Shown: positions 1-64,000 of the stretch, piece after piece | How the letters are laid out: each line of letters starts with the position of its first letter | Numbering within the stretch: position 1 is the first letter of the stretch | DNA from: Virgibacillus sp. AGTR | GTDB lineage: Bacteria > Bacillota > Bacilli > Bacillales > Amphibacillaceae | NCBI RefSeq assembly: GCF_016919725.2 | Contig: NZ_JAJERH010000006.1 | Coordinates: 1 to 64,000, forward strand | Length of the DNA: 64,000 bases | Reading direction: 5' to 3' | Notes under the pieces: model-generated | Told to the model about the DNA's origin: nothing | Databases searched by the model: none | The model's input: only the letters and a program-made list of their open reading frames with translations | Program-made: the position numbers and the translations under genes

Positions 1-40
1 TGTATCCACCCGCTCCATCTTAGTACTTTTATTGTAACTA

Positions 41-86
41 AAAAAAGATATGAATCCCATAATAAAATGGAAATCATATCTTTTTT
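41..86. terminator. Bidirectional hairpin terminator
   Basis: Near-perfect inverted repeat whose arms begin with AAAAAAGATATGA and end with TCATATCTTTTTT, with an inner CCAT/ATGG pairing and a short A-rich loop. The A and T tracts on the two sides make it usable in either direction. The gene it ends lies outside the window or is the decayed material to the right. Confidence 0.65.
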
Positions 87-267
87 GGACTTTTTCAGTG
101 GCCTCATAAATACATGGAGTTTTTTTACTATAGGGAACGAATTATTCTAAGGAGGGGCTTAATATTTTTGATTGTCCGCTTTCTTGACAGTGGCCTAACC
201 AAATTATTTGCTTTATCTAACCCCTATTCTGTTAAATTTTTATAAAAAGTAGGTATTGGGAGGTTAA

Positions 268-950
268 ATGTTGAGTAAGAGTACAAGTTCTGCGCTAATT
301 ACTGGAATGTTATTAATAGCCGGGATGGTTGTAGGTATATTTAGTGTTGTTCCTGTTATAGATGAAGCAAACTACATTGTCAATGCTTTTACATATAAAA
401 ACCAAGTACTAATAGGAGGGTTTTTCCAGTTGTTAATGATTGTTGCATACGTTGGTATTCCTATTTTAATGTATCCGATACTAAGTAAGCATAATAAAGG
501 TTTGGCTCTTGGGTCTGTAGCCTTTGGCATTATTGCGGGTGTGTTCATTATAATTGGTGTATTCATTCTTCTGTTACTATTGACATTAAGCCATGAATTT
601 ACAAAAGTTGGAGCAATGGATATATCGTATTTTCAGTCCTTAGGTGAATTGAGACAGGACGTGATTTGGTGAACCATGTGGCAACGACCCTGGCTTTTGC
701 TTTGGCTATGCTCTTATTTAACTGCATATTTTGCCAAACAAAACTTGTTCCACGTTGGTTGTCAGTTTGGGGTATTATTGGATCTACATTGTCCATATTG
801 GCAAGCTTATTATTTATGATTTACTTCATCGGTTTGGATGCAACCTACATGATACTAAACATTCCAATAGCCTTTCATCAACTGGTTTTGGCTATATGGT
901 TAATTGTTAAAGGATTCAACCCAACGGTACAGGATTCAGTATCAAATTAA
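268..950 (+). pseudogene. DUF4386-like membrane protein, frameshifted
   Basis: Two overlapping reading frames together look like one DUF4386-type membrane protein of about 225 residues. The first (268-672) starts at ATG after a GGGAGG site, has three or four hydrophobic segments and ends in GELRQDVIW. The second frame continues from about 666 with VNHVATTLAFALAMLLF and three more hydrophobic segments, ending at 950. The two halves read as consecutive parts of one family member, so I infer a frameshift near 660-672, which includes GTGATTTGGTGA. Function of the family is unknown. It is one of the few plus-strand genes here and lies in a decayed patch. A sequencing error or programmed frameshifting cannot be excluded. 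Confidence 0.6.
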
Positions 951-1243
951 TATAAAGGCTCTAGACAAAGAAGTGTAACTAAAATGATTCAATCAGAAAA
1001 TTTTTAAAAAAACAGCAAGTGCATATGATTAATTAGAAGGATGAACAGACTTACTCAAAATTTCCTAGAGAACTTAGTGTTGTTCCTTTTAATCTATCCG
1101 CACATCAATAATGCTTTTTATAAGTAAATATGGTCCGGCTACTTTAATGTGTTTTATTTCAATACAATGCCACCTTCTTTTAACTTCTCTCGACAGTAAT
1201 TATAAGAAGATGTTTTTATGTATGTTTAAATTTTTCCAAACCA
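951..1243. other. Gene-free spacer
   Basis: A-T rich spacer between the DUF4386 relic and the CBO0543-like relic. I see no open frame with a ribosome binding site and no clear terminator or promoter. Confidence 0.4.
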
Positions 1244-1696
1244 TTAGTTTCCTTCCTGCTTTTCATACCACATTTGATAAACATAAATGACATTGGCAAC
1301 TATTGTCATTATTAATAACATTAGGATTTCTGACAAGTTCCCTGTAACAATTTCAACTTCCCTCATTCATGGAACTAAAGCATATACAAACATCCCATCC
1401 AAAATTAAATTAGTTACAAAATATACCCAAAACTTCCGAAAAGTAAAATGAAAGATCCATATGGTTGCAACCCAATATGCGCTGAACACTAAAGGAGCAG
1501 GTGTTATTTTATCCCAAGAAAAAAGGGATTTATCGTATTTCCACCAGTTTTGTGTCCAGGCAATCTCATACAAAATAACATTTATGACTGTTACAAAAAG
1601 CGCGACTGATATATATCTTCGAATAACAGAACGATCTAAAAAAAATAAAGATATGAATGGCAAAATAAAAACAGCCCAAAAAGTGATTTGAATCAT
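1244..1696 (-). pseudogene. CBO0543-like membrane protein with in-frame TGA
   Basis: The first 109 codons encode a hydrophobic protein with about four membrane segments and aromatic-rich stretches (WTQNWWKYD, FHFTFRKFWVYF) of the kind found in the CBO0543 family. A TGA at 1367-1369 stops it after VYALVP. The same frame continues at once for another 40 codons (MREVEIVTGNL..., hydrophobic segment, YQMWYEKQEGN) to a TAA at 1244. Replacing the TGA by TGG gives a protein of about 150 residues, near the usual family length as I recall it. I infer a Trp-to-stop nonsense mutation. The family has no known function. A truncated 109-residue product is the alternative. Confidence 0.55.
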
Positions 1697-2214
1697 TAGT
1701 AAAACAACATCCTTTTCTAAATATTTGATATATAGAATGCATATACTTGCACCAATTTATGCATTGACTATAAAAAATAAAAGAGGAATTTTATGAATAT
1801 GAAATAAACGATAAGAACGTTCTCGATAGGTGATTTTATGAAAGAGAAATGACTAAGATTGTTATGGAGAAGTAAATTATGAAACGAATTTTGAATTGAA
1901 GGATGGTTTCGTGGATCAGTTAAGAAGACTAGAAAATGAAAATCCTCGCTGATCCTTAGTTTTTGCACACTAATACCTTTATGTATATAATGTAAAAGCT
2001 CCTGCTGTGAGGGGTGTTTTAGTTTGTTTGATATGACGTTATATTCTTTAAAAATTTTATTCTTTAAATAGATTGGCAGGAATTTGAGAACTTTTATAGA
2101 AATATAATTTAATCATAAAAGGGCAGTAAGTTACTATAAAAGCCGTAGTGGTAAAGAACCGACAATAAATTTTTGTAAAAACAAATTCCGTTACCCAAAG
2201 AGAGGTGATAACTA
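1697..2214. other. Decayed gene-free stretch
   Basis: No intact gene. On the plus strand around 1790-1955 short open stretches separated by stops (for example LKDGFVDQLRRLENENP ending in TGA) look like coding sequence that has decayed, but I do not recognise a family. Nothing else is visible. Confidence 0.35.
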
Positions 2215-2575
2215 ATTAATATTTGGCATCCAAAGGAATATGAACATGGAGAATTCTTAGATAAAATTTCTTTATCTGAATCACCCAAAGGATGTTATAA
2301 AAGTTGAAAATGAAAATAGAATATTTAGCTTTATATATGATCAATCAGAATTCGGGAATTTTGTACTTGCAATTCGTCTTATAGATGAAATGAAAGCGAG
2401 CTATTTATTAGAAGCAGCCAGTATAGCTAGGGAAGACTATTTTGGAGATAACAAGCAAAATTGGTATCTATATAAAACAACAAAATCCGAATTTATAAAA
2501 TGGTTTGATAATTTACCCGGACCAGGAACTGACATTGACAAAATCGAACATTTCTACATCAGAAACTACATTTGA
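2215..2575 (+). pseudogene. Broken gene of unknown family
   Basis: A reading frame running INIWHPKEYEHGEFLDK (from about 2215) is preceded by a good AGAGGTG site but has no start codon, as if ATG had become ATT. It shifts frame near 2280 and continues as KVENENRIFSFIYDQSEF through IDEMKASYLLEAAS to HFYIRNYI at 2575. The joined product would be about 115 residues, acidic and soluble, with no signal peptide or membrane segment. I do not recognise the family. It lies next to an integrase relic, so it could be cargo of a lost mobile element. Function is not assigned. Confidence 0.45.
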
Positions 2576-2659
2576 GATATTAAGTAAATATGAACCTATC
2601 GTAAAAGTGGAATTGAAATAAAACGCCATTTCATTTGAATTTAGTGCTTTCCAGAAATA

Positions 2660-2876
2660 ATGGTTCATGCTTTCAGAAAAATATTAAGCCAAGCTAGATC
2701 GCTTAATTTTCCTATTCATTCTCTCAGATACACGCACATTGTTTTACTTATGGAAGCTAGAAAGACTAGGCAATGGCAGCTATCAAATTACTGTAGATGT
2801 CTCTTCTCATATTTCCAAAAAGCTAGATGAACAATATATGAGTCTTATTTCAATGAAATCAATACATAATTTTTAA
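2660..2876 (+). pseudogene. Tyrosine integrase C-terminal relic
   Basis: One frame from 2660 reads VHAFRKILSQA and then FPIHSLRYTHIVLLMEA, the place of the HxLRHTH box of phage and ICE tyrosine recombinases. A shift between about 2755 and 2780 moves the match to another frame, which reads LGNGSYQITVDVSSHISKKL up to a TAA at 2876. This corresponds to the family's LGHxSxxxTxxxYxH block. The catalytic Arg survives, the His of the first box is Tyr, and the nucleophilic Tyr of the second block is replaced by Ser. Only the last 70 residues or so are present. It is the footprint of a former integrated element. Confidence 0.75.
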
Positions 2877-2928
2877 AATAAAAGTGGGGCGTTTGTGGGT
2901 AAGGTAAAATGAACGATTAAAAACCATT

Positions 2929-2966
2929 TAAAAAAACTCCTCAACACATTATGTGCCAAGGAGTTC
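2929..2966 (-). terminator. glnA terminator
   Basis: Arms AACTCCT and AGGAGTT close a hairpin with a short inner CACA/TGTG-type pairing, followed on the minus strand by seven T residues. It sits directly downstream of the glnA stop and ends the glnRA transcript. Confidence 0.85.
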
Positions 2967-2973
2967 ATTAACC

Positions 2974-4311
2974 TTAATACGTGCTCAAGTATTGTTCACG
3001 TTCCCAAGGATGCACTTGTGTTTTGAACATATCCCATTCGATTTCTTTTGCTTCTACAAAATGTTCGAAAAGATGTTCACCTAGAGAGTTAACAATTACT
3101 TGGTTTTTCTTCAATTCTTCTAAAGCACCTGCAAGTGTGCTTGGTAAATCTTGAATTCCATTTTCTTCACGCTCTTCCTTCGTCATAACATAAATATTAC
3201 GATCTACTGCTGCAGGTGGTGTCATTGATTTTTCAATACCATCTAATCCAGCTGCCAATAAAGAAGATAGAGCTAGATAAGGATTTGCAGATGGATCTAC
3301 ACTGCGAGCTTCAACACGTGTGCTAATTCCTCGAGAGTTTGGAATACGCATTAGACAGCTTCGATTAGAGCCAGACCAAGCAATATAGCTAGGGGCTTCA
3401 TAGCCAGGAACTAGTCGTTTATAAGAGTTTACTGTTGGATTGGTAACAGCCGTAAAGCTATTAGCATGCTTAATAACACCTGCAATAAATTGATATGCAG
3501 TCTCACTTAACTCCATATCGCCATTTTTGTCATAGAATGCATTTTCGCCATTTTTGAAAAGTGACATATTTACATGCATTCCGGATCCGTTTACACCGAA
3601 TAACGGTTTAGGCATGAATGTCGCATGTAGATTATGCTTTCTAGCAATGGTTTTCACCACTAACTTAAATGTTTGAATATCATCTGCATGTTTTACAGCA
3701 TCAGAATATTTGAAATCTATTTCGTGTTGGCCGGGGGCAACTTCATGGTGGGAAGCTTCAATTTCAAAGCCCATCTCTTCTAACTCAAGTACGATATCTC
3801 TTCGGCAATTTTCGCCTAAATCAGTAGGTGCCAAATCAAAATATCCACCATGGTCATTTAATTCTAGAGAAGGTTCGCCTTTTTCATCTAATTTGAATAA
3901 GAAGAATTCCGGTTCCGTACCGATATTAAATGCATCAAATCCAAGTTCTTCCATTTTCTTCAGGTTTCTCTTTAGATTATATCTTGGATCGCCTTCAAAA
4001 GGAGTACCATCTGTCTTATAAATATCACAAATAAAACGTGCTACTTTCCCTTTTTCAGAAGTCCACGGGAACACAACAAATGTATCTAAGTCCGGATATA
4101 AATACATATCTGACTCTTCAATTCGAACAAATCCCTCAATTGAAGACCCGTCAAACATCATTTTATTATCAAGTGCCTTGTCTAGCTGACTTAGTGGGAT
4201 TTCCACATTTTTAATTGTTCCAAGCATATCCGTAAATTGTAAACGAATAAAACGAACGTTTTCCTCTTTAATTTGCTTTAGAATCTCTTCCCTAGTAAAG
4301 CTTTTTCCCAT
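2974..4311 (-). CDS. glnA: Glutamine synthetase, type I
   Basis: Makes glutamine from glutamate, ammonia and ATP in the cytoplasm, as a dodecamer. The 445 residues match the usual length of the Bacillus GSI-alpha enzyme (444). The beta-grasp domain covers about 15-100 and the catalytic domain the rest. Metal and substrate motifs are visible: EPEFFLF (133-139), [11 protein letters not shown] and NGSGMH (241-246). Arg63 in GFVRIEES sits where GSI-alpha enzymes have their feedback-sensing arginine. There is no adenylylation segment, as expected for this class. The start follows an AGGAGGA site. It is the second gene of the glnRA operon, repressed by GlnR; in relatives the feedback-inhibited enzyme itself activates GlnR and sequesters TnrA. 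Confidence 0.98.
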
Positions 4312-4397
4312 TCTTTCTCCTCCTATGAACTATATTTTTTATTTGAATAGAAAAACAGTTCTATAACATACTGTTAACACACTTGTTTTCCTAAACC

Positions 4398-4799
4398 TTA
4401 TGGATGATTGGTAAAAAATCGTGACAACTCTCCTTGCCGTAAATTTGCTTTTCCGTGTCTGCCAGGTTCCTTTAACTCGTTTCTTAAAATTCTGCGGAGA
4501 TCTTTCTCGCTTAAATCTGATGATTCAGACGATTTTTTGCCTACTTCTTTCTTTTCTTGTCCTTCACTCAATAGCAGCTTGATACCAGCGATATTTAAGC
4601 CTTTATCCAATAAATCTTTTATTTCTAATAACCTATCTACATCATGAAAAGAAAATAATCGCTGATTACCACTTGTTCTTTCTGGGTGAATTAATTCATG
4701 TTCTTCATAATATCTTATTTGTCTTGCTGTTAATTCTGTCAATTTAATAACAATGCCAATTCCAAATAAGGGCATGGAACGACGATCCTGATCATTCAA
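4398..4799 (-). CDS. glnR: MerR-family nitrogen repressor GlnR
   Basis: DNA-binding repressor of glnRA and other nitrogen genes under nitrogen excess. The 133 residues carry a MerR winged helix in the first 70 or so residues (LTARQIRYYEEHELI, then GNQRLFSFHDVDRL) and a short low-complexity C-terminal tail ending RQGELSRFF, the segment that autoinhibits DNA binding until feedback-inhibited glutamine synthetase relieves it. The start is preceded by GAGGGGG. An 86 bp gap separates it from glnA. Autoregulation is supported by two operators upstream. TnrA is a close paralogue, but position beside glnA and the tail make GlnR the clear choice. Confidence 0.97.
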   Translation of the reverse strand: MNDQDRRSMPLFGIGIVIKLTELTARQIRYYEEHELIHPERTSGNQRLFSFHDVDRLLEIKDLLDKGLNIAGIKLLLSEGQEKKEVGKKSSESSDLSEKDLRRILRNELKEPGRHGKANLRQGELSRFFTNHP

Positions 4800-4830
4800 T
4801 TCATGACCCCCTCATCATTAATTCTATTTT

Positions 4831-4859
4831 ATTATATGTTATGTAAAATAACATGTCAA
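4831..4859 (-). promoter_or_regulatory. Sigma-A promoter of glnRA
   Basis: Consensus -35 TTGACA (4854-4859) and -10 TATAAT (4831-4836) separated by exactly 17 bp. The spacer itself is a perfect GlnR box, so repressor and polymerase must compete. Confidence 0.92.
4837..4853 (-). promoter_or_regulatory. GlnR operator, promoter-spacer box
   Basis: TGTTA-N7-TAACA, a perfect match to the GlnR/TnrA consensus, filling the whole spacer between the -35 and -10 elements of glnRA. Confidence 0.92.
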
Positions 4860-4864
4860 TAATA

Positions 4865-4881
4865 TGTTAGGTTTTCTAACA
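4865..4881 (-). promoter_or_regulatory. GlnR operator, upstream box
   Basis: Second perfect TGTTA-N7-TAACA, 28 bp centre to centre from the first and just upstream of the -35. This corresponds to the paired glnRA operators o1 and o2 of Bacillus subtilis. Confidence 0.9.
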
Positions 4882-4910
4882 TAAAAAAGGCGTTTAAAAC
4901 ATAACGCCCT
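4882..4910 (-). terminator. ynbB operon terminator
   Basis: GGCGTT and AACGCC arms with an 8 nt A-T rich loop, followed on the minus strand by TTTTTT. It lies just after the ynbB stop and abuts the upstream GlnR box of the next operon. Confidence 0.85.
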
Positions 4911-4926
4911 TTGCCATGGATATACC

Positions 4927-6171
4927 CTACTTTATAGGGTTATAATCATCACTTTTTAATTTTTTTAACGATTCAACGAGTGCTATTTTAACGTGTGCAT
5001 AGGTTAAACCACCCTGCACAAATGCAATATAAGGTGGGCGTAGTGGTCCATCCGCTGATAATTCAATACTGGCTCCCTGTATAAATGTTCCGGCTGCCAT
5101 AATGACCTCATCTTCATAGCCTGGCATTTCACTTGGGTAAGGCTTTACATAGGAATTAACCGGCGAATTTTCTTGAATTGCCTGACAGAAGGTAATCATT
5201 TGCTCTCTATCCTGAAAGGTAACCGATTGAATTAAATCTGTTCGTTTCGCTTGGAAGCTTGGTGATGTATTATATCCAGCAAGCTCCATGATCCGTGAAG
5301 TAAAAATAGCCCCCTTTAATGCTTCACCAACAACATGTGGCGCAAGGAAAAAACCTTGATACATTTCATGTAATGTATCCAATGTAGCTCCTGTTTCTTT
5401 ACCTAACCCTGGTGCGGTTAAACGATTAGCGCATTGCTGGATTAGATCACTTCTACCAGCAATATATCCCCCTGCTCTAGCTAAACCACCTCCAGGATTT
5501 TTAATAAGTGAGCCGGCAATAATATCTGCACCAACATGAAGTGGTTCTTTCTCTTCAACAAATTCCCCATAACAGTTGTCCACAAATACGATAGCATCCG
5601 AATCAATTTCTTTTATAAAATGAATCATCTCACTAATCTGAGTAAGGGTAAAGGACGGGCGATCATCATAGCCTTTTGACCGTTGAATGCCAATTACTTT
5701 TGGATTTGAAATCATAGCCTCCCTTACCCCAACAAAGTCAATACTACCGTTACTCATTAGATCCACTTTATTATAGGAAATATGAAAATCACGGAGAGAA
5801 CCAGTGTTTGTACCTCTTATACCAATTACTTCTTCTAACGTATCATATGGCTTCCCAGTTATGTATAATATTTCATCGCCTGGTCGCAGCATCCCAAATA
5901 GTGTAGTCGTAATGGCATGGGTCCCTGATACAATTTGTGGTCTGACGAGTGCATCTTCTCCACCAAAAACATCAGCATAGATCCGCTCTAAAACTTCCCT
6001 ACCTAAATCATCATATCCATAACCGCTGGTTGAATTAAAATGTGAATCACTTACTCGATATTTTCTAAATGCATCTAAAACTCTTTTTTGATTCGTTTCT
6101 ACGATATGACTAACATTTCTATGCTGCTCTGCACAGTCAAATTCTGCCTGTTTAATTAACTGTTCAATCAT
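4927..6171 (-). CDS. ynbB: YnbB, PLP-dependent Cys/Met-metabolism family protein
   Basis: Fold-type I pyridoxal-phosphate enzyme of the aluminium-resistance/methionine gamma-lyase-like family, cytoplasmic; the true substrate is not established. It has 414 residues. FVDNCYGEF holds the PLP-interacting Asp, and SLIKNPGGGLA holds the Schiff-base lysine, at about 235. SGTHAITTTLFG is the cofactor phosphate region. It starts 9 bp after the hflX stop (GAGGAG site overlapping the end of hflX), so the two are cotranscribed. The arrangement glnR-ynbB-hflX is the Bacillus order. Confidence 0.92.
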   Translation of the reverse strand: MIEQLIKQAEFDCAEQHRNVSHIVETNQKRVLDAFRKYRVSDSHFNSTSGYGYDDLGREVLERIYADVFGGEDALVRPQIVSGTHAITTTLFGMLRPGDEILYITGKPYDTLEEVIGIRGTNTGSLRDFHISYNKVDLMSNGSIDFVGVREAMISNPKVIGIQRSKGYDDRPSFTLTQISEMIHFIKEIDSDAIVFVDNCYGEFVEEKEPLHVGADIIAGSLIKNPGGGLARAGGYIAGRSDLIQQCANRLTAPGLGKETGATLDTLHEMYQGFFLAPHVVGEALKGAIFTSRIMELAGYNTSPSFQAKRTDLIQSVTFQDREQMITFCQAIQENSPVNSYVKPYPSEMPGYEDEVIMAAGTFIQGASIELSADGPLRPPYIAFVQGGLTYAHVKIALVESLKKLKSDDYNPIK

Positions 6172-6180
6172 TTGCTGTCT

Positions 6181-7416
6181 TTACTCCTCTAATATACGAT
6201 TTAATGGATGATCATGACGCATATATCCATAAACTTGAAATATATTTGTCATTTCATCGAATATTTTATGTTCTACAATGGTTTCTTTTTCTAATTGATG
6301 GATAAGCTTACCTTGATCAGGATCTAACTTTACGTTATACCGCTGCCACGCTTCCTTCAATAAACGTTCGATAGTTGATACTAATCGAACGACATCTGAT
6401 GACTCATATGCACTTATAACAAGATGCGGCTGATTGATTGGAATAACATCCTGCTTAAGTAAATCCTTTTTATTATAAACCGTTAGCATTGGAATCGATT
6501 GTGCATTTAATTCTTTAAGTAATTGCATAACGGTATCCTGTTGTTGATCCTGATCCGGATGAGAGCCATCTACAACATGTAATAAGAAGTCCGCTTCAGT
6601 TACTTCCTCTAGCGTAGATTTGAATGCTGCAATTAAAGCTGTTGGCAAATCTTGTAGAAAGCCGACGGTATCCGTTATAAGCACTTGTAGCCCTGCAGGT
6701 AATTGGATTTTCCGCGTTAGCGGATCTAACGTTGCAAACAATTGATCTTCTTCTAAAGAATTACTATGTGTTAATCGATTAAACAAAGTGGATTTTCCAG
6801 CGTTTGTATAACCAACAATGGCTATTTGAAAGACATCCTTAGTTTTCCTCCGCTTCCGATATTGTTCACGCTGCTTTACGACTGTTTCTAAACGCTTTTT
6901 AATATCATAAATCCGCCTGCGTATATGGCGCTGATCCGTCTCTAACTTTGTTTCACCAGGACCTCTAGTTCCAATACCTGCACCTAGTCTAGACATTTCA
7001 ACTCCTTGACCTCGGAGTCTCGGTAGCGCATATTCTAGCTGTGCAAGCTCTACCTGCAGTTTTCCTTCTTTTGTTCTTGCTCGCATAGCAAAAATGTCCA
7101 AAATTAATTGGCTTCGATCGATAATTCGAACACCTAATAAGCTTGCCAAATTTCTTAATTGGCCAGCAGACAGCTCATCATTTGATATAACTAAATCAAT
7201 ATCTAGTTCATCAATTATCGAACGAATTTCCTTTATCTTTCCAGATCCAATATATGTAGCAGGGTGGATTCGATCCCGCTTTTGCGTCATAATTTGTTTT
7301 ACATCTCCACCAGCAGTATGGCTTAAAGATGTGAGTTCTTGAAGCGAAGAGGCGAACCGCTCTTCATCTTGATTTGGCTTTTTTACAGCAATTACTACGA
7401 TTTTTTCATCTGCCAC
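6181..7416 (-). CDS. hflX: Ribosome-associated GTPase HflX
   Basis: Ribosome-binding GTPase that, in studied bacteria, splits stalled or hibernating 70S ribosomes. The 411 residues have the HflX N-terminal nucleotide-binding domain (TYIGSGKIKEI near 55-65), the glycine-rich linker (GAGIGTRGPGETKLETD) that marks the family, and a C-terminal G domain. The G domain carries GYTNAGKST (G1, around 210), DTVGF (G3) and NKKD (G4). Translation begins at GTG after AAGGAAAGAGG. A sporulation gene, spoVK, lies 92 bp upstream. Nothing unusual is seen. Confidence 0.96.
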   Translation of the reverse strand: MADEKIVVIAVKKPNQDEERFASSLQELTSLSHTAGGDVKQIMTQKRDRIHPATYIGSGKIKEIRSIIDELDIDLVISNDELSAGQLRNLASLLGVRIIDRSQLILDIFAMRARTKEGKLQVELAQLEYALPRLRGQGVEMSRLGAGIGTRGPGETKLETDQRHIRRRIYDIKKRLETVVKQREQYRKRRKTKDVFQIAIVGYTNAGKSTLFNRLTHSNSLEEDQLFATLDPLTRKIQLPAGLQVLITDTVGFLQDLPTALIAAFKSTLEEVTEADFLLHVVDGSHPDQDQQQDTVMQLLKELNAQSIPMLTVYNKKDLLKQDVIPINQPHLVISAYESSDVVRLVSTIERLLKEAWQRYNVKLDPDQGKLIHQLEKETIVEHKIFDEMTNIFQVYGYMRHDHPLNRILEE

Positions 7417-7508
7417 AAACAGAACCTCTTTCCTTTCAGCTTCTTTGTTAGATATTTTAGTGGCTGTTCACCTTTTCTATCTTATCAAACAATTCTATAA
7501 TAACAAAA

Positions 7509-8432
7509 TTACATGGCGTTAATTTGTAAATCTTTAGCAGTTAAATGAATCAAATCATCAGGTGTAAAGTGCTCATTTGCCAATAACCGCATTGCATGCA
7601 TCCGAATCGAATTTTCAATCACATTTCGAACATATCTAGCATTGGCAAAGTTTCTATTGTATTCTTTCGTTTTCATATATAAATGAGCCTTTAATTCTAA
7701 TTCAGCTTCCCTTGTCAATTGGTAATCTCGTTCAACAGCCATACGCTTCGCAATAGACAGCAACTGACCTGCTTCATAATTCTTAAAATCTAAAATAAAG
7801 GGAAACCTTGATTGTAAGCCAGGATTTAGAGTTAGAAAACGCTCCATCTCATATGGATAACCTGCTAATATCAAGACAAAATCATGCTGATTATCCTCCA
7901 TGTGTTTTACTAATGTATCAATTGCTTCCTTTCCGAAATCCTTCTCCCCACCTCTTGCCAGCGAATACGCCTCATCAATAAACAAAACTCCGCCTTGCGC
8001 TTTTTGGATAATGGATCGCGTTTTTTGTGCAGTTTGCCCAATATATTCCCCTACTAGATCCGCTCTTTCAGCCTCTATACAATGTCCTTTTGTTAATAAA
8101 TTCATTTCAAAATACAACTTAGCTAGCTTTCTAGCTACGGTTGTTTTTCCTGTACCGGGGTTTCCTTTAAATAGCATATGCAGAACTTGCTTTGTATCTT
8201 GTAAGCCAAGCTCCCTTCTCTTTTCATTGATAACAACAGTGGCATAGATTTCTTTGATTCGTTCTTTTAATTCATTCATACCCACAAATGATGAAAATGC
8301 CTGATCAATATGTTTAAAAGGATTGTTTTTGAATCCTTTTTCTAAATTACGTTTCGTTGATACTGCAGACTTTCTTTCTTGTAAAATGATATTTACTTGC
8401 CCGTTTTTATTCCTAATCATTTGTGTTTCCAT
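7509..8432 (-). CDS. spoVK: Stage V sporulation protein K, AAA ATPase
   Basis: AAA-family ATPase needed for late spore maturation in Bacillus; its substrate is unknown. The 307 residues include Walker A GNPGTGKTT at about 93, Walker B VLFIDEAYSL, and sensor and arginine-finger segments (LNPGLQSRF) in a CbbX-like AAA domain, with a helical lid after about 240. The start ATG follows GAGGGGTGATG. In relatives it is made in the mother cell under sigma-E; I could not pick a convincing sigma-E promoter. A decayed second copy of its Walker B region lies upstream. Confidence 0.93.
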   Translation of the reverse strand: METQMIRNKNGQVNIILQERKSAVSTKRNLEKGFKNNPFKHIDQAFSSFVGMNELKERIKEIYATVVINEKRRELGLQDTKQVLHMLFKGNPGTGKTTVARKLAKLYFEMNLLTKGHCIEAERADLVGEYIGQTAQKTRSIIQKAQGGVLFIDEAYSLARGGEKDFGKEAIDTLVKHMEDNQHDFVLILAGYPYEMERFLTLNPGLQSRFPFILDFKNYEAGQLLSIAKRMAVERDYQLTREAELELKAHLYMKTKEYNRNFANARYVRNVIENSIRMHAMRLLANEHFTPDDLIHLTAKDLQINAM

Positions 8433-8707
8433 GTCATCACCCCTCAGTCATTTTAGTATACGCACATATGAAAAAGGTGTGACATTTGCCCATAAAAAGG
8501 ACTGCTTTTAATCGAATAAAATATTCAACCAATAGAAAATGTTGGAAAATAGGATTGTTTTGATTATAGTAGCATTTATGAATATAAGAGTAAATTTAGT
8601 AAACTTTGAAACCAAATCCTTGAGTTGGAAAGTTTTAAGAAACGAAACTGATCTGTTTATATTTCTAGTTGGATTCATGTTAACGATTCGTATTTCAACT
8701 TTCTCAG

Positions 8708-8788
8708 ATTGTCTTTAAAAATGTAGCAATTGCATCGATACCGATATTCTTTTCCCCAGCTCTTACCACTATGTCTCATCAATAAACG
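8708..8788 (-). pseudogene. Relic of a SpoVK-like AAA Walker B region
   Basis: On the minus strand the stretch reads FIDE, then after a small disruption RAGEKNIGIDAIATFLK. It aligns with FIDEAYSLARGGEKDF and the following AIDTLVK of the intact spoVK about 0.8 kb away. The nucleotide text around the FIDE and GEK codons is also similar. About 27 residues can be followed; flanks are unreadable. I infer a decayed tandem duplicate of spoVK. Chance similarity is less likely given the order and spacing of the matches, but the piece is short. Confidence 0.5.
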
Positions 8789-8820
8789 ATAGGGAGCTAT
8801 CCCAAGAGATAGCTCCCTAT
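8789..8820. repeat. Perfect 13 bp inverted repeat
   Basis: Arms ATAGGGAGCTATC and GATAGCTCCCTAT with a 6 nt loop. There is no T tract on either side, so it is not a typical intrinsic terminator. It starts immediately beyond the spoVK relic. Confidence 0.6.
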
Positions 8821-8977
8821 CTATACAACTAGAAAATACGCCATTCACGACTACCTACCACACACGAGCAAGCCTACTCCATGCAGGTTTCAAACGAACA
8901 CTCTTCCTTCAGTAGCCCCTTATAAATTCCAGTCGTTGTATTTTAATGTACCTTATGTGACATCCCAGTTTTTATTG

Positions 8978-9202
8978 TTATTCCTTGTCCAATTCAACAT
9001 TTTTAACTGGGGAAAAGGTAGAAATAGCGTGTTTGAAAATTAATTGCTGCTTACCGTCTGTTTCCATTAAAACTGTAAAATTATCAAACGCTTTTATGAT
9101 TCCTCGCAATTGAAAACCATTTGTCAAAAATACAGTAACCGAAATATGATTTTTCCTCAGCTGATTTAAATATTGGTCTTGAATATTCACGGTTTGCGCC
9201 AT
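8978..9202 (-). CDS. hfq: RNA chaperone Hfq
   Basis: Hexameric Sm-like RNA-binding protein. It has 74 residues, the short form typical of Bacilli without a long C-terminal tail. The Sm1 region carries [19 protein letters not shown] and [15 protein letters not shown], and the Sm2 motif reads IFKHAIST (consensus YKHAIST). The start follows AGGAGGAAG. It sits 38 bp downstream of miaA, the usual miaA-hfq pair, and is probably cotranscribed. Confidence 0.97.
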
Positions 9203-9240
9203 AATACTTCCTCCTCATTTCTGTCTATATATAATATTTT

Positions 9241-10176
9241 CTACCTATCTTTTAAGAATCCTGCAAGATCATCTAAAATATTTCTAAATTTTTCATTAAT
9301 TGTGTCAGAAGATATCGAATACCATGTAACATTCATTTTATTTCTAAACCATGTATATTGCCGTTTCGCATATCTTCGAGAATTTCGTTTCAATAAACAA
9401 ATAGCATCTTCCAATGATTGTTCTCCGCGGAGATAAGGAATAAATTCTTTATAACCGATCGCCCGCATGGCTTGTGTATCCCCATAGCCCTGTATATATA
9501 AGCGATTAACTTCTTCTAGTAACCCTTGTTCTATCATTGAATCAACACGTTGATTAATACGGGTATACAGCGTTTCTCTTTCCATTTCCAGTCCAATTAA
9601 CTTTATATCATAAGGTGAGTCTAACTCCTGTAGTTCTTGATATTCAGACATTGTAGTTCCTGTTGCTTCATAGATTTCAAGTGCACGTATCACGCGTCGA
9701 TGATTATTGGGATGAATTTTGGCTGCTTGTTTTGGATCGATTTTCTTTAAACGTGCATATAAAGGGTCAATTCCCTTCGTATGTAATTCGTTTTCCAGCC
9801 TTTTCGTAACTGTTTCATCTTTTTTATGTGATGGAAAGTTATAGTTATACAATGCTGCTTGAATATATAAGCCGCTCCCACCAACTATAATTGGCAGCAT
9901 ACCATCCGCTGTGATCGTTTCAATATACATGTTAACATGTTTCTTAAAGTCAGCGGCTGAAAATGCTTCATCTGGATTTTTTATATCAATCATATAATGC
10001 GGAATCCCTTGCATCTCTTCCGCCGTTATTTTTGCCGTCCCAATATCCATCCCTTGATAAACCTGCATGGAGTCACCGCTTATGATTGCCCCGTGATATT
10101 CTTTTGCAATTGAAATACTTAATTTTGTTTTACCTACTGCTGTAGGTCCAACAATTGCAATAACCTTTTTTTTCAT
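9241..10176 (-). CDS. miaA: tRNA dimethylallyltransferase MiaA
   Basis: Transfers the dimethylallyl group to N6 of A37 in tRNAs reading UNN codons, the first step to ms2i6A; MiaB at 16.5-18.0 kb does the next. The 311 residues start with a P-loop GPTAVGKTKLS (residues 10-20), followed by SGDSMQVYQGMDIGTAK (catalytic Asp) and IVGGSGLY. The C-terminal part contains the tRNA-binding basic region KRNSRRYAKRQYTWFR. The start follows AGGGGAA. Length and motifs are normal. Confidence 0.97.
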   Translation of the reverse strand: MKKKVIAIVGPTAVGKTKLSISIAKEYHGAIISGDSMQVYQGMDIGTAKITAEEMQGIPHYMIDIKNPDEAFSAADFKKHVNMYIETITADGMLPIIVGGSGLYIQAALYNYNFPSHKKDETVTKRLENELHTKGIDPLYARLKKIDPKQAAKIHPNNHRRVIRALEIYEATGTTMSEYQELQELDSPYDIKLIGLEMERETLYTRINQRVDSMIEQGLLEEVNRLYIQGYGDTQAMRAIGYKEFIPYLRGEQSLEDAICLLKRNSRRYAKRQYTWFRNKMNVTWYSISSDTINEKFRNILDDLAGFLKDR

Positions 10177-10200
10177 TAGTATTCCCCTAATTGTATATCT

Positions 10201-10650
10201 TTATTCATAAGCTATGTAAGCTTTTGACATCCAAATGTATTTTTCTAATTTGGCTTGTATTGAAATCAACAGATCCTCAGTTGGTGCATCCTCGTGATCT
10301 CTAGCCTCTATTAACCCCTCTTTGCGAATTTCAGCTATCAGTTGCTGAAAATCATGAATCAACTGCTCCATCATTTCATTTTCTTTGTCGTCTGCATTCG
10401 CCTCTTCTAGCGTCGCTTCCTTCACATACTTCATCATTGTTGCTAAGGGCTTTCCTTCAATCATAAGAATTCGCTCTGCTATCTTATCTAAATCTTGCGC
10501 AACATCCTCATACATTTCTTCAAACTGTGCATGTAGTTGAAAGAAATGCCTTCCTTGAACAAACCAATGGTATCGATGTAATTTTACATATAAAACAAAA
10601 TAATTAGAAAGCAATTGATTAAGAAACTGTATGAGCTTTTGATTTTCCAT
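10201..10650 (-). CDS. Dps/MrgA-family ferritin-like protein
   Basis: Probable iron-storing, DNA-protecting mini-ferritin that forms a dodecamer. The 149 residues form one four-helix ferritin domain. The inter-subunit ferroxidase ligands of Dps proteins are present: His in HRYHWFVQG, His in FFQLHAQFEEMYE, then Asp and Glu in DLDKIAERI. An upstream GTG would add three residues but leaves no room for a ribosome binding site. The ATG at 10650, eight bases after AGAGGTG, is chosen. The ribosome binding site is inside an inverted repeat (10657-10693). Its place between miaA and mutL is not the Bacillus subtilis order, so it looks like a lineage-specific insertion. Whether it is a Dps or an MrgA orthologue cannot be told from sequence alone. 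Confidence 0.9.
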   Translation of the reverse strand: MENQKLIQFLNQLLSNYFVLYVKLHRYHWFVQGRHFFQLHAQFEEMYEDVAQDLDKIAERILMIEGKPLATMMKYVKEATLEEANADDKENEMMEQLIHDFQQLIAEIRKEGLIEARDHEDAPTEDLLISIQAKLEKYIWMSKAYIAYE

Positions 10651-10656
10651 AATACA

Positions 10657-10693
10657 CACACCTCTCTTATTTTTTTAGTATGAGCGAGGTGTG
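10657..10693 (-). promoter_or_regulatory. Hairpin over the dps-like ribosome binding site
   Basis: CACACCTC and GAGGTGTG are perfect complements flanking a 21 nt A-T rich loop. In the mRNA the 3' arm covers the AGAGGTG Shine-Dalgarno of the dps-like gene, so folding would block initiation. Function is inferred from position only. Confidence 0.5.
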
Positions 10694-10709
10694 GTTATCT
10701 TTATACATA

Positions 10710-12569
10710 TTACATGACACGTTTGAACATTTTTTCTAATTCATAGGTGGAAAAATGTACGATAATAGGTCTTCCATGTGGACATGTAAACGGATCCTCC
10801 GTATTACGTAAATCCTCAAGCAAATGATACATCTCATCTTGATTTAGATAGTGATTAGCTTTTATGGAACGCTTGCACGACATTAAAATAGCAGCATCTT
10901 CCCGTATCTTTTCGACATTTACTTTTTCTTCATTCATTATTTGATCAACCATTTCACGAATAACTTCTTCTTCAAACCCATTCGGAAACCAAACTGGATG
11001 TGAACGAATAATATATGTTTGATGACCAAAAGACTCAAAAAACAGCCCTGCTTGTTTTAATTCTTCCTTATATTGTTCAATCCAAATCGACTCTTCCTTC
11101 GAAAAATCAAAGGTTAATGGTATCAGAAGCTCTTGAGATTCGTTTATCGGCTTTCCAAGCTTGCGTTTAAAAAACTCATACTTTACTCTCTCTTGCGCTG
11201 CATGCTGATCGACCATGTACAATCCATTTTCATTTTGGGCTAAGATATATGTGCCTTGTAGCTGGCCAATCGGATACATAACTGGTACACGTCGAATATG
11301 TTGAGTAGCTTCAAGCCTGTCTTCTACTTCTGGAACTGTTGGCGACTTCTCTGCACTATTCTCCGCTTTCGATGTAACCTGTTCTATTTGCAAATCAGGT
11401 TGCAAGTCTTCCGTTTCTTGTTCCGCTTCAGGAGTAGATACTTGATGAATAGGTTGCTGACCTTCGTAAATTTTTTCATTGCTCCAAGCTTGCTTACGCG
11501 GCTTTTCAATTTGGTCATTAAACGATAAAGAATCCTGTACTGTTTTTTCTCGTACGATCGGCTTTTGTTGGATTTCAGGAATTAAGGTAATATCTTTAAA
11601 CTTACTTTTTATCGTGTTTTCAATGGCAGTAAATAATTCTTTGTCCTTACTAAAGCGAACCTCCAATTTTGTCGGATGTACGTTTACATCGACTAATATA
11701 GGGTCCATTTGAATGGTTAGGACAACAATTGGTGATCTGCCAATCGGCAATAACGTATGATAAGCTCTAAGAATAGCCTGATTTAACGGAATGCTTCTGA
11801 TATACCTACCATTAATGATGGTGGACATATAATTTCGAGATGCCCTTGTTACTTCAGGTTTAGCTATATATCCTTCAATAGAGAAATCTAATGTTTTATG
11901 ATTTACATAGAGCATTTGCTTCGCTACATTCATACCATAAACTTGGGATATTACCTGTAACAAGTCTCCTGTACCTGCTGTCTTAAACAAACCCTTTCCA
12001 TTATGTGTTACTTCAAAGCGAACCTCCGGGTGGGATAATGCCAAGCGGTTAAGCAAATCCGTTATATGCCCTAACTCTGTGTGAATCGTCTTCATATATT
12101 TTAATCTAGCTGGAGTATTAAAAAATAAATCACTTACTGTTATTTCTGAACCCTTTCTCGCCGCTGTTTTCTTTTTCTCCGCTACCTTCCCACCATCTAA
12201 AACTAACAAAGTACCCGCTTCATCTCCTGTGGAAGTTTGAACGGTTAGTTTACTAACAGAAGCAATACTAGCAAGAGCCTCCCCGCGGAACCCCAATGTT
12301 TTCACGTGGAATAGATCTGTTTCATTTTTTATTTTACTCGTTGCATGACGAAGAAATGCTCTTTCACAATCGGCTTCAGTCATCCCTTCACCATTATCCG
12401 TTACTTTTATTTCTTGAAGCCCTGCCTCCATAATCTCAATTTTAATCCATGTACTGTTTGCATCAATACTGTTCTCAACCAGTTCTTTCACTACAGAAGC
12501 AGGTCGTTCCACAACTTCGCCAGCAGCTATCTTATTTGCAAGTGCCTCTGGCATTTGTATGATCTTCAT
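10710..12569 (-). CDS. mutL: DNA mismatch repair protein MutL
   Basis: Couples mismatch recognition by MutS to strand incision. The 619 residues comprise a GHKL ATPase domain (LVENSIDA with the catalytic Glu and metal Asn near 30-38, [15 protein letters not shown]), a variable acidic linker at about 345-425, and a C-terminal endonuclease domain. The nuclease motif [12 protein letters not shown] near 455 matches DQHA(X)2E(X)4E, and CPHGRP near 595 is also present. MutL should therefore nick DNA itself, as expected without MutH. The start is 19 bp after the mutS stop, behind AAAGGA; mutS and mutL form one operon. Confidence 0.97.
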
Positions 12570-12588
12570 GCAAACAATCCTTTCTACA

Positions 12589-15180
12589 TTATTTTTTAAT
12601 CATTTTCTGTAAGCGATATAATTCATTCATTGCATCCATCGGTGTCATGTCAAACAAATCGATTGCTTTTAATTCCTCTATAACTGGACTTTCCACTTTT
12701 GCCTTCGAACTACTGGCTTTATTTGGTGCTTCCGCTTCAGTAAATAGTGATAGCTGTCCAGTAGAATTTGTTTCTTGTGCGGAGGGCAACGAAGTAGGCT
12801 TTGCCCCTTTACCTTCTAATTCGTTTAATATTTCACTTGCCCGTTCAATTAACGGGTTTGGTAAATCTGCTAATTTAGCAACATGAATACCATAGCTTTC
12901 ATCTGCGGCACCTTGTTTAATCTGATGCAGAAAGACAACATTTCCTTCGTATTCCTCAGCACGTACGTGAATATTTTTCAAATTTGCTAACGTGTTCTCT
13001 AATGCAGTCAGTTCGTGATAGTGCGTAGAAAATAGGGTTTTTGCATGAATATGGTTATGAATGTATTCGATAATCGCTTGTGCAAGTGCCATACCATCAT
13101 ACGTGCTTGTCCCACGACCAATTTCATCAAGTAAAATTAAACTTTTATCCGTAGCATTTGCGATTGCATGATTTGCTTCAAGCATTTCTACCATAAATGT
13201 ACTTTGCCCTGCTACGAGATCATCAGCAGCGCCAATTCTAGTAAATATTTGATCAAATAATGTCAATTCAGCAGATTCACACGGTACAAAACAACCGATC
13301 TGCCCCATAATTACGGTTAATGCCAGCTGCCGCATATACGTACTCTTCCCTGACATATTCGGTCCCGTTATTAATAAGATATTATTTTCCTCATCAAGAT
13401 CAATATTATTCGGAACAAACGAGCCTTCCTTCATGACCTGCTCGATCACGGGATGTCTACTTTGTCTAATCTGCAATTGGTGGTTCATTGCAAATGTAGG
13501 CCTCACATAGTTATTTGCTTCGCTTACCGTAGCAAATCCTTGAAGGACGTCAATATGACTGATGGCATCAGCCAAGCGCTGTAATTCCGGTATATATGCT
13601 TTCATCTGATCACGAATCTCTATAAATAGCTGATATTCCAGTTCTACACTTTTTTCTTCTGCTTCCAGGATTAGCTGCTCTTTTTCCTTTAATTCAGGGG
13701 TTATAAATCGTTCTGCATTTGTTAATGTTTGTTTTCTATGATATCTACCTTCAGGCAGTAAATGTAAATTTGCTTTTGTAACTTCAATATAATATCCAAA
13801 TACACGATTATAACCAATTTTCAATGACTTAATATTTGTTTCCTGTTTCTCCTTTTGCTCTAATGCCGCAATCCATTGCTTGCCATTTCTAGAAGCATCC
13901 TTATACGTATCTAATTGTTGGTGATAACCATCCTTAATGATCCCTCCTTCTTTTACAGAAATCGGTGGATCATCTACTAAACTTTTATCTAATAAATCAA
14001 CAATATGTGTAGGATAATAAAAGTTTTGTGCAAGCCTTTGAATCTCAGGCTGTGAAAATTGCTCTAAAAGAGCTTTAAGATGTGGTATTTTTTTCAATGA
14101 TTCTCGTAATTGAATAAGATCTCTTGCGTTCACATTCCCGAATGCTATTCTTCCAGCGAGTCGTTCTAAATCGTATACGGATTTCAGTATTTCTCGCAAA
14201 TCATCTCTTTCCATAAATTGCTGATACAAACCATCTACGATCTCTAAACGTTCTTCAATAAGCGTTCGATTCAATAACGGCCTTTCCAGCCATTTTTTTA
14301 CCATCCGAGAGCCCATTGCTGTTACTGTCTTATCCAATACCCAGAGTAAGCTACCACGCTTTTCTTTTTTCATCATTGTTTCCGTAAGCTCTAGGTTGCG
14401 CTTTGAGTACATATCCAATGAGAGATAGTTATCTAATTCAATAAGTTCTGCTTGCTGCATGTGATCAAGCGAACGCTTTTGCGTGTGTTGAATATAATTT
14501 AACAATCTGCTAAAAGCATTTAAAAGCCGTTCATCATGAAGGTTATTACATAAATCACGATATTCCGCATTAAAGGTTACTTCATCTTGATAGGATAGCG
14601 TCACCTTTAACCTTTCACGCAATTGAGTTTGTAAATCCTCATCTAATTTAGAGGAAACTACAATTTCTCGAATTGGCTGGTTATACAATTCATGTATGAC
14701 TCCACTCCAATCCGTTTCGAACAGTGCAATCCGATTCTCTCCAGTTGATAGATCACTATAAACAACAACATAGCTATTTTCAAAATGAGAAAGACTAGCA
14801 ATGAAATTATTTTCCTTTTCATTTAGCATGTTTTTCTCCATGACTGTTCCGGGAGTTATTAATTGAATTACTTCTCGCTTTACAACTCCTTTAGCAACTT
14901 TCGGATCTTCTACTTGTTCACATATTGCAACCTTATATCCCTTTTCTACTAGAATTTTTATGTAATTTTCTGCTGAGTGGTATGGCACGCCGCACATCGG
15001 AATTGGATCATCACTATTCGAATCTCTTTTGGTTAGTGTAATCTCTAGCTCTCTTGCCGCTAATACAGCATCGTCAAAAAACATCTCATAAAAATCACCG
15101 AGTCGAAAGAAGAGAAATGCATCTTTATGTTCTGCTTTAATTCTTAAATATTGTTCCATCATTGGTGTTTGCTTTGCCAT
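12589..15180 (-). CDS. mutS: DNA mismatch repair protein MutS
   Basis: Recognises mismatches and small loops and recruits MutL. It has 863 residues. The mismatch-reading motif GDFYEMF is at 27-33 and holds the Phe and Glu that contact the mismatch. Connector, lever and clamp regions follow. The ABC-type ATPase has Walker [14 protein letters not shown] near 600, [12 protein letters not shown] (signature and Walker B) and STHYHEL. The C-terminus carries a linker and a short helix ending RLQKMIKK. The start follows GGGGGATAAA. The gap to cotE is only 149 bp and contains the cotE terminator. Confidence 0.97.
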
Positions 15181-15290
15181 GTTTTATCCCCCAAAAAGCA
15201 CAATTATTCTTTTGTCATTATAGCATACAATAGGTTTGCGATACGATAAATCTATTTGTATTTACATTCATGCCTAATTTAGCTATTTTA

Positions 15291-15332
15291 CAAAAAAAAT
15301 TACGAGGAATATAATCCCCCGTAATTTTTTTA
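15291..15332 (-). terminator. cotE terminator
   Basis: Arms AAAAATTACG and CGTAATTTTT with extra GG/CC pairing around a 9 nt loop and a T tract on the minus strand. It overlaps the last bases of cotE. Confidence 0.8.
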
Positions 15333-15896
15333 ATCCTTCTTATCAAGAAAATCTGGCTCTACACTATCTAATTCATCATCTGTTAATTCAAAATCCCAAC
15401 TATCACTGTCATCATCATCAAATTTTTCACGCTTTGGATCAACTCTTACAGCAATTTTGGTATCACCAATTACCTGCACAATAAATTCCCTTTCAATTTC
15501 CACCACAATTTTATGCCCTTTATTCGCAATATTACACTCTAAACAATTTGGTTGCTGTACGACCTTAGCAATAACATCAAAGTCATCGTTTAGGCAATGA
15601 TCATCCTTTACGGAAAGAGGAATAATATCGCAATACGTTACTCTTTCTGTTATTGCTTCTGTTTTCGTATTATCATTATACGAATACCAAATATTAATGT
15701 CATAGCTACCATTAACTTCAACAGTGTCTTCTGACTTTTTCTTAGCATTGTACAGGTGGTTAATTACCCAGCACCCCAAAATACTAGAAGGTCTATGTGA
15801 TGGCGAAATGGAATGTGATGCTTGCGTGAATTTGCGACCTTTTCCACATACCGCTTTCGTAATGATCTCTCTATATTCTTTATCTAGAAAAGTCAT
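15330..15896 (-). CDS. cotE: Outer spore coat morphogenetic protein CotE
   Basis: Organises assembly of the outer spore coat in the mother cell. It has 188 residues with the family's conserved opening [17 protein letters not shown] and [15 protein letters not shown]. An acidic tail follows, with runs of Asp and Glu after about 165 and ending near ELDSVEPDF, as in other CotE proteins. The frame is open 14 codons further upstream, but AGAGGAGG lies inside that extension and precedes the ATG at 15896. The product then matches the 181-residue Bacillus subtilis protein closely in length. Position between mutS and ricA is the Bacillus order. Confidence 0.95.
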
Positions 15897-16004
15897 AATT
15901 ACCTTTACCTCCTCTTTTTTCATAGTCATTTTATGCAAGACAAATACCTAAAGTGCATAGCTATTTATGAAAAGGAGGAAAGTTATGTAGGAATTTTACA
16001 TACG

Positions 16005-16038
16005 AAATCAGACAGGAAATCATTTCCCTGTCTGATTG
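16005..16038 (-). terminator. Hairpin downstream of ricA
   Basis: AATCAGACAGG and CCTGTCTGATT with a 9 nt loop, directly after the ricA stop on the minus strand. The T run is short (TTTC), so termination may be incomplete. Confidence 0.6.
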
Positions 16039-16041
16039 TCA

Positions 16042-16470
16042 TTAATGACTACAGCCAGATTTGTTTTTCAATTTCGACCCTGTTTCTCCTGCCAAAATAT
16101 CGCCACCAGTTGACTGAATAACATTATTCGTAACTTCTCTGGCGATGGTTCCAGTTACGAGTTGTAATACATCGTTCACGACCACTTGTGTTTCTTTGAA
16201 TTCTTGAACAACTGGTATCGCATCGATTTCAGCTTGAAAGATATCGATTTGCTCTTCAACTTTCTTTAATGCTTCCTTTTTATCATAAGCCTGTAAGTTG
16301 ACAGCTTGCTTCTGTAGTGCCTTTATTTTTGTAATAAGCTGCTGCACTTTCTTATTCTCATTTATTTTAGCTTCTACTTGTTTAAAGCGATCTATTTCTG
16401 CTGTATTTGCAAGCATACTTGCTAATTTTTTTGCTTCCTCAAGTACCTGTTTACGAGTATATTCTGCCAT
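16042..16470 (-). CDS. ricA: RicA (YmcA), RNase Y specificity factor
   Basis: Subunit of the RicA-RicF-RicT (YmcA-YlbF-YaaT) complex that binds RNase Y and promotes maturation of operon mRNAs, biofilm formation and sporulation in Bacillus subtilis. The 142 residues are mostly helical with the YlbF/YmcA pattern (EEAKKLASMLANTAEID, KINENKKVQQLI). The C-terminal Cys in GCSH is the residue implicated in Fe-S cluster binding. The ATG at 16470 is one base after the miaB stop, with GAGGTGG inside the end of miaB. Its partner RNase Y is at 20.1-21.6 kb. Confidence 0.93.
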   Translation of the reverse strand: MAEYTRKQVLEEAKKLASMLANTAEIDRFKQVEAKINENKKVQQLITKIKALQKQAVNLQAYDKKEALKKVEEQIDIFQAEIDAIPVVQEFKETQVVVNDVLQLVTGTIAREVTNNVIQSTGGDILAGETGSKLKNKSGCSH

Positions 16471-16471
16471 G

Positions 16472-18040
16472 CTATTCCACCTCAACCATTTTTTCTACCA
16501 TTATACCATTTAATGACCACGTTTTCGCTTCTGTTACTTTTACTTCAACTATCTTACCAATTGCAGATTTCGGTCCTTTAAAGTTCACTAGCTTGTTTTT
16601 CTCTGTATAGCCAGCGAGAACATTTGGATCTTTCTTACTTTCACCTTCAACAAGAACCTTAACAACCCTATCTTGGTATGTTTTCATTGAAGCAGCCGAT
16701 TGTTTGTTAACAAGCTCATTTAAGCGATATAAACGTTGTTTTTTCACTTCCTCAGGTACATCATCTTTTTTACGTGCTGCAGGTGTGCCCTCTCTTGGTG
16801 AATAAATAAATGTGTAGGCAGCTTCAAAGCCAACCTCTTCCACTAAACTCATCGTTTCTTCAAATTGTTCCTCTGTCTCATTTGGGAAGCCAACTATGAT
16901 ATCAGTTGTTAATGTAGCATTTGGCATTGCTTCTCGAATCTTACGAACAAGCTCCAAGTAAGATTCTCTTGTGTATTTTCGATTCATTTTTTTCAATATT
17001 TCACTGCTTCCTGATTGAACAGGCAGATGAATATGATCAAGCAGATTTCCACCTTGAGCAAGTACTTCGATTAATCGATCATCAAAATCTCTAGGGTGTG
17101 ATGTCGTAAATCGAACTCTCGGTATGTCAATACGATGAAGATCATCCATTAAGTCTCCAAGCCCATAAGTAATATCATCAAAATCCTTTCCATAGGCATT
17201 TACATTTTGACCTAATAACGTAACTTCTTGATATCCTTGAGCAGCCAAATGACGAACCTCTTGAATAATATCCTCAGGCCTTCGACTTCGCTCCTTTCCG
17301 CGTGTCATTGGAACAATACAATACGTACAAAACTTGTCACAGCCATACATAATGTTAACCCATGCTTTAATTTTACCTTTTCTGGCCTTCGGAAGATTTT
17401 CAATAACATCTCCTTCTTTAGACCATACTTCTACAATCTTTTCTTTGCCAAACATGGCTTCTTTCACAAGGTGTGGTAGGCGATGAATATTATGCGTACC
17501 AAATATTAAGTCTACGTGCTGGTGTTTCTTTAAAATTCGGTTTACCACTGACTCCTCTTGAGACATACAACCACATACTCCAAGTATGAGATCTGGCTTT
17601 TCTAATTTTAATGGCTTCAAATGACCGATTTCACCGAACACTTTGTTTTCTGCATTTTCTCTTATTGCGCAAGTGTTAAGAAGTATAATATCCGCTTCAT
17701 TTGTATCCGAAGTGGATTCATACCCCATTTCCGTTAAAATTCCAGCCATCACTTCTGTATCATGTTCATTCATTTGACAACCGTATGTACGTATTAAAAA
17801 CTTCTTTCCTTCACCAATTTTCTCCATGTCTTCTGGGATAGCAAAATCATAATGAACATTAATCTTGTCCCGGCCACGTTTTCGTGCCTTATTTAGGTTA
17901 GGTGGTTCATAGGTAGTTTCAAAGTATTTTGCAAAATCAGCACTTGTTTTTTCACTTAACGGTTTATCCTGTCCGGATTTTCTGTCCGCGGCATCCAGCT
18001 GTTTAATTTGCGCTTGTTGTTTACGCTGTTCTTCGTTCAT
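16472..18040 (-). CDS. miaB: tRNA 2-methylthio-i6A37 methylthiotransferase MiaB
   Basis: Radical-SAM enzyme adding the methylthio group to C2 of i6A37 in tRNA, downstream of MiaA. It has 522 residues. The N-terminal UPF0004 domain holds cluster cysteines in [19 protein letters not shown] and [11 protein letters not shown]. The radical-SAM motif is CDKFCTYC at about 235, and the TRAM domain occupies the last 65 residues. ATG at 18040 follows GAGAGGAG at a 7 bp distance; an in-frame upstream ATG has no binding site. It forms a tight operon with ricA. Confidence 0.96.
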
Positions 18041-18206
18041 CTTTATGCTCCTCTCTATCATTCAATCATCGCAAATAAGTCCAATTATTATAGTATAATG
18101 CTTCGCACTTATTTTAACAATATCTATCCGTTTCCCGCCACTAAAAACTTCTTTCTGACAGTGAAAGATTACGAAATATGTCACTCTTTTATAGCATAGT
18201 CAAATC

Positions 18207-18380
18207 AAATAAAATGAAACTTCAATCAGTGGAGGTGATTTGTTCATCACTTAGTACCACAAGGGTATGACCTTAAGGACTTTGAACCAATCGGACATTT
18301 ACTGGCAAACGGTCCCCCACTTACATAATGGTTTCACTTTATTCTTTGAAGTAGGATATTACTGCCAGTTATATATGAGC
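18207..18380 (+). repeat. Structured intergenic repeat, copy A
   Basis: Shares long blocks with 46406-46588: TGAAACTTCAATC, then TTAGTACCACAAGG, TATGACCT, CTTTGAACCA, TCGGACATTTAC, a CCCC-rich block and TTACTGCCA. Potential pairings are AATAAAATGAAAC (18208-18220) with GTTTCACTTTATT (18331-18343), one mismatch; ACTTCAA (18219-18225) with TTGAAGT (18346-18352); and ACTGGCA (18301-18307) with TGCCAGT (18363-18369). The first hairpin seen in copy B has lost its 3' arm here. Orientation is opposite to the flanking genes. Function is unknown. Confidence 0.75.
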
Positions 18381-18529
18381 TAAATATGAAATCACATGAA
18401 TCAAATTTCATCATGCCAAGCAGAAATGATCTGCTTGCTATTAATGGGACACAGTTGGTACCCTTCTCTCGTTCTATCTAATCTTCTTGAAAGAAAAAGT
18501 AAAACAGAACAAAAGTGAAAGCACCCGAT

Positions 18530-18660
18530 TAGAAGCGTAGCGGCTGGAGCGAGCCGACGGAGATAAAAGAATCACGATTGAGCTTGCAAGTCGATGATGA
18601 CTTAGATTAGGACGATTCGTGAAGTAGCCTCGTTTCTGGGCGCTGGAGCTCAACATTCCC
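18530..18660 (-). repeat. Bacillaceae-type intergenic repeat, copy 1
   Basis: Its reverse complement shares CTTCACGAATCG, TCGGCTCG-type and CTCGCTCCAG-CGCTACG blocks, in the same order, with 63392-63515. GC content is higher than the surroundings. Elements with this text are, as I recall, common between genes in Bacillaceae genomes. It has no coding character. Confidence 0.6.
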
Positions 18661-18712
18661 ATAGTTATCCACATGGGCAAACTTTATAATTTCCTATAAT
18701 TTTCTAGACAAT

Positions 18713-18740
18713 AAAAAAGTGCTACGCTTTACGTAACACT
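18713..18740 (-). terminator. spoVS terminator
   Basis: AGTGTTACG and CGTAGCACT arms around TAAAG, followed on the minus strand by TTTTTT. Confidence 0.85.
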
Positions 18741-18767
18741 CTAATCTTCGTAATTCAGCTTATCATG

Positions 18768-19028
18768 CTAACGAGGTTCTACGATTAATTTAATTGCTGT
18801 ACGTTCTTCATCATCAATTAAAATATCAGTAAATGCCGGAATACAGATGAGGTCAACTCCACTTGGTGCAACAAATCCTCTAGCAATTGCTACTGCCTTT
18901 ACAGCTTGATTTAATGCACCAGCGCCTATCGCTTGAATTTCTGCTGAGCCGCGTTCTCTTAAAACATTCGCAAGTGCACCTGCTACTGAATTGGGATTTG
19001 ATTTTGCTGACACCTTTAATACTTCCAT
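18768..19028 (-). CDS. spoVS: Stage V sporulation protein S
   Basis: Small Alba-like nucleic-acid-binding protein needed for spore coat assembly and septation control. The 86 residues equal the Bacillus subtilis length and are strongly conserved (EVLKVSAKSNPNSVAGALA, AIGAGALNQAVKAVAIARGF). GGAGG followed by TACTAGTA places the start at 19028; six upstream in-frame codons contain that site. It is monocistronic, with its own terminator. Confidence 0.97.
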   Translation of the reverse strand: MEVLKVSAKSNPNSVAGALANVLRERGSAEIQAIGAGALNQAVKAVAIARGFVAPSGVDLICIPAFTDILIDDEERTAIKLIVEPR

Positions 19029-19134
19029 TACTAGTACCTCCTTCATTAACTATTATAGTTCTATTGCTACTATATTCCTGGAGATGTTAGCTTATTACCC
19101 TATTATGCATTAATAATTCGAAACATTCAAATAA

Positions 19135-19932
19135 TCAATAAATAAACGGATGATCATCATTTATTAGAATGCGCTCCACCTTTGTTGCTTTCCCACTTTT
19201 ATCATCAATCGTAACGAAAAAACCATTTAACTGACTTCTTCCCTTTTTTGTAATTTCAAAACGTACAGGCATGGAAGTTAAAAACCGTTGGATCACCGCT
19301 TCTTTCTCTACGCCTAATATTCCATCATACGGGCCCGTCATCCCTACATCGGATATATATGCAGTACCACCAGGCAATATGCGTTCATCAGCGGTTTGTG
19401 TATGCGTATGAGTACCAACGACTGCACTAGCACGACCGTCTACATACCATCCTAATGCCTGTTTTTCACTAGTTGCTTCGCCATGAAAATCTATAAAAAT
19501 TATATTTGTTCGTTTTTTAGCTTCCTCTATTAATTGATCTGCTTTAGTAAACGGATCATCACTAGGTGGAAGGAATGTCCTTCCTTGTAAATTCATAACA
19601 GCGACTTCAATTCCATTAATATTTACATAAATAATTCCTTTTCCAGGATTATTTTCCGGAAAGTTCGCTGGACGGATCATATTCTTAGCATCGTCTATAA
19701 AATCATATATTTCCCGCTTATCCCATGTATGGTTTCCCATTGTAACAACTTGGGCTCCCCACTCCAGAAATTGTTTATAAATTTTTTCAGTTATTCCTTT
19801 ACCTGATGCTGCATTTTCCCCATTAACAATAGTAAGATTTGGTCGATATTTCTCTTTTAACTTAGGCAAATATTCCTGTACCATATTTCTACCTGGAGAG
19901 CCAACGATATCTCCAATAAATAAAATTTTCAT
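19135..19932 (-). CDS. ymdB: YmdB phosphodiesterase
   Basis: Metal-dependent phosphodiesterase acting on cyclic nucleotides and affecting biofilm and motility choice in Bacillus subtilis. It has 265 residues. The calcineurin-like metal ligands are in GDIVGSPGR (8-16), NGENA (about 40), GNHTWDKRE (67-75), DFHGEATSEK and GTHTHTQTAD. The start MKILFIGD agrees with the family length of 264. An ATG four codons upstream is also possible because GGATAGG could serve either, so the start is less certain. It lies downstream of rny. Confidence 0.93.
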   Translation of the reverse strand: MKILFIGDIVGSPGRNMVQEYLPKLKEKYRPNLTIVNGENAASGKGITEKIYKQFLEWGAQVVTMGNHTWDKREIYDFIDDAKNMIRPANFPENNPGKGIIYVNINGIEVAVMNLQGRTFLPPSDDPFTKADQLIEEAKKRTNIIFIDFHGEATSEKQALGWYVDGRASAVVGTHTHTQTADERILPGGTAYISDVGMTGPYDGILGVEKEAVIQRFLTSMPVRFEITKKGRSQLNGFFVTIDDKSGKATKVERILINDDHPFIY

Positions 19933-20041
19933 TAATCTTATCATCCTATCCTTTTGATTACTTTAAGTCTTTCATACCGTGTTTATCTTGTCAAAATTTC
20001 TAGTCATTATGTAAGGAAAAATATGCAGTCATCCTTAAAAT

Positions 20042-20083
20042 ACGCAAAATAAAAAGCGGTCTATGACCACTTTTTATTTTGCA
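20042..20083 (-). terminator. rny terminator overlapping the stop codon
   Basis: Long stem formed by GCAAAATAAAAAG plus GGTC and the complementary GACC plus CTTTTTATTTTGC, with a TAT loop. The 5' arm of the RNA contains the last codons and stop of rny. Confidence 0.8.
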
Positions 20084-21636
20084 TATTCAACAGCTCTCGT
20101 TTCCCTGATTACCGTTACTTTAATATGACCTGGGTAATCAAGTTCTCCTTCAATTCGCTTGCGGATGTCCCGTGCGATTCGAACGGATTCTACATCATCG
20201 ATTTCATCAGGCTTTACCATAATGCGAATTTCTCTTCCCGCCTGAATAGCAAATGATTTTTCCACTCCAGTGAACGATTCAGAAATCTCTTCTAATTTCT
20301 CTAATCGCTTAATATAATTTTCCAACGTTTCACTTCTAGCACCAGGTCTTGCTGCAGATAGCGCGTCCGCTGCAGCAACCAATACTGAGATAATGGAAGT
20401 AGGCTCTTCATCGCCATGGTGAGAAGCTATCGAATTAATGACAACCTCATGTTCCTTATATTTCATTGCAAGTTCTTTACCAATTTCGACGTGACTTCCT
20501 TCCACTTCATGATCTATTGCTTTACCAATATCATGGAGTAGTCCCGCTCTTCTTGCCAATGTTTCATCTTCACCTAGTTCAGCAGCAAGCAATCCAGAAA
20601 GGTATGCAACCTCAGTTGAATGCTTCAATACATTTTGTCCATAGCTTGTACGATATTTTAATCTACCAAGAATCTTTATTAAGTCTGGATGTAAGCCATG
20701 CACACCTACTTCAAACGTTGTTTCTTCACCAATCTCACGTATATATTCATCTACGTCGCGTCTCGCCTTATCTACCATTTCCTCTATTCGTGCTGGATGG
20801 ATTCTTCCATCTTGTACGAGTTTTTCTAAAGCGAGGCGAGCTGTTTCTCTTCTAATCGGATCAAATCCAGATAAAATTACTGCTTCTGGAGTATCATCAA
20901 TAATTAAATCAATACCTGTCAGCGTTTCTAGCGTACGAATATTCCGCCCTTCACGACCAATAATTCGTCCTTTCATTTCATCATTAGGAAGGTTAACAAC
21001 TGAGACGGTTGTTTCAGCAACGTGGTCAGCAGCACAGCGTTGTAAAGCTAACGATAGGATGCTTTTGGCTTTTTTATCTGCTTCTTCTTTTGCGCGATTC
21101 TCAGCCTCTTTTATTAATAATGCTGATTCATGCGCAACTTCTTGTTCGATTCTTTCAAGAATAATTTGTCTAGCCTGGTCTGTTGTATATCCTGAAATGC
21201 GTTCAAGCTCGGTTTGCTGCTCTTGTAATGTAGCTTCCACTTTGCTTTCCATTTCTTCAATTTGTTGTTGTTTTTCTGTTAACGACTGTTCTTTCCTCTC
21301 TAACATAAGCTCACGCTTGTCTAGTGTTTCACTTTTTCTGTCCAGATTTTCTTCTTTTTGCATCAGACGATTTTCTTGCTTTTGTACTTCGTTACGTCGT
21401 TCACGAAGTTCATCTTCGGTCTGTTGGCGAAGTTTATGATTTTCATCCTTCGCTTCAAGAAGCGCCTCTTTTTTGGAGGCATCTGCATTCCGATGCGCCT
21501 CATCAACGATTTGTTTAGCTAATGTTTCAGCACTAGAAATTTTAGCTTCAGCAATAGATTTACGAATCAGATAACCAACAACAATACCGACGATTAGGAT
21601 TCCAAGCAAAATGGAGATGAGTAAAAGACTGTCCAT
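20074..21636 (-). CDS. rny: Ribonuclease Y
   Basis: Membrane-anchored endoribonuclease that starts mRNA decay. The 520 residues match the Bacillus subtilis protein exactly in length. The order is an N-terminal membrane helix ([20 protein letters not shown], residues 4-23), a long coiled coil to about 200, a KH domain ([11 protein letters not shown]) and an HD domain ([10 protein letters not shown] at about 367). The start at 21636 follows AGGAGGTGAAATC; the open frame extends 11 codons upstream of it without a site. It works with RicA encoded 3.6 kb away and with PNPase at 49-51 kb. Confidence 0.97.
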
Positions 21637-22099
21637 GATTTCACCTCCTATTGCTATAAAGTTGTACAATTAAATTATTGTCGGCATGTAGCATTTTCAA
21701 TGCGTGAAAACAATAAAATATATCATTGAAATGATAAATCTATACAGTATTAATTTTAATTGTGTAGAATGCGAATGTCAAGGAAACGTCACAAGTTGTC
21801 GCTATTACTTGTGTAAATAATGGAAATATACTTACTTTAGTTAAGAGATAGTAATATTTTTGTTAATAAGTGCTTTAGACAAACATAACTTCTCACTCAA
21901 AATACAAACAATTATTTTATCACTATGGGAATATAATCATCGCAACCTGAAATATATCCGTTTCCGCGGGAGTCTCGCTTATTTTAGGTGCTAAATTATT
22001 AATTCTAATCAAAAAAACGAACTATAATCAACTTTAACTAATTATAGCTCGTTTTGATTGTTTCTTATTTACTTTTATCCCAGACTTTTTAATTATTGA
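21637..22099. other. Gap between recA and rny
   Basis: 463 bp without a gene. It contains the recA terminator (22012-22056) and, at about 21957-21985, a short piece (TTTCCGCGGGAGTCTCGC) that resembles the edge of a Bacillaceae GC-rich repeat. A promoter for rny is expected in the right part of the strand upstream of 21636, but I find only a weak match. Confidence 0.45.
22012..22056 (-). terminator. recA terminator
   Basis: Arms ACGAGCTATAATTA and TGATTATAGTTCGT (two mismatches) with a 7-8 nt loop and a run of seven T residues on the minus strand. Confidence 0.85.
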
Positions 22100-23137
22100 C
22101 TAGACATCTAAACTTTCCTGACCGGCTTCTTCTACTTCTTCCTTTGGCTGATCATCAAGATTATAATGACTGCGAATAGCCTCATGAATTTCCGTCATCA
22201 CATTCGTATTTTCTTTTAGGAACTGCTTCGCATTCTCTCGACCTTGACCAAGTCTTTCTTCATTATAAGAATACCAAGCACCGCTCTTAAGGACAATATC
22301 CAAATCTGATCCAATATCCAATATTTCTCCTTCTTTGGATATACCTTCTCCATACATAATATCTACTTCGGCTTGTTTAAATGGCGGTGCTACTTTATTT
22401 TTCACTACCTTAATTCTTGCCTTATTTCCTACCATATCATTGCCTTGTTTTAATGACTCTGCACGACGTACTTCTAATCTAACAGAGGAGTAGAATTTAA
22501 GTGCTCTTCCACCAGGTGTTGTTTCAGGATTACCAAACATGACGCCGACCTTTTCACGGATTTGGTTAATAAAAATGGCTGTTGTTTTTGATTTATTAAT
22601 TGCACCAGAAAGCTTCCTTAAAGCCTGTGACATTAAACGAGCCTGAAGACCAACATGAGAGTCTCCCATTTCACCTTCTATTTCGGCTTTAGGAACTAAC
22701 GCTGCAACAGAATCGACTACAATAATATCAACGGCACCACTACGAACTAACGCTTCGGCGATTTCTAATGCTTGCTCTCCTGTATCAGGCTGTGAAAGGA
22801 GTAATTCTTCAATATTCACTCCTAAAGCACGGGCATAAGTAGGGTCTAATGCGTGTTCTGCATCGATAAACGCAGCTTGTCCACCTTGACGCTGTGCTTC
22901 GGCAATAGCATGCAAAGCTACAGTTGTTTTACCAGAGGATTCTGGACCATAAATTTCAACTACTCTCCCTCTCGGATAACCTCCAATACCTAAGGCAACA
23001 TCTAATGCTAGTGAACCACTCGGTATGGTAGCAATTTTTTGTTCAGCTTGTTCTCCAAGTTTCATAATGGAACCTTTACCGAATTGTTTCTCTATTTGTC
23101 TTAACGCCATATCTAAAGCTTGTTTTCTATCACTCAA
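22100..23137 (-). CDS. recA: Recombinase RecA
   Basis: ATP-dependent strand-exchange protein and SOS co-protease. It has 345 residues: Walker A GPESSGKT at about 64, Walker [12 protein letters not shown], loop L1 and L2 regions ([35 protein letters not shown]), and an acidic C-terminal tail. The frame is open to 23200, but AAAGGAGG with an 8 bp gap precedes a TTG at 23137 giving [16 protein letters not shown], the standard RecA opening. TTG is therefore the start, and the region upstream is promoter. An SOS-type box sits just upstream of the promoter. Confidence 0.97.
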
Positions 23138-23167
23138 AGCGTCGTCCTCCTTTAATAATCTACTTAC

Positions 23168-23196
23168 ATCATACATGGTTTTCGACCTTTTGCCAA
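23168..23196 (-). promoter_or_regulatory. Sigma-A promoter of recA
   Basis: -35 TTGGCA (23191-23196) and -10 TATGAT (23168-23173) with a 17 bp spacer. Transcription would begin about 25 nt before the TTG start. Confidence 0.65.
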
Positions 23197-23204
23197 GCAA
23201 AAAA

Positions 23205-23218
23205 CGAATAAATGTTCC
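23205..23218 (-). promoter_or_regulatory. Probable LexA (SOS) box of recA
   Basis: GGAACATTTATTCG matches the Gram-positive SOS consensus CGAAC-N4-GTTCG at eight of ten fixed positions. It sits 8 bp upstream of the recA -35. Confidence 0.55.
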
Positions 23219-23312
23219 CTTTTTTAGAGGGGAATAACAAAAGGAAAAAGAATTATAGAATAGATTTCCGCGTAACTATGTAATTATCCATTCAATTATT
23301 CTGCTAACTTTA

Positions 23313-24560
23313 TCATTTTAAATGATTGTACAAAAGCTCTAAACCTTTCTGAACAGTTCTTCTTCTTATCGTATCTCGATCTCCTTGAAATTGACATTTC
23401 TCTCTTATCGTATGTCCAGCTTGATCATATATAGCAATATATACTGTACCAACAGACTTTCCTTCTGTTTCTGAAGGTCCAGCAACTCCAGTAAACCCAA
23501 TACCGATGGATGCATTGAGTTTCGTTGCTGCGTTTTTTGCCATTGCTAAAGCACATTCCTTACTAATAGCACCATATTCCTCAATCACCTGAGGTGGTAC
23601 GCCTAAAACATTTTGTTTTACCTCGTTATTATATGAAACAATGCCTCCACGAAACACGTCAGAAACACCAGGAACAGATGAAAGCTTTCCGGAGAATAGT
23701 CCTCCTGTTAGACTTTCAGCAGTTGCTAGTTGTTTGCTATCTTTCCTTAGCAGTTCTACAATTTCCCCTTCTAGCGTGGCTTGATTGACTCCATAAAAAT
23801 AGTGACCTACTAAATTTAAAATTTTTGATTTGGTTTTATCTAGTAATTCATCTACTTGTTGCTCTGATTCTCCATTAGCTGTTAACCGAATCACGATCCC
23901 ATCATCCTGGGCTAACGGTGCAATAGTCGGATTTGTCTGGGCTTGAATCATGTCCCGCAGTTCATGTTCTAGCTTGGACTCACCTATTCCTATAAATTTT
24001 AATACGACAGATTTTATGATTTCATGCTGACTAACCATTTGCTGAATCGTTGGGAATACATGCTCGATAGCAAGTGATTTCATTTCCCTGGGAACACCAG
24101 GTAAAAATATCCATTTCCGACCTTCAAATGTTACCATCATCCCTGGAGCCATCCCTACACTGTTTTTCCAAACATCTGCTGTTTCAAAAACACGAGCCTG
24201 CTTTCGATTATTCGGGGTCATCTCAACGTCTTGCTTATGAAAATATGCTTGTATTTTATCCATGGAAGGCTTGTGTTCCACCATCGATAAATTCGATAAT
24301 GCTTGAAAAGCCTCTCTTGTTAAGTCATCTTCTGTTGGCCCTAACCCACCAGTTACTAAAATAATATCGGATCGCAGATGTGCTTGTCTAAATGCCTCTT
24401 CGACGCGGCGTAGGTTATCACCGACGACAACATGGTTATATATGTTAACTCCATACTGAGCAAGTTGCTGCGATAGCCATTGCGCATTCGTATTTGCAAT
24501 CTGACCGAGCAGTAATTCTGTTCCTACAGCAATAATCTCAGCTTTCACTTTTTTGGTCAT
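23313..24560 (-). CDS. cinA: CinA-like competence/damage-inducible protein
   Basis: The 415 residues contain an N-terminal MoCF-biosynthesis domain (GTELLLGQIANTNAQWL, TGGLGPTEDDLT at about 70) and a C-terminal CinA domain (ATAESLTGGL at about 278, GFTGVAGP) that in studied members hydrolyses nicotinamide mononucleotide. In Bacillus it is induced with competence and is cotranscribed with recA. The ATG overlaps the pgsA stop as ATGA, so pgsA-cinA are coupled. 175 bp including a separate promoter lie before recA. Confidence 0.95.
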   Translation of the reverse strand: MTKKVKAEIIAVGTELLLGQIANTNAQWLSQQLAQYGVNIYNHVVVGDNLRRVEEAFRQAHLRSDIILVTGGLGPTEDDLTREAFQALSNLSMVEHKPSMDKIQAYFHKQDVEMTPNNRKQARVFETADVWKNSVGMAPGMMVTFEGRKWIFLPGVPREMKSLAIEHVFPTIQQMVSQHEIIKSVVLKFIGIGESKLEHELRDMIQAQTNPTIAPLAQDDGIVIRLTANGESEQQVDELLDKTKSKILNLVGHYFYGVNQATLEGEIVELLRKDSKQLATAESLTGGLFSGKLSSVPGVSDVFRGGIVSYNNEVKQNVLGVPPQVIEEYGAISKECALAMAKNAATKLNASIGIGFTGVAGPSETEGKSVGTVYIAIYDQAGHTIREKCQFQGDRDTIRRRTVQKGLELLYNHLK

Positions 24561-25135
24561 TTTGAATCCCTCATTACATGCCAGTTTTTCATGAAATAAT
24601 CAACCCCAGATAAAATAGTAAAGAACAGGCTAATATACAGCATCCATTGTCCAAATGGAAATCCTATATAGGCAAACGGAAAATTATGCAGTAGTAATAC
24701 TGCTATAGCAATCATCTGCGTTGCCGTTTTCAATTTACCCATACTCCCAGCTGCTAAAACAATTCCTTCACCAGCAGCAACAAGTCTAAGACCTGTGACT
24801 GCAAATTCTCTACTGATAATAATGATAACTACCCATGCTGGAGCTACCCCCATTTCTACCAGTATGATTAATGCTGCTGAAACAAGTAACTTATCTGCAA
24901 GCGGATCTAAAAACTTACCTAAATTTGTTACCAAATTGTATTTTCTTGCATAGTGGCCGTCAATCCAATCAGTAGCGGCGGCGACAATAAATAATAATCC
25001 AGCAACAAAATGAGTCAGAGGTAATTGAGCTTCACCAATGTCCCACGATCCCCAATCAAATGGCACACTCATTAAAATAATAAAAACTGGTATTAAAAGT
25101 ATTCGAGATAACGTTATTTTATTTGGTACATTCAT
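24557..25135 (-). CDS. pgsA: CDP-diacylglycerol-glycerol-3-phosphate 3-phosphatidyltransferase
   Basis: Integral membrane enzyme making phosphatidylglycerol phosphate, the first committed step to phosphatidylglycerol and cardiolipin. The 192 residues show the CDP-alcohol phosphotransferase signature DGxxAR-x8-GxxxDxxxD in DWIDGHYARKYN and GKFLDPLADK (about 60-85), and four to six hydrophobic helices. The start follows GAGGAGG. It is coupled by a 4 bp overlap to cinA. Confidence 0.97.
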   Translation of the reverse strand: MNVPNKITLSRILLIPVFIILMSVPFDWGSWDIGEAQLPLTHFVAGLLFIVAAATDWIDGHYARKYNLVTNLGKFLDPLADKLLVSAALIILVEMGVAPAWVVIIIISREFAVTGLRLVAAGEGIVLAAGSMGKLKTATQMIAIAVLLLHNFPFAYIGFPFGQWMLYISLFFTILSGVDYFMKNWHVMRDSK

Positions 25136-25164
25136 TTATACATCCTCCTCGTGTAAGCATCTAT

Positions 25165-25200
25165 AAATTAAAACCCTTCCCAACAAGTTGAAAGGAAGGG
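25165..25200 (-). terminator. ymfM (rodZ) terminator
   Basis: CCCTTCC and GGAAGGG arms with TTTT on the minus strand, between the ymfM stop and pgsA. Confidence 0.75.
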
Positions 25201-25208
25201 CTTATCAG

Positions 25209-26108
25209 TTATTCAGCTTCTTGATTTAATTCTATCCATATATTTTGTCTTACGGTTTGTGGGTCAACTGGATATTCCATTTCCACTCCATTAATGGTAA
25301 TCGTAAGTACAGATGCATTACCGATTTTGAAGAACACACGATCTTTCCCTGTAAGCTTCAGTTCTAAAGGTGATTTTTCCTCATTAAACATAGCCTCTTC
25401 AAAGAACGTTTCCCCATCTTCCGTTTTAACACCAAGCCATGTATCCCCTTCAGCTTCAAGAGTTGCCTCCACTTCCTCACCAGAATAATTGAAGGCAACA
25501 ATCGATTCCGGAGTACTTCCTTCACCTTTCTCTATGACAGAAAAAGCTGCTTCTGATTCATCATTTTTATCGTTCTGAGCTTCATCACTTTCATCAGTTT
25601 TATTTTCTTCATCACTCTTTGTATCTTCTTCTGCTGGTTGTTTTGAACGTTTATCATCATTAATCACAACACTATCGTCTTCTTTCACTTCTTCATTATT
25701 AGCATTTCCCGACATATTTTGATTAATAAAGATCAAGGCAACTACGATAATACCAATAATTAGTAACACGACGATGATCGTAGGGAAGATCGAAAAGCTT
25801 GAAGGAGTCTTTTCGGCATTCGTCTCCTTACGAGTCCGTTGAATCCTACTTAGCTGCTCTCCATCAGGTTCTTCCGTTTTCGGTACTTCTTCTTTAAATT
25901 CTTCCATCAATTCATCCGGATCAAGTCCTACTGCATTTGCATATTCCTTAATAAATGCTCTTGCATAGAATTTTCCTGGTAGAATATGTAAATTACCTTC
26001 TTCTATGGCAAGTAAATACCTTTTTTGAATCTTTGTTGTTTCCTGCAAACTTTCTAATGAGAGGTTCTTTGCCTCCCTTGCTTCCTTTAGCCTTGCTCCA
26101 ATTTCCAT
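25209..26108 (-). CDS. rodZ: RodZ-like cytoskeletal membrane protein YmfM
   Basis: Cell-shape protein that links MreB to the membrane. The 299 residues have a cytoplasmic helix-turn-helix (GARLKEAREAKNLSLESLQ, 4-22, to about 75), one membrane helix (IFPTIIVVLLIIGIIVVALIF, 110-130), a very acidic, Ser/Asp/Glu/Lys-rich linker (140-195) and a C-terminal DUF4115 beta domain. ATG at 26108 is spaced correctly after GGATGGTG. The long acidic linker could reflect a salt-adapted lineage; that is inference. Confidence 0.93.
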   Translation of the reverse strand: MEIGARLKEAREAKNLSLESLQETTKIQKRYLLAIEEGNLHILPGKFYARAFIKEYANAVGLDPDELMEEFKEEVPKTEEPDGEQLSRIQRTRKETNAEKTPSSFSIFPTIIVVLLIIGIIVVALIFINQNMSGNANNEEVKEDDSVVINDDKRSKQPAEEDTKSDEENKTDESDEAQNDKNDESEAAFSVIEKGEGSTPESIVAFNYSGEEVEATLEAEGDTWLGVKTEDGETFFEEAMFNEEKSPLELKLTGKDRVFFKIGNASVLTITINGVEMEYPVDPQTVRQNIWIELNQEAE

Positions 26109-26125
26109 TTCAAACACCATCCATT

Positions 26126-26917
26126 TTAAAAATCGAACGTAGAGAATCCATCTTCTTGACTAAATTGTTGTCTTTCAATAGGTTCATACGTAATTTCTTC
26201 ATTCTCATAACTTCTTAGTTCAATAATGTAATCAAAGTCATCCATTTTATACTCTGTTGATTGTACAAATATATCCGGATGTTCAACTACCTTTATAGCA
26301 GGTAGCTGCATAACCTCTCGAATTAGCTGCCAGTGCTTTTCATTAGCACGTCTTGTCGAAACCATTCCATCAATGATATAAATGTTATCTGGGTTGTATT
26401 CTCCCTCGATTAATTGACTACGAACTGTCTGCTTCAATAACGTACTGGATACAAACAGCCATCGCTTATTTGCACAAACACTAGCTGCTACAACTGACTC
26501 CGTCTTGCCAACTCTTGGCATTCCGCGAATCCCAATTAATTTATGACCTTCTTTTTTATATAACTCCGCCATAAAATCAACCAATAGCCCTAGGTCATCA
26601 CGGACAAATCGAATGGTCTTACGATCGTCAACATCTCTATGTATATATCTTCCATGTCGCACTGCCATTTTATCTCTGAGTTTAGGCTTTCGAAGTTTAG
26701 TAACGTTGATCATGTCCATTGTTTCTAAAATTGATTTTAGGCGTGTTATATTTTCATCAAATTGCGACAATAATAGCATACCTCTACGTGCATTTTCCAC
26801 ACCATTAATTGTAATAATATTTATGGATAACATACCTAATAACGACGAAATATCACCAAGTAAACCAGGTCGGTTAATTTGAATTTCATATTCAAGATAC
26901 CATTCTGTCTTCTCCAT
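26126..26917 (-). CDS. ymfK: YmfK, DUF3388 protein
   Basis: Conserved Bacilli protein of unknown function, 263 residues. Two features stand out. The N-terminus reads like an ACT regulatory domain (INRPGLLGDISSLLGMLSIN, residues 13-32). The centre contains a P-loop-like GMPRVGKTE (about 130-138), matching GxxxxGKT. It lies 17 bp upstream of ymfM and is probably cotranscribed with it. An ACT-regulated nucleotide-binding role is a guess from these motifs. Confidence 0.88.
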   Translation of the reverse strand: MEKTEWYLEYEIQINRPGLLGDISSLLGMLSINIITINGVENARRGMLLLSQFDENITRLKSILETMDMINVTKLRKPKLRDKMAVRHGRYIHRDVDDRKTIRFVRDDLGLLVDFMAELYKKEGHKLIGIRGMPRVGKTESVVAASVCANKRWLFVSSTLLKQTVRSQLIEGEYNPDNIYIIDGMVSTRRANEKHWQLIREVMQLPAIKVVEHPDIFVQSTEYKMDDFDYIIELRSYENEEITYEPIERQQFSQEDGFSTFDF

Positions 26918-27031
26918 AAAAAGCTCCTTTAAGTGACAACTTTTTTACAGACCTTCTTCAATTTAATTTTAACGATATAACTATATAATAAAGGATTTTA
27001 CTCCAAGTGAAAAGAGATTATCATAAGAAAT

Positions 27032-27070
27032 AAAAAAAAGAAGCTGTTTATTTAAAAATAAACAACTTCG
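27032..27070 (-). terminator. ymfJ terminator
   Basis: GAAGTTGTTTATT and AATAAACAGCTTC arms with one mismatch, followed by eight T residues on the minus strand. Confidence 0.85.
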
Positions 27071-27091
27071 TAAATGAATACAAAATAGTCC

Positions 27092-27352
27092 CTATTTTGT
27101 ATTGCCTTGATTTTGCACAAATTTCACCATTGTATTTGCAATAGCTTGTTGCTCATCCTCTGAAGCGGCATTCCATAAATCACGTAAAATTGCCTCTTCA
27201 TTATTCTTTGCGTCGACATTTTGTGCAAGATAGTCGCCGACCTCTTGTGCCATATTTTGTATCGTTTGTTCACTCATCCCTTGCTCTTGTGCTTGATTAA
27301 GCTTATTTGCAAGGAAACTTTTCCACGAATCAAAGTTATCAAGAACTGACAT
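27092..27352 (-). CDS. ymfJ: YmfJ, DUF3243 protein
   Basis: 86-residue conserved helical protein of unknown function (MSVLDNFDSWKSFLANKLNQ; ending FVQNQGNTK). No membrane segment. The start follows GGAGGAG. Position between ymfI and ymfK is the Bacillus order. Confidence 0.9.
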   Translation of the reverse strand: MSVLDNFDSWKSFLANKLNQAQEQGMSEQTIQNMAQEVGDYLAQNVDAKNNEEAILRDLWNAASEDEQQAIANTMVKFVQNQGNTK

Positions 27353-27457
27353 ACTTTCTCCTCCTTCAATATTTTTACATGCATAGTATTTGAATTATTT
27401 CCTTGTTTATACATGCATGAAGGAACAAAAGTGAACATATCAAAACTGTTGGCTAGA

Positions 27458-28171
27458 TTACCAGCCACCGGTAACATTGATTATTTCTCCTTGAATATAG
27501 CTACTATTCCCGGAAAGTAAAAAACTAGTCATATGTGCAATTTCTTCTGGCTTCCCAGCTCGATTTAGCGGAATATCAGCTATAATTTCTGCTTTCTCTT
27601 CATCTAAAAGATGTTGGTTCATTTTGGTTTCGATATAGCCCGGACTAATTGCATTTACCGAAACGCCCGACGGTCCCACTTCTTTAGCTAAGGCCTTTAC
27701 AAAGCTATTTTGTGCACCTTTTACAGATGAATAAATGACTTCATTACTGGCACCTTGTTCACCCCAAATAGATGTAATAAAAATAACTTGCCCGCCTGTA
27801 TGAATCATGGACGGTAATAATTCTTTTACGATCATCCAAGGCGATTTTATGTGAAGCTGGAGCATCTCATCCATTACATCTTCGGGTGTATCTTGAAACA
27901 AACCAAAGTGTGCTTTGCCACTTGCAAAAACAACTGCATCAATAGGGAAAACGAGCTGCTTAACAAAGGCCTTGCAAGCAGTTGCATTACTTAAATCTGC
28001 TTGTAGCATAGAAAGAATTTTTTCCGGTTCGATACTTTTACGGAAAGCTTCAAGTGCCTGTTTGTTATGATTGTAATGAAGAATAAGCTGATAATTTTGC
28101 TCTGCCAATTGTTTAGCAATTGCCACACCAATATCGCCACTCGCACCAACGATTAAAACATTCTTCCCCAT
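27458..28171 (-). CDS. ymfI: YmfI, SDR reductase (EF-P 5-aminopentanone reductase type)
   Basis: Short-chain dehydrogenase/reductase of 237 residues. GASGDIG (9-15) is the NADP-binding glycine motif, and YSSVKGA holds the catalytic Tyr and Lys, with Ser in ITSIWG. In Bacillus subtilis YmfI reduces the 5-aminopentanone group on elongation factor P. Assignment here is by orthology and context. The ATG at 28171 follows GGAG at the end of ymfH; nine in-frame upstream codons overlap ymfH and lack a site. Confidence 0.93.
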   Translation of the reverse strand: MGKNVLIVGASGDIGVAIAKQLAEQNYQLILHYNHNKQALEAFRKSIEPEKILSMLQADLSNATACKAFVKQLVFPIDAVVFASGKAHFGLFQDTPEDVMDEMLQLHIKSPWMIVKELLPSMIHTGGQVIFITSIWGEQGASNEVIYSSVKGAQNSFVKALAKEVGPSGVSVNAISPGYIETKMNQHLLDEEKAEIIADIPLNRAGKPEEIAHMTSFLLSGNSSYIQGEIINVTGGW

Positions 28172-28176
28172 TGTAT

Positions 28177-29460
28177 TTACTCCGCAGCGATTGTACAAAC
28201 AGATAAACGCTCTTCACTAATCCAGTTCTGCATAAATTGCTGAGCATCTTCGAATGTTAAAGCTCTCACTGTTGATAATATGGAGAAAAAGTCCAAATCC
28301 AAAATATGGTAATGTGTATATAAATTAGCCATTGTCTCTAAGTTATTCATACTCCGGAGCAACTTTCCAATTTTTTTTCTTTTTATCCGTTCGAATGTTT
28401 CGCTAGTAAGCTTTGCGTTCGTTATCCGAAGTAACATTTCTTTTAATGTATCAGCAAATTCAGTAGGCCGCTCACTATTACTACCTATTAAAGTATAACC
28501 AAAGTTGCGATCTAAATTCGTCTCAAAAAAGAAGCTATCATCAATTAACTGCTCTTCATATAATAGCTGATAAAATTCGCCACCCTTAGAAAAATAATGG
28601 TCCAATATCATGCCTTGTAGCAGATCCTTTTTCAGAAATGCTTCATTTGAAATGTCTAGGTTTGCTTCTTTGATACCAACTGTACATTTAGTAATGGAAA
28701 CAGGCATTGTTATTTTTTTCTCTTTTGTCGCAACTTCTTGAGGTTCTACTGGGAAATTCCTACGTAACTCTTTCATTTCCTTAAAATCTTTGCGGTTTTG
28801 ATTTCGTTCAACTAGCTGCATCATTTGATTGGGATCAAAATTTCCAGTAATAAACAACGTCATATTCTCCGGATGATAAAACGTGTTATAGCATGTATAT
28901 AGATCATCTTTTGTAATCTTATTAATCGATTCCACCGTACCTGCAATATCCACGTTAACTGGATGGTGCTTAAACATTGCTTTTATTGTACCCATAAAAG
29001 ATTGCCAATCGGGCTGGTCATCATACATGTTTATTTCTTGTGCAATAATTCCCTTTTCCTTTTCCACTGATTGTTCTGTAAAATATGGATCTTGAACAAA
29101 GTCGATCAATGTTTCTACATTCTTCTCAATTTGATCGGTGGCTGTAAATAAATAGGCAGTTTTCGTAAACGATGTATAAGCATTGGCGGATGCACCTTGT
29201 TTGGAGAAGTCAGCAAATACATCACCCTTCTCACTTTCGAATAGTTTATGTTCTAAAAAGTGGGCAACTCCTTCTGGAACAGTTACGAGTTCGTCCTTAC
29301 CGATAGGAACAAATTCTAAATCAATCGAACCATAATTTGTCGTAAATAATCCATGAGTCTTTGCCATTTCTGTTTTCGGCAACAAGATAACATCCAAGCC
29401 ATTTTCCAATTTTTTTGTGTAAATCGTTTCACCGATCTCTTCATACGTATGCTTATTCAT
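28177..29460 (-). CDS. ymfH: YmfH, M16 zinc peptidase
   Basis: Pitrilysin-family metallopeptidase of 427 residues. The inverted zinc motif HFLEH (68-72) is followed about 75 residues later by the third ligand region EKGIIAQEINMYDD. A C-terminal inactive repeat completes the clam-shell. It pairs with YmfF, with which it overlaps by 8 bp, probably as a heterodimer of one active and one inactive subunit. The substrate is unknown; in several Bacilli the pair is linked to processing of small peptides. Confidence 0.93.
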   Translation of the reverse strand: MNKHTYEEIGETIYTKKLENGLDVILLPKTEMAKTHGLFTTNYGSIDLEFVPIGKDELVTVPEGVAHFLEHKLFESEKGDVFADFSKQGASANAYTSFTKTAYLFTATDQIEKNVETLIDFVQDPYFTEQSVEKEKGIIAQEINMYDDQPDWQSFMGTIKAMFKHHPVNVDIAGTVESINKITKDDLYTCYNTFYHPENMTLFITGNFDPNQMMQLVERNQNRKDFKEMKELRRNFPVEPQEVATKEKKITMPVSITKCTVGIKEANLDISNEAFLKKDLLQGMILDHYFSKGGEFYQLLYEEQLIDDSFFFETNLDRNFGYTLIGSNSERPTEFADTLKEMLLRITNAKLTSETFERIKRKKIGKLLRSMNNLETMANLYTHYHILDLDFFSILSTVRALTFEDAQQFMQNWISEERLSVCTIAAE

Positions 29461-30754
29461 TAGAATCTCCTTTCTCTGCTGTTAATAAATAGAGAGTATC
29501 TTCTTCAAGCTTGTTCGCAACAGCAACGACTTCCTCTTTCGTTACGCGCTTAATCTGTTCAATAAACGCTAGAGGTTCAACTTTTTTATTAGATAAAACT
29601 TGCTGATACAAAAATTCTATGGTTCCTTGAGGGTGATCTAATGTTTCTAGTAACTGATTGGATATTAACGCTTTTGTTTCATCTAATTCATTTTCTGTAA
29701 AGTCACCCTGCTTCATTGCAGTCATCTGCTCTCTTATGATATCTCTTGCTTTTTCAAAATCATCTGGTGCAATACCACTAAATACGAGTAATAGACCTTT
29801 ATGACTTTCCATTCTAGATGCAGCATAGTAAGCTAAACTATTTTTTTCTCTGACATTTATAAATAATTTAGAGCTAGGAAAACCTCCGAATAAGCCATTA
29901 AATACATGTAATGCATAATAGGCATCATCTTGAAATGTAATATTTGTTCGATAACCGATATGCAGTTTAGCCTGTTGAATTTTATCTGTTTCAATAACTT
30001 CTCTAGGCTTGGTTTTCTCAACAGAAGCCGGCTTCGGGTTTTTGGTAATTTGCATTCTTTCTGCTTCAAGATCGTCTCGATGAAATACAGCGGATAATTT
30101 TCTCTCCATAACCGCTTCGTCCAAATCACCTTGTATATAGAGATCAATACTATCTTCCTTAAGCATCTGTTGATAGTAAGTAAATAAATTCTGTTCATTA
30201 AGTTTATTAAGATCTTCCTCGTAACCATGTACATGTAATTGATATGGTTCGCCATTACACATTTCATCAATTAACCGCATATTAGCATAACTCATTTTGT
30301 CATCTTTTAATGCATTGATTTTTTGTCTTAATGTTTCTTTTTCTCTGTTAAAAATGGCTTGTTCAAATTGTTGATTTGTTACATTCGGATCAAATAATAT
30401 TTCGTGCAATAAATTAATTCCTTCATCAAGAATCGTCGTTGTATCCTCGAGAAATTTCTGATTCGCTATTTCAAGACGTAGACTAATAATATGATTTTCT
30501 CCTTTTTTAGCACCATCGATGGAAATAGAAGCACCATAGAGATCATCTAATTTCATTTGTAGCTTTTGCTTAGAAGGGTACTTTTTGGTTCCTTGCTTTA
30601 AAATGTAAGGAATTAAAGCTCTTTTTGTTATCGTGTCCCTGCTTAAAGGAGCTTTTAATTTCAATACCAATGTAATTGTCTTATATTTTTTATTTGGAAT
30701 AAAATGAAGATGTAGTCCGTTTACATCTTTCGTTGTTTCTAAAATTTCGCGCAT
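29453..30754 (-). CDS. ymfF: YmfF, M16-family inactive partner
   Basis: 433 residues with the M16 fold. The active-site HxxEH is absent: the equivalent region reads LIPYILKQGTKKYPSKQ. It is therefore likely a non-catalytic partner of YmfH. The C-terminal half has the usual FNGLFGGFPSSKLF and REKNSLAYYAASR segments. The ATG at 30754 is 6 bp after AGGAGG; an ATG two codons earlier touches the site and is rejected. Confidence 0.92.
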   Translation of the reverse strand: MREILETTKDVNGLHLHFIPNKKYKTITLVLKLKAPLSRDTITKRALIPYILKQGTKKYPSKQKLQMKLDDLYGASISIDGAKKGENHIISLRLEIANQKFLEDTTTILDEGINLLHEILFDPNVTNQQFEQAIFNREKETLRQKINALKDDKMSYANMRLIDEMCNGEPYQLHVHGYEEDLNKLNEQNLFTYYQQMLKEDSIDLYIQGDLDEAVMERKLSAVFHRDDLEAERMQITKNPKPASVEKTKPREVIETDKIQQAKLHIGYRTNITFQDDAYYALHVFNGLFGGFPSSKLFINVREKNSLAYYAASRMESHKGLLLVFSGIAPDDFEKARDIIREQMTAMKQGDFTENELDETKALISNQLLETLDHPQGTIEFLYQQVLSNKKVEPLAFIEQIKRVTKEEVVAVANKLEEDTLYLLTAEKGDSNE

Positions 30755-30832
30755 AAACATCCTCCTGAATTTCTCTAAGATTTATCAACTTTATTCTTCA
30801 CATATTTTCCATTTGTCATCCATTATAAAACA

Positions 30833-30868
30833 AAAAAAACCGGGTTGCGACTATAAGACGCAATCCGA
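30833..30868 (-). terminator. nup operon terminator
   Basis: CGGATTGCG and CGCAACCCG arms (one wobble or mismatch) with a run of eight T residues on the minus strand, after the nupQ stop. Confidence 0.85.
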
Positions 30869-30881
30869 TTGAAATAGTTAT

Positions 30882-31841
30882 CTATCTGCTACCTTTTATA
30901 TATGGATCTCCGTTTGCTCTTGGAGCTTCAGCTCTACCAATAAACCCTGCTAAAGCGAGAATCGTTAATACATATGGTGCAATTAACAGGAATACCTGTG
31001 GTACATCAGCCAAGAAAGGAATACCTGCACCAATTACACTGAGACTCTGGGCAAAACCGAAGAATAATGCCGCACCCATCGCACCAAGTGGATGCCATTT
31101 CCCAAAAATAACTGCTGCCAAAGCCATAAACCCTTGCCCAACAATTGTAGCATGCGAGAAATTAAGCGCGATAGTTAATGCAAAAACAGCTCCACCTAAT
31201 CCACCCATGGCCCCAGATATAATTACTGCTACATAACGTAATTTATATACATTAATCCCATTTGTATCTGCAGCCATCGGATGTTCTCCGACTGCGCGAA
31301 GTCGTAAACCAAATGGTGTTTTATATAGAATGTACCATGCAATAAGCGCTAATACGATAGCTACATATGAAGTAATATAAATCCCTTGAAAGAAAATTGG
31401 ACCGATGATAGGTATATCCGCTAATAATGGAACATCTGTCGTATAGAATGGCTGACTAACCATATCTGTTTGCCCTTTATCATACCACTGCTTCGTTAAG
31501 AAAACACCTAACCCTAACGCTAAAAAATTAATTGCAACCCCACTAACAACTTGGTCAGCGCGAAATGATACGGAAGCAACTGCATGAATAACCGAAAATA
31601 ATGCAGAAATCACCATTGCGACGGCGATAGATAACCATGGTGTCCATGCACCGAAGACATCAGCGAAGGTTAAGTTGAAGACAATTCCAACAAAAGCTCC
31701 CATTACCATAAGCCCTTCCAAACCAATATTAACAACGCCGGATCGCTCACTAAACACTCCGCCCAATGCCGTAAATATTAAAGGCGCTGAATAAAATAAT
31801 GCAGTTGGGATGATCGATTGTAATAATTCAATAAACCCCAT
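30882..31841 (-). CDS. nupQ: Nucleoside ABC transporter permease
   Basis: Membrane permease of the BMP-type nucleoside (guanosine) importer. It has 319 residues, about nine hydrophobic helices and the branched-chain-type permease motif SERSGVVNIGLEGLMVMGA near the N-terminus. It follows nupP directly: the nupP TAA is adjacent to the ATG, with GGAGGG inside nupP. Last gene of the operon, before a strong terminator. Confidence 0.92.
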   Translation of the reverse strand: MGFIELLQSIIPTALFYSAPLIFTALGGVFSERSGVVNIGLEGLMVMGAFVGIVFNLTFADVFGAWTPWLSIAVAMVISALFSVIHAVASVSFRADQVVSGVAINFLALGLGVFLTKQWYDKGQTDMVSQPFYTTDVPLLADIPIIGPIFFQGIYITSYVAIVLALIAWYILYKTPFGLRLRAVGEHPMAADTNGINVYKLRYVAVIISGAMGGLGGAVFALTIALNFSHATIVGQGFMALAAVIFGKWHPLGAMGAALFFGFAQSLSVIGAGIPFLADVPQVFLLIAPYVLTILALAGFIGRAEAPRANGDPYIKGSR

Positions 31842-32888
31842 TTATTTGCCCTCCTTTTTGAAGCGAAGTATAATCCAACGAATAATATAGCTAGATGCAA
31901 CAAAGAAAATGATTAATGCAATAATAATATCAACAAGTTCATTTGGAACGCCCGCCTGTGTCGGCATATTTAGCGCCCCTACCTTTAATGCACCAAATAA
32001 AAATGCTGCAAGAACTACTCCAATTGCACTATTAGCTCCCAACAACGCAACTGCTATGCCATCAAAACCAATATTCGAAAATCCAGAGCTAACGGTCATA
32101 TTCCCATAGGTTCCTAGTCCTTCCATAGAACCAGCTAGTCCTGCAAAGGCTCCAGAAATAACCATTGCCAAAACGATGTTGCGTTTAACGCTCATTCCGG
32201 CATATTTCGATGCATGTTGATTATAACCTACCGATTTAAGCTCATAACCAATATTCGTTCGCTCAATGATAAACCACATGATCATTGCAGCAAATAGAGC
32301 AATTAAAATCCCATAATGCATCCTTGAAAAATACGTTAATCCTTCTAACCATTCAGAAGCTAAAGATGCACTTGGTGCGATCATCTCTGTTTTATCAGCA
32401 TTATTAGTTAGTACGTTACGGATAATTGCATTTGCACTATAAAGGGCAATATAATTCATCATGATGGTAACAATTACTTCATGAACACCAAGCCTCGCCT
32501 TTAATACCCCAGGAATAAACCCCCAAATAGCTCCAGCTAATGCAGCGACGATAAGCGCTAATGGTATATGAATGATCATAGGTGCCTCTACCGTTGTACC
32601 TATCCACACAGCAGCTAGCCATCCAACAATAACCTGGCCCTCTGCTCCTATATTGAATAACCCCGTCCTAAAAGCAAATGCGATAGCGAGTCCAGTTAAT
32701 ATATAAGGAGTTGTCTGTCGAATTGTTTCACCAAAGAAATAAGGGTCTCCAAATGCTCCATTAAACAGGGCGACATAACCTTGAATCGGATTATACCCGA
32801 ATCCAAGCATAATGATTGCTCCTGCAAGTATACCAATAAAAACAGAAATAATAGGAACTAGAATATTGAACCACTTGTTCGAATTCAT
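31842..32888 (-). CDS. nupP: Nucleoside ABC transporter permease
   Basis: Second permease, 348 residues with about ten hydrophobic segments and the coupling motif FRTGLFNIGAEGQVIVGW. It overlaps the ATPase gene by 4 bp (ATGA). It forms the membrane channel with NupQ. Confidence 0.92.
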   Translation of the reverse strand: MNSNKWFNILVPIISVFIGILAGAIIMLGFGYNPIQGYVALFNGAFGDPYFFGETIRQTTPYILTGLAIAFAFRTGLFNIGAEGQVIVGWLAAVWIGTTVEAPMIIHIPLALIVAALAGAIWGFIPGVLKARLGVHEVIVTIMMNYIALYSANAIIRNVLTNNADKTEMIAPSASLASEWLEGLTYFSRMHYGILIALFAAMIMWFIIERTNIGYELKSVGYNQHASKYAGMSVKRNIVLAMVISGAFAGLAGSMEGLGTYGNMTVSSGFSNIGFDGIAVALLGANSAIGVVLAAFLFGALKVGALNMPTQAGVPNELVDIIIALIIFFVASSYIIRWIILRFKKEGK

Positions 32889-34414
32889 TGATTATCACCT
32901 GCCTTTTCTTGGTTACTGCCAGCCATTAATAACCCTAATTCCTGTTCATTCGTATTTTCTGGTGACACATTTGCTACAATTTTCCCATCAAAAATGACGG
33001 CGATTCGATCACTGACATCTAATATCTCATCTAATTCGAAAGATACGAGTAAGATTGCCTTTCCTTTATCACGTTCTTCAATCAGTTTGCGATGAATAAA
33101 CTCTATCGCTCCTACATCAAGTCCTCTAGTTGGCTGTGCAGCAATTAACAAAGCTGGAGAACGGTCAACTTCCCTTGCAATAATCGCCTTTTGCTGATTT
33201 CCACCAGACAGCGCCCTTGCTTTTGTATAAGCACTAGGAGTTCGAACATCATATTCGGAAATTAGACTTTCTGCCTTTTGATAGATTTCTTTATAATTAA
33301 GAATCTTATATTTAGAATAGGGGTTTTTGTAATAAGTCTGTAACACAATATTTTCGCCAATAGGAAAATCCAATACTAGCCCAAACTTGTGTCGGTCCTG
33401 AGGTATATGACCAACTCCACTTTCTGTTACTTTACGTGGGGATAAATTAGAAATTTCCTTTTCATTTAACCGAATACTTCCAGCGTTTGTTTTTTTTAAT
33501 CCAGTGATTGCTTCAATCAATTCTGACTGTCCATTGCCATCTACCCCTGCTATCCCTACAATTTCTCCGGCACGTACGTCTAGATTCAAGCCCTTAACCA
33601 TGTTTACCTTTCTTGAATCTTTTACGAATAAATCTTTAATTTCTAAGACTGTATTAGTAGGTTCAGCGGTTTTCTTTTCCGTTTTAAAAGAGACATCTCT
33701 TCCAACCATAAGCGCGGCCAATTCGGTTACATTTGTTTCCGCTACATTTACAGTACCAATTCCTTTTCCTTTACGAATAACTGTACAACGGTCACAAATT
33801 TGCATAATCTCTTTTAGTTTATGTGTTATTAGAATGATAGATTTGCCTTCTGCTATTAATGCTTTCATTATCTCCATCAACTCTTTAATTTCTTGAGGAG
33901 TAAGTACAGCAGTTGGTTCATCAAAGATTAAAACATCAGCACCACGATATAGTGTCTTTAAGATTTCTACCCGTTGCTGCATACCTACCGAAATATCGCT
34001 TATCTTTGCTGTAGCATCAACCTGTAAGCCATAACGATCAGATAACTCCTGAACTTCTCGTTCTGCTTTTTTTATATTAATCTTACCGTGCTTCGTAGGC
34101 TCACTACCGAGAATAATATTTTGCGTTACCGTAAACGGTTCTACTAGCATAAAATGTTGATGAACCATACCGATACCTAATTGATTGGCAACATTTGGAT
34201 CTGCAATATTTACCTTTTTTCCTTTGACACGTATTTCACCTAGCTCAGGCTGATACAATCCGAACAGTACATTCATTAACGTTGACTTTCCAGCACCATT
34301 TTCTCCTAGCAGAGCATGTATTTCTCCCTTTTTAAGTTGAACAGTAATGTCATCATTAGCCACTATCCCCGGGAATTCTTTCCGAATATTCAGCATTTCT
34401 ATTACATAATCCAT
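32885..34414 (-). CDS. nupO: Nucleoside ABC transporter ATPase
   Basis: Duplicated ABC ATPase of 509 residues. The first nucleotide-binding domain has Walker A GENGAGKST (37-45), signature ISVGMQQR and Walker B VLIFDEPT. The second has the degenerate P-loop GVDGNGQSE, signature LSGGNQQK and AAQPTRGLD, in which the Walker B carboxylates are replaced, as is common in this sugar/nucleoside class. The start follows AAAGGAG. 153 bp with two hairpins separate it from nupN. Confidence 0.94.
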   Translation of the reverse strand: MDYVIEMLNIRKEFPGIVANDDITVQLKKGEIHALLGENGAGKSTLMNVLFGLYQPELGEIRVKGKKVNIADPNVANQLGIGMVHQHFMLVEPFTVTQNIILGSEPTKHGKINIKKAEREVQELSDRYGLQVDATAKISDISVGMQQRVEILKTLYRGADVLIFDEPTAVLTPQEIKELMEIMKALIAEGKSIILITHKLKEIMQICDRCTVIRKGKGIGTVNVAETNVTELAALMVGRDVSFKTEKKTAEPTNTVLEIKDLFVKDSRKVNMVKGLNLDVRAGEIVGIAGVDGNGQSELIEAITGLKKTNAGSIRLNEKEISNLSPRKVTESGVGHIPQDRHKFGLVLDFPIGENIVLQTYYKNPYSKYKILNYKEIYQKAESLISEYDVRTPSAYTKARALSGGNQQKAIIAREVDRSPALLIAAQPTRGLDVGAIEFIHRKLIEERDKGKAILLVSFELDEILDVSDRIAVIFDGKIVANVSPENTNEQELGLLMAGSNQEKAGDNQ

Positions 34415-34459
34415 GGGACTTCACTCCTTTAATATTCAAGTAATCATTACATGCTATCA

Positions 34460-34504
34460 GAAAAACTAGCAACGGAAGAGGGCTGGAATTTCGCTTCCGT
34501 TGCT
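34460..34504 (-). terminator. Intra-operon terminator-like hairpin nupN/nupO
   Basis: Perfect 11 bp arms AGCAACGGAAG and CTTCCGTTGCT followed on the minus strand by AGTTTTT. It lies between nupN and nupO and may lower expression of the distal genes relative to the binding protein. Confidence 0.75.
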
Positions 34505-34533
34505 AACCTTTCTTCCAGCTTACATTACATGCA

Positions 34534-34557
34534 AAGAGGCTGTTCAACCAGCCTCTT
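34534..34557 (-). terminator. Second nupN 3' hairpin
   Basis: AGAGGCTG and CAGCCTCT arms with a 6 nt loop, 11 bp after the nupN stop and without a T tract. It may stabilise the 3' end of nupN mRNA. Confidence 0.55.
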
Positions 34558-34567
34558 CATTATTGTT

Positions 34568-35659
34568 CTATAAAGATTCCTCGAATGTCTTCAGTTCATC
34601 TCTTGTTTGTGGAACATCTACATCGCCCTTAATAATTTTTTCTTTCCAGTCGTCCACAGCTGAAACGATTTCGTCTGTTATTGCATCTTCATTTGTTTTA
34701 GCTAAGAATACGCCATCATCAGATAACCCAAATTCAAGAATTTTTCCACCTGGGAAATCTCCTTCTAGTCCCATGTTACTTACTTTTTGTACGGATAAAT
34801 CTACACGCTTGACCATTGATGTAAATGTTACATTATGATCGCCAATTTTCCCCTCTTCGTGTTGATCGCGATCCACACCAATAACCCAAATATCACGTTC
34901 TGGATCATTTTGTTTAATATCTTTAGCTTGAGCAAATACACCATTTCCTGCAGCACCAGCAGCATGATAAATAATGTCGGCATCATCATTATACATACGC
35001 GTAGCAATCAGCTTTCCGTCTGCAGCAGAACTGAAATTCCCTACGTATTGAATGTCAATTTCGATTGCTGGATTTACTGATTTAGCACCAGCTACAAATC
35101 CAGCTTCAAATTTATTAATTAAATCAGAATCAACGCCACCAATAAATCCTAATTTATTTGTTTTTGTTTTCATAGCTGCTGCAACGCCAGCCAAGAATGA
35201 TCCCTCGTGTTCGGCAAAGGTTAAACTAGCAACATTGGGTGCTTCAACAACTGTGTCAACGATCGCATAATTCGTTTCAGGATTTTGTTTTGCCACTTTA
35301 GTTATCGAATCTTGAAGCAAAAAGCCAACTCCAAAGATTAAATCATAGCCTTCTTTTGTCATTCTTGTTAAGTTTGGAAGATAATCAGATTCATCTGAGG
35401 ATTGCGCATAGTCGAACCCATTTCCTTTTGAAAGTCCATGCTCCTCTCCCCAAGCCTTTAACCCTTCCCATGAAGATTGGTTAAAGGATTTATCATCTAC
35501 TCCACCCTCATCGGTAACAATAGCTGCTGAATAATCCGTTGACTCGCCTTTTTCACTTCCCTTGTCTGCTTCCTTATCATTTGAAGTTCCACAAGCTGCT
35601 AACACCATACTAAAACTAGCAATAACAGCAAAGAATAATAAAAACTTACGCTTCTTCAT
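34568..35659 (-). CDS. nupN: BMP-family nucleoside-binding lipoprotein
   Basis: Substrate-binding lipoprotein of the nup importer, anchored outside the membrane. The 363 residues begin KKRKFLLFFAVIASFS and reach the lipobox LAAC, with the lipidated Cys at about residue 23. The Ser/Lys/Asp-rich tether is followed by the Bmp/Med domain (DEGGVDDKSFNQSSWEG; HAAGAAGNGVF; VIGVDRDQHEEG). It is first in the operon. The exact nucleoside is inferred from the Bacillus NupNOPQ system. Confidence 0.93.
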   Translation of the reverse strand: MKKRKFLLFFAVIASFSMVLAACGTSNDKEADKGSEKGESTDYSAAIVTDEGGVDDKSFNQSSWEGLKAWGEEHGLSKGNGFDYAQSSDESDYLPNLTRMTKEGYDLIFGVGFLLQDSITKVAKQNPETNYAIVDTVVEAPNVASLTFAEHEGSFLAGVAAAMKTKTNKLGFIGGVDSDLINKFEAGFVAGAKSVNPAIEIDIQYVGNFSSAADGKLIATRMYNDDADIIYHAAGAAGNGVFAQAKDIKQNDPERDIWVIGVDRDQHEEGKIGDHNVTFTSMVKRVDLSVQKVSNMGLEGDFPGGKILEFGLSDDGVFLAKTNEDAITDEIVSAVDDWKEKIIKGDVDVPQTRDELKTFEESL

Positions 35660-35767
35660 TGATTAAACCCCCTATTATTTTTATAAACATCATAAGTACT
35701 TCCTACTTCAATAACTACGCTATAACCACCCCCTCGATATAATTCACAAAAGCGGGAAAATTCAGCA

Positions 35768-35816
35768 TAAAAAATGAAAGCCGTTTCACAAATGGATACG
35801 CTTCATTTTTTATCAT
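35768..35816 (-). terminator. ymfC terminator
   Basis: Arms AAAAAATGAA-GCG and CG-CTTTCATTTTTT (one bulged G) flanking a 15 nt loop, downstream of ymfC on the minus strand and before nupN. Confidence 0.7.
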
Positions 35817-35848
35817 GTACTACTTTCATACATTCATTCAACTACATT

Positions 35849-36574
35849 TTACAAACGCTTTCTTAACACGTGAAAGCTGAACATATCAGATCGAAAATAG
35901 TTTGCTGAATATAATACTGCCTCATCCTCTTCTGTATAGTGCATTTGTTTTAGGAGTAATAAGGTTTGTTCTGGATGACAGTCTAAAATGTTATAAATTC
36001 GATCATGATATCCAATCGGTTCAATATAAGTCACTGCATAAGCTACTCGTTTATTCGCGTATTCCTCCATAAGTTTAAAGATGGAATCTTCTTTATGTAC
36101 ACGATTAAGTGGTATTAAATCTTCTGGAATCTTATCGATACAGAAAACGACAGGTTTACAATCCGCTGTTCGAACCCGTTCAATCTTCGCTAAACGCTTT
36201 ACTGATTTCGGAGCAAATCTACTCTTTTCATCGTCTGTAGCATCTTGCACATCTGTAGATAAGTATTGCGAACCCGCAATCTTTCCAGATTTCTCGATCA
36301 TTGATGTCACACTTGTTAATTGTTCGATACCTGATGAAAAAATAGGTTTAGGGTTAACAAATGTACCTACACCATGTCTTCGCGTTACGATATTATCTTC
36401 TTCAAGGATGCGCAATGCTTCTCTAAGTGTCGCACGAGAAACACCAAGAAGCTTAGATAATTGAAATTCCGAAGGTAGCTTCTCCTTTTCCTTATATTTC
36501 CCCTTTTCAATATCTCGTTTAATTTCATCAATTACTTGTAAATACAAATGTCTTGCATCGGTTTTAATCGACAA
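35849..36574 (-). CDS. ymfC: GntR-family regulator YmfC
   Basis: Winged-helix repressor of the HutC/UTRA type, 241 residues. The GntR helix-turn-helix covers about 10-75 (KLPSEFQLSKLLGVSRATLR), followed by a UTRA ligand domain. The open frame extends to 36655. GGGGGG followed by ATATAGC points to the TTG at 36574, giving MSIKTDARHLYLQ and the length I recall for Bacillus subtilis YmfC. It lies directly upstream of nupN, so regulation of the transporter is plausible but not shown. Confidence 0.9.
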   Translation of the reverse strand: MSIKTDARHLYLQVIDEIKRDIEKGKYKEKEKLPSEFQLSKLLGVSRATLREALRILEEDNIVTRRHGVGTFVNPKPIFSSGIEQLTSVTSMIEKSGKIAGSQYLSTDVQDATDDEKSRFAPKSVKRLAKIERVRTADCKPVVFCIDKIPEDLIPLNRVHKEDSIFKLMEEYANKRVAYAVTYIEPIGYHDRIYNILDCHPEQTLLLLKQMHYTEEDEAVLYSANYFRSDMFSFHVLRKRL

Positions 36575-36763
36575 GCTATATCCCCCCATCCAATATTTAC
36601 AAACATCAAGAAATCCGACATCTGACGTATGACTCGTTTGTTCGTCATAAATCATACCATTAATCTTAAGATAAATAAATAGCTATAGGACATATTTCTT
36701 AAAAATAATCTTCCTATTTCGACATTAATAGACATTTTTCCACTGATTGTTTTGCTCATTACA

Positions 36764-36803
36764 AAAAACCGTATAAAGCTGTTTGCACAGACTTTATACG
36801 GTT
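36764..36803 (-). terminator. spoIIIE terminator
   Basis: Perfect 11 bp arms ACCGTATAAAG and CTTTATACGGT with a 13 nt loop and TTTTTT on the minus strand. Confidence 0.9.
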
Positions 36804-36812
36804 CAATAAAAC

Positions 36813-39092
36813 CTATGAAGATTGCTCCTCTGCTGATTGACTGATTAATACAGTTCGCGGTTTACTCCCTTCATAAGGCCCAACAATTCCACGTTGCTCC
36901 ATAGCATCAATCAATCTTGCCGCTCTTGTATAGCCAATTCTAAATCTTCGCTGTAGCATCGAAACACTTGCGCTTTGCATTTCCGTTATGAGTTGAACGG
37001 CATCATCATATAGTTCATCGTCCACTTCATCTACAACTTCATTCGTTTCTTCTGGAATCATTTCCTCTTGGTATGAAGCCTTTTGCTGATCAATACAATG
37101 ATCAACAATTCGTTCTACTTCTTCATCAGATAAAAATGCACCTTGTACACGTGTCGGCTTTGATGCTCCTACTGGTAAGAACAACATATCCCCTCTGCCA
37201 AGTAGCTTTTCTGCTCCCCCTGAATCCAGAATTGTTCTTGAATCAGTTGTAGAAGAAACACTAAAGGCAATACGAGAAGGGATATTCGCTTTGATAACAC
37301 CTGTTATAACATCAACAGAAGGTCTTTGTGTGGCAATAATTAAATGAATACCTGCTGCTCTAGCCATTTGCGCTAAGCGCGTAATGGAATCTTCCACATC
37401 ATTTGAAGCAACCATCATTAAATCGGCTAATTCATCTACTAAAACTACTATATAAGGAAGGTTCGGCTGTGTTTCATCAGCATGTAGATTATGCTTCCTT
37501 ATGTATTCATTATATCCTTCAATATTTCTAGTTCCTGTATCAGAGAATAGTTCATAGCGTCGTTCCATTTCGGATACAACCTTTTTCAATGCTCTAGAAG
37601 CCTTTTTCGGATCAGTCACAACTGGAGCTAGCAAATGTGGGATGCCATTATACACATTTAATTCCACTTTCTTCGGGTCAATCATCATCATTTTCACTTC
37701 ATGTGGTTTGGTTCGCATCAAGATCGTAGTAATGATTCCGTTCACGCAGACACTTTTACCACTTCCTGTTGCACCTGCTATTAGTAAATGTGGCATCTTA
37801 TTTAACTCTGAAACTACGGCGTCTCCAGATATATCTCTACCTAAAGCAAAAAGCAGTTTAGAAGCTTGTTTATTAACCATACTATCTAGTACCTCTCGTA
37901 AAGATACCATGGCTACTTCCTGATTGGGTACTTCAATACCTACGGCGGATTTACCTGGAATTGGTGCTTCGATTCGAATATCCTTTGCAGCCAATGCCAG
38001 GGCCAGATCATCATGCAAACTAACAATCTTACTTACTTTCACGCCTGCTTCTGGATATACTTCATATTTCGTTACTGCTGGTCCAACATGAACCTTTGTT
38101 ACCCTAGCCTTCACCCCAAAACTATTAAACGTACGCTCTAATTTTCGAACAGTAGCTTGAATCTGTGACTTTTCCTGTTGTTGGGAATTATGTGCTGGCT
38201 CTGCTAATAGTTGCATGGAAGGTAATACATATTCATAGTTTTCCGTTTCAGTCATTGGCATATTTTCAAGTGTATCCTCTTCCCCGTTGTCTGCTTCTGG
38301 CTGTACAGTTTTTTTGCCTTGATCAGCTTGCGGAGTATGAGGGGTATATGCAACATCTGTAAAGTCTTGAATGACTGGCTCTTCCTCCGTATGATATACC
38401 ACCTCATCAACTTCAGGTTCATCAGCATCTGTATCAACTGGATGGTTCACTTCTGGAAGTTGCTTATTTGCACGCTTTTCCTTCCAAGCGGCTTTATATC
38501 TAGCAAAAGAACCGCCAACTTTCTTCCAAAGCTTTGAAAAGATATCACCTATTGACAATTCCGTCATAAATATGATCCCAATAACAATGGAAAAAACAGC
38601 AACGATTTTAGCACCTGCTAAGGAGAATAAATAGTACGTGAAGGTGAGTAATAGAGCACCTGCCATTCCACCACCCAAATAGCCAGATGACAATTGATTT
38701 TCAAGATATGCAGCGTAATTTTCCCATGTTGTACCAATAATAGAAAGCTGACTATCTGAAGCTATTACCTGATCGAACATCTGAATGTGTGTGAGTAACA
38801 ATATGCCGCAAAAAACAATATAAAACCCTACAAGTTTTTTGTTTGCAAAATCCGGAAATCTTCGCTTTGCTACTAAAATCATTCCTGTAATTAACAACAA
38901 TACAGACGCAGCAAAGTACCATATACCTAAAAAGAAGCGAAATAAGTGCTCTAATCCTCCCGGAATAGCTCCGTCACTAATAGCACTTGCACCACTACCA
39001 AATATCCCTAAAAATATAAACAAGAGACCGAGTAACTCAAATTTGAGTTGTTTTTTAAACTTACTCTTTCGTTTTTTTCGTTTCTTTGCCAT
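36813..39092 (-). CDS. spoIIIE: DNA translocase SpoIIIE/FtsK
   Basis: Membrane-anchored motor that pumps chromosomal DNA across the sporulation or division septum. The 759 residues have a basic N-terminus, four membrane helices (to about 175), an acidic linker (to about 290), and alpha, beta and gamma domains. Walker A GATGSGKS lies near 445 and Walker [13 protein letters not shown] near 550. The gamma winged helix (last 65 residues, [17 protein letters not shown]) reads SRS sequences. ATG at 39092 follows GGGGTGAAATA; 28 upstream in-frame codons are rejected. Confidence 0.96.
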
Positions 39093-39133
39093 TATTTCAC
39101 CCCAATCGATCTTGGCAAGTATACATGAAGAAT

Positions 39134-39163
39134 AAACCCCTGTCGAAAAAATGACAAGGGTTT
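39134..39163 (+). terminator. Hairpin between spoIIIE and ylzJ
   Basis: AAACCCCTGTC and GACAAGGGTTT (one mismatch) with an 8 nt A-rich loop; the T tract is on the plus strand, opposite to the genes. It may end antisense transcription or act weakly for tepA-ylzJ on the minus strand, where GGGGTTTATT follows. Similar arms recur at 63312-63344. Confidence 0.55.
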
Positions 39164-39260
39164 TTTCACGATGCATTTATTTCAATTATACCATAAAACA
39201 CCAATTTAATAATAACAGTAACGAATCGATGCAAATTTAATGAAAAAAAGCAACGAGGAA

Positions 39261-39488
39261 TTAATTGTCTTTGATGTTTGTATTAGGCAAGATGGTTCCA
39301 GGTGCATAGTTTTCATTTAAAAAATCTTGCGGATCTGAGGAAAGTAACTGTAAGACTTCCAAAGAACCATCTGTTTTTTGTTGACAATACATGTATCTAC
39401 CTTCGAACGAGATCATATGTCTATTCGTATGCTCAGATGGGGATGGAGGAAAGATATCTTCTTTTGAAAGCGGCGTATATAAAATCAT
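39261..39488 (-). CDS. ylzJ: YlzJ-like protein
   Basis: 75-residue conserved protein of unknown function, found after tepA in Bacilli. It begins [15 protein letters not shown] and is soluble, with no membrane segment. The ATG overlaps the tepA stop (ATGA), so translation is coupled to tepA. Confidence 0.88.
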
Positions 39489-40213
39489 TGTATCACCTGA
39501 TTTTCCGCATTCTGTCTATTCTTAATCAGCTCAGTGACTTTCTCCATCGCCTCTTTCACACCACCAACATCATCAATTAGTCCATAGTCTACTGCATCTT
39601 TCCCTACAACATTCGTACCAATATCCCTTGTTAGGTTTCCTTTAGCGAACATAAGATCTTTAAACTTCTCCTCTTTTATATTTGAGTGATGAACAACGAA
39701 ATTAACAACGCGATTCTGCATTTCATCAAGGTATTCAAATGTTTGTGGTACACCAATGACAAGTCCGGTTAAGCGAACTGGATGAATCGTCATTGTTGCA
39801 GTGGGAGCAATAAATGAGTAATTAGTTGCTACAGCAATCGGTACACCAATTGAATGTCCACCCCCAAGTACAATCGAAACAGTCGGCTTCGACAAGGATG
39901 CAATCATTTCAGAGAGGGCAAGCCCTGCCTCTACATCGCCACCAACTGTATTAAGTAAAAGAATTACACCTTCTATTTTAGGATTTTGTTCTATAGCTAT
40001 TAATTGCGGAAGCAAATGTTCATACTTTGTCGTCTTATTCTGCGGCGGTAATTGCACATGACCTTCTACTTGTCCAATGATTGATAGTACATGAATATTA
40101 GAATCTGGAGCTTGTGGTACATTTGATTGACCTAACTGCTGAATTTTTTGAACCAATGCAGATGGATTAGCCTCTTGATTCTGATCATCTTTCTTTTCCG
40201 GTTCTTTATTCAT
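39485..40213 (-). CDS. tepA: TepA, ClpP-like translocation-enhancing protease
   Basis: ClpP-family serine protease of 242 residues linked in Bacillus subtilis to signal-peptide turnover and spore germination functions. The crotonase-like core has [19 protein letters not shown], the nucleophile Ser in [11 protein letters not shown] (about 118) and a likely catalytic His in TIHPVRLTG. The Gln/Asn-rich N-terminus is variable. The start follows AAGGAG. The rnjB gene expected upstream is absent. Confidence 0.93.
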
Positions 40214-40279
40214 TTACGTACACTCCTTATTGTTATAACTTCTCTTAGTATGAACGTAAATGATTTCCTCATGCATAAG

Positions 40280-40300
40280 AATAAAGTGAAACTTCAATCC
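40280..40300 (+). repeat. Structured intergenic repeat, 5' stub (copy C)
   Basis: AATAAAGTGAAACTTCAATC is identical to the 5' edge of copy B (46408 onward) and differs by one base from copy A. The text then diverges. It lies in the dapA-tepA gap. Confidence 0.55.
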
Positions 40301-40395
40301 AAACCAACTATATCCTACTATGAAATGAGTTTTTTTTATTTACCATGCTATAAACTCTCTAGCCCCCAGCATAGCCAGGGGTTTTCTAAGCCATT

Positions 40396-40428
40396 AATAA
40401 AGGCTGTCGAGACTTTTCTCGACAGCCT
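40396..40428 (-). terminator. dapA (spoVF operon) terminator
   Basis: Perfect 12 bp arms AGGCTGTCGAGA and TCTCGACAGCCT with a 4 nt loop, then TTATT on the minus strand. It lies 7 bp after dapA. Confidence 0.9.
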
Positions 40429-40435
40429 ACAGGCT

Positions 40436-41308
40436 TTAATTAATACGCTCTATAATATTTTTAAGGTTTCGTTCTTCTGTTTCTGAAATACTGACAAGTG
40501 GTAATCGTAATGCTCCAGAATCTATTCCTTTCATACGTAATGCTGCTTTTACAGGGGATGGCGATGGAGCTGTAAATAGTCCCTTCATAACAGGTAAAAG
40601 TTTACGATGTAGCTTTGCAGCTCCTTTCGTATCACCTTGATTGTATAAATTAACCATTTGCTGCATTTCTTGACCAATTATATGAGAAGCAACAGAAATA
40701 ACCCCCGCCCCTCCGATAGAAAGTAACGGTAATGTCATACTATCATCTCCACTGTAAACACTAAACGTATCGTTAGTAGCTTCAATTATTTCTGATACTT
40801 GATCTAAATCTCCACTAGCTTCTTTTATTGAAACAATGTTGTCTATTTTACTTAACGCAATTGTTGTTTCTGCAGTTATATTTACAATAGACCGACCTGG
40901 AATATTGTAAAGCATTACAGGTAAGGATGTTTCCATAGCAATTGTTTTAAAATGTTCATATAAACCTTGTTGATTCGGTTTATTATAGTACGGTGCTACA
41001 AGCATTATAGCATCTACACCACAACGTTCAGCCTCTTTTGTTAACGCAATAGAAGCCTGCGTATTATTACTTCCAGTCCCGGCAATAACAGGTACACGAT
41101 TATTAACTGTTTTTACGACATGGTTAAACAGGCTAATTTTTTCTTCGGTTGTTAAAGTTGGGGATTCTCCTGTTGTACCTGCAACTACTAAACCATCCGT
41201 GCCATTATCAAGTAAATACTCAATGAGTATTTCTGTCTGATTAAAATCAATATTCCCTTTGGCATCGAATGGCGTAACCATTGCTGTTAGTACCTGACCA
41301 AAATTCAT
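40436..41308 (-). CDS. dapA: 4-hydroxy-tetrahydrodipicolinate synthase
   Basis: Condenses aspartate semialdehyde with pyruvate, supplying lysine, the cell wall and spore dipicolinate. The 290 residues form a TIM barrel with the Schiff-base lysine in SIKEASGD (about 162), Tyr in LYNIPGRS (about 133) and Thr-Thr in GTTGES (43-48). ATG at 41308 follows AAAAGGTG; the frame opens three codons earlier at a GTG that is part of that site. Last gene of the operon. Confidence 0.96.
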   Translation of the reverse strand: MNFGQVLTAMVTPFDAKGNIDFNQTEILIEYLLDNGTDGLVVAGTTGESPTLTTEEKISLFNHVVKTVNNRVPVIAGTGSNNTQASIALTKEAERCGVDAIMLVAPYYNKPNQQGLYEHFKTIAMETSLPVMLYNIPGRSIVNITAETTIALSKIDNIVSIKEASGDLDQVSEIIEATNDTFSVYSGDDSMTLPLLSIGGAGVISVASHIIGQEMQQMVNLYNQGDTKGAAKLHRKLLPVMKGLFTAPSPSPVKAALRMKGIDSGALRLPLVSISETEERNLKNIIERIN

Positions 41309-41331
41309 TCTTATCACCTTTTTTCTGTTGA

Positions 41332-42555
41332 TTAAGCAGGACTGCCTGCATCGCTTAATTCAAACACATCGTGCAGCGCATTGACTGCAGTTTTTAAATC
41401 TCTGTCATGCACAAGCACCCATATGGTTGTATGACTATCAGCAGACTGTAGAATTTGCACATCTGCATCAGTTAATGCCTGCACTATTTTTGCTGCTACT
41501 CCTGGCACACCAGTCATACCTGCACCTACTGCTGATACCTTTGCACAGTTCCCCGTAATTTCCGGATGAAAACCTAATGTTTCTAATATATGAACTGCTT
41601 TGTCTGCAAAAGCATTTGGTACAGTGTAAATAACTCCAGTTGGTGATATTGTAATAAAATCTACAGAAATTCCTGCCTCAGCCATAGCCTTAAATACATC
41701 AGACTGCATTCGATAAGCTTCTTCTTTTGTTTGAACACGTATTTGTGTAATGTTGGCAATATGAGCAATACCAGTAATCAATCTATCAGCTACATCCATT
41801 CCTTCCACTCTTGAAGAAGTAACAAGTGTTCCTCCTTCTTGTGAATATGTCGACCTTACTCTCATAGGAATTTTAGCCTGCATTGCTATTTCTACAGCTC
41901 TAGGATGAATCACCTTTGCACCTTGATATGCTAAATTACAGATCTCTGAATACGTAACAACGTCTAGTGGCCTGGCTTTTTCAACTACACGTGGATCAGC
42001 AGTCATGATTCCATTTACATCAGTAAATATCTCTATTCGCTCAGCATTTAATGCAACTCCTAAAGCAGCAGCAGTCGTATCGCTTCCACCTCTTCCAATT
42101 GTAGTTATATCTCCACTAGGAGTTATTCCTTGAAAGCCTGCTACTACTACAACATCATAGGTTTTTAATTCCTGTAAAATTCGCTCAGGTTGTACTTCCT
42201 TGATTTTTGCTTGAGTAAAATCATCAGATGTTACAAAGCCCGCATGTGCACCTGTTAACGCTGTAGCAGTAATATGATGCTTCTGTAGTTCATTTGATAA
42301 TACAACGGAGGAGATAATTTCCCCACATGACATAAGCATATCTAATTCGCGAGAAGAATTCTTGTTCGCTGGAAAATCAACTAAACCTAGTAGCGTATCC
42401 GTTGCATATGGATCTGGTTTTCTTCCCAATGCCGAAACAACAACGACCAGTTTATAGTCTTGCACTAATGCATCTTTTATATGTTTAATTACATGTTCCC
42501 TGTTTTCTTCAGACTGTACAGAAGTACCGCCAAATTTTTGAACGAGTATATTCAT
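41332..42555 (-). CDS. dapG: Aspartokinase I
   Basis: Phosphorylates aspartate. The 407 residues include the kinase domain (VQKFGGTSVQ, 5-14; TIGRGGSDTTA, about 150) and two ACT domains from about 260. In Bacillus this isoenzyme is inhibited by meso-diaminopimelate and serves peptidoglycan and spores. No internal start for a separate beta subunit is evident. The start follows AGGTG; it is 10 bp after asd. Confidence 0.96.
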   Translation of the reverse strand: MNILVQKFGGTSVQSEENREHVIKHIKDALVQDYKLVVVVSALGRKPDPYATDTLLGLVDFPANKNSSRELDMLMSCGEIISSVVLSNELQKHHITATALTGAHAGFVTSDDFTQAKIKEVQPERILQELKTYDVVVVAGFQGITPSGDITTIGRGGSDTTAAALGVALNAERIEIFTDVNGIMTADPRVVEKARPLDVVTYSEICNLAYQGAKVIHPRAVEIAMQAKIPMRVRSTYSQEGGTLVTSSRVEGMDVADRLITGIAHIANITQIRVQTKEEAYRMQSDVFKAMAEAGISVDFITISPTGVIYTVPNAFADKAVHILETLGFHPEITGNCAKVSAVGAGMTGVPGVAAKIVQALTDADVQILQSADSHTTIWVLVHDRDLKTAVNALHDVFELSDAGSPA

Positions 42556-42565
42556 GGTAACACCT

Positions 42566-43618
42566 CTATCGCTGCAGCCAGTTATTTTCTATTAATGATT
42601 GTGCTATTTGTACTGTATTCCATGCAGCACCCTTCATTAGGTTGTCGGATACAACCCAAAGATGAAAACCATTCTCTTTATCCGGATCTTTTCTTACTCG
42701 ACCAACAAACACCGCTTCTTTATTGGACGCACTCAATGGAGTTGGATATAGCTGTGCAGATGGATCATCTTCTAAGATAACACCTTCTGCATGCTTTAAT
42801 TCATTCCATAAATCCGCTACCGTTACCCCTTCTTTATTAACCTCGATATATACACTTTCTGCATGTGATGTAAAGAAAGGCAAACGGACACAAGTAGCCG
42901 CTACTGACAATTCCGGTGCATGCATAATTTTTTTCGTTTCATTGATCATTTTCATTTCCTCAAACGTATACCCATTATCCTGAAATACATCTATTTGAGG
43001 CAGTGCATTAAAAGCAATTGGGAAGTGCTTCTTATCTCCTTTTACCGGAAGAAGACTTGCTTCCATTTCTTTATTATCCAAATAATCCTTCGATTGCTGT
43101 TCCAATTCCATATTAGCTTGATTACCTGCGCCTGAAACTGCTTGATATGTTGAAACAATAACTCTCTCTAAGCCAAAAGCATCTTTAAGTGGTTTTAGAG
43201 CTGCTACCATCTGAATAGTTGAACAGTTCGGATTAGCGATAATACCTTCATGATTCTGTAGATCAGCTTTATTTACTTCTGGTACTACCAGCGGTACATT
43301 TTCATCCATACGAAAAGCACTCGTATTATCAACAACAACAGCTCCTCGTTTTACTGCTTCTGGAGCCAATGCTTTAGAAACGGAACCTCCAGCGGAAAAC
43401 AAAGCAATATCGACCCCAGAAAAACTTTCGGGAGTTGCTTCTTCTACTGTTAATTCTTTTTCTTTAAATCGTTGTTTCGATCCCGCTGATCTTTTGGAAG
43501 ACAACAGCTTTAACTCATTTATTGGAAAATCCTTTTCTTCTAGTAATTGGATTATTTTTTGCCCAACTGCACCTGTTGCTCCTACGACAGCTACATCATA
43601 TGCTGTTTTTTGTGGCAT
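42566..43618 (-). CDS. asd: Aspartate-semialdehyde dehydrogenase
   Basis: Reduces aspartyl phosphate with NADPH. The 350 residues have GATGAVGQ (NADP motif) near the N-terminus, the catalytic Cys in ANPNCSTIQM (about 128) and the active-site His in RLPFFTSHAESV. ATG at 43618 is preceded by AGG/AGGGAG; an ATG seven codons upstream has no site. Middle gene of dpaA-dpaB-asd-dapG-dapA. Confidence 0.95.
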   Translation of the reverse strand: MPQKTAYDVAVVGATGAVGQKIIQLLEEKDFPINELKLLSSKRSAGSKQRFKEKELTVEEATPESFSGVDIALFSAGGSVSKALAPEAVKRGAVVVDNTSAFRMDENVPLVVPEVNKADLQNHEGIIANPNCSTIQMVAALKPLKDAFGLERVIVSTYQAVSGAGNQANMELEQQSKDYLDNKEMEASLLPVKGDKKHFPIAFNALPQIDVFQDNGYTFEEMKMINETKKIMHAPELSVAATCVRLPFFTSHAESVYIEVNKEGVTVADLWNELKHAEGVILEDDPSAQLYPTPLSASNKEAVFVGRVRKDPDKENGFHLWVVSDNLMKGAAWNTVQIAQSLIENNWLQR

Positions 43619-43682
43619 TTTTCCTATTGCTCCCTTCATAAAACAAGTTTAATAGACTTCTAGCTTATCATTTTATCATAGT

Positions 43683-44273
43683 TCAGCTGTTATGAGGAAC
43701 AATAACCGGCTGAAGTTGCTTAAATTCTAATGCAGATTCTATCGTTTCGGGCAATAGGTCCATCTTAGCCACAAGCGAATTTGGTTTTTTATATGGATCA
43801 TCCTGTCCATAAGGAATGAAATAGATAAATTTACTCGCCATCAAGCGCATCAAATTTACGCCATTTAAACCTAGCGCATCATTTGTTGAAACACCTAATA
43901 CAACTGGTTGCTGGTTTCGCATGGTTGCTTTTGCTGCCATTAAAACTGGAGAATCCGTTAATGCGTTTGCCAGCTTACTTAAGGAATTACCAGTTAACGG
44001 TGCAATGACCATACAATCCAGAGGCATTTTCGGTCCTAATGGTTCTGCCTCTGGCATCGTAGAAATAACTTGCTTTCCTGTTATGGATTCTATTTTTCCA
44101 ATATGGTCCTCCGCTTTCCCAAACTTTGTATCAGTTGTCCTTACTGTATAAGTTACGATCGGTATTACATCAGCATTTAATTCAATTAATCGTTCTATTT
44201 GAGGGAATACTTGATCATATGTGCAATGCGAACCCGTCAAGCCAAACCCTATTCTTTTACCCGATAAATCCAT
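43683..44273 (-). CDS. dpaB: Dipicolinate synthase subunit B
   Basis: Flavoprotein-like subunit (SpoVFB), 196 residues, forming dipicolinate with DpaA in the mother cell. It begins GKRIGFGLTGSHCTYDQVFPQ and has CMVIAPLTGNSLSKLA, typical of the family. The start follows GGGAGG. 27 bp separate it from dpaA. Confidence 0.95.
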   Translation of the reverse strand: MDLSGKRIGFGLTGSHCTYDQVFPQIERLIELNADVIPIVTYTVRTTDTKFGKAEDHIGKIESITGKQVISTMPEAEPLGPKMPLDCMVIAPLTGNSLSKLANALTDSPVLMAAKATMRNQQPVVLGVSTNDALGLNGVNLMRLMASKFIYFIPYGQDDPYKKPNSLVAKMDLLPETIESALEFKQLQPVIVPHNS

Positions 44274-44300
44274 TTGTATAACCTCCCAGTAAATTAATAC

Positions 44301-45176
44301 TTATTTCGTTTTTTGAACGAATTGCTTCACCACATCTGCCAAAATTTTCCCAGCAGTTTTAGGCGCTACAATTCCTGGCAAACTCCGAGCAAGTATTGCC
44401 TTGATTCCACGCTGTTCTGCATATTTAAAATCAGTACCTCCTGGCTTGGAGGCTAAGTCAATAATCACTGCATGTGAAGGTAAATGTTTAATTGCCTCTT
44501 TTTCGATTACGGGAGCAGGTATTGTGTTTATTAGTAAGTCACAGTTATGCATTTTCGTAGACAATTCTTCAAGAGGAACAGCAGATAACCCCATTTCTGT
44601 TATTCGTGCTAAGTCTTTAATTCTTGTTGCGCTTACAGAGACCTTTGCACCAAGTGATGAGAACTTATTAGCTACTGTATTGCCAACCCTTCCAAAACCT
44701 ACTACCATGACTCGAGAGGAATGAATGGTAAAGTCCGTATGTTCAATTGCCATCATAATGGTGCCTTCTGCAGTAGGAATGGAATTATAAATTGCTACAT
44801 CATCTCTATCTAATAATGGTACAAGTTTTATATTTGCTTGCTTTATAACATCTCTTAAATAATCGTTTGTAATTCCAGTAAATACGATTGAGGAGCTGGG
44901 AAGCTCTTTAAACCATTCTGCTGTTAGATAAATCGGTTTTTCCGAAAATACCGCTTCGACACGGCCTTCGTTATCTATGCCCGTTATAGGTAATATAACA
45001 GCATCTAATTGACCTGGGATTAATTCATGTACATCTAATTGTTTTAAACCCGTAAATCCTTGCTCTAATTTGTCAAATCCAACAAGGACAATGGTAGTAT
45101 CAGTCAAGGATTGAAGCTGCCGAATTAATTCCAGATAACGGGCATCTCCACCGATAACTGCAATTGTTTGACTCAT
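44301..45176 (-). CDS. dpaA: Dipicolinate synthase subunit A
   Basis: Dehydrogenase subunit (SpoVFA), 291 residues. A second Rossmann motif VVGFGRVGNTVANKF (about 157-171) and IDLASKPGGTDFKYAEQRG are characteristic. It converts the DapA-pathway product to dipicolinate, taken up by the forespore. ATG at 45176 follows GGAGGGAG; nine upstream in-frame codons hold that site. First gene of the operon, behind a probable sigma-K promoter. Confidence 0.95.
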   Translation of the reverse strand: MSQTIAVIGGDARYLELIRQLQSLTDTTIVLVGFDKLEQGFTGLKQLDVHELIPGQLDAVILPITGIDNEGRVEAVFSEKPIYLTAEWFKELPSSSIVFTGITNDYLRDVIKQANIKLVPLLDRDDVAIYNSIPTAEGTIMMAIEHTDFTIHSSRVMVVGFGRVGNTVANKFSSLGAKVSVSATRIKDLARITEMGLSAVPLEELSTKMHNCDLLINTIPAPVIEKEAIKHLPSHAVIIDLASKPGGTDFKYAEQRGIKAILARSLPGIVAPKTAGKILADVVKQFVQKTK

Positions 45177-45222
45177 TCTTGTTGACTCCCTCCAAACGTA
45201 CAATTTGTTTAGTATTCCTTTA

Positions 45223-45249
45223 TAGCTTATGTGCCTCGAGCATGTTAGT
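45223..45249 (-). promoter_or_regulatory. Probable sigma-K promoter of dpaA operon
   Basis: -10 CATAAGCTA (45223-45231) fits CATAnnnTA, with AC 16 bp upstream (45248-45249), the sigma-K pattern. In Bacillus subtilis spoVF is a sigma-K operon. Confidence 0.55.
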
Positions 45250-45275
45250 GATTGGGAGTTAGCAAAAAGGACAGG

Positions 45276-45310
45276 AAAAAAGGCTGATATCTCACCCGAG
45301 ACACCAGCCT
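45276..45310 (-). terminator. Terminator in the dpaA-ymxH gap
   Basis: AGGCTGGTGTCTC and GAGATATCAGCCT (two mismatches) with a 4 nt loop and TTTTTT on the minus strand. It probably ends the ymxH transcript after the repeat cluster. Confidence 0.8.
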
Positions 45311-45336
45311 ATAAAAAAGTTATTTGATTTTGTATC

Positions 45337-45628
45337 GTGAGTAAGAAAAACGGAGCAAAATTCGCTCAGTCCGTATCACTACATGCTCAGATTTACGCTT
45401 CCTCTAGTAGCTATTATGGAATAATAGCTACTGCTTGACCACCACTCCGGCTGCCCACTTCCCTTTCCGTGGGGTTTGTCCTTCAGCTAACTTTTTTGAG
45501 CAAAACCCGCTCAAAAAAGTGGATCTTCAGGTCAAACAATTCCCACAGGAGTTGAGGTGGGCGGCCTTCGCTATTATCAGGCTCTACAACGTTAACATGA
45601 AGTAACACAGCTGCTTTTATACTCACGG
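45337..45628. repeat. Long hairpin element with terminal inverted repeats
   Basis: The ends carry CGTGAGTA (45337-45344) and TACTCACG (45619-45626). Inside are a perfect hairpin TAGTAGCTATTAT/ATAATAGCTACT (45408-45432) and an imperfect stem of about 55 bp (45449-45566). The stem's tip is ACTTTTTTGAGC, AAAACCC loop, GCTCAAAAAAGT, and its base is GCTGCCCAC/GTGGGCGGC. No coding potential. The text resembles GC-rich repeats of Bacillaceae. Confidence 0.65.
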
Positions 45629-45704
45629 ATAGCGATTTTCACTTTACCCATTGTAACAAAAGTCAACCTATTACTTATGACAAGAATTGTTGCACCTTCT
45701 CATA

Positions 45705-45829
45705 GCGGAGACTAATTACGTAGACTCCTGCGGGAATAGCGCGAGCCGAAAATCCACTTTGCAACGTGTTCTTCTTTGCAAAGTTAGTTGAGGCCGTGCC
45801 CGCGGAAAGCGAAGTAATTAGTCGGAGCA
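45705..45829. repeat. GC-rich Bacillaceae-type hairpin repeat
   Basis: Outer arms GACTAATTAC (45710-45719) and GTAATTAGTC (45814-45823) are perfect. Inner blocks CTCCTGCGGG and CCCGCGGAAAGCG pair partly, and the centre has CTTTGCAA/TTGCAAAG. The flanks of the centre (ATCCACTTT and AAAGTTAGTTGAGG) are shared with the tip region of the 45337-45628 element. This text is familiar from intergenic spaces of many Bacillaceae. Confidence 0.7.
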
Positions 45830-45919
45830 TTGCCAATAGACATCAAACATTTCAAAATAACTACTTGGCTTAACGCAGTCATTGCACTGATTTTATACTT
45901 TCTTAACTTATAAAAAACA

Positions 45920-46162
45920 TTAATTTAATTTTTCTGTATCAATTATAATCATGTCCTCACCAACCTTTTTAATAGCACTCCAACGAATCTTTGTTTCCTC
46001 TCCTTCTTTTTTTAATCCAAACCATTTATAATTTGGTATAATAAATGATTCAATTTGTCCTGTAGTTTCATTTATTTCTAAATCCGTTTGACCAAGTATT
46101 CCTAAACGTGACCCTTCATTTACATTTACAATCTCCTTACCACTTATATCTTTATAGCGCAT
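45920..46162 (-). CDS. ymxH: YmxH/YlmC-family sporulation protein
   Basis: 80-residue PRC-barrel-like protein of the YlmC/YmxH family, role unknown. It begins MRYKDISGKEIVNVNEGSR and contains TDLEINETTGQIESFIIP. ATG at 46162 follows GGAGGAGATATTTTT; seven in-frame upstream codons are rejected. A terminator (46204-46233) separates it from mlpA, so it has its own transcript. Confidence 0.92.
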   Translation of the reverse strand: MRYKDISGKEIVNVNEGSRLGILGQTDLEINETTGQIESFIIPNYKWFGLKKEGEETKIRWSAIKKVGEDMIIIDTEKLN

Positions 46163-46203
46163 AAAAATATCTCCTCCAATCAAGCTTTATAACATATATA
46201 TGC

Positions 46204-46233
46204 ACAAAAAAAACACCTATGTTTCCATAGGCG
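46204..46233 (-). terminator. Terminator after mlpA
   Basis: CGCCTATG and CATAGGTG with a GAAA loop, followed by at least eight T residues on the minus strand. It lies about 380 bp after mlpA, so copy B and the inverted repeat would be inside the mlpA 3' untranslated region. Confidence 0.85.
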
Positions 46234-46294
46234 AACAGCTTGTAGAGAATCTACCATTTATAGCCGAAAGTGAAAATCGAAAATCACCTTGCTC

Positions 46295-46404
46295 CAACAG
46301 ACACGGAACAGAAAAAGATGCTTTGCCAACTAGCTGCTATAGCTACGTATATGCCATTTCTCTGATGCTTGACAAGCAACTTCTTTCCGTTCCATTTCTG
46401 TTTT
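46295..46404. repeat. Imperfect long inverted repeat next to copy B
   Basis: AACAGACACGGAACAGAAAAAG (left arm, from 46295) is an imperfect complement of the right arm ending CGTTCCATTTCTGTTTT (to 46404), giving a stem-loop of about 110 nt. It touches the 5' end of repeat copy B. Confidence 0.45.
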
Positions 46405-46405
46405 G

Positions 46406-46588
46406 TATAAAGTGAAACTTCAATCCGTGGGGGTTTTGTTTTATCCCACACGGATTGTTAGTACCACAAGGATATGACCTAAAGGCCTTTGAACCATCGG
46501 ACATTTACCGGCAGTCGATCCCCAATTACCAAAAGTGTCTCACTTTATTGCTTGAAGTGGTGGTATTACTGCCAAGTTATATGCGGGA
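46406..46588 (+). repeat. Structured intergenic repeat, copy B
   Basis: Full copy of the repeat also seen at 18207-18380. Potential pairings: ATAAAGTGA (46407-46415) with TCACTTTAT (46540-46548); ACTTCAA (46417-46423) with TTGAAGT (46552-46558), which crosses the first; a strong hairpin CAATCCGTGGG/CCCAC-(AC)-GGATTG (46421-46457); and GGCAGT (46510-46515) with ACTGCC (46568-46573) enclosing the 3' halves of the first two. The central block TTAGTACCACAAGG to ATTTACCGGCA is most conserved. Confidence 0.75.
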
Positions 46589-46616
46589 AAAAATAATAAT
46601 ACTTTTTTCTAGTGAG

Positions 46617-47840
46617 TTAATTCTCAGTATCTGGAGCAATTAAGGCTATAGAAGGAGACTGCTGGAATATACTATCCATCACTTGATGGATAGAAGCATG
46701 CGAAACTTCATCAATCACCTGAACCATCTCATCTAAGCTACGATGCTGCTGTAATATTAACTCATTTTTACCATTACGGCTCATTCTACTATTCGTACTT
46801 TCTAGACTTAATAACAGGCTACCTTTCAGCTGTTCTTTGCTATTTTGTAATTCTTTATCCGTTAAACCGTTTTTACTAAACGTAGCAATAGTTCCTTCAA
46901 TTACTTCTGTTAATTTGTCTAACTGATCTTTCCCTGTACCAGCATATATAGTTAACAATCCATTATCGATAAAGGAGGAATGATAGGAAAAAACAGAGTA
47001 TGCTAATCCCTGTTTTTCACGGACATCCTGAAACAGTCGGGAACTCATACTTCCACCTAGAACGTTATTCATAATAATTAAACTATAAATATTTTCATCA
47101 TCAACTGCCAAGCCATTATATCCCATACAAAGATGCGCCTGTTCTGTATCTTTTTGTCGTATCAGCTTTTCACTTACAAATGCTGGTTTTGTAAGTAAGG
47201 ATGGTGAATGGTCTGTTTGATAATTACCAAAATAACCTTCTACCGCCTCGAGATAAGATGAATCCACATTACCCGCGATCGAGATTACTACATTTTGAGG
47301 AGTATATCTTTCTTTCATATAATTTCTTAATTCATCAGGTGTAAAGGATTTTACATGATCCATCGACCCTAAGATTGGAAAACCTAGAGGATGATTTCCA
47401 TACGAAGCTCTTGCTAAATAGTCGTGCACGATATCATCTGGAGTATCTTCGTACATTTTTATTTCTTCATACACAACTTTCTTTTCTTTTTCCATTTCTT
47501 CTTCATCAAATGTTGAATTAAAAAACATATCTGCAAGAATCTCTAATGCTTTATCCTTATGTGTATCTAATACTTTTGCATAAAAGCAGGTATATTCCTT
47601 AGATGTGAAAGCATTTACTTGTCCACCTATTGCATCAAATTCTTCAGCAATATCTTGAGGTGAACGGTTTATTGTACCTTTGAAGAACATATGCTCTAAA
47701 AAATGTGAAATACCATTATTCGCTATTGATTCATTTCGTGAACCTGTCAATACCCATATACCTACTGTTACAGATCTTACAGCAGGAATAGGTTCTAATA
47801 CTACGCGTAAGCCATTTTTACAAGTATGTTTTTCTATCAA
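46617..47840 (-). CDS. mlpA: MlpA (YmxG), M16 zinc peptidase
   Basis: Mitochondrial-processing-peptidase-like metalloprotease of 407 residues. Zinc motif HFLEH (47-51), third ligand Glu in VVYEEIKMYEDTPDD, and the C-terminal NNVLGGSMSSRLFQ region are visible. In Bacillus it has been linked to regulation of the aprE protease gene. Translation starts at TTG at 47840, 7 bp after AGGAGG; no ATG fits. Upstream are ylxY and pnpA, the usual order. Confidence 0.94.
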   Translation of the reverse strand: MIEKHTCKNGLRVVLEPIPAVRSVTVGIWVLTGSRNESIANNGISHFLEHMFFKGTINRSPQDIAEEFDAIGGQVNAFTSKEYTCFYAKVLDTHKDKALEILADMFFNSTFDEEEMEKEKKVVYEEIKMYEDTPDDIVHDYLARASYGNHPLGFPILGSMDHVKSFTPDELRNYMKERYTPQNVVISIAGNVDSSYLEAVEGYFGNYQTDHSPSLLTKPAFVSEKLIRQKDTEQAHLCMGYNGLAVDDENIYSLIIMNNVLGGSMSSRLFQDVREKQGLAYSVFSYHSSFIDNGLLTIYAGTGKDQLDKLTEVIEGTIATFSKNGLTDKELQNSKEQLKGSLLLSLESTNSRMSRNGKNELILQQHRSLDEMVQVIDEVSHASIHQVMDSIFQQSPSIALIAPDTEN

Positions 47841-47879
47841 TGCATTTCCTCCTATGTGTGTAGATAATACATACCAATG

Positions 47880-48824
47880 CTACCTTTTTGCATCTAAAAG
47901 CTTTTCTATTGTACTAATTTTTAAGTCTTTATCTTTTATGGAAGTTATAAGCGAATTTAATCCTCGTTCAGTAGCAGCAGTTGGATGCATTAATACTGTC
48001 GCACCTGGATGAATCTTTTCATTTACTCGATTAAGCATAACAGAAACAGAAGGGTTCTTCCAATCAATTGTATCTACCGTCCAGAGAATGGTGTTCATAT
48101 GTAATTGATGACTCACTTTCACTACTTGATCATTAAAACTTCCGCTTGGCGGTGCAAACCATTTTGGACTACTACCAATAATTGCCTTAATAATATCATT
48201 CGTTTGAACGATCTGATCAACTATGCTTTGATAATTCATTTTTGCCATATCTGGATGATTATACGCATGATTACCAATAACATGTCCTTGTTCATGGATC
48301 ATTTTAACGAGATCTGCATGTTTTTTAGCCCATTTTCCTTCTATGAAAAATGTAGCCTTTACATTATGATCCTTTAACGTAGATAATATGTCTGGAATAT
48401 ATTCTTCCCCCCACGATACATTTATTAAGAAAGCCACCATTTTTTTCTTCGGATGACCACGATAAACTGGTGATGCTGGAAGGTCATCCAACGAAACTTC
48501 TGGAGATACTTGATCATACACCAATAAGGATTCGTCAAAAGTACCAGTTTCTTTCATTTTTTTATAAGATTTGTCAATATTTACTTTCAAACCATTTCTT
48601 CCTGGTGTTTTTTTCCAGACGTTATCAATATATGCATCTTCAGGTGATTCATTATACTTCTCAGCTTTCATTTCTATCTCCTTGTATAATGAATCCTCTG
48701 TTTTTACTGCTTCCATTATTTCAGATGTTTCTGTAATGGTAACAGGACTCTTTTGTATATCAAAAGTCAAACCGACTAAAATGATAAATACAAAGAAATG
48801 GATCATATGACGGAATCGGTGCAT
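47880..48824 (-). CDS. ylxY: YlxY, polysaccharide-deacetylase-like sporulation protein
   Basis: Exported NodB-homology protein of 314 residues. The N-terminal hydrophobic segment (HFFVFIILVGLTF) is a signal or anchor. The NodB domain begins near residue 125. The motif that normally reads TFDDG is NVSWG here, so the catalytic Asp pair is missing, although the metal-type HAYNHPDM motif and the WFAPPSG and ILWTVD segments remain. It may bind rather than cleave sugars. ATG at 48824 follows AAAGGGGG. Confidence 0.9.
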   Translation of the reverse strand: MHRFRHMIHFFVFIILVGLTFDIQKSPVTITETSEIMEAVKTEDSLYKEIEMKAEKYNESPEDAYIDNVWKKTPGRNGLKVNIDKSYKKMKETGTFDESLLVYDQVSPEVSLDDLPASPVYRGHPKKKMVAFLINVSWGEEYIPDILSTLKDHNVKATFFIEGKWAKKHADLVKMIHEQGHVIGNHAYNHPDMAKMNYQSIVDQIVQTNDIIKAIIGSSPKWFAPPSGSFNDQVVKVSHQLHMNTILWTVDTIDWKNPSVSVMLNRVNEKIHPGATVLMHPTAATERGLNSLITSIKDKDLKISTIEKLLDAKR

Positions 48825-48963
48825 AGTTAAGTCCCCCTTTGCTTTCATTTATATGAAAGGAAGGGACAAGGTATGATTAATTTGCCAAACGTACCAGTTG
48901 TTTGACAGAATAATAATAGCAAAATAAAAAGAAACTGGTACGCCAGCTTCTTGTTTAAGACTC

Positions 48964-51087
48964 TTATGATTTTGATTTTTCAGCTGCTTCTTTACGTTCA
49001 CGTTCTTCTTTTATAACAGCTTTTCTAGAAAGATTAACTCTCCCTTGATGATCAATTTCTTTTACTTTCACCATAATTTCATCACCAATGGAAACAGCAT
49101 CTTCTACTTTATTTGTTCTTTCCTCTGCCAGTTCAGAAATATGCACTAAGCCATCTTTTCCTTTAAATAATTCAACAAATGCACCAAATTTTTCAATTCG
49201 TTTTACCTTACCAAGATACATTTGACCGACTTCAACTTCTCTCACTAAGTCTTCGATGATTTTTTTGGCTTTTTCGTTCATAGTTGCGTCCGTTGATGAT
49301 ATAAACACACTTCCATCTTGTTCGATATCTATTTTAACGCCAGTTTCATCAATGATTTGATTAATCTGCTTTCCGCTTGGTCCTATAACATCACGGATTT
49401 TATCAGGATTAATACTCATGGTAAGGATCTTTGGAGCGTATTCAGAGAGTTCATTTTTAGGCTCCCCAATTGTCGCAAGCATGGATTCAAGTATCTGCAT
49501 CCGTCCTTTTTTCGCCTGGCTTAATGCTTCTTCTAAAATCTCCTGGGATAATCCGTCGATTTTAATATCCATCTGTAAGGCTGTTACCCCCTGTGCTGTC
49601 CCAGCTACCTTAAAATCCATATCTCCTAATGCATCTTCCATACCTTGAATATCAGTTAAAATAGTATAGTCTTCTCCAGATTTAACAAGTCCCATCGCTA
49701 TACCAGCAACTGGTGCTTTAATTGGTACCCCTGCATCCATCATAGCTAGTGTCGAAGCACAAATGCTGGCTTGAGATGTAGATCCATTTGATTCTAAAAC
49801 TTCGGAAACAAGCCGTATCGTATAAGGAAACTCCTTATCAGAAGGAACCACTTTTTCTAAAGCACGCTCACCTAACGCACCATGACCAATCTCCCTACGT
49901 CCTGGTCCTCTAATTGGTCCAGTCTCACCAACGCTGTACTGCGGAAAATTATAGTGGTGCATAAAGCGTTTAGACTCTTCCAAATCAAGTCCATCAAGAA
50001 TTTGGACATCTCCTAATGCACCAAGCGTACAAACACTTAAAGCTTGTGTTTGGCCACGAGTGAACAGACCAGATCCATGTGTACGAGGTAGAACATTAAT
50101 ACGAGAGGATAATGGACGAATTTCATCAATCTTTCGACCATCAGGACGTATTTTCTCTTTTGTAATAAGTCGACGGACCTCTTCTTTTACTATTTTATCA
50201 AGAACCGCTTTTACTTGTTTAATTTGGTCTTTATCTTCTTCATCATAGCCTTCGATGATCGCATCTTTCACAGCACTAATTGCTTCTTCTCTTGCATGTT
50301 TTTCTTTCACTTGAATTGCTGCTAACAATTTTTCTTTCGCTTCTGCTTCCACTTTTTCAGCAATCTCATCTTTTATTTCAAATAAGATTACTTCTTGTTT
50401 AGCTAAACCAACTGCTTGTACAATCTCTTCTTGGAACGTCACCAATCGTTTTATTTCTTCGTGTCCAAACATGATTGCTTCAAGCATTACTTCTTCAGGT
50501 ACTTCTTTTGCTCCAGCTTCAACCATGTTGATAGCATCCTTAGTACCAGCAACAGTGAGTTCAATATCGCTTAGTTCTTCCTGTTCAATCGTTGGATTAA
50601 TAACGAATTTCCCATCCACTCGACCAACATTAACACCAGCGATTGGTTCTGCAAATGGTATATCAGAAACGCTCAATGCTATGGATGAGCCAATCATTGC
50701 TGCGATTTCTGATGGACAATCTTGATCCACACTCATGACTGTACTAATTACTTGAACCTCATTACGGAATCCATCCGGAAATAAAGGTCGGATAGGGCGA
50801 TCAATTAATCGAGAAGAAAGGATTGCTTTTTCGCTTGGTCTTCCTTCACGCTTGATAAATCCTCCAGGTATCTTCCCAACTGCATACAAGCGCTCCTCAT
50901 AATTTACAGTAAGCGGGAAAAAAGGTAAATCTTTTGGTTCACTTGATGCCGTTGCTACGGATAACACAGCAGTATCGCCATAGTGAATCATACATGCACC
51001 ATTTGCTTGTTTTGCTAATTCTCCTATTTCGACGGTAAACTTCTTACCGGCAATTTCTGTAGAAAATAGGTGTTTGTCATCTGCCAT
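48964..51087 (-). CDS. pnpA: Polynucleotide phosphorylase
   Basis: 3'-to-5' phosphorolytic exoribonuclease, trimeric, partner of RNase Y. The 707 residues hold two RNase PH domains ([15 protein letters not shown], about 73; [17 protein letters not shown], about 394), a helical insert, a KH domain ([12 protein letters not shown], about 563) and an S1 domain ([16 protein letters not shown]). The start follows AAAGGAG. It lies downstream of rpsO as in other Bacilli, likely cotranscribed by read-through. Confidence 0.97.
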
Positions 51088-51224
51088 TAGTTATAGTACT
51101 CCTTTCAATAAACATTCTACCACTCATTTTATAGTTTATAAGCATGATTGTAAATTTTATGTAGGTAAAAAAGTGGAACTTCATAAGAACGGCTCATTAC
51201 CAAATGACATGCTCTTCCAATGTA

Positions 51225-51256
51225 GAAAAAAAAGCAGGATTTCTCCTGCTTTTTAA
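51225..51256 (-). terminator. rpsO terminator
   Basis: AAAAGCAGGA and TCCTGCTTTT with a GAAA loop and a long T run on the minus strand, just after rpsO. Confidence 0.9.
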
Positions 51257-51258
51257 AT

Positions 51259-51528
51259 CTATCGGCGTAGGCCAAGATTTTTAATTAATTCACGATAACG
51301 AGTAACGTCTTTTTTACGAAGATAGTTAAGTAAATTACGACGTTTACCAACCATTTTCAAAAGACCACGACGTGAATGATGGTCTTTTTTGTGAACACGT
51401 AAATGTTCATTTAGTGTTGTAATTTCTTCAGTAAGTACAGCAATTTGTACTTCTGGAGAACCAGTATCACTCTCATGAATTTTGTATTCATTGATAATTT
51501 CATTCTTACGTTCTTGTGTAATAGCCAT
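51259..51528 (-). CDS. rpsO: 30S ribosomal protein S15
   Basis: Primary 16S rRNA-binding protein, 89 residues, with the canonical [32 protein letters not shown] and [16 protein letters not shown] at 51528 follows GGAGGTGAGCCAG; the GTG three codons earlier is part of the binding site. Confidence 0.98.
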
Positions 51529-51616
51529 CTGGCTCACCTCCTAATAATCTTTTTAGCCCCATTCCCCTAGCAATCGTCGGAGTTACGTATTGCCAAGCGA
51601 TGGTTTTACGTTTTTA

Positions 51617-51645
51617 ATCGTACACTTTTTTTCAGGAAAATGCAA
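51617..51645 (-). promoter_or_regulatory. Sigma-A promoter of rpsO
   Basis: -35 TTGCAT (51640-51645) and -10 TACGAT (51617-51622), 17 bp apart, leave a leader of about 80 nt before rpsO. S15 proteins commonly repress their own mRNA through such leaders; no specific S15 site could be proved here. Confidence 0.6.
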
Positions 51646-51654
51646 GGGGATTGA

Positions 51655-52599
51655 TCAACAATTCTTAGTGAAATAATTGCGAATTTTCACCTCATCCTCT
51701 GCGATTTTCTTAATAAGCTGTGCGGCTCCAGCAAATTTTTGTTCTTCTCGAATAAATGCATGAAATTCCACAAGAAGCTCATCACCGTAGAGATCATTGT
51801 TATAATCAAATATGTTCACTTCAAGGACAGGCTCTAGCAAATCTGGTGTAAAGGTTGGATTCACTCCAAGGCTCGCCATACCCTCATACCTTTCATTTTT
51901 ATAGATTATTTTCACCGCATAGACACCGGTTTTCGGCAACAGTGCATCACGATTTGTGTCGATATTCGCTGTTGGGTAACCCAACGCTTTTCCTCTCTGT
52001 TCCCCTTTAATAACAATACCATCTACGATTAATGGTCTGCCTAAGAGTTCATTCGCCTTTTCTATCTGACCTTTTTTTAAGCATTCCCGTATTCTTGTTG
52101 AGCTAATTTTCTCATTATCTAGTTCTACTTTGCTAATCGTAGTATACGAAAATGCATCAGCCGCATGCTCTTTAATCGTTTCCATATTTCCTTTCCCTTT
52201 ATGTCCATAGGAAAAATCAAACCCTGCTACAACATGCTTTATATTCAATCCCTTTATAAAATGATCTATAAAACCTTGAGGAGATAAAGAAGCTAATTCT
52301 TTATTAAATTTAATAATATAGAGTCTATCTACTCCAAGCCGCTTCAGAATTTCCTTCTTTTCACGTAATGGTGTTATGTATTTAACATGTTGCGCATCTT
52401 TTTTTAATACAACAGAAGGGTGAGGAAAAAAAGTGATAACTGCGCTTTCCATATTTCTATTTTTTGCTTCAGATACAGCTGTTTGGATCACCCGCTGATG
52501 TCCACAATGTATTCCGTCAAAAAAACCAATGGCTGTTACGGTTTCTGGTAGCTCGTTAAAAACTAATGCATGTGGATACTCTAATTCAAATGTTCGCAT
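51655..52599 (-). CDS. ribC: Bifunctional riboflavin kinase/FAD synthetase
   Basis: Makes FMN and FAD from riboflavin. The 314 residues have the nucleotidyltransferase domain first (IGFFDGIHCGHQ, 27-38; SSTRIRECLKKG) and the flavokinase domain from about 185 (GKALGYPTANID). The start follows AGGTGAAG, 21 bp after truB. No FMN riboswitch is expected or seen. Confidence 0.96.
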   Translation of the reverse strand: MRTFELEYPHALVFNELPETVTAIGFFDGIHCGHQRVIQTAVSEAKNRNMESAVITFFPHPSVVLKKDAQHVKYITPLREKKEILKRLGVDRLYIIKFNKELASLSPQGFIDHFIKGLNIKHVVAGFDFSYGHKGKGNMETIKEHAADAFSYTTISKVELDNEKISSTRIRECLKKGQIEKANELLGRPLIVDGIVIKGEQRGKALGYPTANIDTNRDALLPKTGVYAVKIIYKNERYEGMASLGVNPTFTPDLLEPVLEVNIFDYNNDLYGDELLVEFHAFIREEQKFAGAAQLIKKIAEDEVKIRNYFTKNC

Positions 52600-52620
52600 A
52601 TTGCTTCACCTACACTTTTA

Positions 52621-53514
52621 TTATCTGCTAAAAACACGAATTGGCTTCATCATTTCAGGGTTGTCAGGATGGATCTGATAGACTGCCAACAATTCATCCT
52701 GATACATTACTGTAAATGGATTTGTCGTTAATTTATACGTGTACTGCAGTTTTTGACCATGGAGTACTTTCTGTTTTGTATCTCGATCGACACGTAAGCA
52801 ATCAAGATGTAAAAGTCCTTGTTCGATCGGCTGCAGAAGATCGGCTTCCTTTTTATTTCTGACCGCCTCCTCTATTGTAGCAAATGTCACGGTATTTTTC
52901 TTTGAAAAAGCACCGGTTGCCTCTCTAGTTAACTCAGCCATATGTGCAGGGTAACCCAATGCTTTTCCAATATCCACACATAGAGTTCTAATGTACGTTC
53001 CTTTCGAGCAGATCACTTTGAAAGAGATTGTATCTTGCTGTTGCTCATCTTCAGAAAGTTGCATGAGCTCATAGATATATACATGTCGTATTGGTCTTTC
53101 AACTGTCTCATTAGCGCGTGCATATTCATAAAGCTTCTTACCATTTACCTTAACAGCAGAATACATGGGGGGAACTTGTTCGATTTCCCCTAGAAATGAG
53201 GGTAATACTTCTTCTATTTGTTGCACATTTGGACGATATACTACCTCTTTCTCCTCGATGACTCTTCCTGTTGCATCCTCTGTATCTGTTGCTTGTCCGA
53301 GCTTTAACTTGGCAATATACGTTTTTTTAGTATCCGTTAAAAAAGGAACAATTTTGGTTGCTTGTCCAATACAAATAGGCAGTACCCCTTCAACATCCGG
53401 ATCAAGGGTACCTGTATGACCTACTTTTTTGGTATGAAATAATTTACGAATTTTAAAGACGCAATCATGAGATGTCAAGCCTTTTGGCTTCCACAATGGC
53501 AGGATTCCATCCAT
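52621..53514 (-). CDS. truB: tRNA pseudouridine(55) synthase TruB
   Basis: Forms pseudouridine 55 in the T loop of tRNAs. The 297 residues contain the catalytic Asp in GHTGTLDPDVEGVLP (about 32-46), the KxxxGK-type PKGLTSHD opening and the YSAVKVNGKKLYEYAR segment, with a short PUA-like C-terminus. The start follows CGGAGG. Confidence 0.97.
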   Translation of the reverse strand: MDGILPLWKPKGLTSHDCVFKIRKLFHTKKVGHTGTLDPDVEGVLPICIGQATKIVPFLTDTKKTYIAKLKLGQATDTEDATGRVIEEKEVVYRPNVQQIEEVLPSFLGEIEQVPPMYSAVKVNGKKLYEYARANETVERPIRHVYIYELMQLSEDEQQQDTISFKVICSKGTYIRTLCVDIGKALGYPAHMAELTREATGAFSKKNTVTFATIEEAVRNKKEADLLQPIEQGLLHLDCLRVDRDTKQKVLHGQKLQYTYKLTTNPFTVMYQDELLAVYQIHPDNPEMMKPIRVFSR

Positions 53515-53550
53515 TTAAAAAACCTCCGTTTATTTTCTGTACATGAAGGG

Positions 53551-53586
53551 AAAAATCTGACCTATTTATAAATAGGTCAGATTTTT
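53551..53586. terminator. Perfect palindromic terminator rbfA/truB
   Basis: A 36 bp perfect palindrome with outer AAAAATCTGACC and GGTCAGATTTTT; it works equally in both directions. On the minus strand it ends the transcript coming from rbfA. Confidence 0.85.
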
Positions 53587-53593
53587 GCAATCA

Positions 53594-53944
53594 TCACTTA
53601 TTCAAATCCCTAAGGATTGTTTCAATACGATTACCATATTCATAAGCCTCATCAAACTCAAACATGAGTTCAGGTGTTTTTCGTAACCGAATACGATGGC
53701 CAATTTCTGATCGAATAAAGCCCTTGGCCTTCGCTAAACCTAGTAATGTATCTTGCTTTTGCTTTTCATCCCCAAGAACAGATATAAATATTTTTGCTTG
53801 TTGTAAATCTCCAGTAACCTCAACATCCGTTACAGTAACAAAACCTACTCGAGGATCTTTGATTTTTCGAGTAAGAATTTCACCTAATTCCTTTTTCATC
53901 TGTTCGGCTACTCTATTTGCACGTAAATCAGCCAATTCAATCAC
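53594..53944 (-). CDS. rbfA: Ribosome-binding factor A
   Basis: Late 30S maturation factor, 116 residues, single KH-like domain ([40 protein letters not shown]). Translation appears to begin at GTG (53944), 11 bp after AAGGAG; this start is slightly longer than the Bacillus protein and the first few residues are less certain. Confidence 0.95.
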
Positions 53945-53976
53945 CTCATGTATAACTCCTTGCAGAACAAGAGACT

Positions 53977-54255
53977 TTAAATTCGTTCTACTTCGGTAAT
54001 AGTTCGCTCAAGTTCAGTATATGAATCAATTACGTTTATTACTCCTTGAATTATCTGTTGCGCATGCTTCTGCTCATTGGAAATAGTAACAATTCCAAGT
54101 TTCGTTCGCTGCCAAAGATCATGATAATCCAATTCAGTAACTGCAACATTATAGTCATTTTTTAATTTTGCAATTAAACGCTTAATGACAGAACGTTTCT
54201 GCTTTAACGAATTCCCTTCATACATCATGCACTCAACTTCAGCATAAATGATCAT
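53977..54255 (-). CDS. ylxP: YlxP, DUF503 protein
   Basis: 92-residue conserved protein of the infB-rbfA cluster, probably a ribosome-assembly helper; function unproven. It contains [19 protein letters not shown] and [20 protein letters not shown] overlaps the infB stop by 4 bp, so the two are coupled. Confidence 0.93.
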
Positions 54256-56402
54256 GTACGCTCAATTTCCTCCATTACAAATGCTTCAATAATATCGCCT
54301 TCTTTAATATCATTAAAGTTTTTAATCGTTACACCACACTCATAATTCTGTGCCACTTCCTTCACGTCATCTTTAAAGCGTTTTAGGGCAGCTATTTCAC
54401 CTTCAAATAATACTACTCCATTACGAATTAAGCGTACTCCAGCATCTCTTGTAATCTTACCATCAGTTACATAGCTTCCAGCAATGGTACCAATTTTAGA
54501 TACCTTGAATGTTTCTCTTACTTCCGCTTGACCAATAACCTTTTCTTCAAACTCAGGATCAAGCAGCCCTTTCATTGCTGCCTCTACTTCTTCAATTGCT
54601 TTATAAATGACACGATGTAAACGAACATCTACTTTTTCTGACTCAGCAGCTTTTTTCGCATTCGCATCTGGACGAACATTAAAGCCAATTACGATAGCAT
54701 TAGATGCTGCTGCTAGGATAATATCAGACTCAGTAATGGCACCAACACCGGTATGAATAATTTTAATATTTACTCCCTCTACTTCAATTTTTCGTAACGA
54801 AGAGGCAAGTGCTTCCGCAGAACCCTGTACATCTGCTTTAATAATAATGTTTATTTCCTTCATATCTCCTTGTTTGATTTGTTCAAACAAGTCATCTAGA
54901 CTAACCTTCGTTTGTTCACCACGATTTTCTTGTATTTGCTTTTGCTGACGTGCTTCACCAATTTGACGAGCTTTTTTCTCATCTTTAAATACAAGAAATT
55001 GATCACCAGCTTGCGGAACATCATTCAAACCAGTTATTTCTACAGGTGTAGACGGTCCAGCATTGTTAACTCGCTTACCTAGATCGTTAACCATTGCACG
55101 TACTCGTCCATGTGTATTACCTACAACAATCGAATCACTAACATGCAATGTACCATTCTGGACTAATAATGTAGCAACAGAACCTCGTCCTTTATCAAGC
55201 TGTGCATCAATCACAGTACCAAATGCTGTTGTATGTGGATTTGCCTTTAGTTCTTCTACTTCTGATACGAGAACGATCATTTCGAGTAGTTCGTCAATAC
55301 CTTCACCTTTTATAGCTGAAAGATTAACAAAGATCGTATCTCCGCCCCAATCTTCAGGAATTAATTCATATTCTGTGAGCTCCTGCATAACCCGATCTGG
55401 GTTTGCGCCTTCTTTATCCATCTTATTAACTGCTACTATAATTGGAACTTCTGCAGCTTTTGCATGGTTAATTGCTTCAACAGTCTGTGGCATAACTCCA
55501 TCATCAGCAGCAACTACTAAGATGGCTACGTCCGTTACTTGAGCACCTCTTGAACGCATACTTGTGAAAGCGGCATGACCAGGAGTATCGAGAAATGTAA
55601 TTTTCTTGCCATCGTTTTCAACCTGATACGCACCAATATGCTGTGTGATCCCACCTGCTTCCCCGGCAGTCACTTTCGTATGGCGGATAGAATCTAATAA
55701 CGTCGTTTTCCCATGGTCCACATGCCCCATTATCGTTACAACAGCTGGTCTTTCAATTAAATCCTCTTGCTTATCTTCCTCAATATACTTATCGAAATCC
55801 GTATCCTCAAGGATAATTTCCTTTTCAACTTCTACATCGAATTCAGCGCAGATTAATTCAATAGTATCATCATCTAAATCTTGGTTTTTCGTTGCCATTA
55901 CGCCAAGGAACATTAGCTTTTTAATAATTTCTGACGCTTCTTTATTTAATTTCTCGGCCAATTCACTTACCGTTAGCTTATTATGATAGGTAATGTGTTT
56001 AGGTGTCTCCTTTTTAACTGGTTGTGAATTCCCAACGGGCTTATTTCCTTTACCCTTTTTACCTTTTTTACCTTGAAATTTTTGCTGTTTATTTGGTTTG
56101 TTATTATTCTGATGGTTCTTTTTGTTTTGTTGTGGAGAATTATGATTGGATTTCCCTTTGTTCTCCTTCTTACCTTTATGTTCCGTTTTATCGCTACGTT
56201 GTTCCGCTGGCTTGTCGGATTTCATTGAAGCCTGTGATTTATTATCTGACTTAAAATGATTATCTAGTTTCGCTATAACATCTGAAGAAATAGTAGACAT
56301 ATGGTTACTAACCTCTACATTAATCCCTTTCAAAAATGTCACTACATCCTTACTTGATGTATTATTTTGTTTTGCATATTCATATACACGCATTTTACTC
56401 AT
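54252..56402 (-). CDS. infB: Translation initiation factor IF-2
   Basis: GTPase that brings fMet-tRNA to the 30S subunit. The 716 residues have an N-terminal helical domain ([20 protein letters not shown]), a Lys/Asn/Gln-rich linker (70-135), a second IF2-N domain, a G domain (GHVDHGKTT near 226, [12 protein letters not shown]) and C-terminal domains II-IV. Bacillus subtilis uses an internal start as well; I cannot confirm one here. ATG at 56402 follows CGGGGGTG; 20 upstream codons are rejected. Confidence 0.97.
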
Positions 56403-56421
56403 ACGTTCACCCCCGAATTTA

Positions 56422-56721
56422 TTACCCGAGTAACGATTTGAACTTCGCAGCAAACCCTGCATCTATAATTGCAATGGCTACTCTTTGGGCTTTGCCAATA
56501 GCTTTCGATATCGTATCTCTGTCGTCCACTATGACATATGGAATTTCATAGGTTTTACATTTATCCGTTAATTTTTTTCGTGTTTGCGGACCTATATCGT
56601 TCGCTAACAATACTAGTTTTGCCCGATTGGATCGAATTTCTTTAAGTATTGCATCTTCACCAAGTACACACTTACCTGCTCGATGAGCAAGACCTAACAA
56701 ATTTAAATAATTACTTTTCAT
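56422..56721 (-). CDS. ylxQ: YlxQ, L7Ae-family protein
   Basis: 99-residue kink-turn RNA-binding protein of the L7Ae/L30e family ([34 protein letters not shown]). The ribosomal or RNA target is not settled. It overlaps ylxR by 11 bp. Confidence 0.95.
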
Positions 56722-56992
56722 GATTCTTACCTGTTATCAGCGCTTTAAGTTCTTCAAATATGCTAGCATCGATGTCAGCATTTAAATGGCGACTAAGGAC
56801 ACTTGATTTTTCTGCCTTTGCAATAACATCCAAATCCTTTGATACATATGCGCCTCTTCCATTTTTTTTACCAGTGGGGTCTACAAACACTTCCCCTTCC
56901 TTATTACGCACAACTCGAATTAAATCTTTTTTTGGCATCATTTCATTTGTTACTACACATTTACGTGTAGGTATCTTTCTTTGTTTTGTCAT
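56711..56992 (-). CDS. ylxR: YlxR (RnpM), RNA-binding protein
   Basis: 93-residue DUF448 protein, reported in Bacillus subtilis as a modulator of RNase P. The family signature is R-K-C-V at RKIPTRKCVVTNEMMPKKDL and GRGAYVSKD. The start follows GGGGGATC. It lies between nusA and ylxQ, the invariant order. Confidence 0.95.
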   Translation of the reverse strand: MTKQRKIPTRKCVVTNEMMPKKDLIRVVRNKEGEVFVDPTGKKNGRGAYVSKDLDVIAKAEKSSVLSRHLNADIDASIFEELKALITGKNHEK

Positions 56993-57005
56993 TTAATGAT
57001 CCCCC

Positions 57006-58103
57006 TTATTCAAACAAGCTTTCCTCATTGTCGGAATAAGTCTCATCCGCTTCATCCAATAAGCCTTCATCACGTGCTTCGGACTCACTTTTAATATCAA
57101 TTTTCCATCCAGTGAGCTTAGCAGCAAGTCTCGCATTTTGACCACGCTTGCCAATAGCTAATGATAATTGATAGTCAGGAACAATGACAGTTGTCGCTTT
57201 TTCCTCTTCATTCACTAATACTTCAACAACTTTAGATGGGCTTAACGCATTTGAAACATATACTGTTGGATCTTCAGACCATTCTACTACATCAATTTTT
57301 TCTCCTTTTAATTCGTTTACAATTGCTTGCACACGCTGGCCTTTTTGTCCAACACATGAACCTACCGGATCAATTTCTGGATCTGGCGCGTAAACAGATA
57401 TTTTAGAGCGGTCTCCTGCTTCCCTAGCAACGGACTTGATTTCGACAATGCCGTCATAGATTTCTGGAACTTCCATTTCAAATAATCGTTTTAATAACCC
57501 TGGATGTGATCTTGAAATATAGATTTGTGGGCCTTTGCTTGTATTTTCAACCTTTGTCACAAAAACCTTGATTCGGTCATGAATATAATATTCCTCCGTT
57601 GGCATTTGTTCAGCCTCAGCAAGTTTAGCTTCTATTTTTCCAAGGTTCACATAAACGAAGCGTGCGTCCTTTCGTTGAATAATTCCCGTCATTACATCTT
57701 CTTCACGGTCTGAATACTCTGAGAAAATCACACCTCGCTCTGCCTCGCGAACACGTTGTGTTACGACCTGTTTGGCGGCTTGGGCAGCAATCCTTCCGAA
57801 GTCTTTTGGTGTTACTTCTACCTCTACGACATCGTCAACCTGATAATTAGGATTAATTTTCTTTGCCTCTTCTAATGATAACTCTTGCTGTGTATCTTCT
57901 ACTTCATCGACAACCGTTTTTCTAGAGAAAACGCCCATTTTCCCAGTTTCTTCATTTAGTTCCACACGTACGTTTGTAGCTGATTTAAAGTTTTTCTTAT
58001 ATGCAGAAATCAAAGCAGCTTCTAACGCTTCCAATAGAATGTCCTTATCAATACCTTTTTCTTTTGCTAAATAATCAATTGCATCAAACAATTGCGTGCT
58101 CAC
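57006..58103 (-). CDS. nusA: Transcription factor NusA
   Basis: Binds RNA polymerase and modulates pausing and termination. The 365 residues contain the N-terminal polymerase-binding domain, S1 (GIIQRKDARFVYVNLGKIEA), KH1 and KH2 (GQKGQRVQ; GKRGQNARLAAKLTGW) and a short acidic tail. There are no acidic repeats as in Escherichia coli. Start is GTG after GGGGGAAAAG. It is the second gene of the rimP operon, so it could take part in control of the leader upstream of rimP. Confidence 0.97.
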   Translation of the reverse strand: MSTQLFDAIDYLAKEKGIDKDILLEALEAALISAYKKNFKSATNVRVELNEETGKMGVFSRKTVVDEVEDTQQELSLEEAKKINPNYQVDDVVEVEVTPKDFGRIAAQAAKQVVTQRVREAERGVIFSEYSDREEDVMTGIIQRKDARFVYVNLGKIEAKLAEAEQMPTEEYYIHDRIKVFVTKVENTSKGPQIYISRSHPGLLKRLFEMEVPEIYDGIVEIKSVAREAGDRSKISVYAPDPEIDPVGSCVGQKGQRVQAIVNELKGEKIDVVEWSEDPTVYVSNALSPSKVVEVLVNEEEKATTVIVPDYQLSLAIGKRGQNARLAAKLTGWKIDIKSESEARDEGLLDEADETYSDNEESLFE

Positions 58104-58118
58104 TTTTCTTTTCCCCCT

Positions 58119-58589
58119 TTAGAACGTTACAGCAAGTCTAGCCTTTGCTATTTTACTATACGGTATTTCTACTGTTAATTTGCGTGTTTTCACCTTATAT
58201 TCTATCGTTAGCACATCATCTACAAAACGCTTGAGAACTCCTTCATATGACTTCTCGCCATCTACGGGCTCATATAGCTTTACATAAATATTGCTATTTA
58301 TATGTTTCTCGAAGTCCTCTTTTGATTTTAATGGACGTTCTACTCCTGGAGATGATACTTCCAAAAAGTAAGCTTCCGATATTGGATCGGTTTCATCTAA
58401 CTTTTCACTCAACTCTTCAGACACTTCTCCACATTCTGAAATATCTACTCCGCCATTTTTATCAATATAAACTCGAAGGAAACGATTTTTTCCTTCTTTC
58501 ACATACTCAATATCGACAAGCTCTAAGTTCTTTTTCTCTAGAATAGGTAGAACTAGCTCTTCCGTTGTCTTAATTACTTGAGAACTCAA
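58119..58589 (-). CDS. rimP: Ribosome maturation factor RimP
   Basis: 30S assembly factor, 156 residues, the same length as in Bacillus subtilis. Conserved segments are [32 protein letters not shown] and [17 protein letters not shown] at 58589 lies 7 bp after AAAGGAGG and is the start; the frame is open 15 codons further. First gene of rimP-nusA-ylxR-ylxQ-infB-ylxP-rbfA, behind a structured leader. Confidence 0.96.
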
Positions 58590-58675
58590 TACATATCCTC
58601 CTTTATGCTGTTGTTTACTTACTAGTATGAACAAATCATTCCTATTTCATTTGAGTGAACTGCCTCCATCAATAT

Positions 58676-58783
58676 AAAACCCCTGCCGTAAGGAGTGGCA
58701 AGGGAAGTCATTGAGCAAAGTAGAGGTATGAAGAAAGAGTGGGCTGTCACCCACTCTTTAAAAACGTTCGTATCATTACTTAC
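58676..58783 (-). promoter_or_regulatory. Probable attenuator in the rimP operon leader
   Basis: The transcript from the promoter at 58791-58819 first forms a perfect hairpin AAAGAGTGGG/CCCACTCTTT (58734-58759). Downstream is a terminator CCCTTGCC/GGCAGGGG (58680-58704) followed by TTTTATATT. The 5' arm of the first hairpin can instead pair with GCCACTCCTT of the terminator (8 of 10), which would break the terminator. The two states exclude each other. Confidence 0.5.
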
Positions 58784-58790
58784 CAAAATA

Positions 58791-58819
58791 AGTATATCAT
58801 ATGGATAAATACGACGCAA
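58791..58819 (-). promoter_or_regulatory. Sigma-A promoter of rimP-nusA-infB operon
   Basis: -35 TTGCGT (58814-58819) and -10 TATACT (58791-58796) with a 17 bp spacer, giving a leader of about 195 nt before the rimP TTG. Confidence 0.6.
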
Positions 58820-58901
58820 GTTTACGTGCATGTAGGAATAGTATATCCATTACAACCCCCAAATAAACTTAAAATGGAGAAGCTCAGCCAACAGAATTAC
58901 A

Positions 58902-61900
58902 CTAGAATAGTGATAATTGGTTTTTCTCAGCCATTCCTTCTAAACAGCCGTGATTATCCAAATACTCCAAAACTGTTTTTGAAATTTTGCTACGTTCTCT
59001 TAAATCTTCTTTTGACAAAAATTCTCCTTCTTCTCTAGCCTTTACAATATTTATTGCAGCATTAGTACCCAATCCATCCACAGCATTAAATGGAGGAATG
59101 AGCGCATCACCATCTACAATAAATTCAGAAGCACTCGATTTATATAAATCCACTTTTTTGAATGAAAAGCCTCTTTCGCACATTTCTAATGACAATTCGA
59201 GTACGGTTAGTAAATTCTTTTCTTTAGGCGAAGCATCATTTCCTTTTGCTGTGATCGTCTCAATACGATTACGTATCGCATTAGAGCCTTTGATCATTGT
59301 GTCCAATTCAAAGTCATCTGCACGCACCGTGAAGTAAGCGGCATAAAAGAAAATCGGATGATGAACTTTAAAATATGCGATTCGCACTGCCATTAACACA
59401 TATGCAGCAGCATGTGCTTTAGGGAACATATATTTAATTTTTTTGCATGATTCAATATACCAGTCTGGTACATCATGTTTTTTCATTTCAGCAATCCAAT
59501 CATCTTGAAGCCCCTTACCTTTACGAACAAATTCCATGATCTTAAACGCTAGCGAAGCATCAAGTCCTTTATGCATTAAATACACCATAATATCATCGCG
59601 GCAACCAATTACATCAGGTAACTTACAAATACCATCATTAATCAATTCTTGAGCATTTCCTAGCCATACATCTGTACCGTGAGACAGTCCCGATATAATT
59701 ACCAATTCTGCAAACGTATTAGGCTTCGTATCTTCTAGCATTTGCCGAACAAACTTTGTTCCAAATTCTGGAACTCCTAATGTGCCCGTCTTACAATTAA
59801 TTTGTTCTGCGTTAACCCCAAGTGCTTCTGGTCCTGAAAATATAGTCATCACATCAGGATCATCCGTTGGTATTGTTTTCGGATCAATTCCGCTAAGATC
59901 TTGAAGCATTCTAATTACTGTCGGATCATCGTGTCCGAGAATATCTAACTTTAATAAATTATCATGGATAGAGTGAAAGTCAAAATGTGTCGTTCGCCAT
60001 TCACTATTCCGATCATCTGCTGGAAATTGAATTGGAGTGAAATCAAATATTTCTTTATCATCTGGCACAACAATGATACCACCTGGGTGTTGCCCAGTTG
60101 TACGCTTCACTCCTGTACATCCTTGCACTAATCGATCTACTTCCGCATTTTTATAAACAAGTTGTTTATCAGATGCAAAACCTTTCACATACCCATAAGC
60201 AGTTTTTTCTGCAATCGTACCAATTGTCCCAGCTCGATAAACATTATCTACTCCGAACAGCTCTTTTGTAAAATTGTGAGCACGGGGCTGATAATCACCT
60301 GAGAAGTTTAAATCAATATCTGGAACCTTATCTCCTTTAAATCCTAAGAACGTTTCAAATGGTATGTCTTGACCATCCTTCGTTAATGGCTTATCACAAT
60401 TTGGACATGTTTTATCAGGTAAGTCAAAACCACTACCTACAGAACCATCCGTTATGAATTCATTATAATGGCAAGCTTCACATACATAATGTGGAGGTAA
60501 AGGATTGACTTCAGTTATTTCTGTCATTGTAGCCACAAAGGAAGAACCAACAGAACCACGTGATCCAACTAAATAACCATCATCTAACGATTTCTTAACC
60601 AGTTTATGAGAAATCAAATAGATAACTGCAAAACCGTGACCAATAATGCTTTCCAATTCCTTTTCCAAACGATTGGTTACAATCTCTGGAACTGGATCAC
60701 CGTAAATTTTTTTCGCACGCGTGTAACACAAATCTCTCATTTCTTGATCAGCGCCTTCAATCGTTGGTGTGAATAATCCATCCTTTACTGGGGAAATGTC
60801 TTCTATCTCCTCAGCAATCATAGCCGAATTAGTAACTACAATTTCCTTCGCTTTCGCTTCTCCTAAAAAGTGAAAAGCTTTCAGCATCTCATTTGTTGTA
60901 CGGAATGGTGTTTTAGGTAATGTTACTCGATTTAATGGATTTCCTGCTTGTGAAGCAACTAAAATTTGGCGATATACCTGATCATGATCATGAAGATAAT
61001 GGACATTTCCAGTTGCAACTACTCGCTTTCCGATTCTGTCGCCTAACTTTACTAGTTTCTTTAAAATATCTAAGATCTGTGCTTCGTTTTGCACAAGGTC
61101 CTTCTCGATTAAATGGGTGTAATTAGCAGGTGGCTGCACTTCTATATAATCATAAAATTCCGCTACACTTTCCGCCTCTTCTTCGGACTTCTGCATGATT
61201 GTCTCAAATACTTCACCTTGATCACATGCTGAACCAATTAATATACCTTCCCGATACTTTTGTAATAAAGATCTAGGAATTCGAGGAACTCGATAGAAAT
61301 AATCAATGTGTGCATGAGATACTAATTTATATATATTCTTTAAACCCTCTTGAGTCTTCGCAAGTAAAATACAGTGAAAAGGACGTGATCGTTGATATGC
61401 ATTTCCTTCACCCATGTGATTATTTAATTGATTATGATTCGTAATTTCTTTTTTTAGTAATGCTTGCACTAACTTCCATAACAAATAACCTGTTGCCTCT
61501 GCATCATAAATAGCTCGGTGATGTTGAGTAAGCTCAATATCAAGATGTTTACATAACGTATTTAAACGATGATTTTTCAATTGTGGGAATAAAAATCTAG
61601 CAAGCTCTAATGTATCAATGACAGCATTATCTGCTTTGTTATAATTTATTTTCTTAAATCCTTGGTTTAAGAATCCCATATCAAAACTAGCATTGTGAGC
61701 TACTAATATATCGTTCCCCATCCAGCTATGAAAATCTTTTAATACATCTTCCACCTCAGGTGCATCTTGTACCATCTCATCCGTAATTCCTGTTAAATCT
61801 GTAGTTGTCTGAGACAAGGGATGATGTGGATTAGCAAAAGATTCAAATCGATCAACGATCTCACCTTGATGAATTTTCACAGCAGCTAATTCAATGATTG

Positions 61901-63188
61901 TATCATATACTGCCGAAAGACCCGTTGTTTCCACGTCGAATACAATGTATGTGCCTGTCTCTAAGTCAAGATTCTTTTCATTATAGGCAATTGGCACGCC
62001 ATCATCTACTAAATTTGCTTCAACACCATATAACACTTTAATTCCATTCTTTTGGCCTGCTGCATAAGCATCTGGAAAGCCTTGTACACCTGCATGATCT
62101 GTAATAGCAACTGCTTTATGACCCCATTTTGCAGCTTGTCCAATCAAATTTGCTGGCGATACGACTGCATCCATCTGGCTCATTGTTGTATGAGCATGTA
62201 ATTCCACTCTTTTTTCTTCATCCGGCGCATCATCCATACGAGGTGCTACTTTCACTTCCTGAATATCATTAGCCATCATGGCCAATTCATTCGTATACAT
62301 GTCCGTTTGTATACTCCCTCTCGCCTTAATCCACATCCCCTTTTTAGCTGCTTCAAATTTCTCTGCATCCTCATCGCCTTTGGAAAACATTTTGATTTGA
62401 AGAGAATCGGAATAGTCGGTGGCCTTGATTATCAGCAAGCTTCTACCAGAACGTAGCTTACGTATTTCGGATGAAAATATATAGCCCTGAACGGTTATTC
62501 GCCGTTCCTCTTCTTGGATTTCTTCCATTCTTATCGGTTCATCCTGAATTTTATATCCAAGCATAAGTGGCTTATTATCATTTTGTCCGTTGTTCTGATC
62601 CCGCTTTTCTTTTTCTTGTACGGTTTTTAGTACTAGCTGTTGATCCTCTAAAGCTTTTTGTTCCTTAAATTTCTGGAAATCAGCTTCCTCCGTCTTTACT
62701 TCCATTTGCATTGCATACAACGGCAGCCCAGTTTTTTGGCAATAACTTTTAAAGGTTGTTTCAAGTCGTTTTTTCAGTGCAGTAGCTTCAGCTTCATTCC
62801 TAGCTGTTAAAATGATGTTATTATTTTGAATTTGAGGAATTTGATTTTGCACCATTTCTTTATATGCTGGAGACAAATTTGTAAGTGACTGTATAAAGTG
62901 CTGCCAATATTTTACTGTCGTATCCGTATCACAAGATTTTTCATTCGTAACAATAGAAATGTCTACCTCTGCAATTTGTTGGAAGCTGTTACGCAGTTTA
63001 CTTTCAAACACTTGGTATACTTCCCACGGTAGCACTTGTTCTGTATTAATATGAAAATGCCATGTTTTAGACTGTTTATACACTTCCAATTTATCTAAAT
63101 AGCTATTCTCAAAATATGGGAGATGCTCCTGAGTAATATCCAATTGTTTTAAAAGTACATCCATCTTTTCTTTTTTAGAGATATTCAT
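58902..63188 (-). CDS. polC: DNA polymerase III PolC
   Basis: Replicative polymerase of low-GC Gram-positives, 1428 residues. The order is an N-terminal tau-binding region and OB fold (to about 320), a PHP domain ([15 protein letters not shown]), an inserted DEDDh proofreading exonuclease ([15 protein letters not shown] near 420; [11 protein letters not shown]), a palm with catalytic Asp pair in [10 protein letters not shown], a zinc motif (CEACHY ... CPNCDK) and C-terminal fingers. ATG at 63188 follows GTAGGAGG; seven earlier codons are rejected. The proS gene normally found between polC and rasP is missing. Confidence 0.97.
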
Positions 63189-63311
63189 TTTCATCCTCCT
63201 ACCCCTCACCCTTACTAGAAAGAATAACCTTCAGGAAGGGATCATTCATCTCATACATTAATTATAGTGAACCATCACTGTATTGACCAATCATTCATTT
63301 TTACATAGTGG

Positions 63312-63344
63312 AAACCCTTGCCAACACTTATTTGACAAGGGTTT
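63312..63344 (+). terminator. Hairpin downstream of rasP
   Basis: AAACCCTTG and CAAGGGTTT with a 15 nt spacer, T tract on the plus strand; on the minus strand only TTTCC follows. Arms resemble those at 39134-39163. Confidence 0.5.
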
Positions 63345-63391
63345 TCTTGTTGTCTAGGAAATTATAAAATTAGCCTATGTGGGTAATTATG

Positions 63392-63515
63392 GGCGTGTTG
63401 AACCGCGTCCAGCTAGGCGACTTCACGAATCGCAATACGATAAGGCGTCATCGGCTCGATTCCTTTATCCTAGCTGACTCGCTCCAGTCGCTACGGGAGC
63501 TTGGACTTTTGCTCA
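63392..63515 (+). repeat. Bacillaceae-type intergenic repeat, copy 2
   Basis: Contains GCGTCCAGCTAG, CTTCACGAATCGC, CATCGGCTCG and GCTCCAGTCGCTACG, in the same order as the reverse complement of 18530-18660. It fills the polC-rasP gap. Confidence 0.6.
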
Positions 63516-63540
63516 AAATTTTTGATTACCACGGTAGCCA

Positions 63541-64000
63541 CTATAGAAATAATTCCTGAATATCATTCCATGTAACAATGATCATAAGAAGCATGAGCAA
63601 AGCAAAACCGACGAAATGAAACAATCCTTCCTTTTCTGGAGAGATTGGTTTCCCTCTCACAGCTTCTATTCCTACAAATAACAGTCTCCCTCCATCTAAA
63701 GCTGGAAGTGGAACTAGATTGACGATTCCTAAGTTAATACTTAGCATGGCCGTCCACATTAAAAAGTTCATAAATCCAGTTTGAACAATTTGATCTGTTG
63801 CATCATATATACCAACAGGTCCTGATAATGTTTCAATTGGTAATTGTCCAGTAATTAGCATGGCTAAGTTAGTTACTATTAATTTTGTTGTTTCAAATGT
63901 TTGCGTAAAACCATATGTTATTGTGCCGAGAACCGATTTCTCGAACCCTTGGTATACTCCGATCTGTCCATATGAACCTTGACCTTCTTGTCCAGGCACC
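63541..64000 (-). CDS. rasP: Site-2 protease RasP, C-terminal part
   Basis: Intramembrane zinc metalloprotease that cleaves anti-sigma factor RsiW and signal peptides. Only the last 152 or so codons are in the window; the gene continues past 64000, where the HExxH motif and most of the PDZ domain would be. Visible are a hydrophobic segment ([12 protein letters not shown]), [15 protein letters not shown], and the LDG-type zinc-ligand motif [12 protein letters not shown] with two flanking membrane helices. Ends FLYE-free at TAG beside the repeat-filled gap. Confidence 0.94.

Follow-up and report, generated by a model that had tools for sequence, protein, structure and literature searches.

A leader upstream of the rimP-nusA-infB operon was described in 2010, with Firmicutes included, and was named the rimP-leader; it is characterised by a conserved GGG..CCC terminator stem (Naville and Gautheret, PMC2965389). 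According to the accessible portion of that paper, the hairpin lies 4-130 nt from the gene and NusA is the best candidate for the effector. In a 2015 RNA-seq study of Streptococcus agalactiae, a short and a long transcript sharing a single start were reported before rimP-nusA-infB, with termination 31 nt past the start, and NusA feedback was proposed (PMC4448216). In addition, a 2025 review states, in the part available, that NusA of Bacillus subtilis is autoregulated by termination in its own leader (PMC12288461). The original prediction for the locus studied here held that no such leader had been described in Bacilli; the accessible text of these three sources contradicts it, and the leader type is already known.

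The window (the whole stretch of 64,000 nucleotides that was analysed) carries the leader and rimP on the minus strand, directly downstream of polC, whose stop lies at 58902. A sigma-A-type promoter was recognized in the sequence at 58791-58819 (-35 TTGCGT, 58819-58814; 17-nt spacer; -10 TATACT, 58796-58791). Its hexamers match at 3/6 and 5/6 positions, which is under the cut-off of the promoter scan, so the promoter was unlisted there. A lenient pattern (TTGnnn-16..18-TAnnnT) was found upstream of the first hairpin in 114/114 family leaders and in 15/114 reversed sequences. From the position of the promoter, transcription is predicted to start at G58784, with GGUAAGUAAUGAUACGAACG (58765-58784) as the 5' end of the leader RNA. 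The distance from this predicted start to the rimP start codon TTG 58589 is 195 nt, in agreement with the leader of about 195 nt in the original prediction. The rimP (ylxS) gene occupies 58119-58589, with AAAGGAGG at 58604-58597, and the open reading frame list opens its frame at an upstream TTG (58634). The second gene, at 57006-58103 on the same strand, is nusA, the proposed feedback regulator. The open reading frames downstream of the leader are taken here to be rimP, nusA, ylxR, ylxQ and infB. The NusA relatives in the 80 loci kept from the search are 63-91 % identical; the nearest named one kept, with 91 % identity, is that of Oceanobacillus jordanicus, and records very near the window were possibly excluded.

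Folding of the leader region (58830-58675) gave -43.8 kcal/mol, compared with -28.75 ± 3.62 kcal/mol for shuffled sequences (z = -4.16), and 0/200 shuffles equalled it. A terminator scan of 57500-60000 returned 6 sites where 1.6 ± 1.4 were expected, two of which overlap the two hairpins described below (hp1 and hp2), in stem registers different from those defined here. None of the 4227 Rfam models matched the window at its gathering score; at E-values up to 10, five weak matches fell on the leader, all below gathering, and six related loci gave no gathering-score match.

A BLAST search with the leader against 159 genomes belonging to the window's family recovered it in 114. Of 206 fetched loci, 205 contained RimP and gave 182 non-redundant leaders, 178 of which were usable for hp1. 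Among these, 114 were counted as the window's family and 64 as outside it; the equality with the 114 BLAST-positive genomes is coincidental. Seven named loci (L031, L032 and L034-L038) were assigned to the family by likeness. Excluded were L028, where RimP was not found, and L043 and L197, where hp1 was not located. L044, L047, L093 and L097 were left out because the script had placed hp1 wrongly in them, which affects the alignment and the outer-helix, hp1/hp2, GGNAA and outside-family counts. As the leaders are related, none of the counts below are independent.

The first hairpin, expected to be perfect, was confirmed as an 11-pair stem, AAAGAGUGGGU-GACA-GCCCACUCUUU (AAAGAGUGGG..CCCACUCUUU), at 58734-58759, with a free energy of -16.6 kcal/mol alone. 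Like the published rimP-leader, it stands in the 5' UTR of rimP-nusA-infB and has a G-rich 5' arm and a C-rich 3' arm (PMC2965389, as far as accessible). The GGGc(...)gCCC stem is represented in the window by GGGU-GACA-GCCC, and the pair adjoining GGG/CCC varies among relatives. hp1 lies 144 nt from rimP, beyond the published 4-130 nt (a descriptive range), and the second hairpin 90 nt. In the 178 non-redundant leaders, 1760 of 1780 hp1 pair cells are paired with little change of sequence, and 7 of 10 pairs are identical in at least 170 leaders. When 398 genomes sampled from the phylum were searched, 148 contained the exact pattern AAGAGTGGG-N2..12-CCCRCTCTT; among the matches listed for the backward control, one genome was matched. 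When 30 of the phylum loci were fetched, the window's own included, hp1 was located 21-171 nt upstream of the projected RimP start in 28. The remaining loci, L220 and L236, gave no RimP, and each of their genomes has another match to the pattern. Two genomes (G216 and G495) each carry two exact copies on separate contigs, which may be assembly duplicates.

After hp1 comes a broken U stretch (UUUCUUCAUAC), of which the first three U also take part in the pairing of the hairpin; in the alignment, this interrupted tail (CUUCAUAC, 58726-58733) is conserved in the window's family. An outer helix formed by the 5' and 3' flanks of hp1 was considered and rejected. On inspection of individual species it looked convincing, yet over 126 leaders matched flanks scored -5.15 and permuted ones -5.18 (p = 0.57), with p values by group of 0.07 to 0.99. 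This null result agrees with Naville and Gautheret, who likewise saw no larger conserved element (PMC2965389).

The near-invariance of the hp1 sequence exceeds the needs of a plain terminator, and this counts against the explanation that we prefer, an attenuator of the rimP-leader type. It would suit a hairpin that chiefly binds a protein in a sequence-specific manner (NusA, or a further operon product, e.g. RimP, YlxQ or IF2) and leaves termination to hp2 alone. hp1 stays nearly unchanged in the 178 leaders while the loop of hp2 and the spacer vary, it also occurs in 54 leaders from beyond the window's family in which no second terminator was detected, and a protein that reads the motif was also argued for by Naville and Gautheret (PMC2965389, accessible part). 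However, in lineages without hp2 any attenuation would require hp1 as the terminator, and the hp1 tail is hardly different where hp2 is present: its T-score is 3.27 in the 107 family leaders with hp2 and 3.31 in the 54 outside leaders. We regard this putative protein-binding role as possible but unlikely. On the same scores we do not claim a move of the terminator role from hp1 to hp2, as the difference is trivial despite a rank-test p of 0.0015 and the sequences are related.

The terminator-like hairpin predicted downstream of hp1 was confirmed in the sequence. hp2 consists of the stem CCCUUGCC-9 nt-GGCAGGGG at 58680-58704 (58704-58671 with the following UUUUAUAUU) and is followed by the U tract UUUUAUAUUGA at 58669-58679, so that a short leader RNA is predicted to end near 58670. 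Conservation of the second hairpin in relatives had been named as a check, and the comparison showed it to be kept in 107/114 family leaders, each retaining 7 or all 8 of its pairs. The commonest tail is TTTTATATTGA(T/A), in 36 of the 107; many others differ from it by one or two bases. Among the seven family leaders without a regular hp2, five show by eye a related mismatch hairpin (CCCCCGCC..GGCAGGGG type) and two have none. Compensatory changes were observed at pair 5 (U-A to A-U in 2 leaders) and pair 7 (C-G to U-A in 3), together with U-G/U-A exchange, mainly at pair 4; non-pairs occur at pair 5 in 7 leaders and at pair 1 in 4. The loop varies in length from 4 to 13 nt.

Some other Bacillaceae, e.g. 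Bacillus haynesii (L060), which has both hairpins, and Priestia abyssalis (L068), carry a shorter second stem (CCCUGC..GCAGGG). No second U-tailed hairpin was found in the scanned leaders of Planococcus (L073, L080), Listeria (L051, L063), Brevibacillus (L098) and Paenibacillus. hp2 looks like a lineage-specific addition to the rimP leader, and this hairpin of reverse arrangement (CCC..GGG) downstream of hp1 distinguishes the window's family from the published rimP-leader (PMC2965389). A literature search found no description of a second hairpin in Bacilli, which is weak evidence of absence, as most subscription papers lay outside its scope. We take the locus to be a real regulatory leader of known kind, in which the rimP-leader hairpin is joined by a second terminator that the family retains.

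Between hp2 and the rimP ribosome-binding site lies a conserved block, AATGAAA-N15-CATACTA (58623-58651, minus strand), which may be an additional promoter or act as an RNA element. The pattern AATGAA-N15/16-[CT][AG][TA]A[CA]TA was present in 60/114 family leaders and in 0/114 reversed controls. A similar pattern has 10 sites in the window's genome, and its reversed control has 0. We concluded that the block does not encode a conserved peptide, since the spacing is 16 in 50 and 15 in 10 of the 60 blocks, 9 of the 50 main-frame blocks contain a stop, and codon 3 is TAG in the window. Six genomes from the same genus as the window (L005-L010) have a longer distance of 413-876 nt between hp1 and rimP; extra DNA is located before or after the equivalent of the block, and both hairpins as well as the block are retained. 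In five loci (L011, L013, L015, L019 and L027) the leader promoter is preceded by an open reading frame, which falls between it and polC in those loci where polC was detected; its product may be an RsbR/STAS-type protein.

The original prediction also proposed a switch, in which the 5' arm of hp1 pairs with the 5' side of hp2 to form an antiterminator that excludes both hairpins. The complementarity is there in the window: GAGUGG of hp1 can pair with CCACUC at the arm and loop of hp2, with a duplex energy of -10.4 kcal/mol. In the relatives, however, it is not maintained; the hp2 loop is variable, and CCACUC occurs at this place in only 2/114 family leaders (2/98 in the covariation set), those of the window and L163. 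The covariation test covered 98 of 102 hp2 leaders, as L037, L144, L146 and L150 have an arm outside the pattern and were skipped. A Watson-Crick run of at least 6 between the hp1 arm and the hp2 side was found in 4/98 leaders (31/98 when G-U pairs were counted), and matched partners were no better than permuted ones (-6.67 and -6.70 kcal/mol, respectively; p = 0.70). When the pairing was forced in the window's nascent RNA, the energy was -10.0 instead of -22.5 kcal/mol, which is unfavourable by about 12 kcal/mol because the 11-pair hairpin must open. The failure of this pairing is a direct observation and goes against the switch, not against hp2; we consider the switch highly improbable.

GGUAAG, the first six bases of the predicted RNA, is a better competitor for hp2 than the hp1/hp2 pairing and is able to base-pair with CUUGCC in the arm of hp2. 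GGTAAG was present in 62/107 leaders with hp2, in 0/7 family leaders without a regular hp2 and in 0/64 leaders outside the family. In the modelled nascent RNA of the window, CUUGCC was paired upstream with a probability of 0.93, which fell to 0.26 when the 5' segment was shuffled. The nascent-RNA test covered 100 of the 107 hp2 leaders, the rest having no pattern match or a spacer longer than 120 nt. Under the assumption that transcription starts at GGUAAG, the 55 leaders with the motif gave a mean of 0.94, and shuffling of the 5' segment, the spacer and the arm gave 0.38, 0.86 and 0.37, respectively. For the 45 tested leaders without it, arm pairing was 0.40 both before and after shuffling.

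As a family-wide antiterminator GGUAAG was rejected, since it is missing from 45/107 hp2 leaders and no covariation of the 5' end with the hp2 arm was detected (matched and permuted, p = 0.43 and 0.53). Moreover, the altered-arm family members listed have GGAAAG or similar and GGUAAG in 0/10, so the pairing is lost and not restored. Of the 54 outside leaders in which no second terminator was detected, 32 have the related GGNAA close to the 5' end, which indicates that part of the motif has another cause. Examples of such leaders are L095, L106 and L064, which have GGUAAU or GGAAAU close to the predicted 5' end and no hp2 as its partner. It is plausible, though unproven, that the competitor is a feature of the window's own group, and its counts may reflect few events.

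Overall, the locus is most likely a premature-termination leader before rimP-nusA-infB for which NusA feedback is the best reading. The leader is probably an attenuator of the rimP-leader type that responds to NusA and has gained a second terminator. A polymerase starting near 58784 would transcribe hp1 and then hp2. A fraction of polymerases would end at the hp2 U tract and release the short leader RNA, some perhaps ending already after hp1, and the remainder would read into rimP-nusA and on to infB. GGUAAG may hold the CUUGCC arm until the 3' arm of hp2 emerges, and could serve as a plausible default antiterminator that is overcome with the help of NusA. NusA, the product of the second gene, would favour pausing and the folding of hairpins, and at a high level would therefore raise termination and lower the expression of its own operon. 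That termination takes place in vivo, that NusA is the effector and that the 5' end competes for the hp2 arm are inferences. Work by Mondal in 2016 reportedly dealt with autoregulation by NusA at the leader of B. subtilis. Of the autogenous feedback in the original prediction, the feedback itself stands as the best reading, on the strength of published work in relatives, and the hp1/hp2 switch proposed for it does not.

The same gene set and proposed logic are given for the B. subtilis NusA leader in the accessible part of the review (PMC12288461). Compared by description, the S. agalactiae leader likewise yields a short and a long RNA from one start with NusA feedback proposed; its termination at 31 nt differs from the approximately 50-60 nt (hp1) and 105-115 nt (hp2) predicted for the window (PMC4448216, in part). 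It is also conceivable, though quite unlikely in our judgement, that the two hairpins are constitutive partial terminators that set a fixed ratio or shield the operon against read-through from polC, with no feedback. The leader does lie directly downstream of polC and the present sequence analysis gave no sign of regulation, but the phylum-wide sequence constraint on hp1 and the review's statement that NusA is autoregulated in B. subtilis speak against them (PMC12288461).

The complex rimP leader of Gammaproteobacteria is likewise reported to have two hairpins, arranged in tandem and opposite in polarity. As given in the available text, the CCC..GGG hairpin of several Gammaproteobacteria lies upstream, i.e. 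in reversed order, and a clear potential antiterminator is reported there, unlike in the window's family (PMC2965389). A bolder reading, which we hold to be unlikely, is that the phylum-wide rimP hairpin has turned into a sensor in this family, in which hp1, read by its sequence, would bind NusA and gate the lineage-acquired hp2, with GGUAAG as the default antiterminator. If this were true, leaders with two hairpins would have evolved on two occasions at the same operon, since the order in Gammaproteobacteria is the opposite. Under the preferred reading, a NusA-responsive attenuator with a second terminator, what the leader would set is the level of NusA itself. NusA is essential and stimulates approximately 75 % of the intrinsic terminators in B. 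subtilis according to the accessible part of the review (PMC12288461), and control of its level therefore matters transcriptome-wide.
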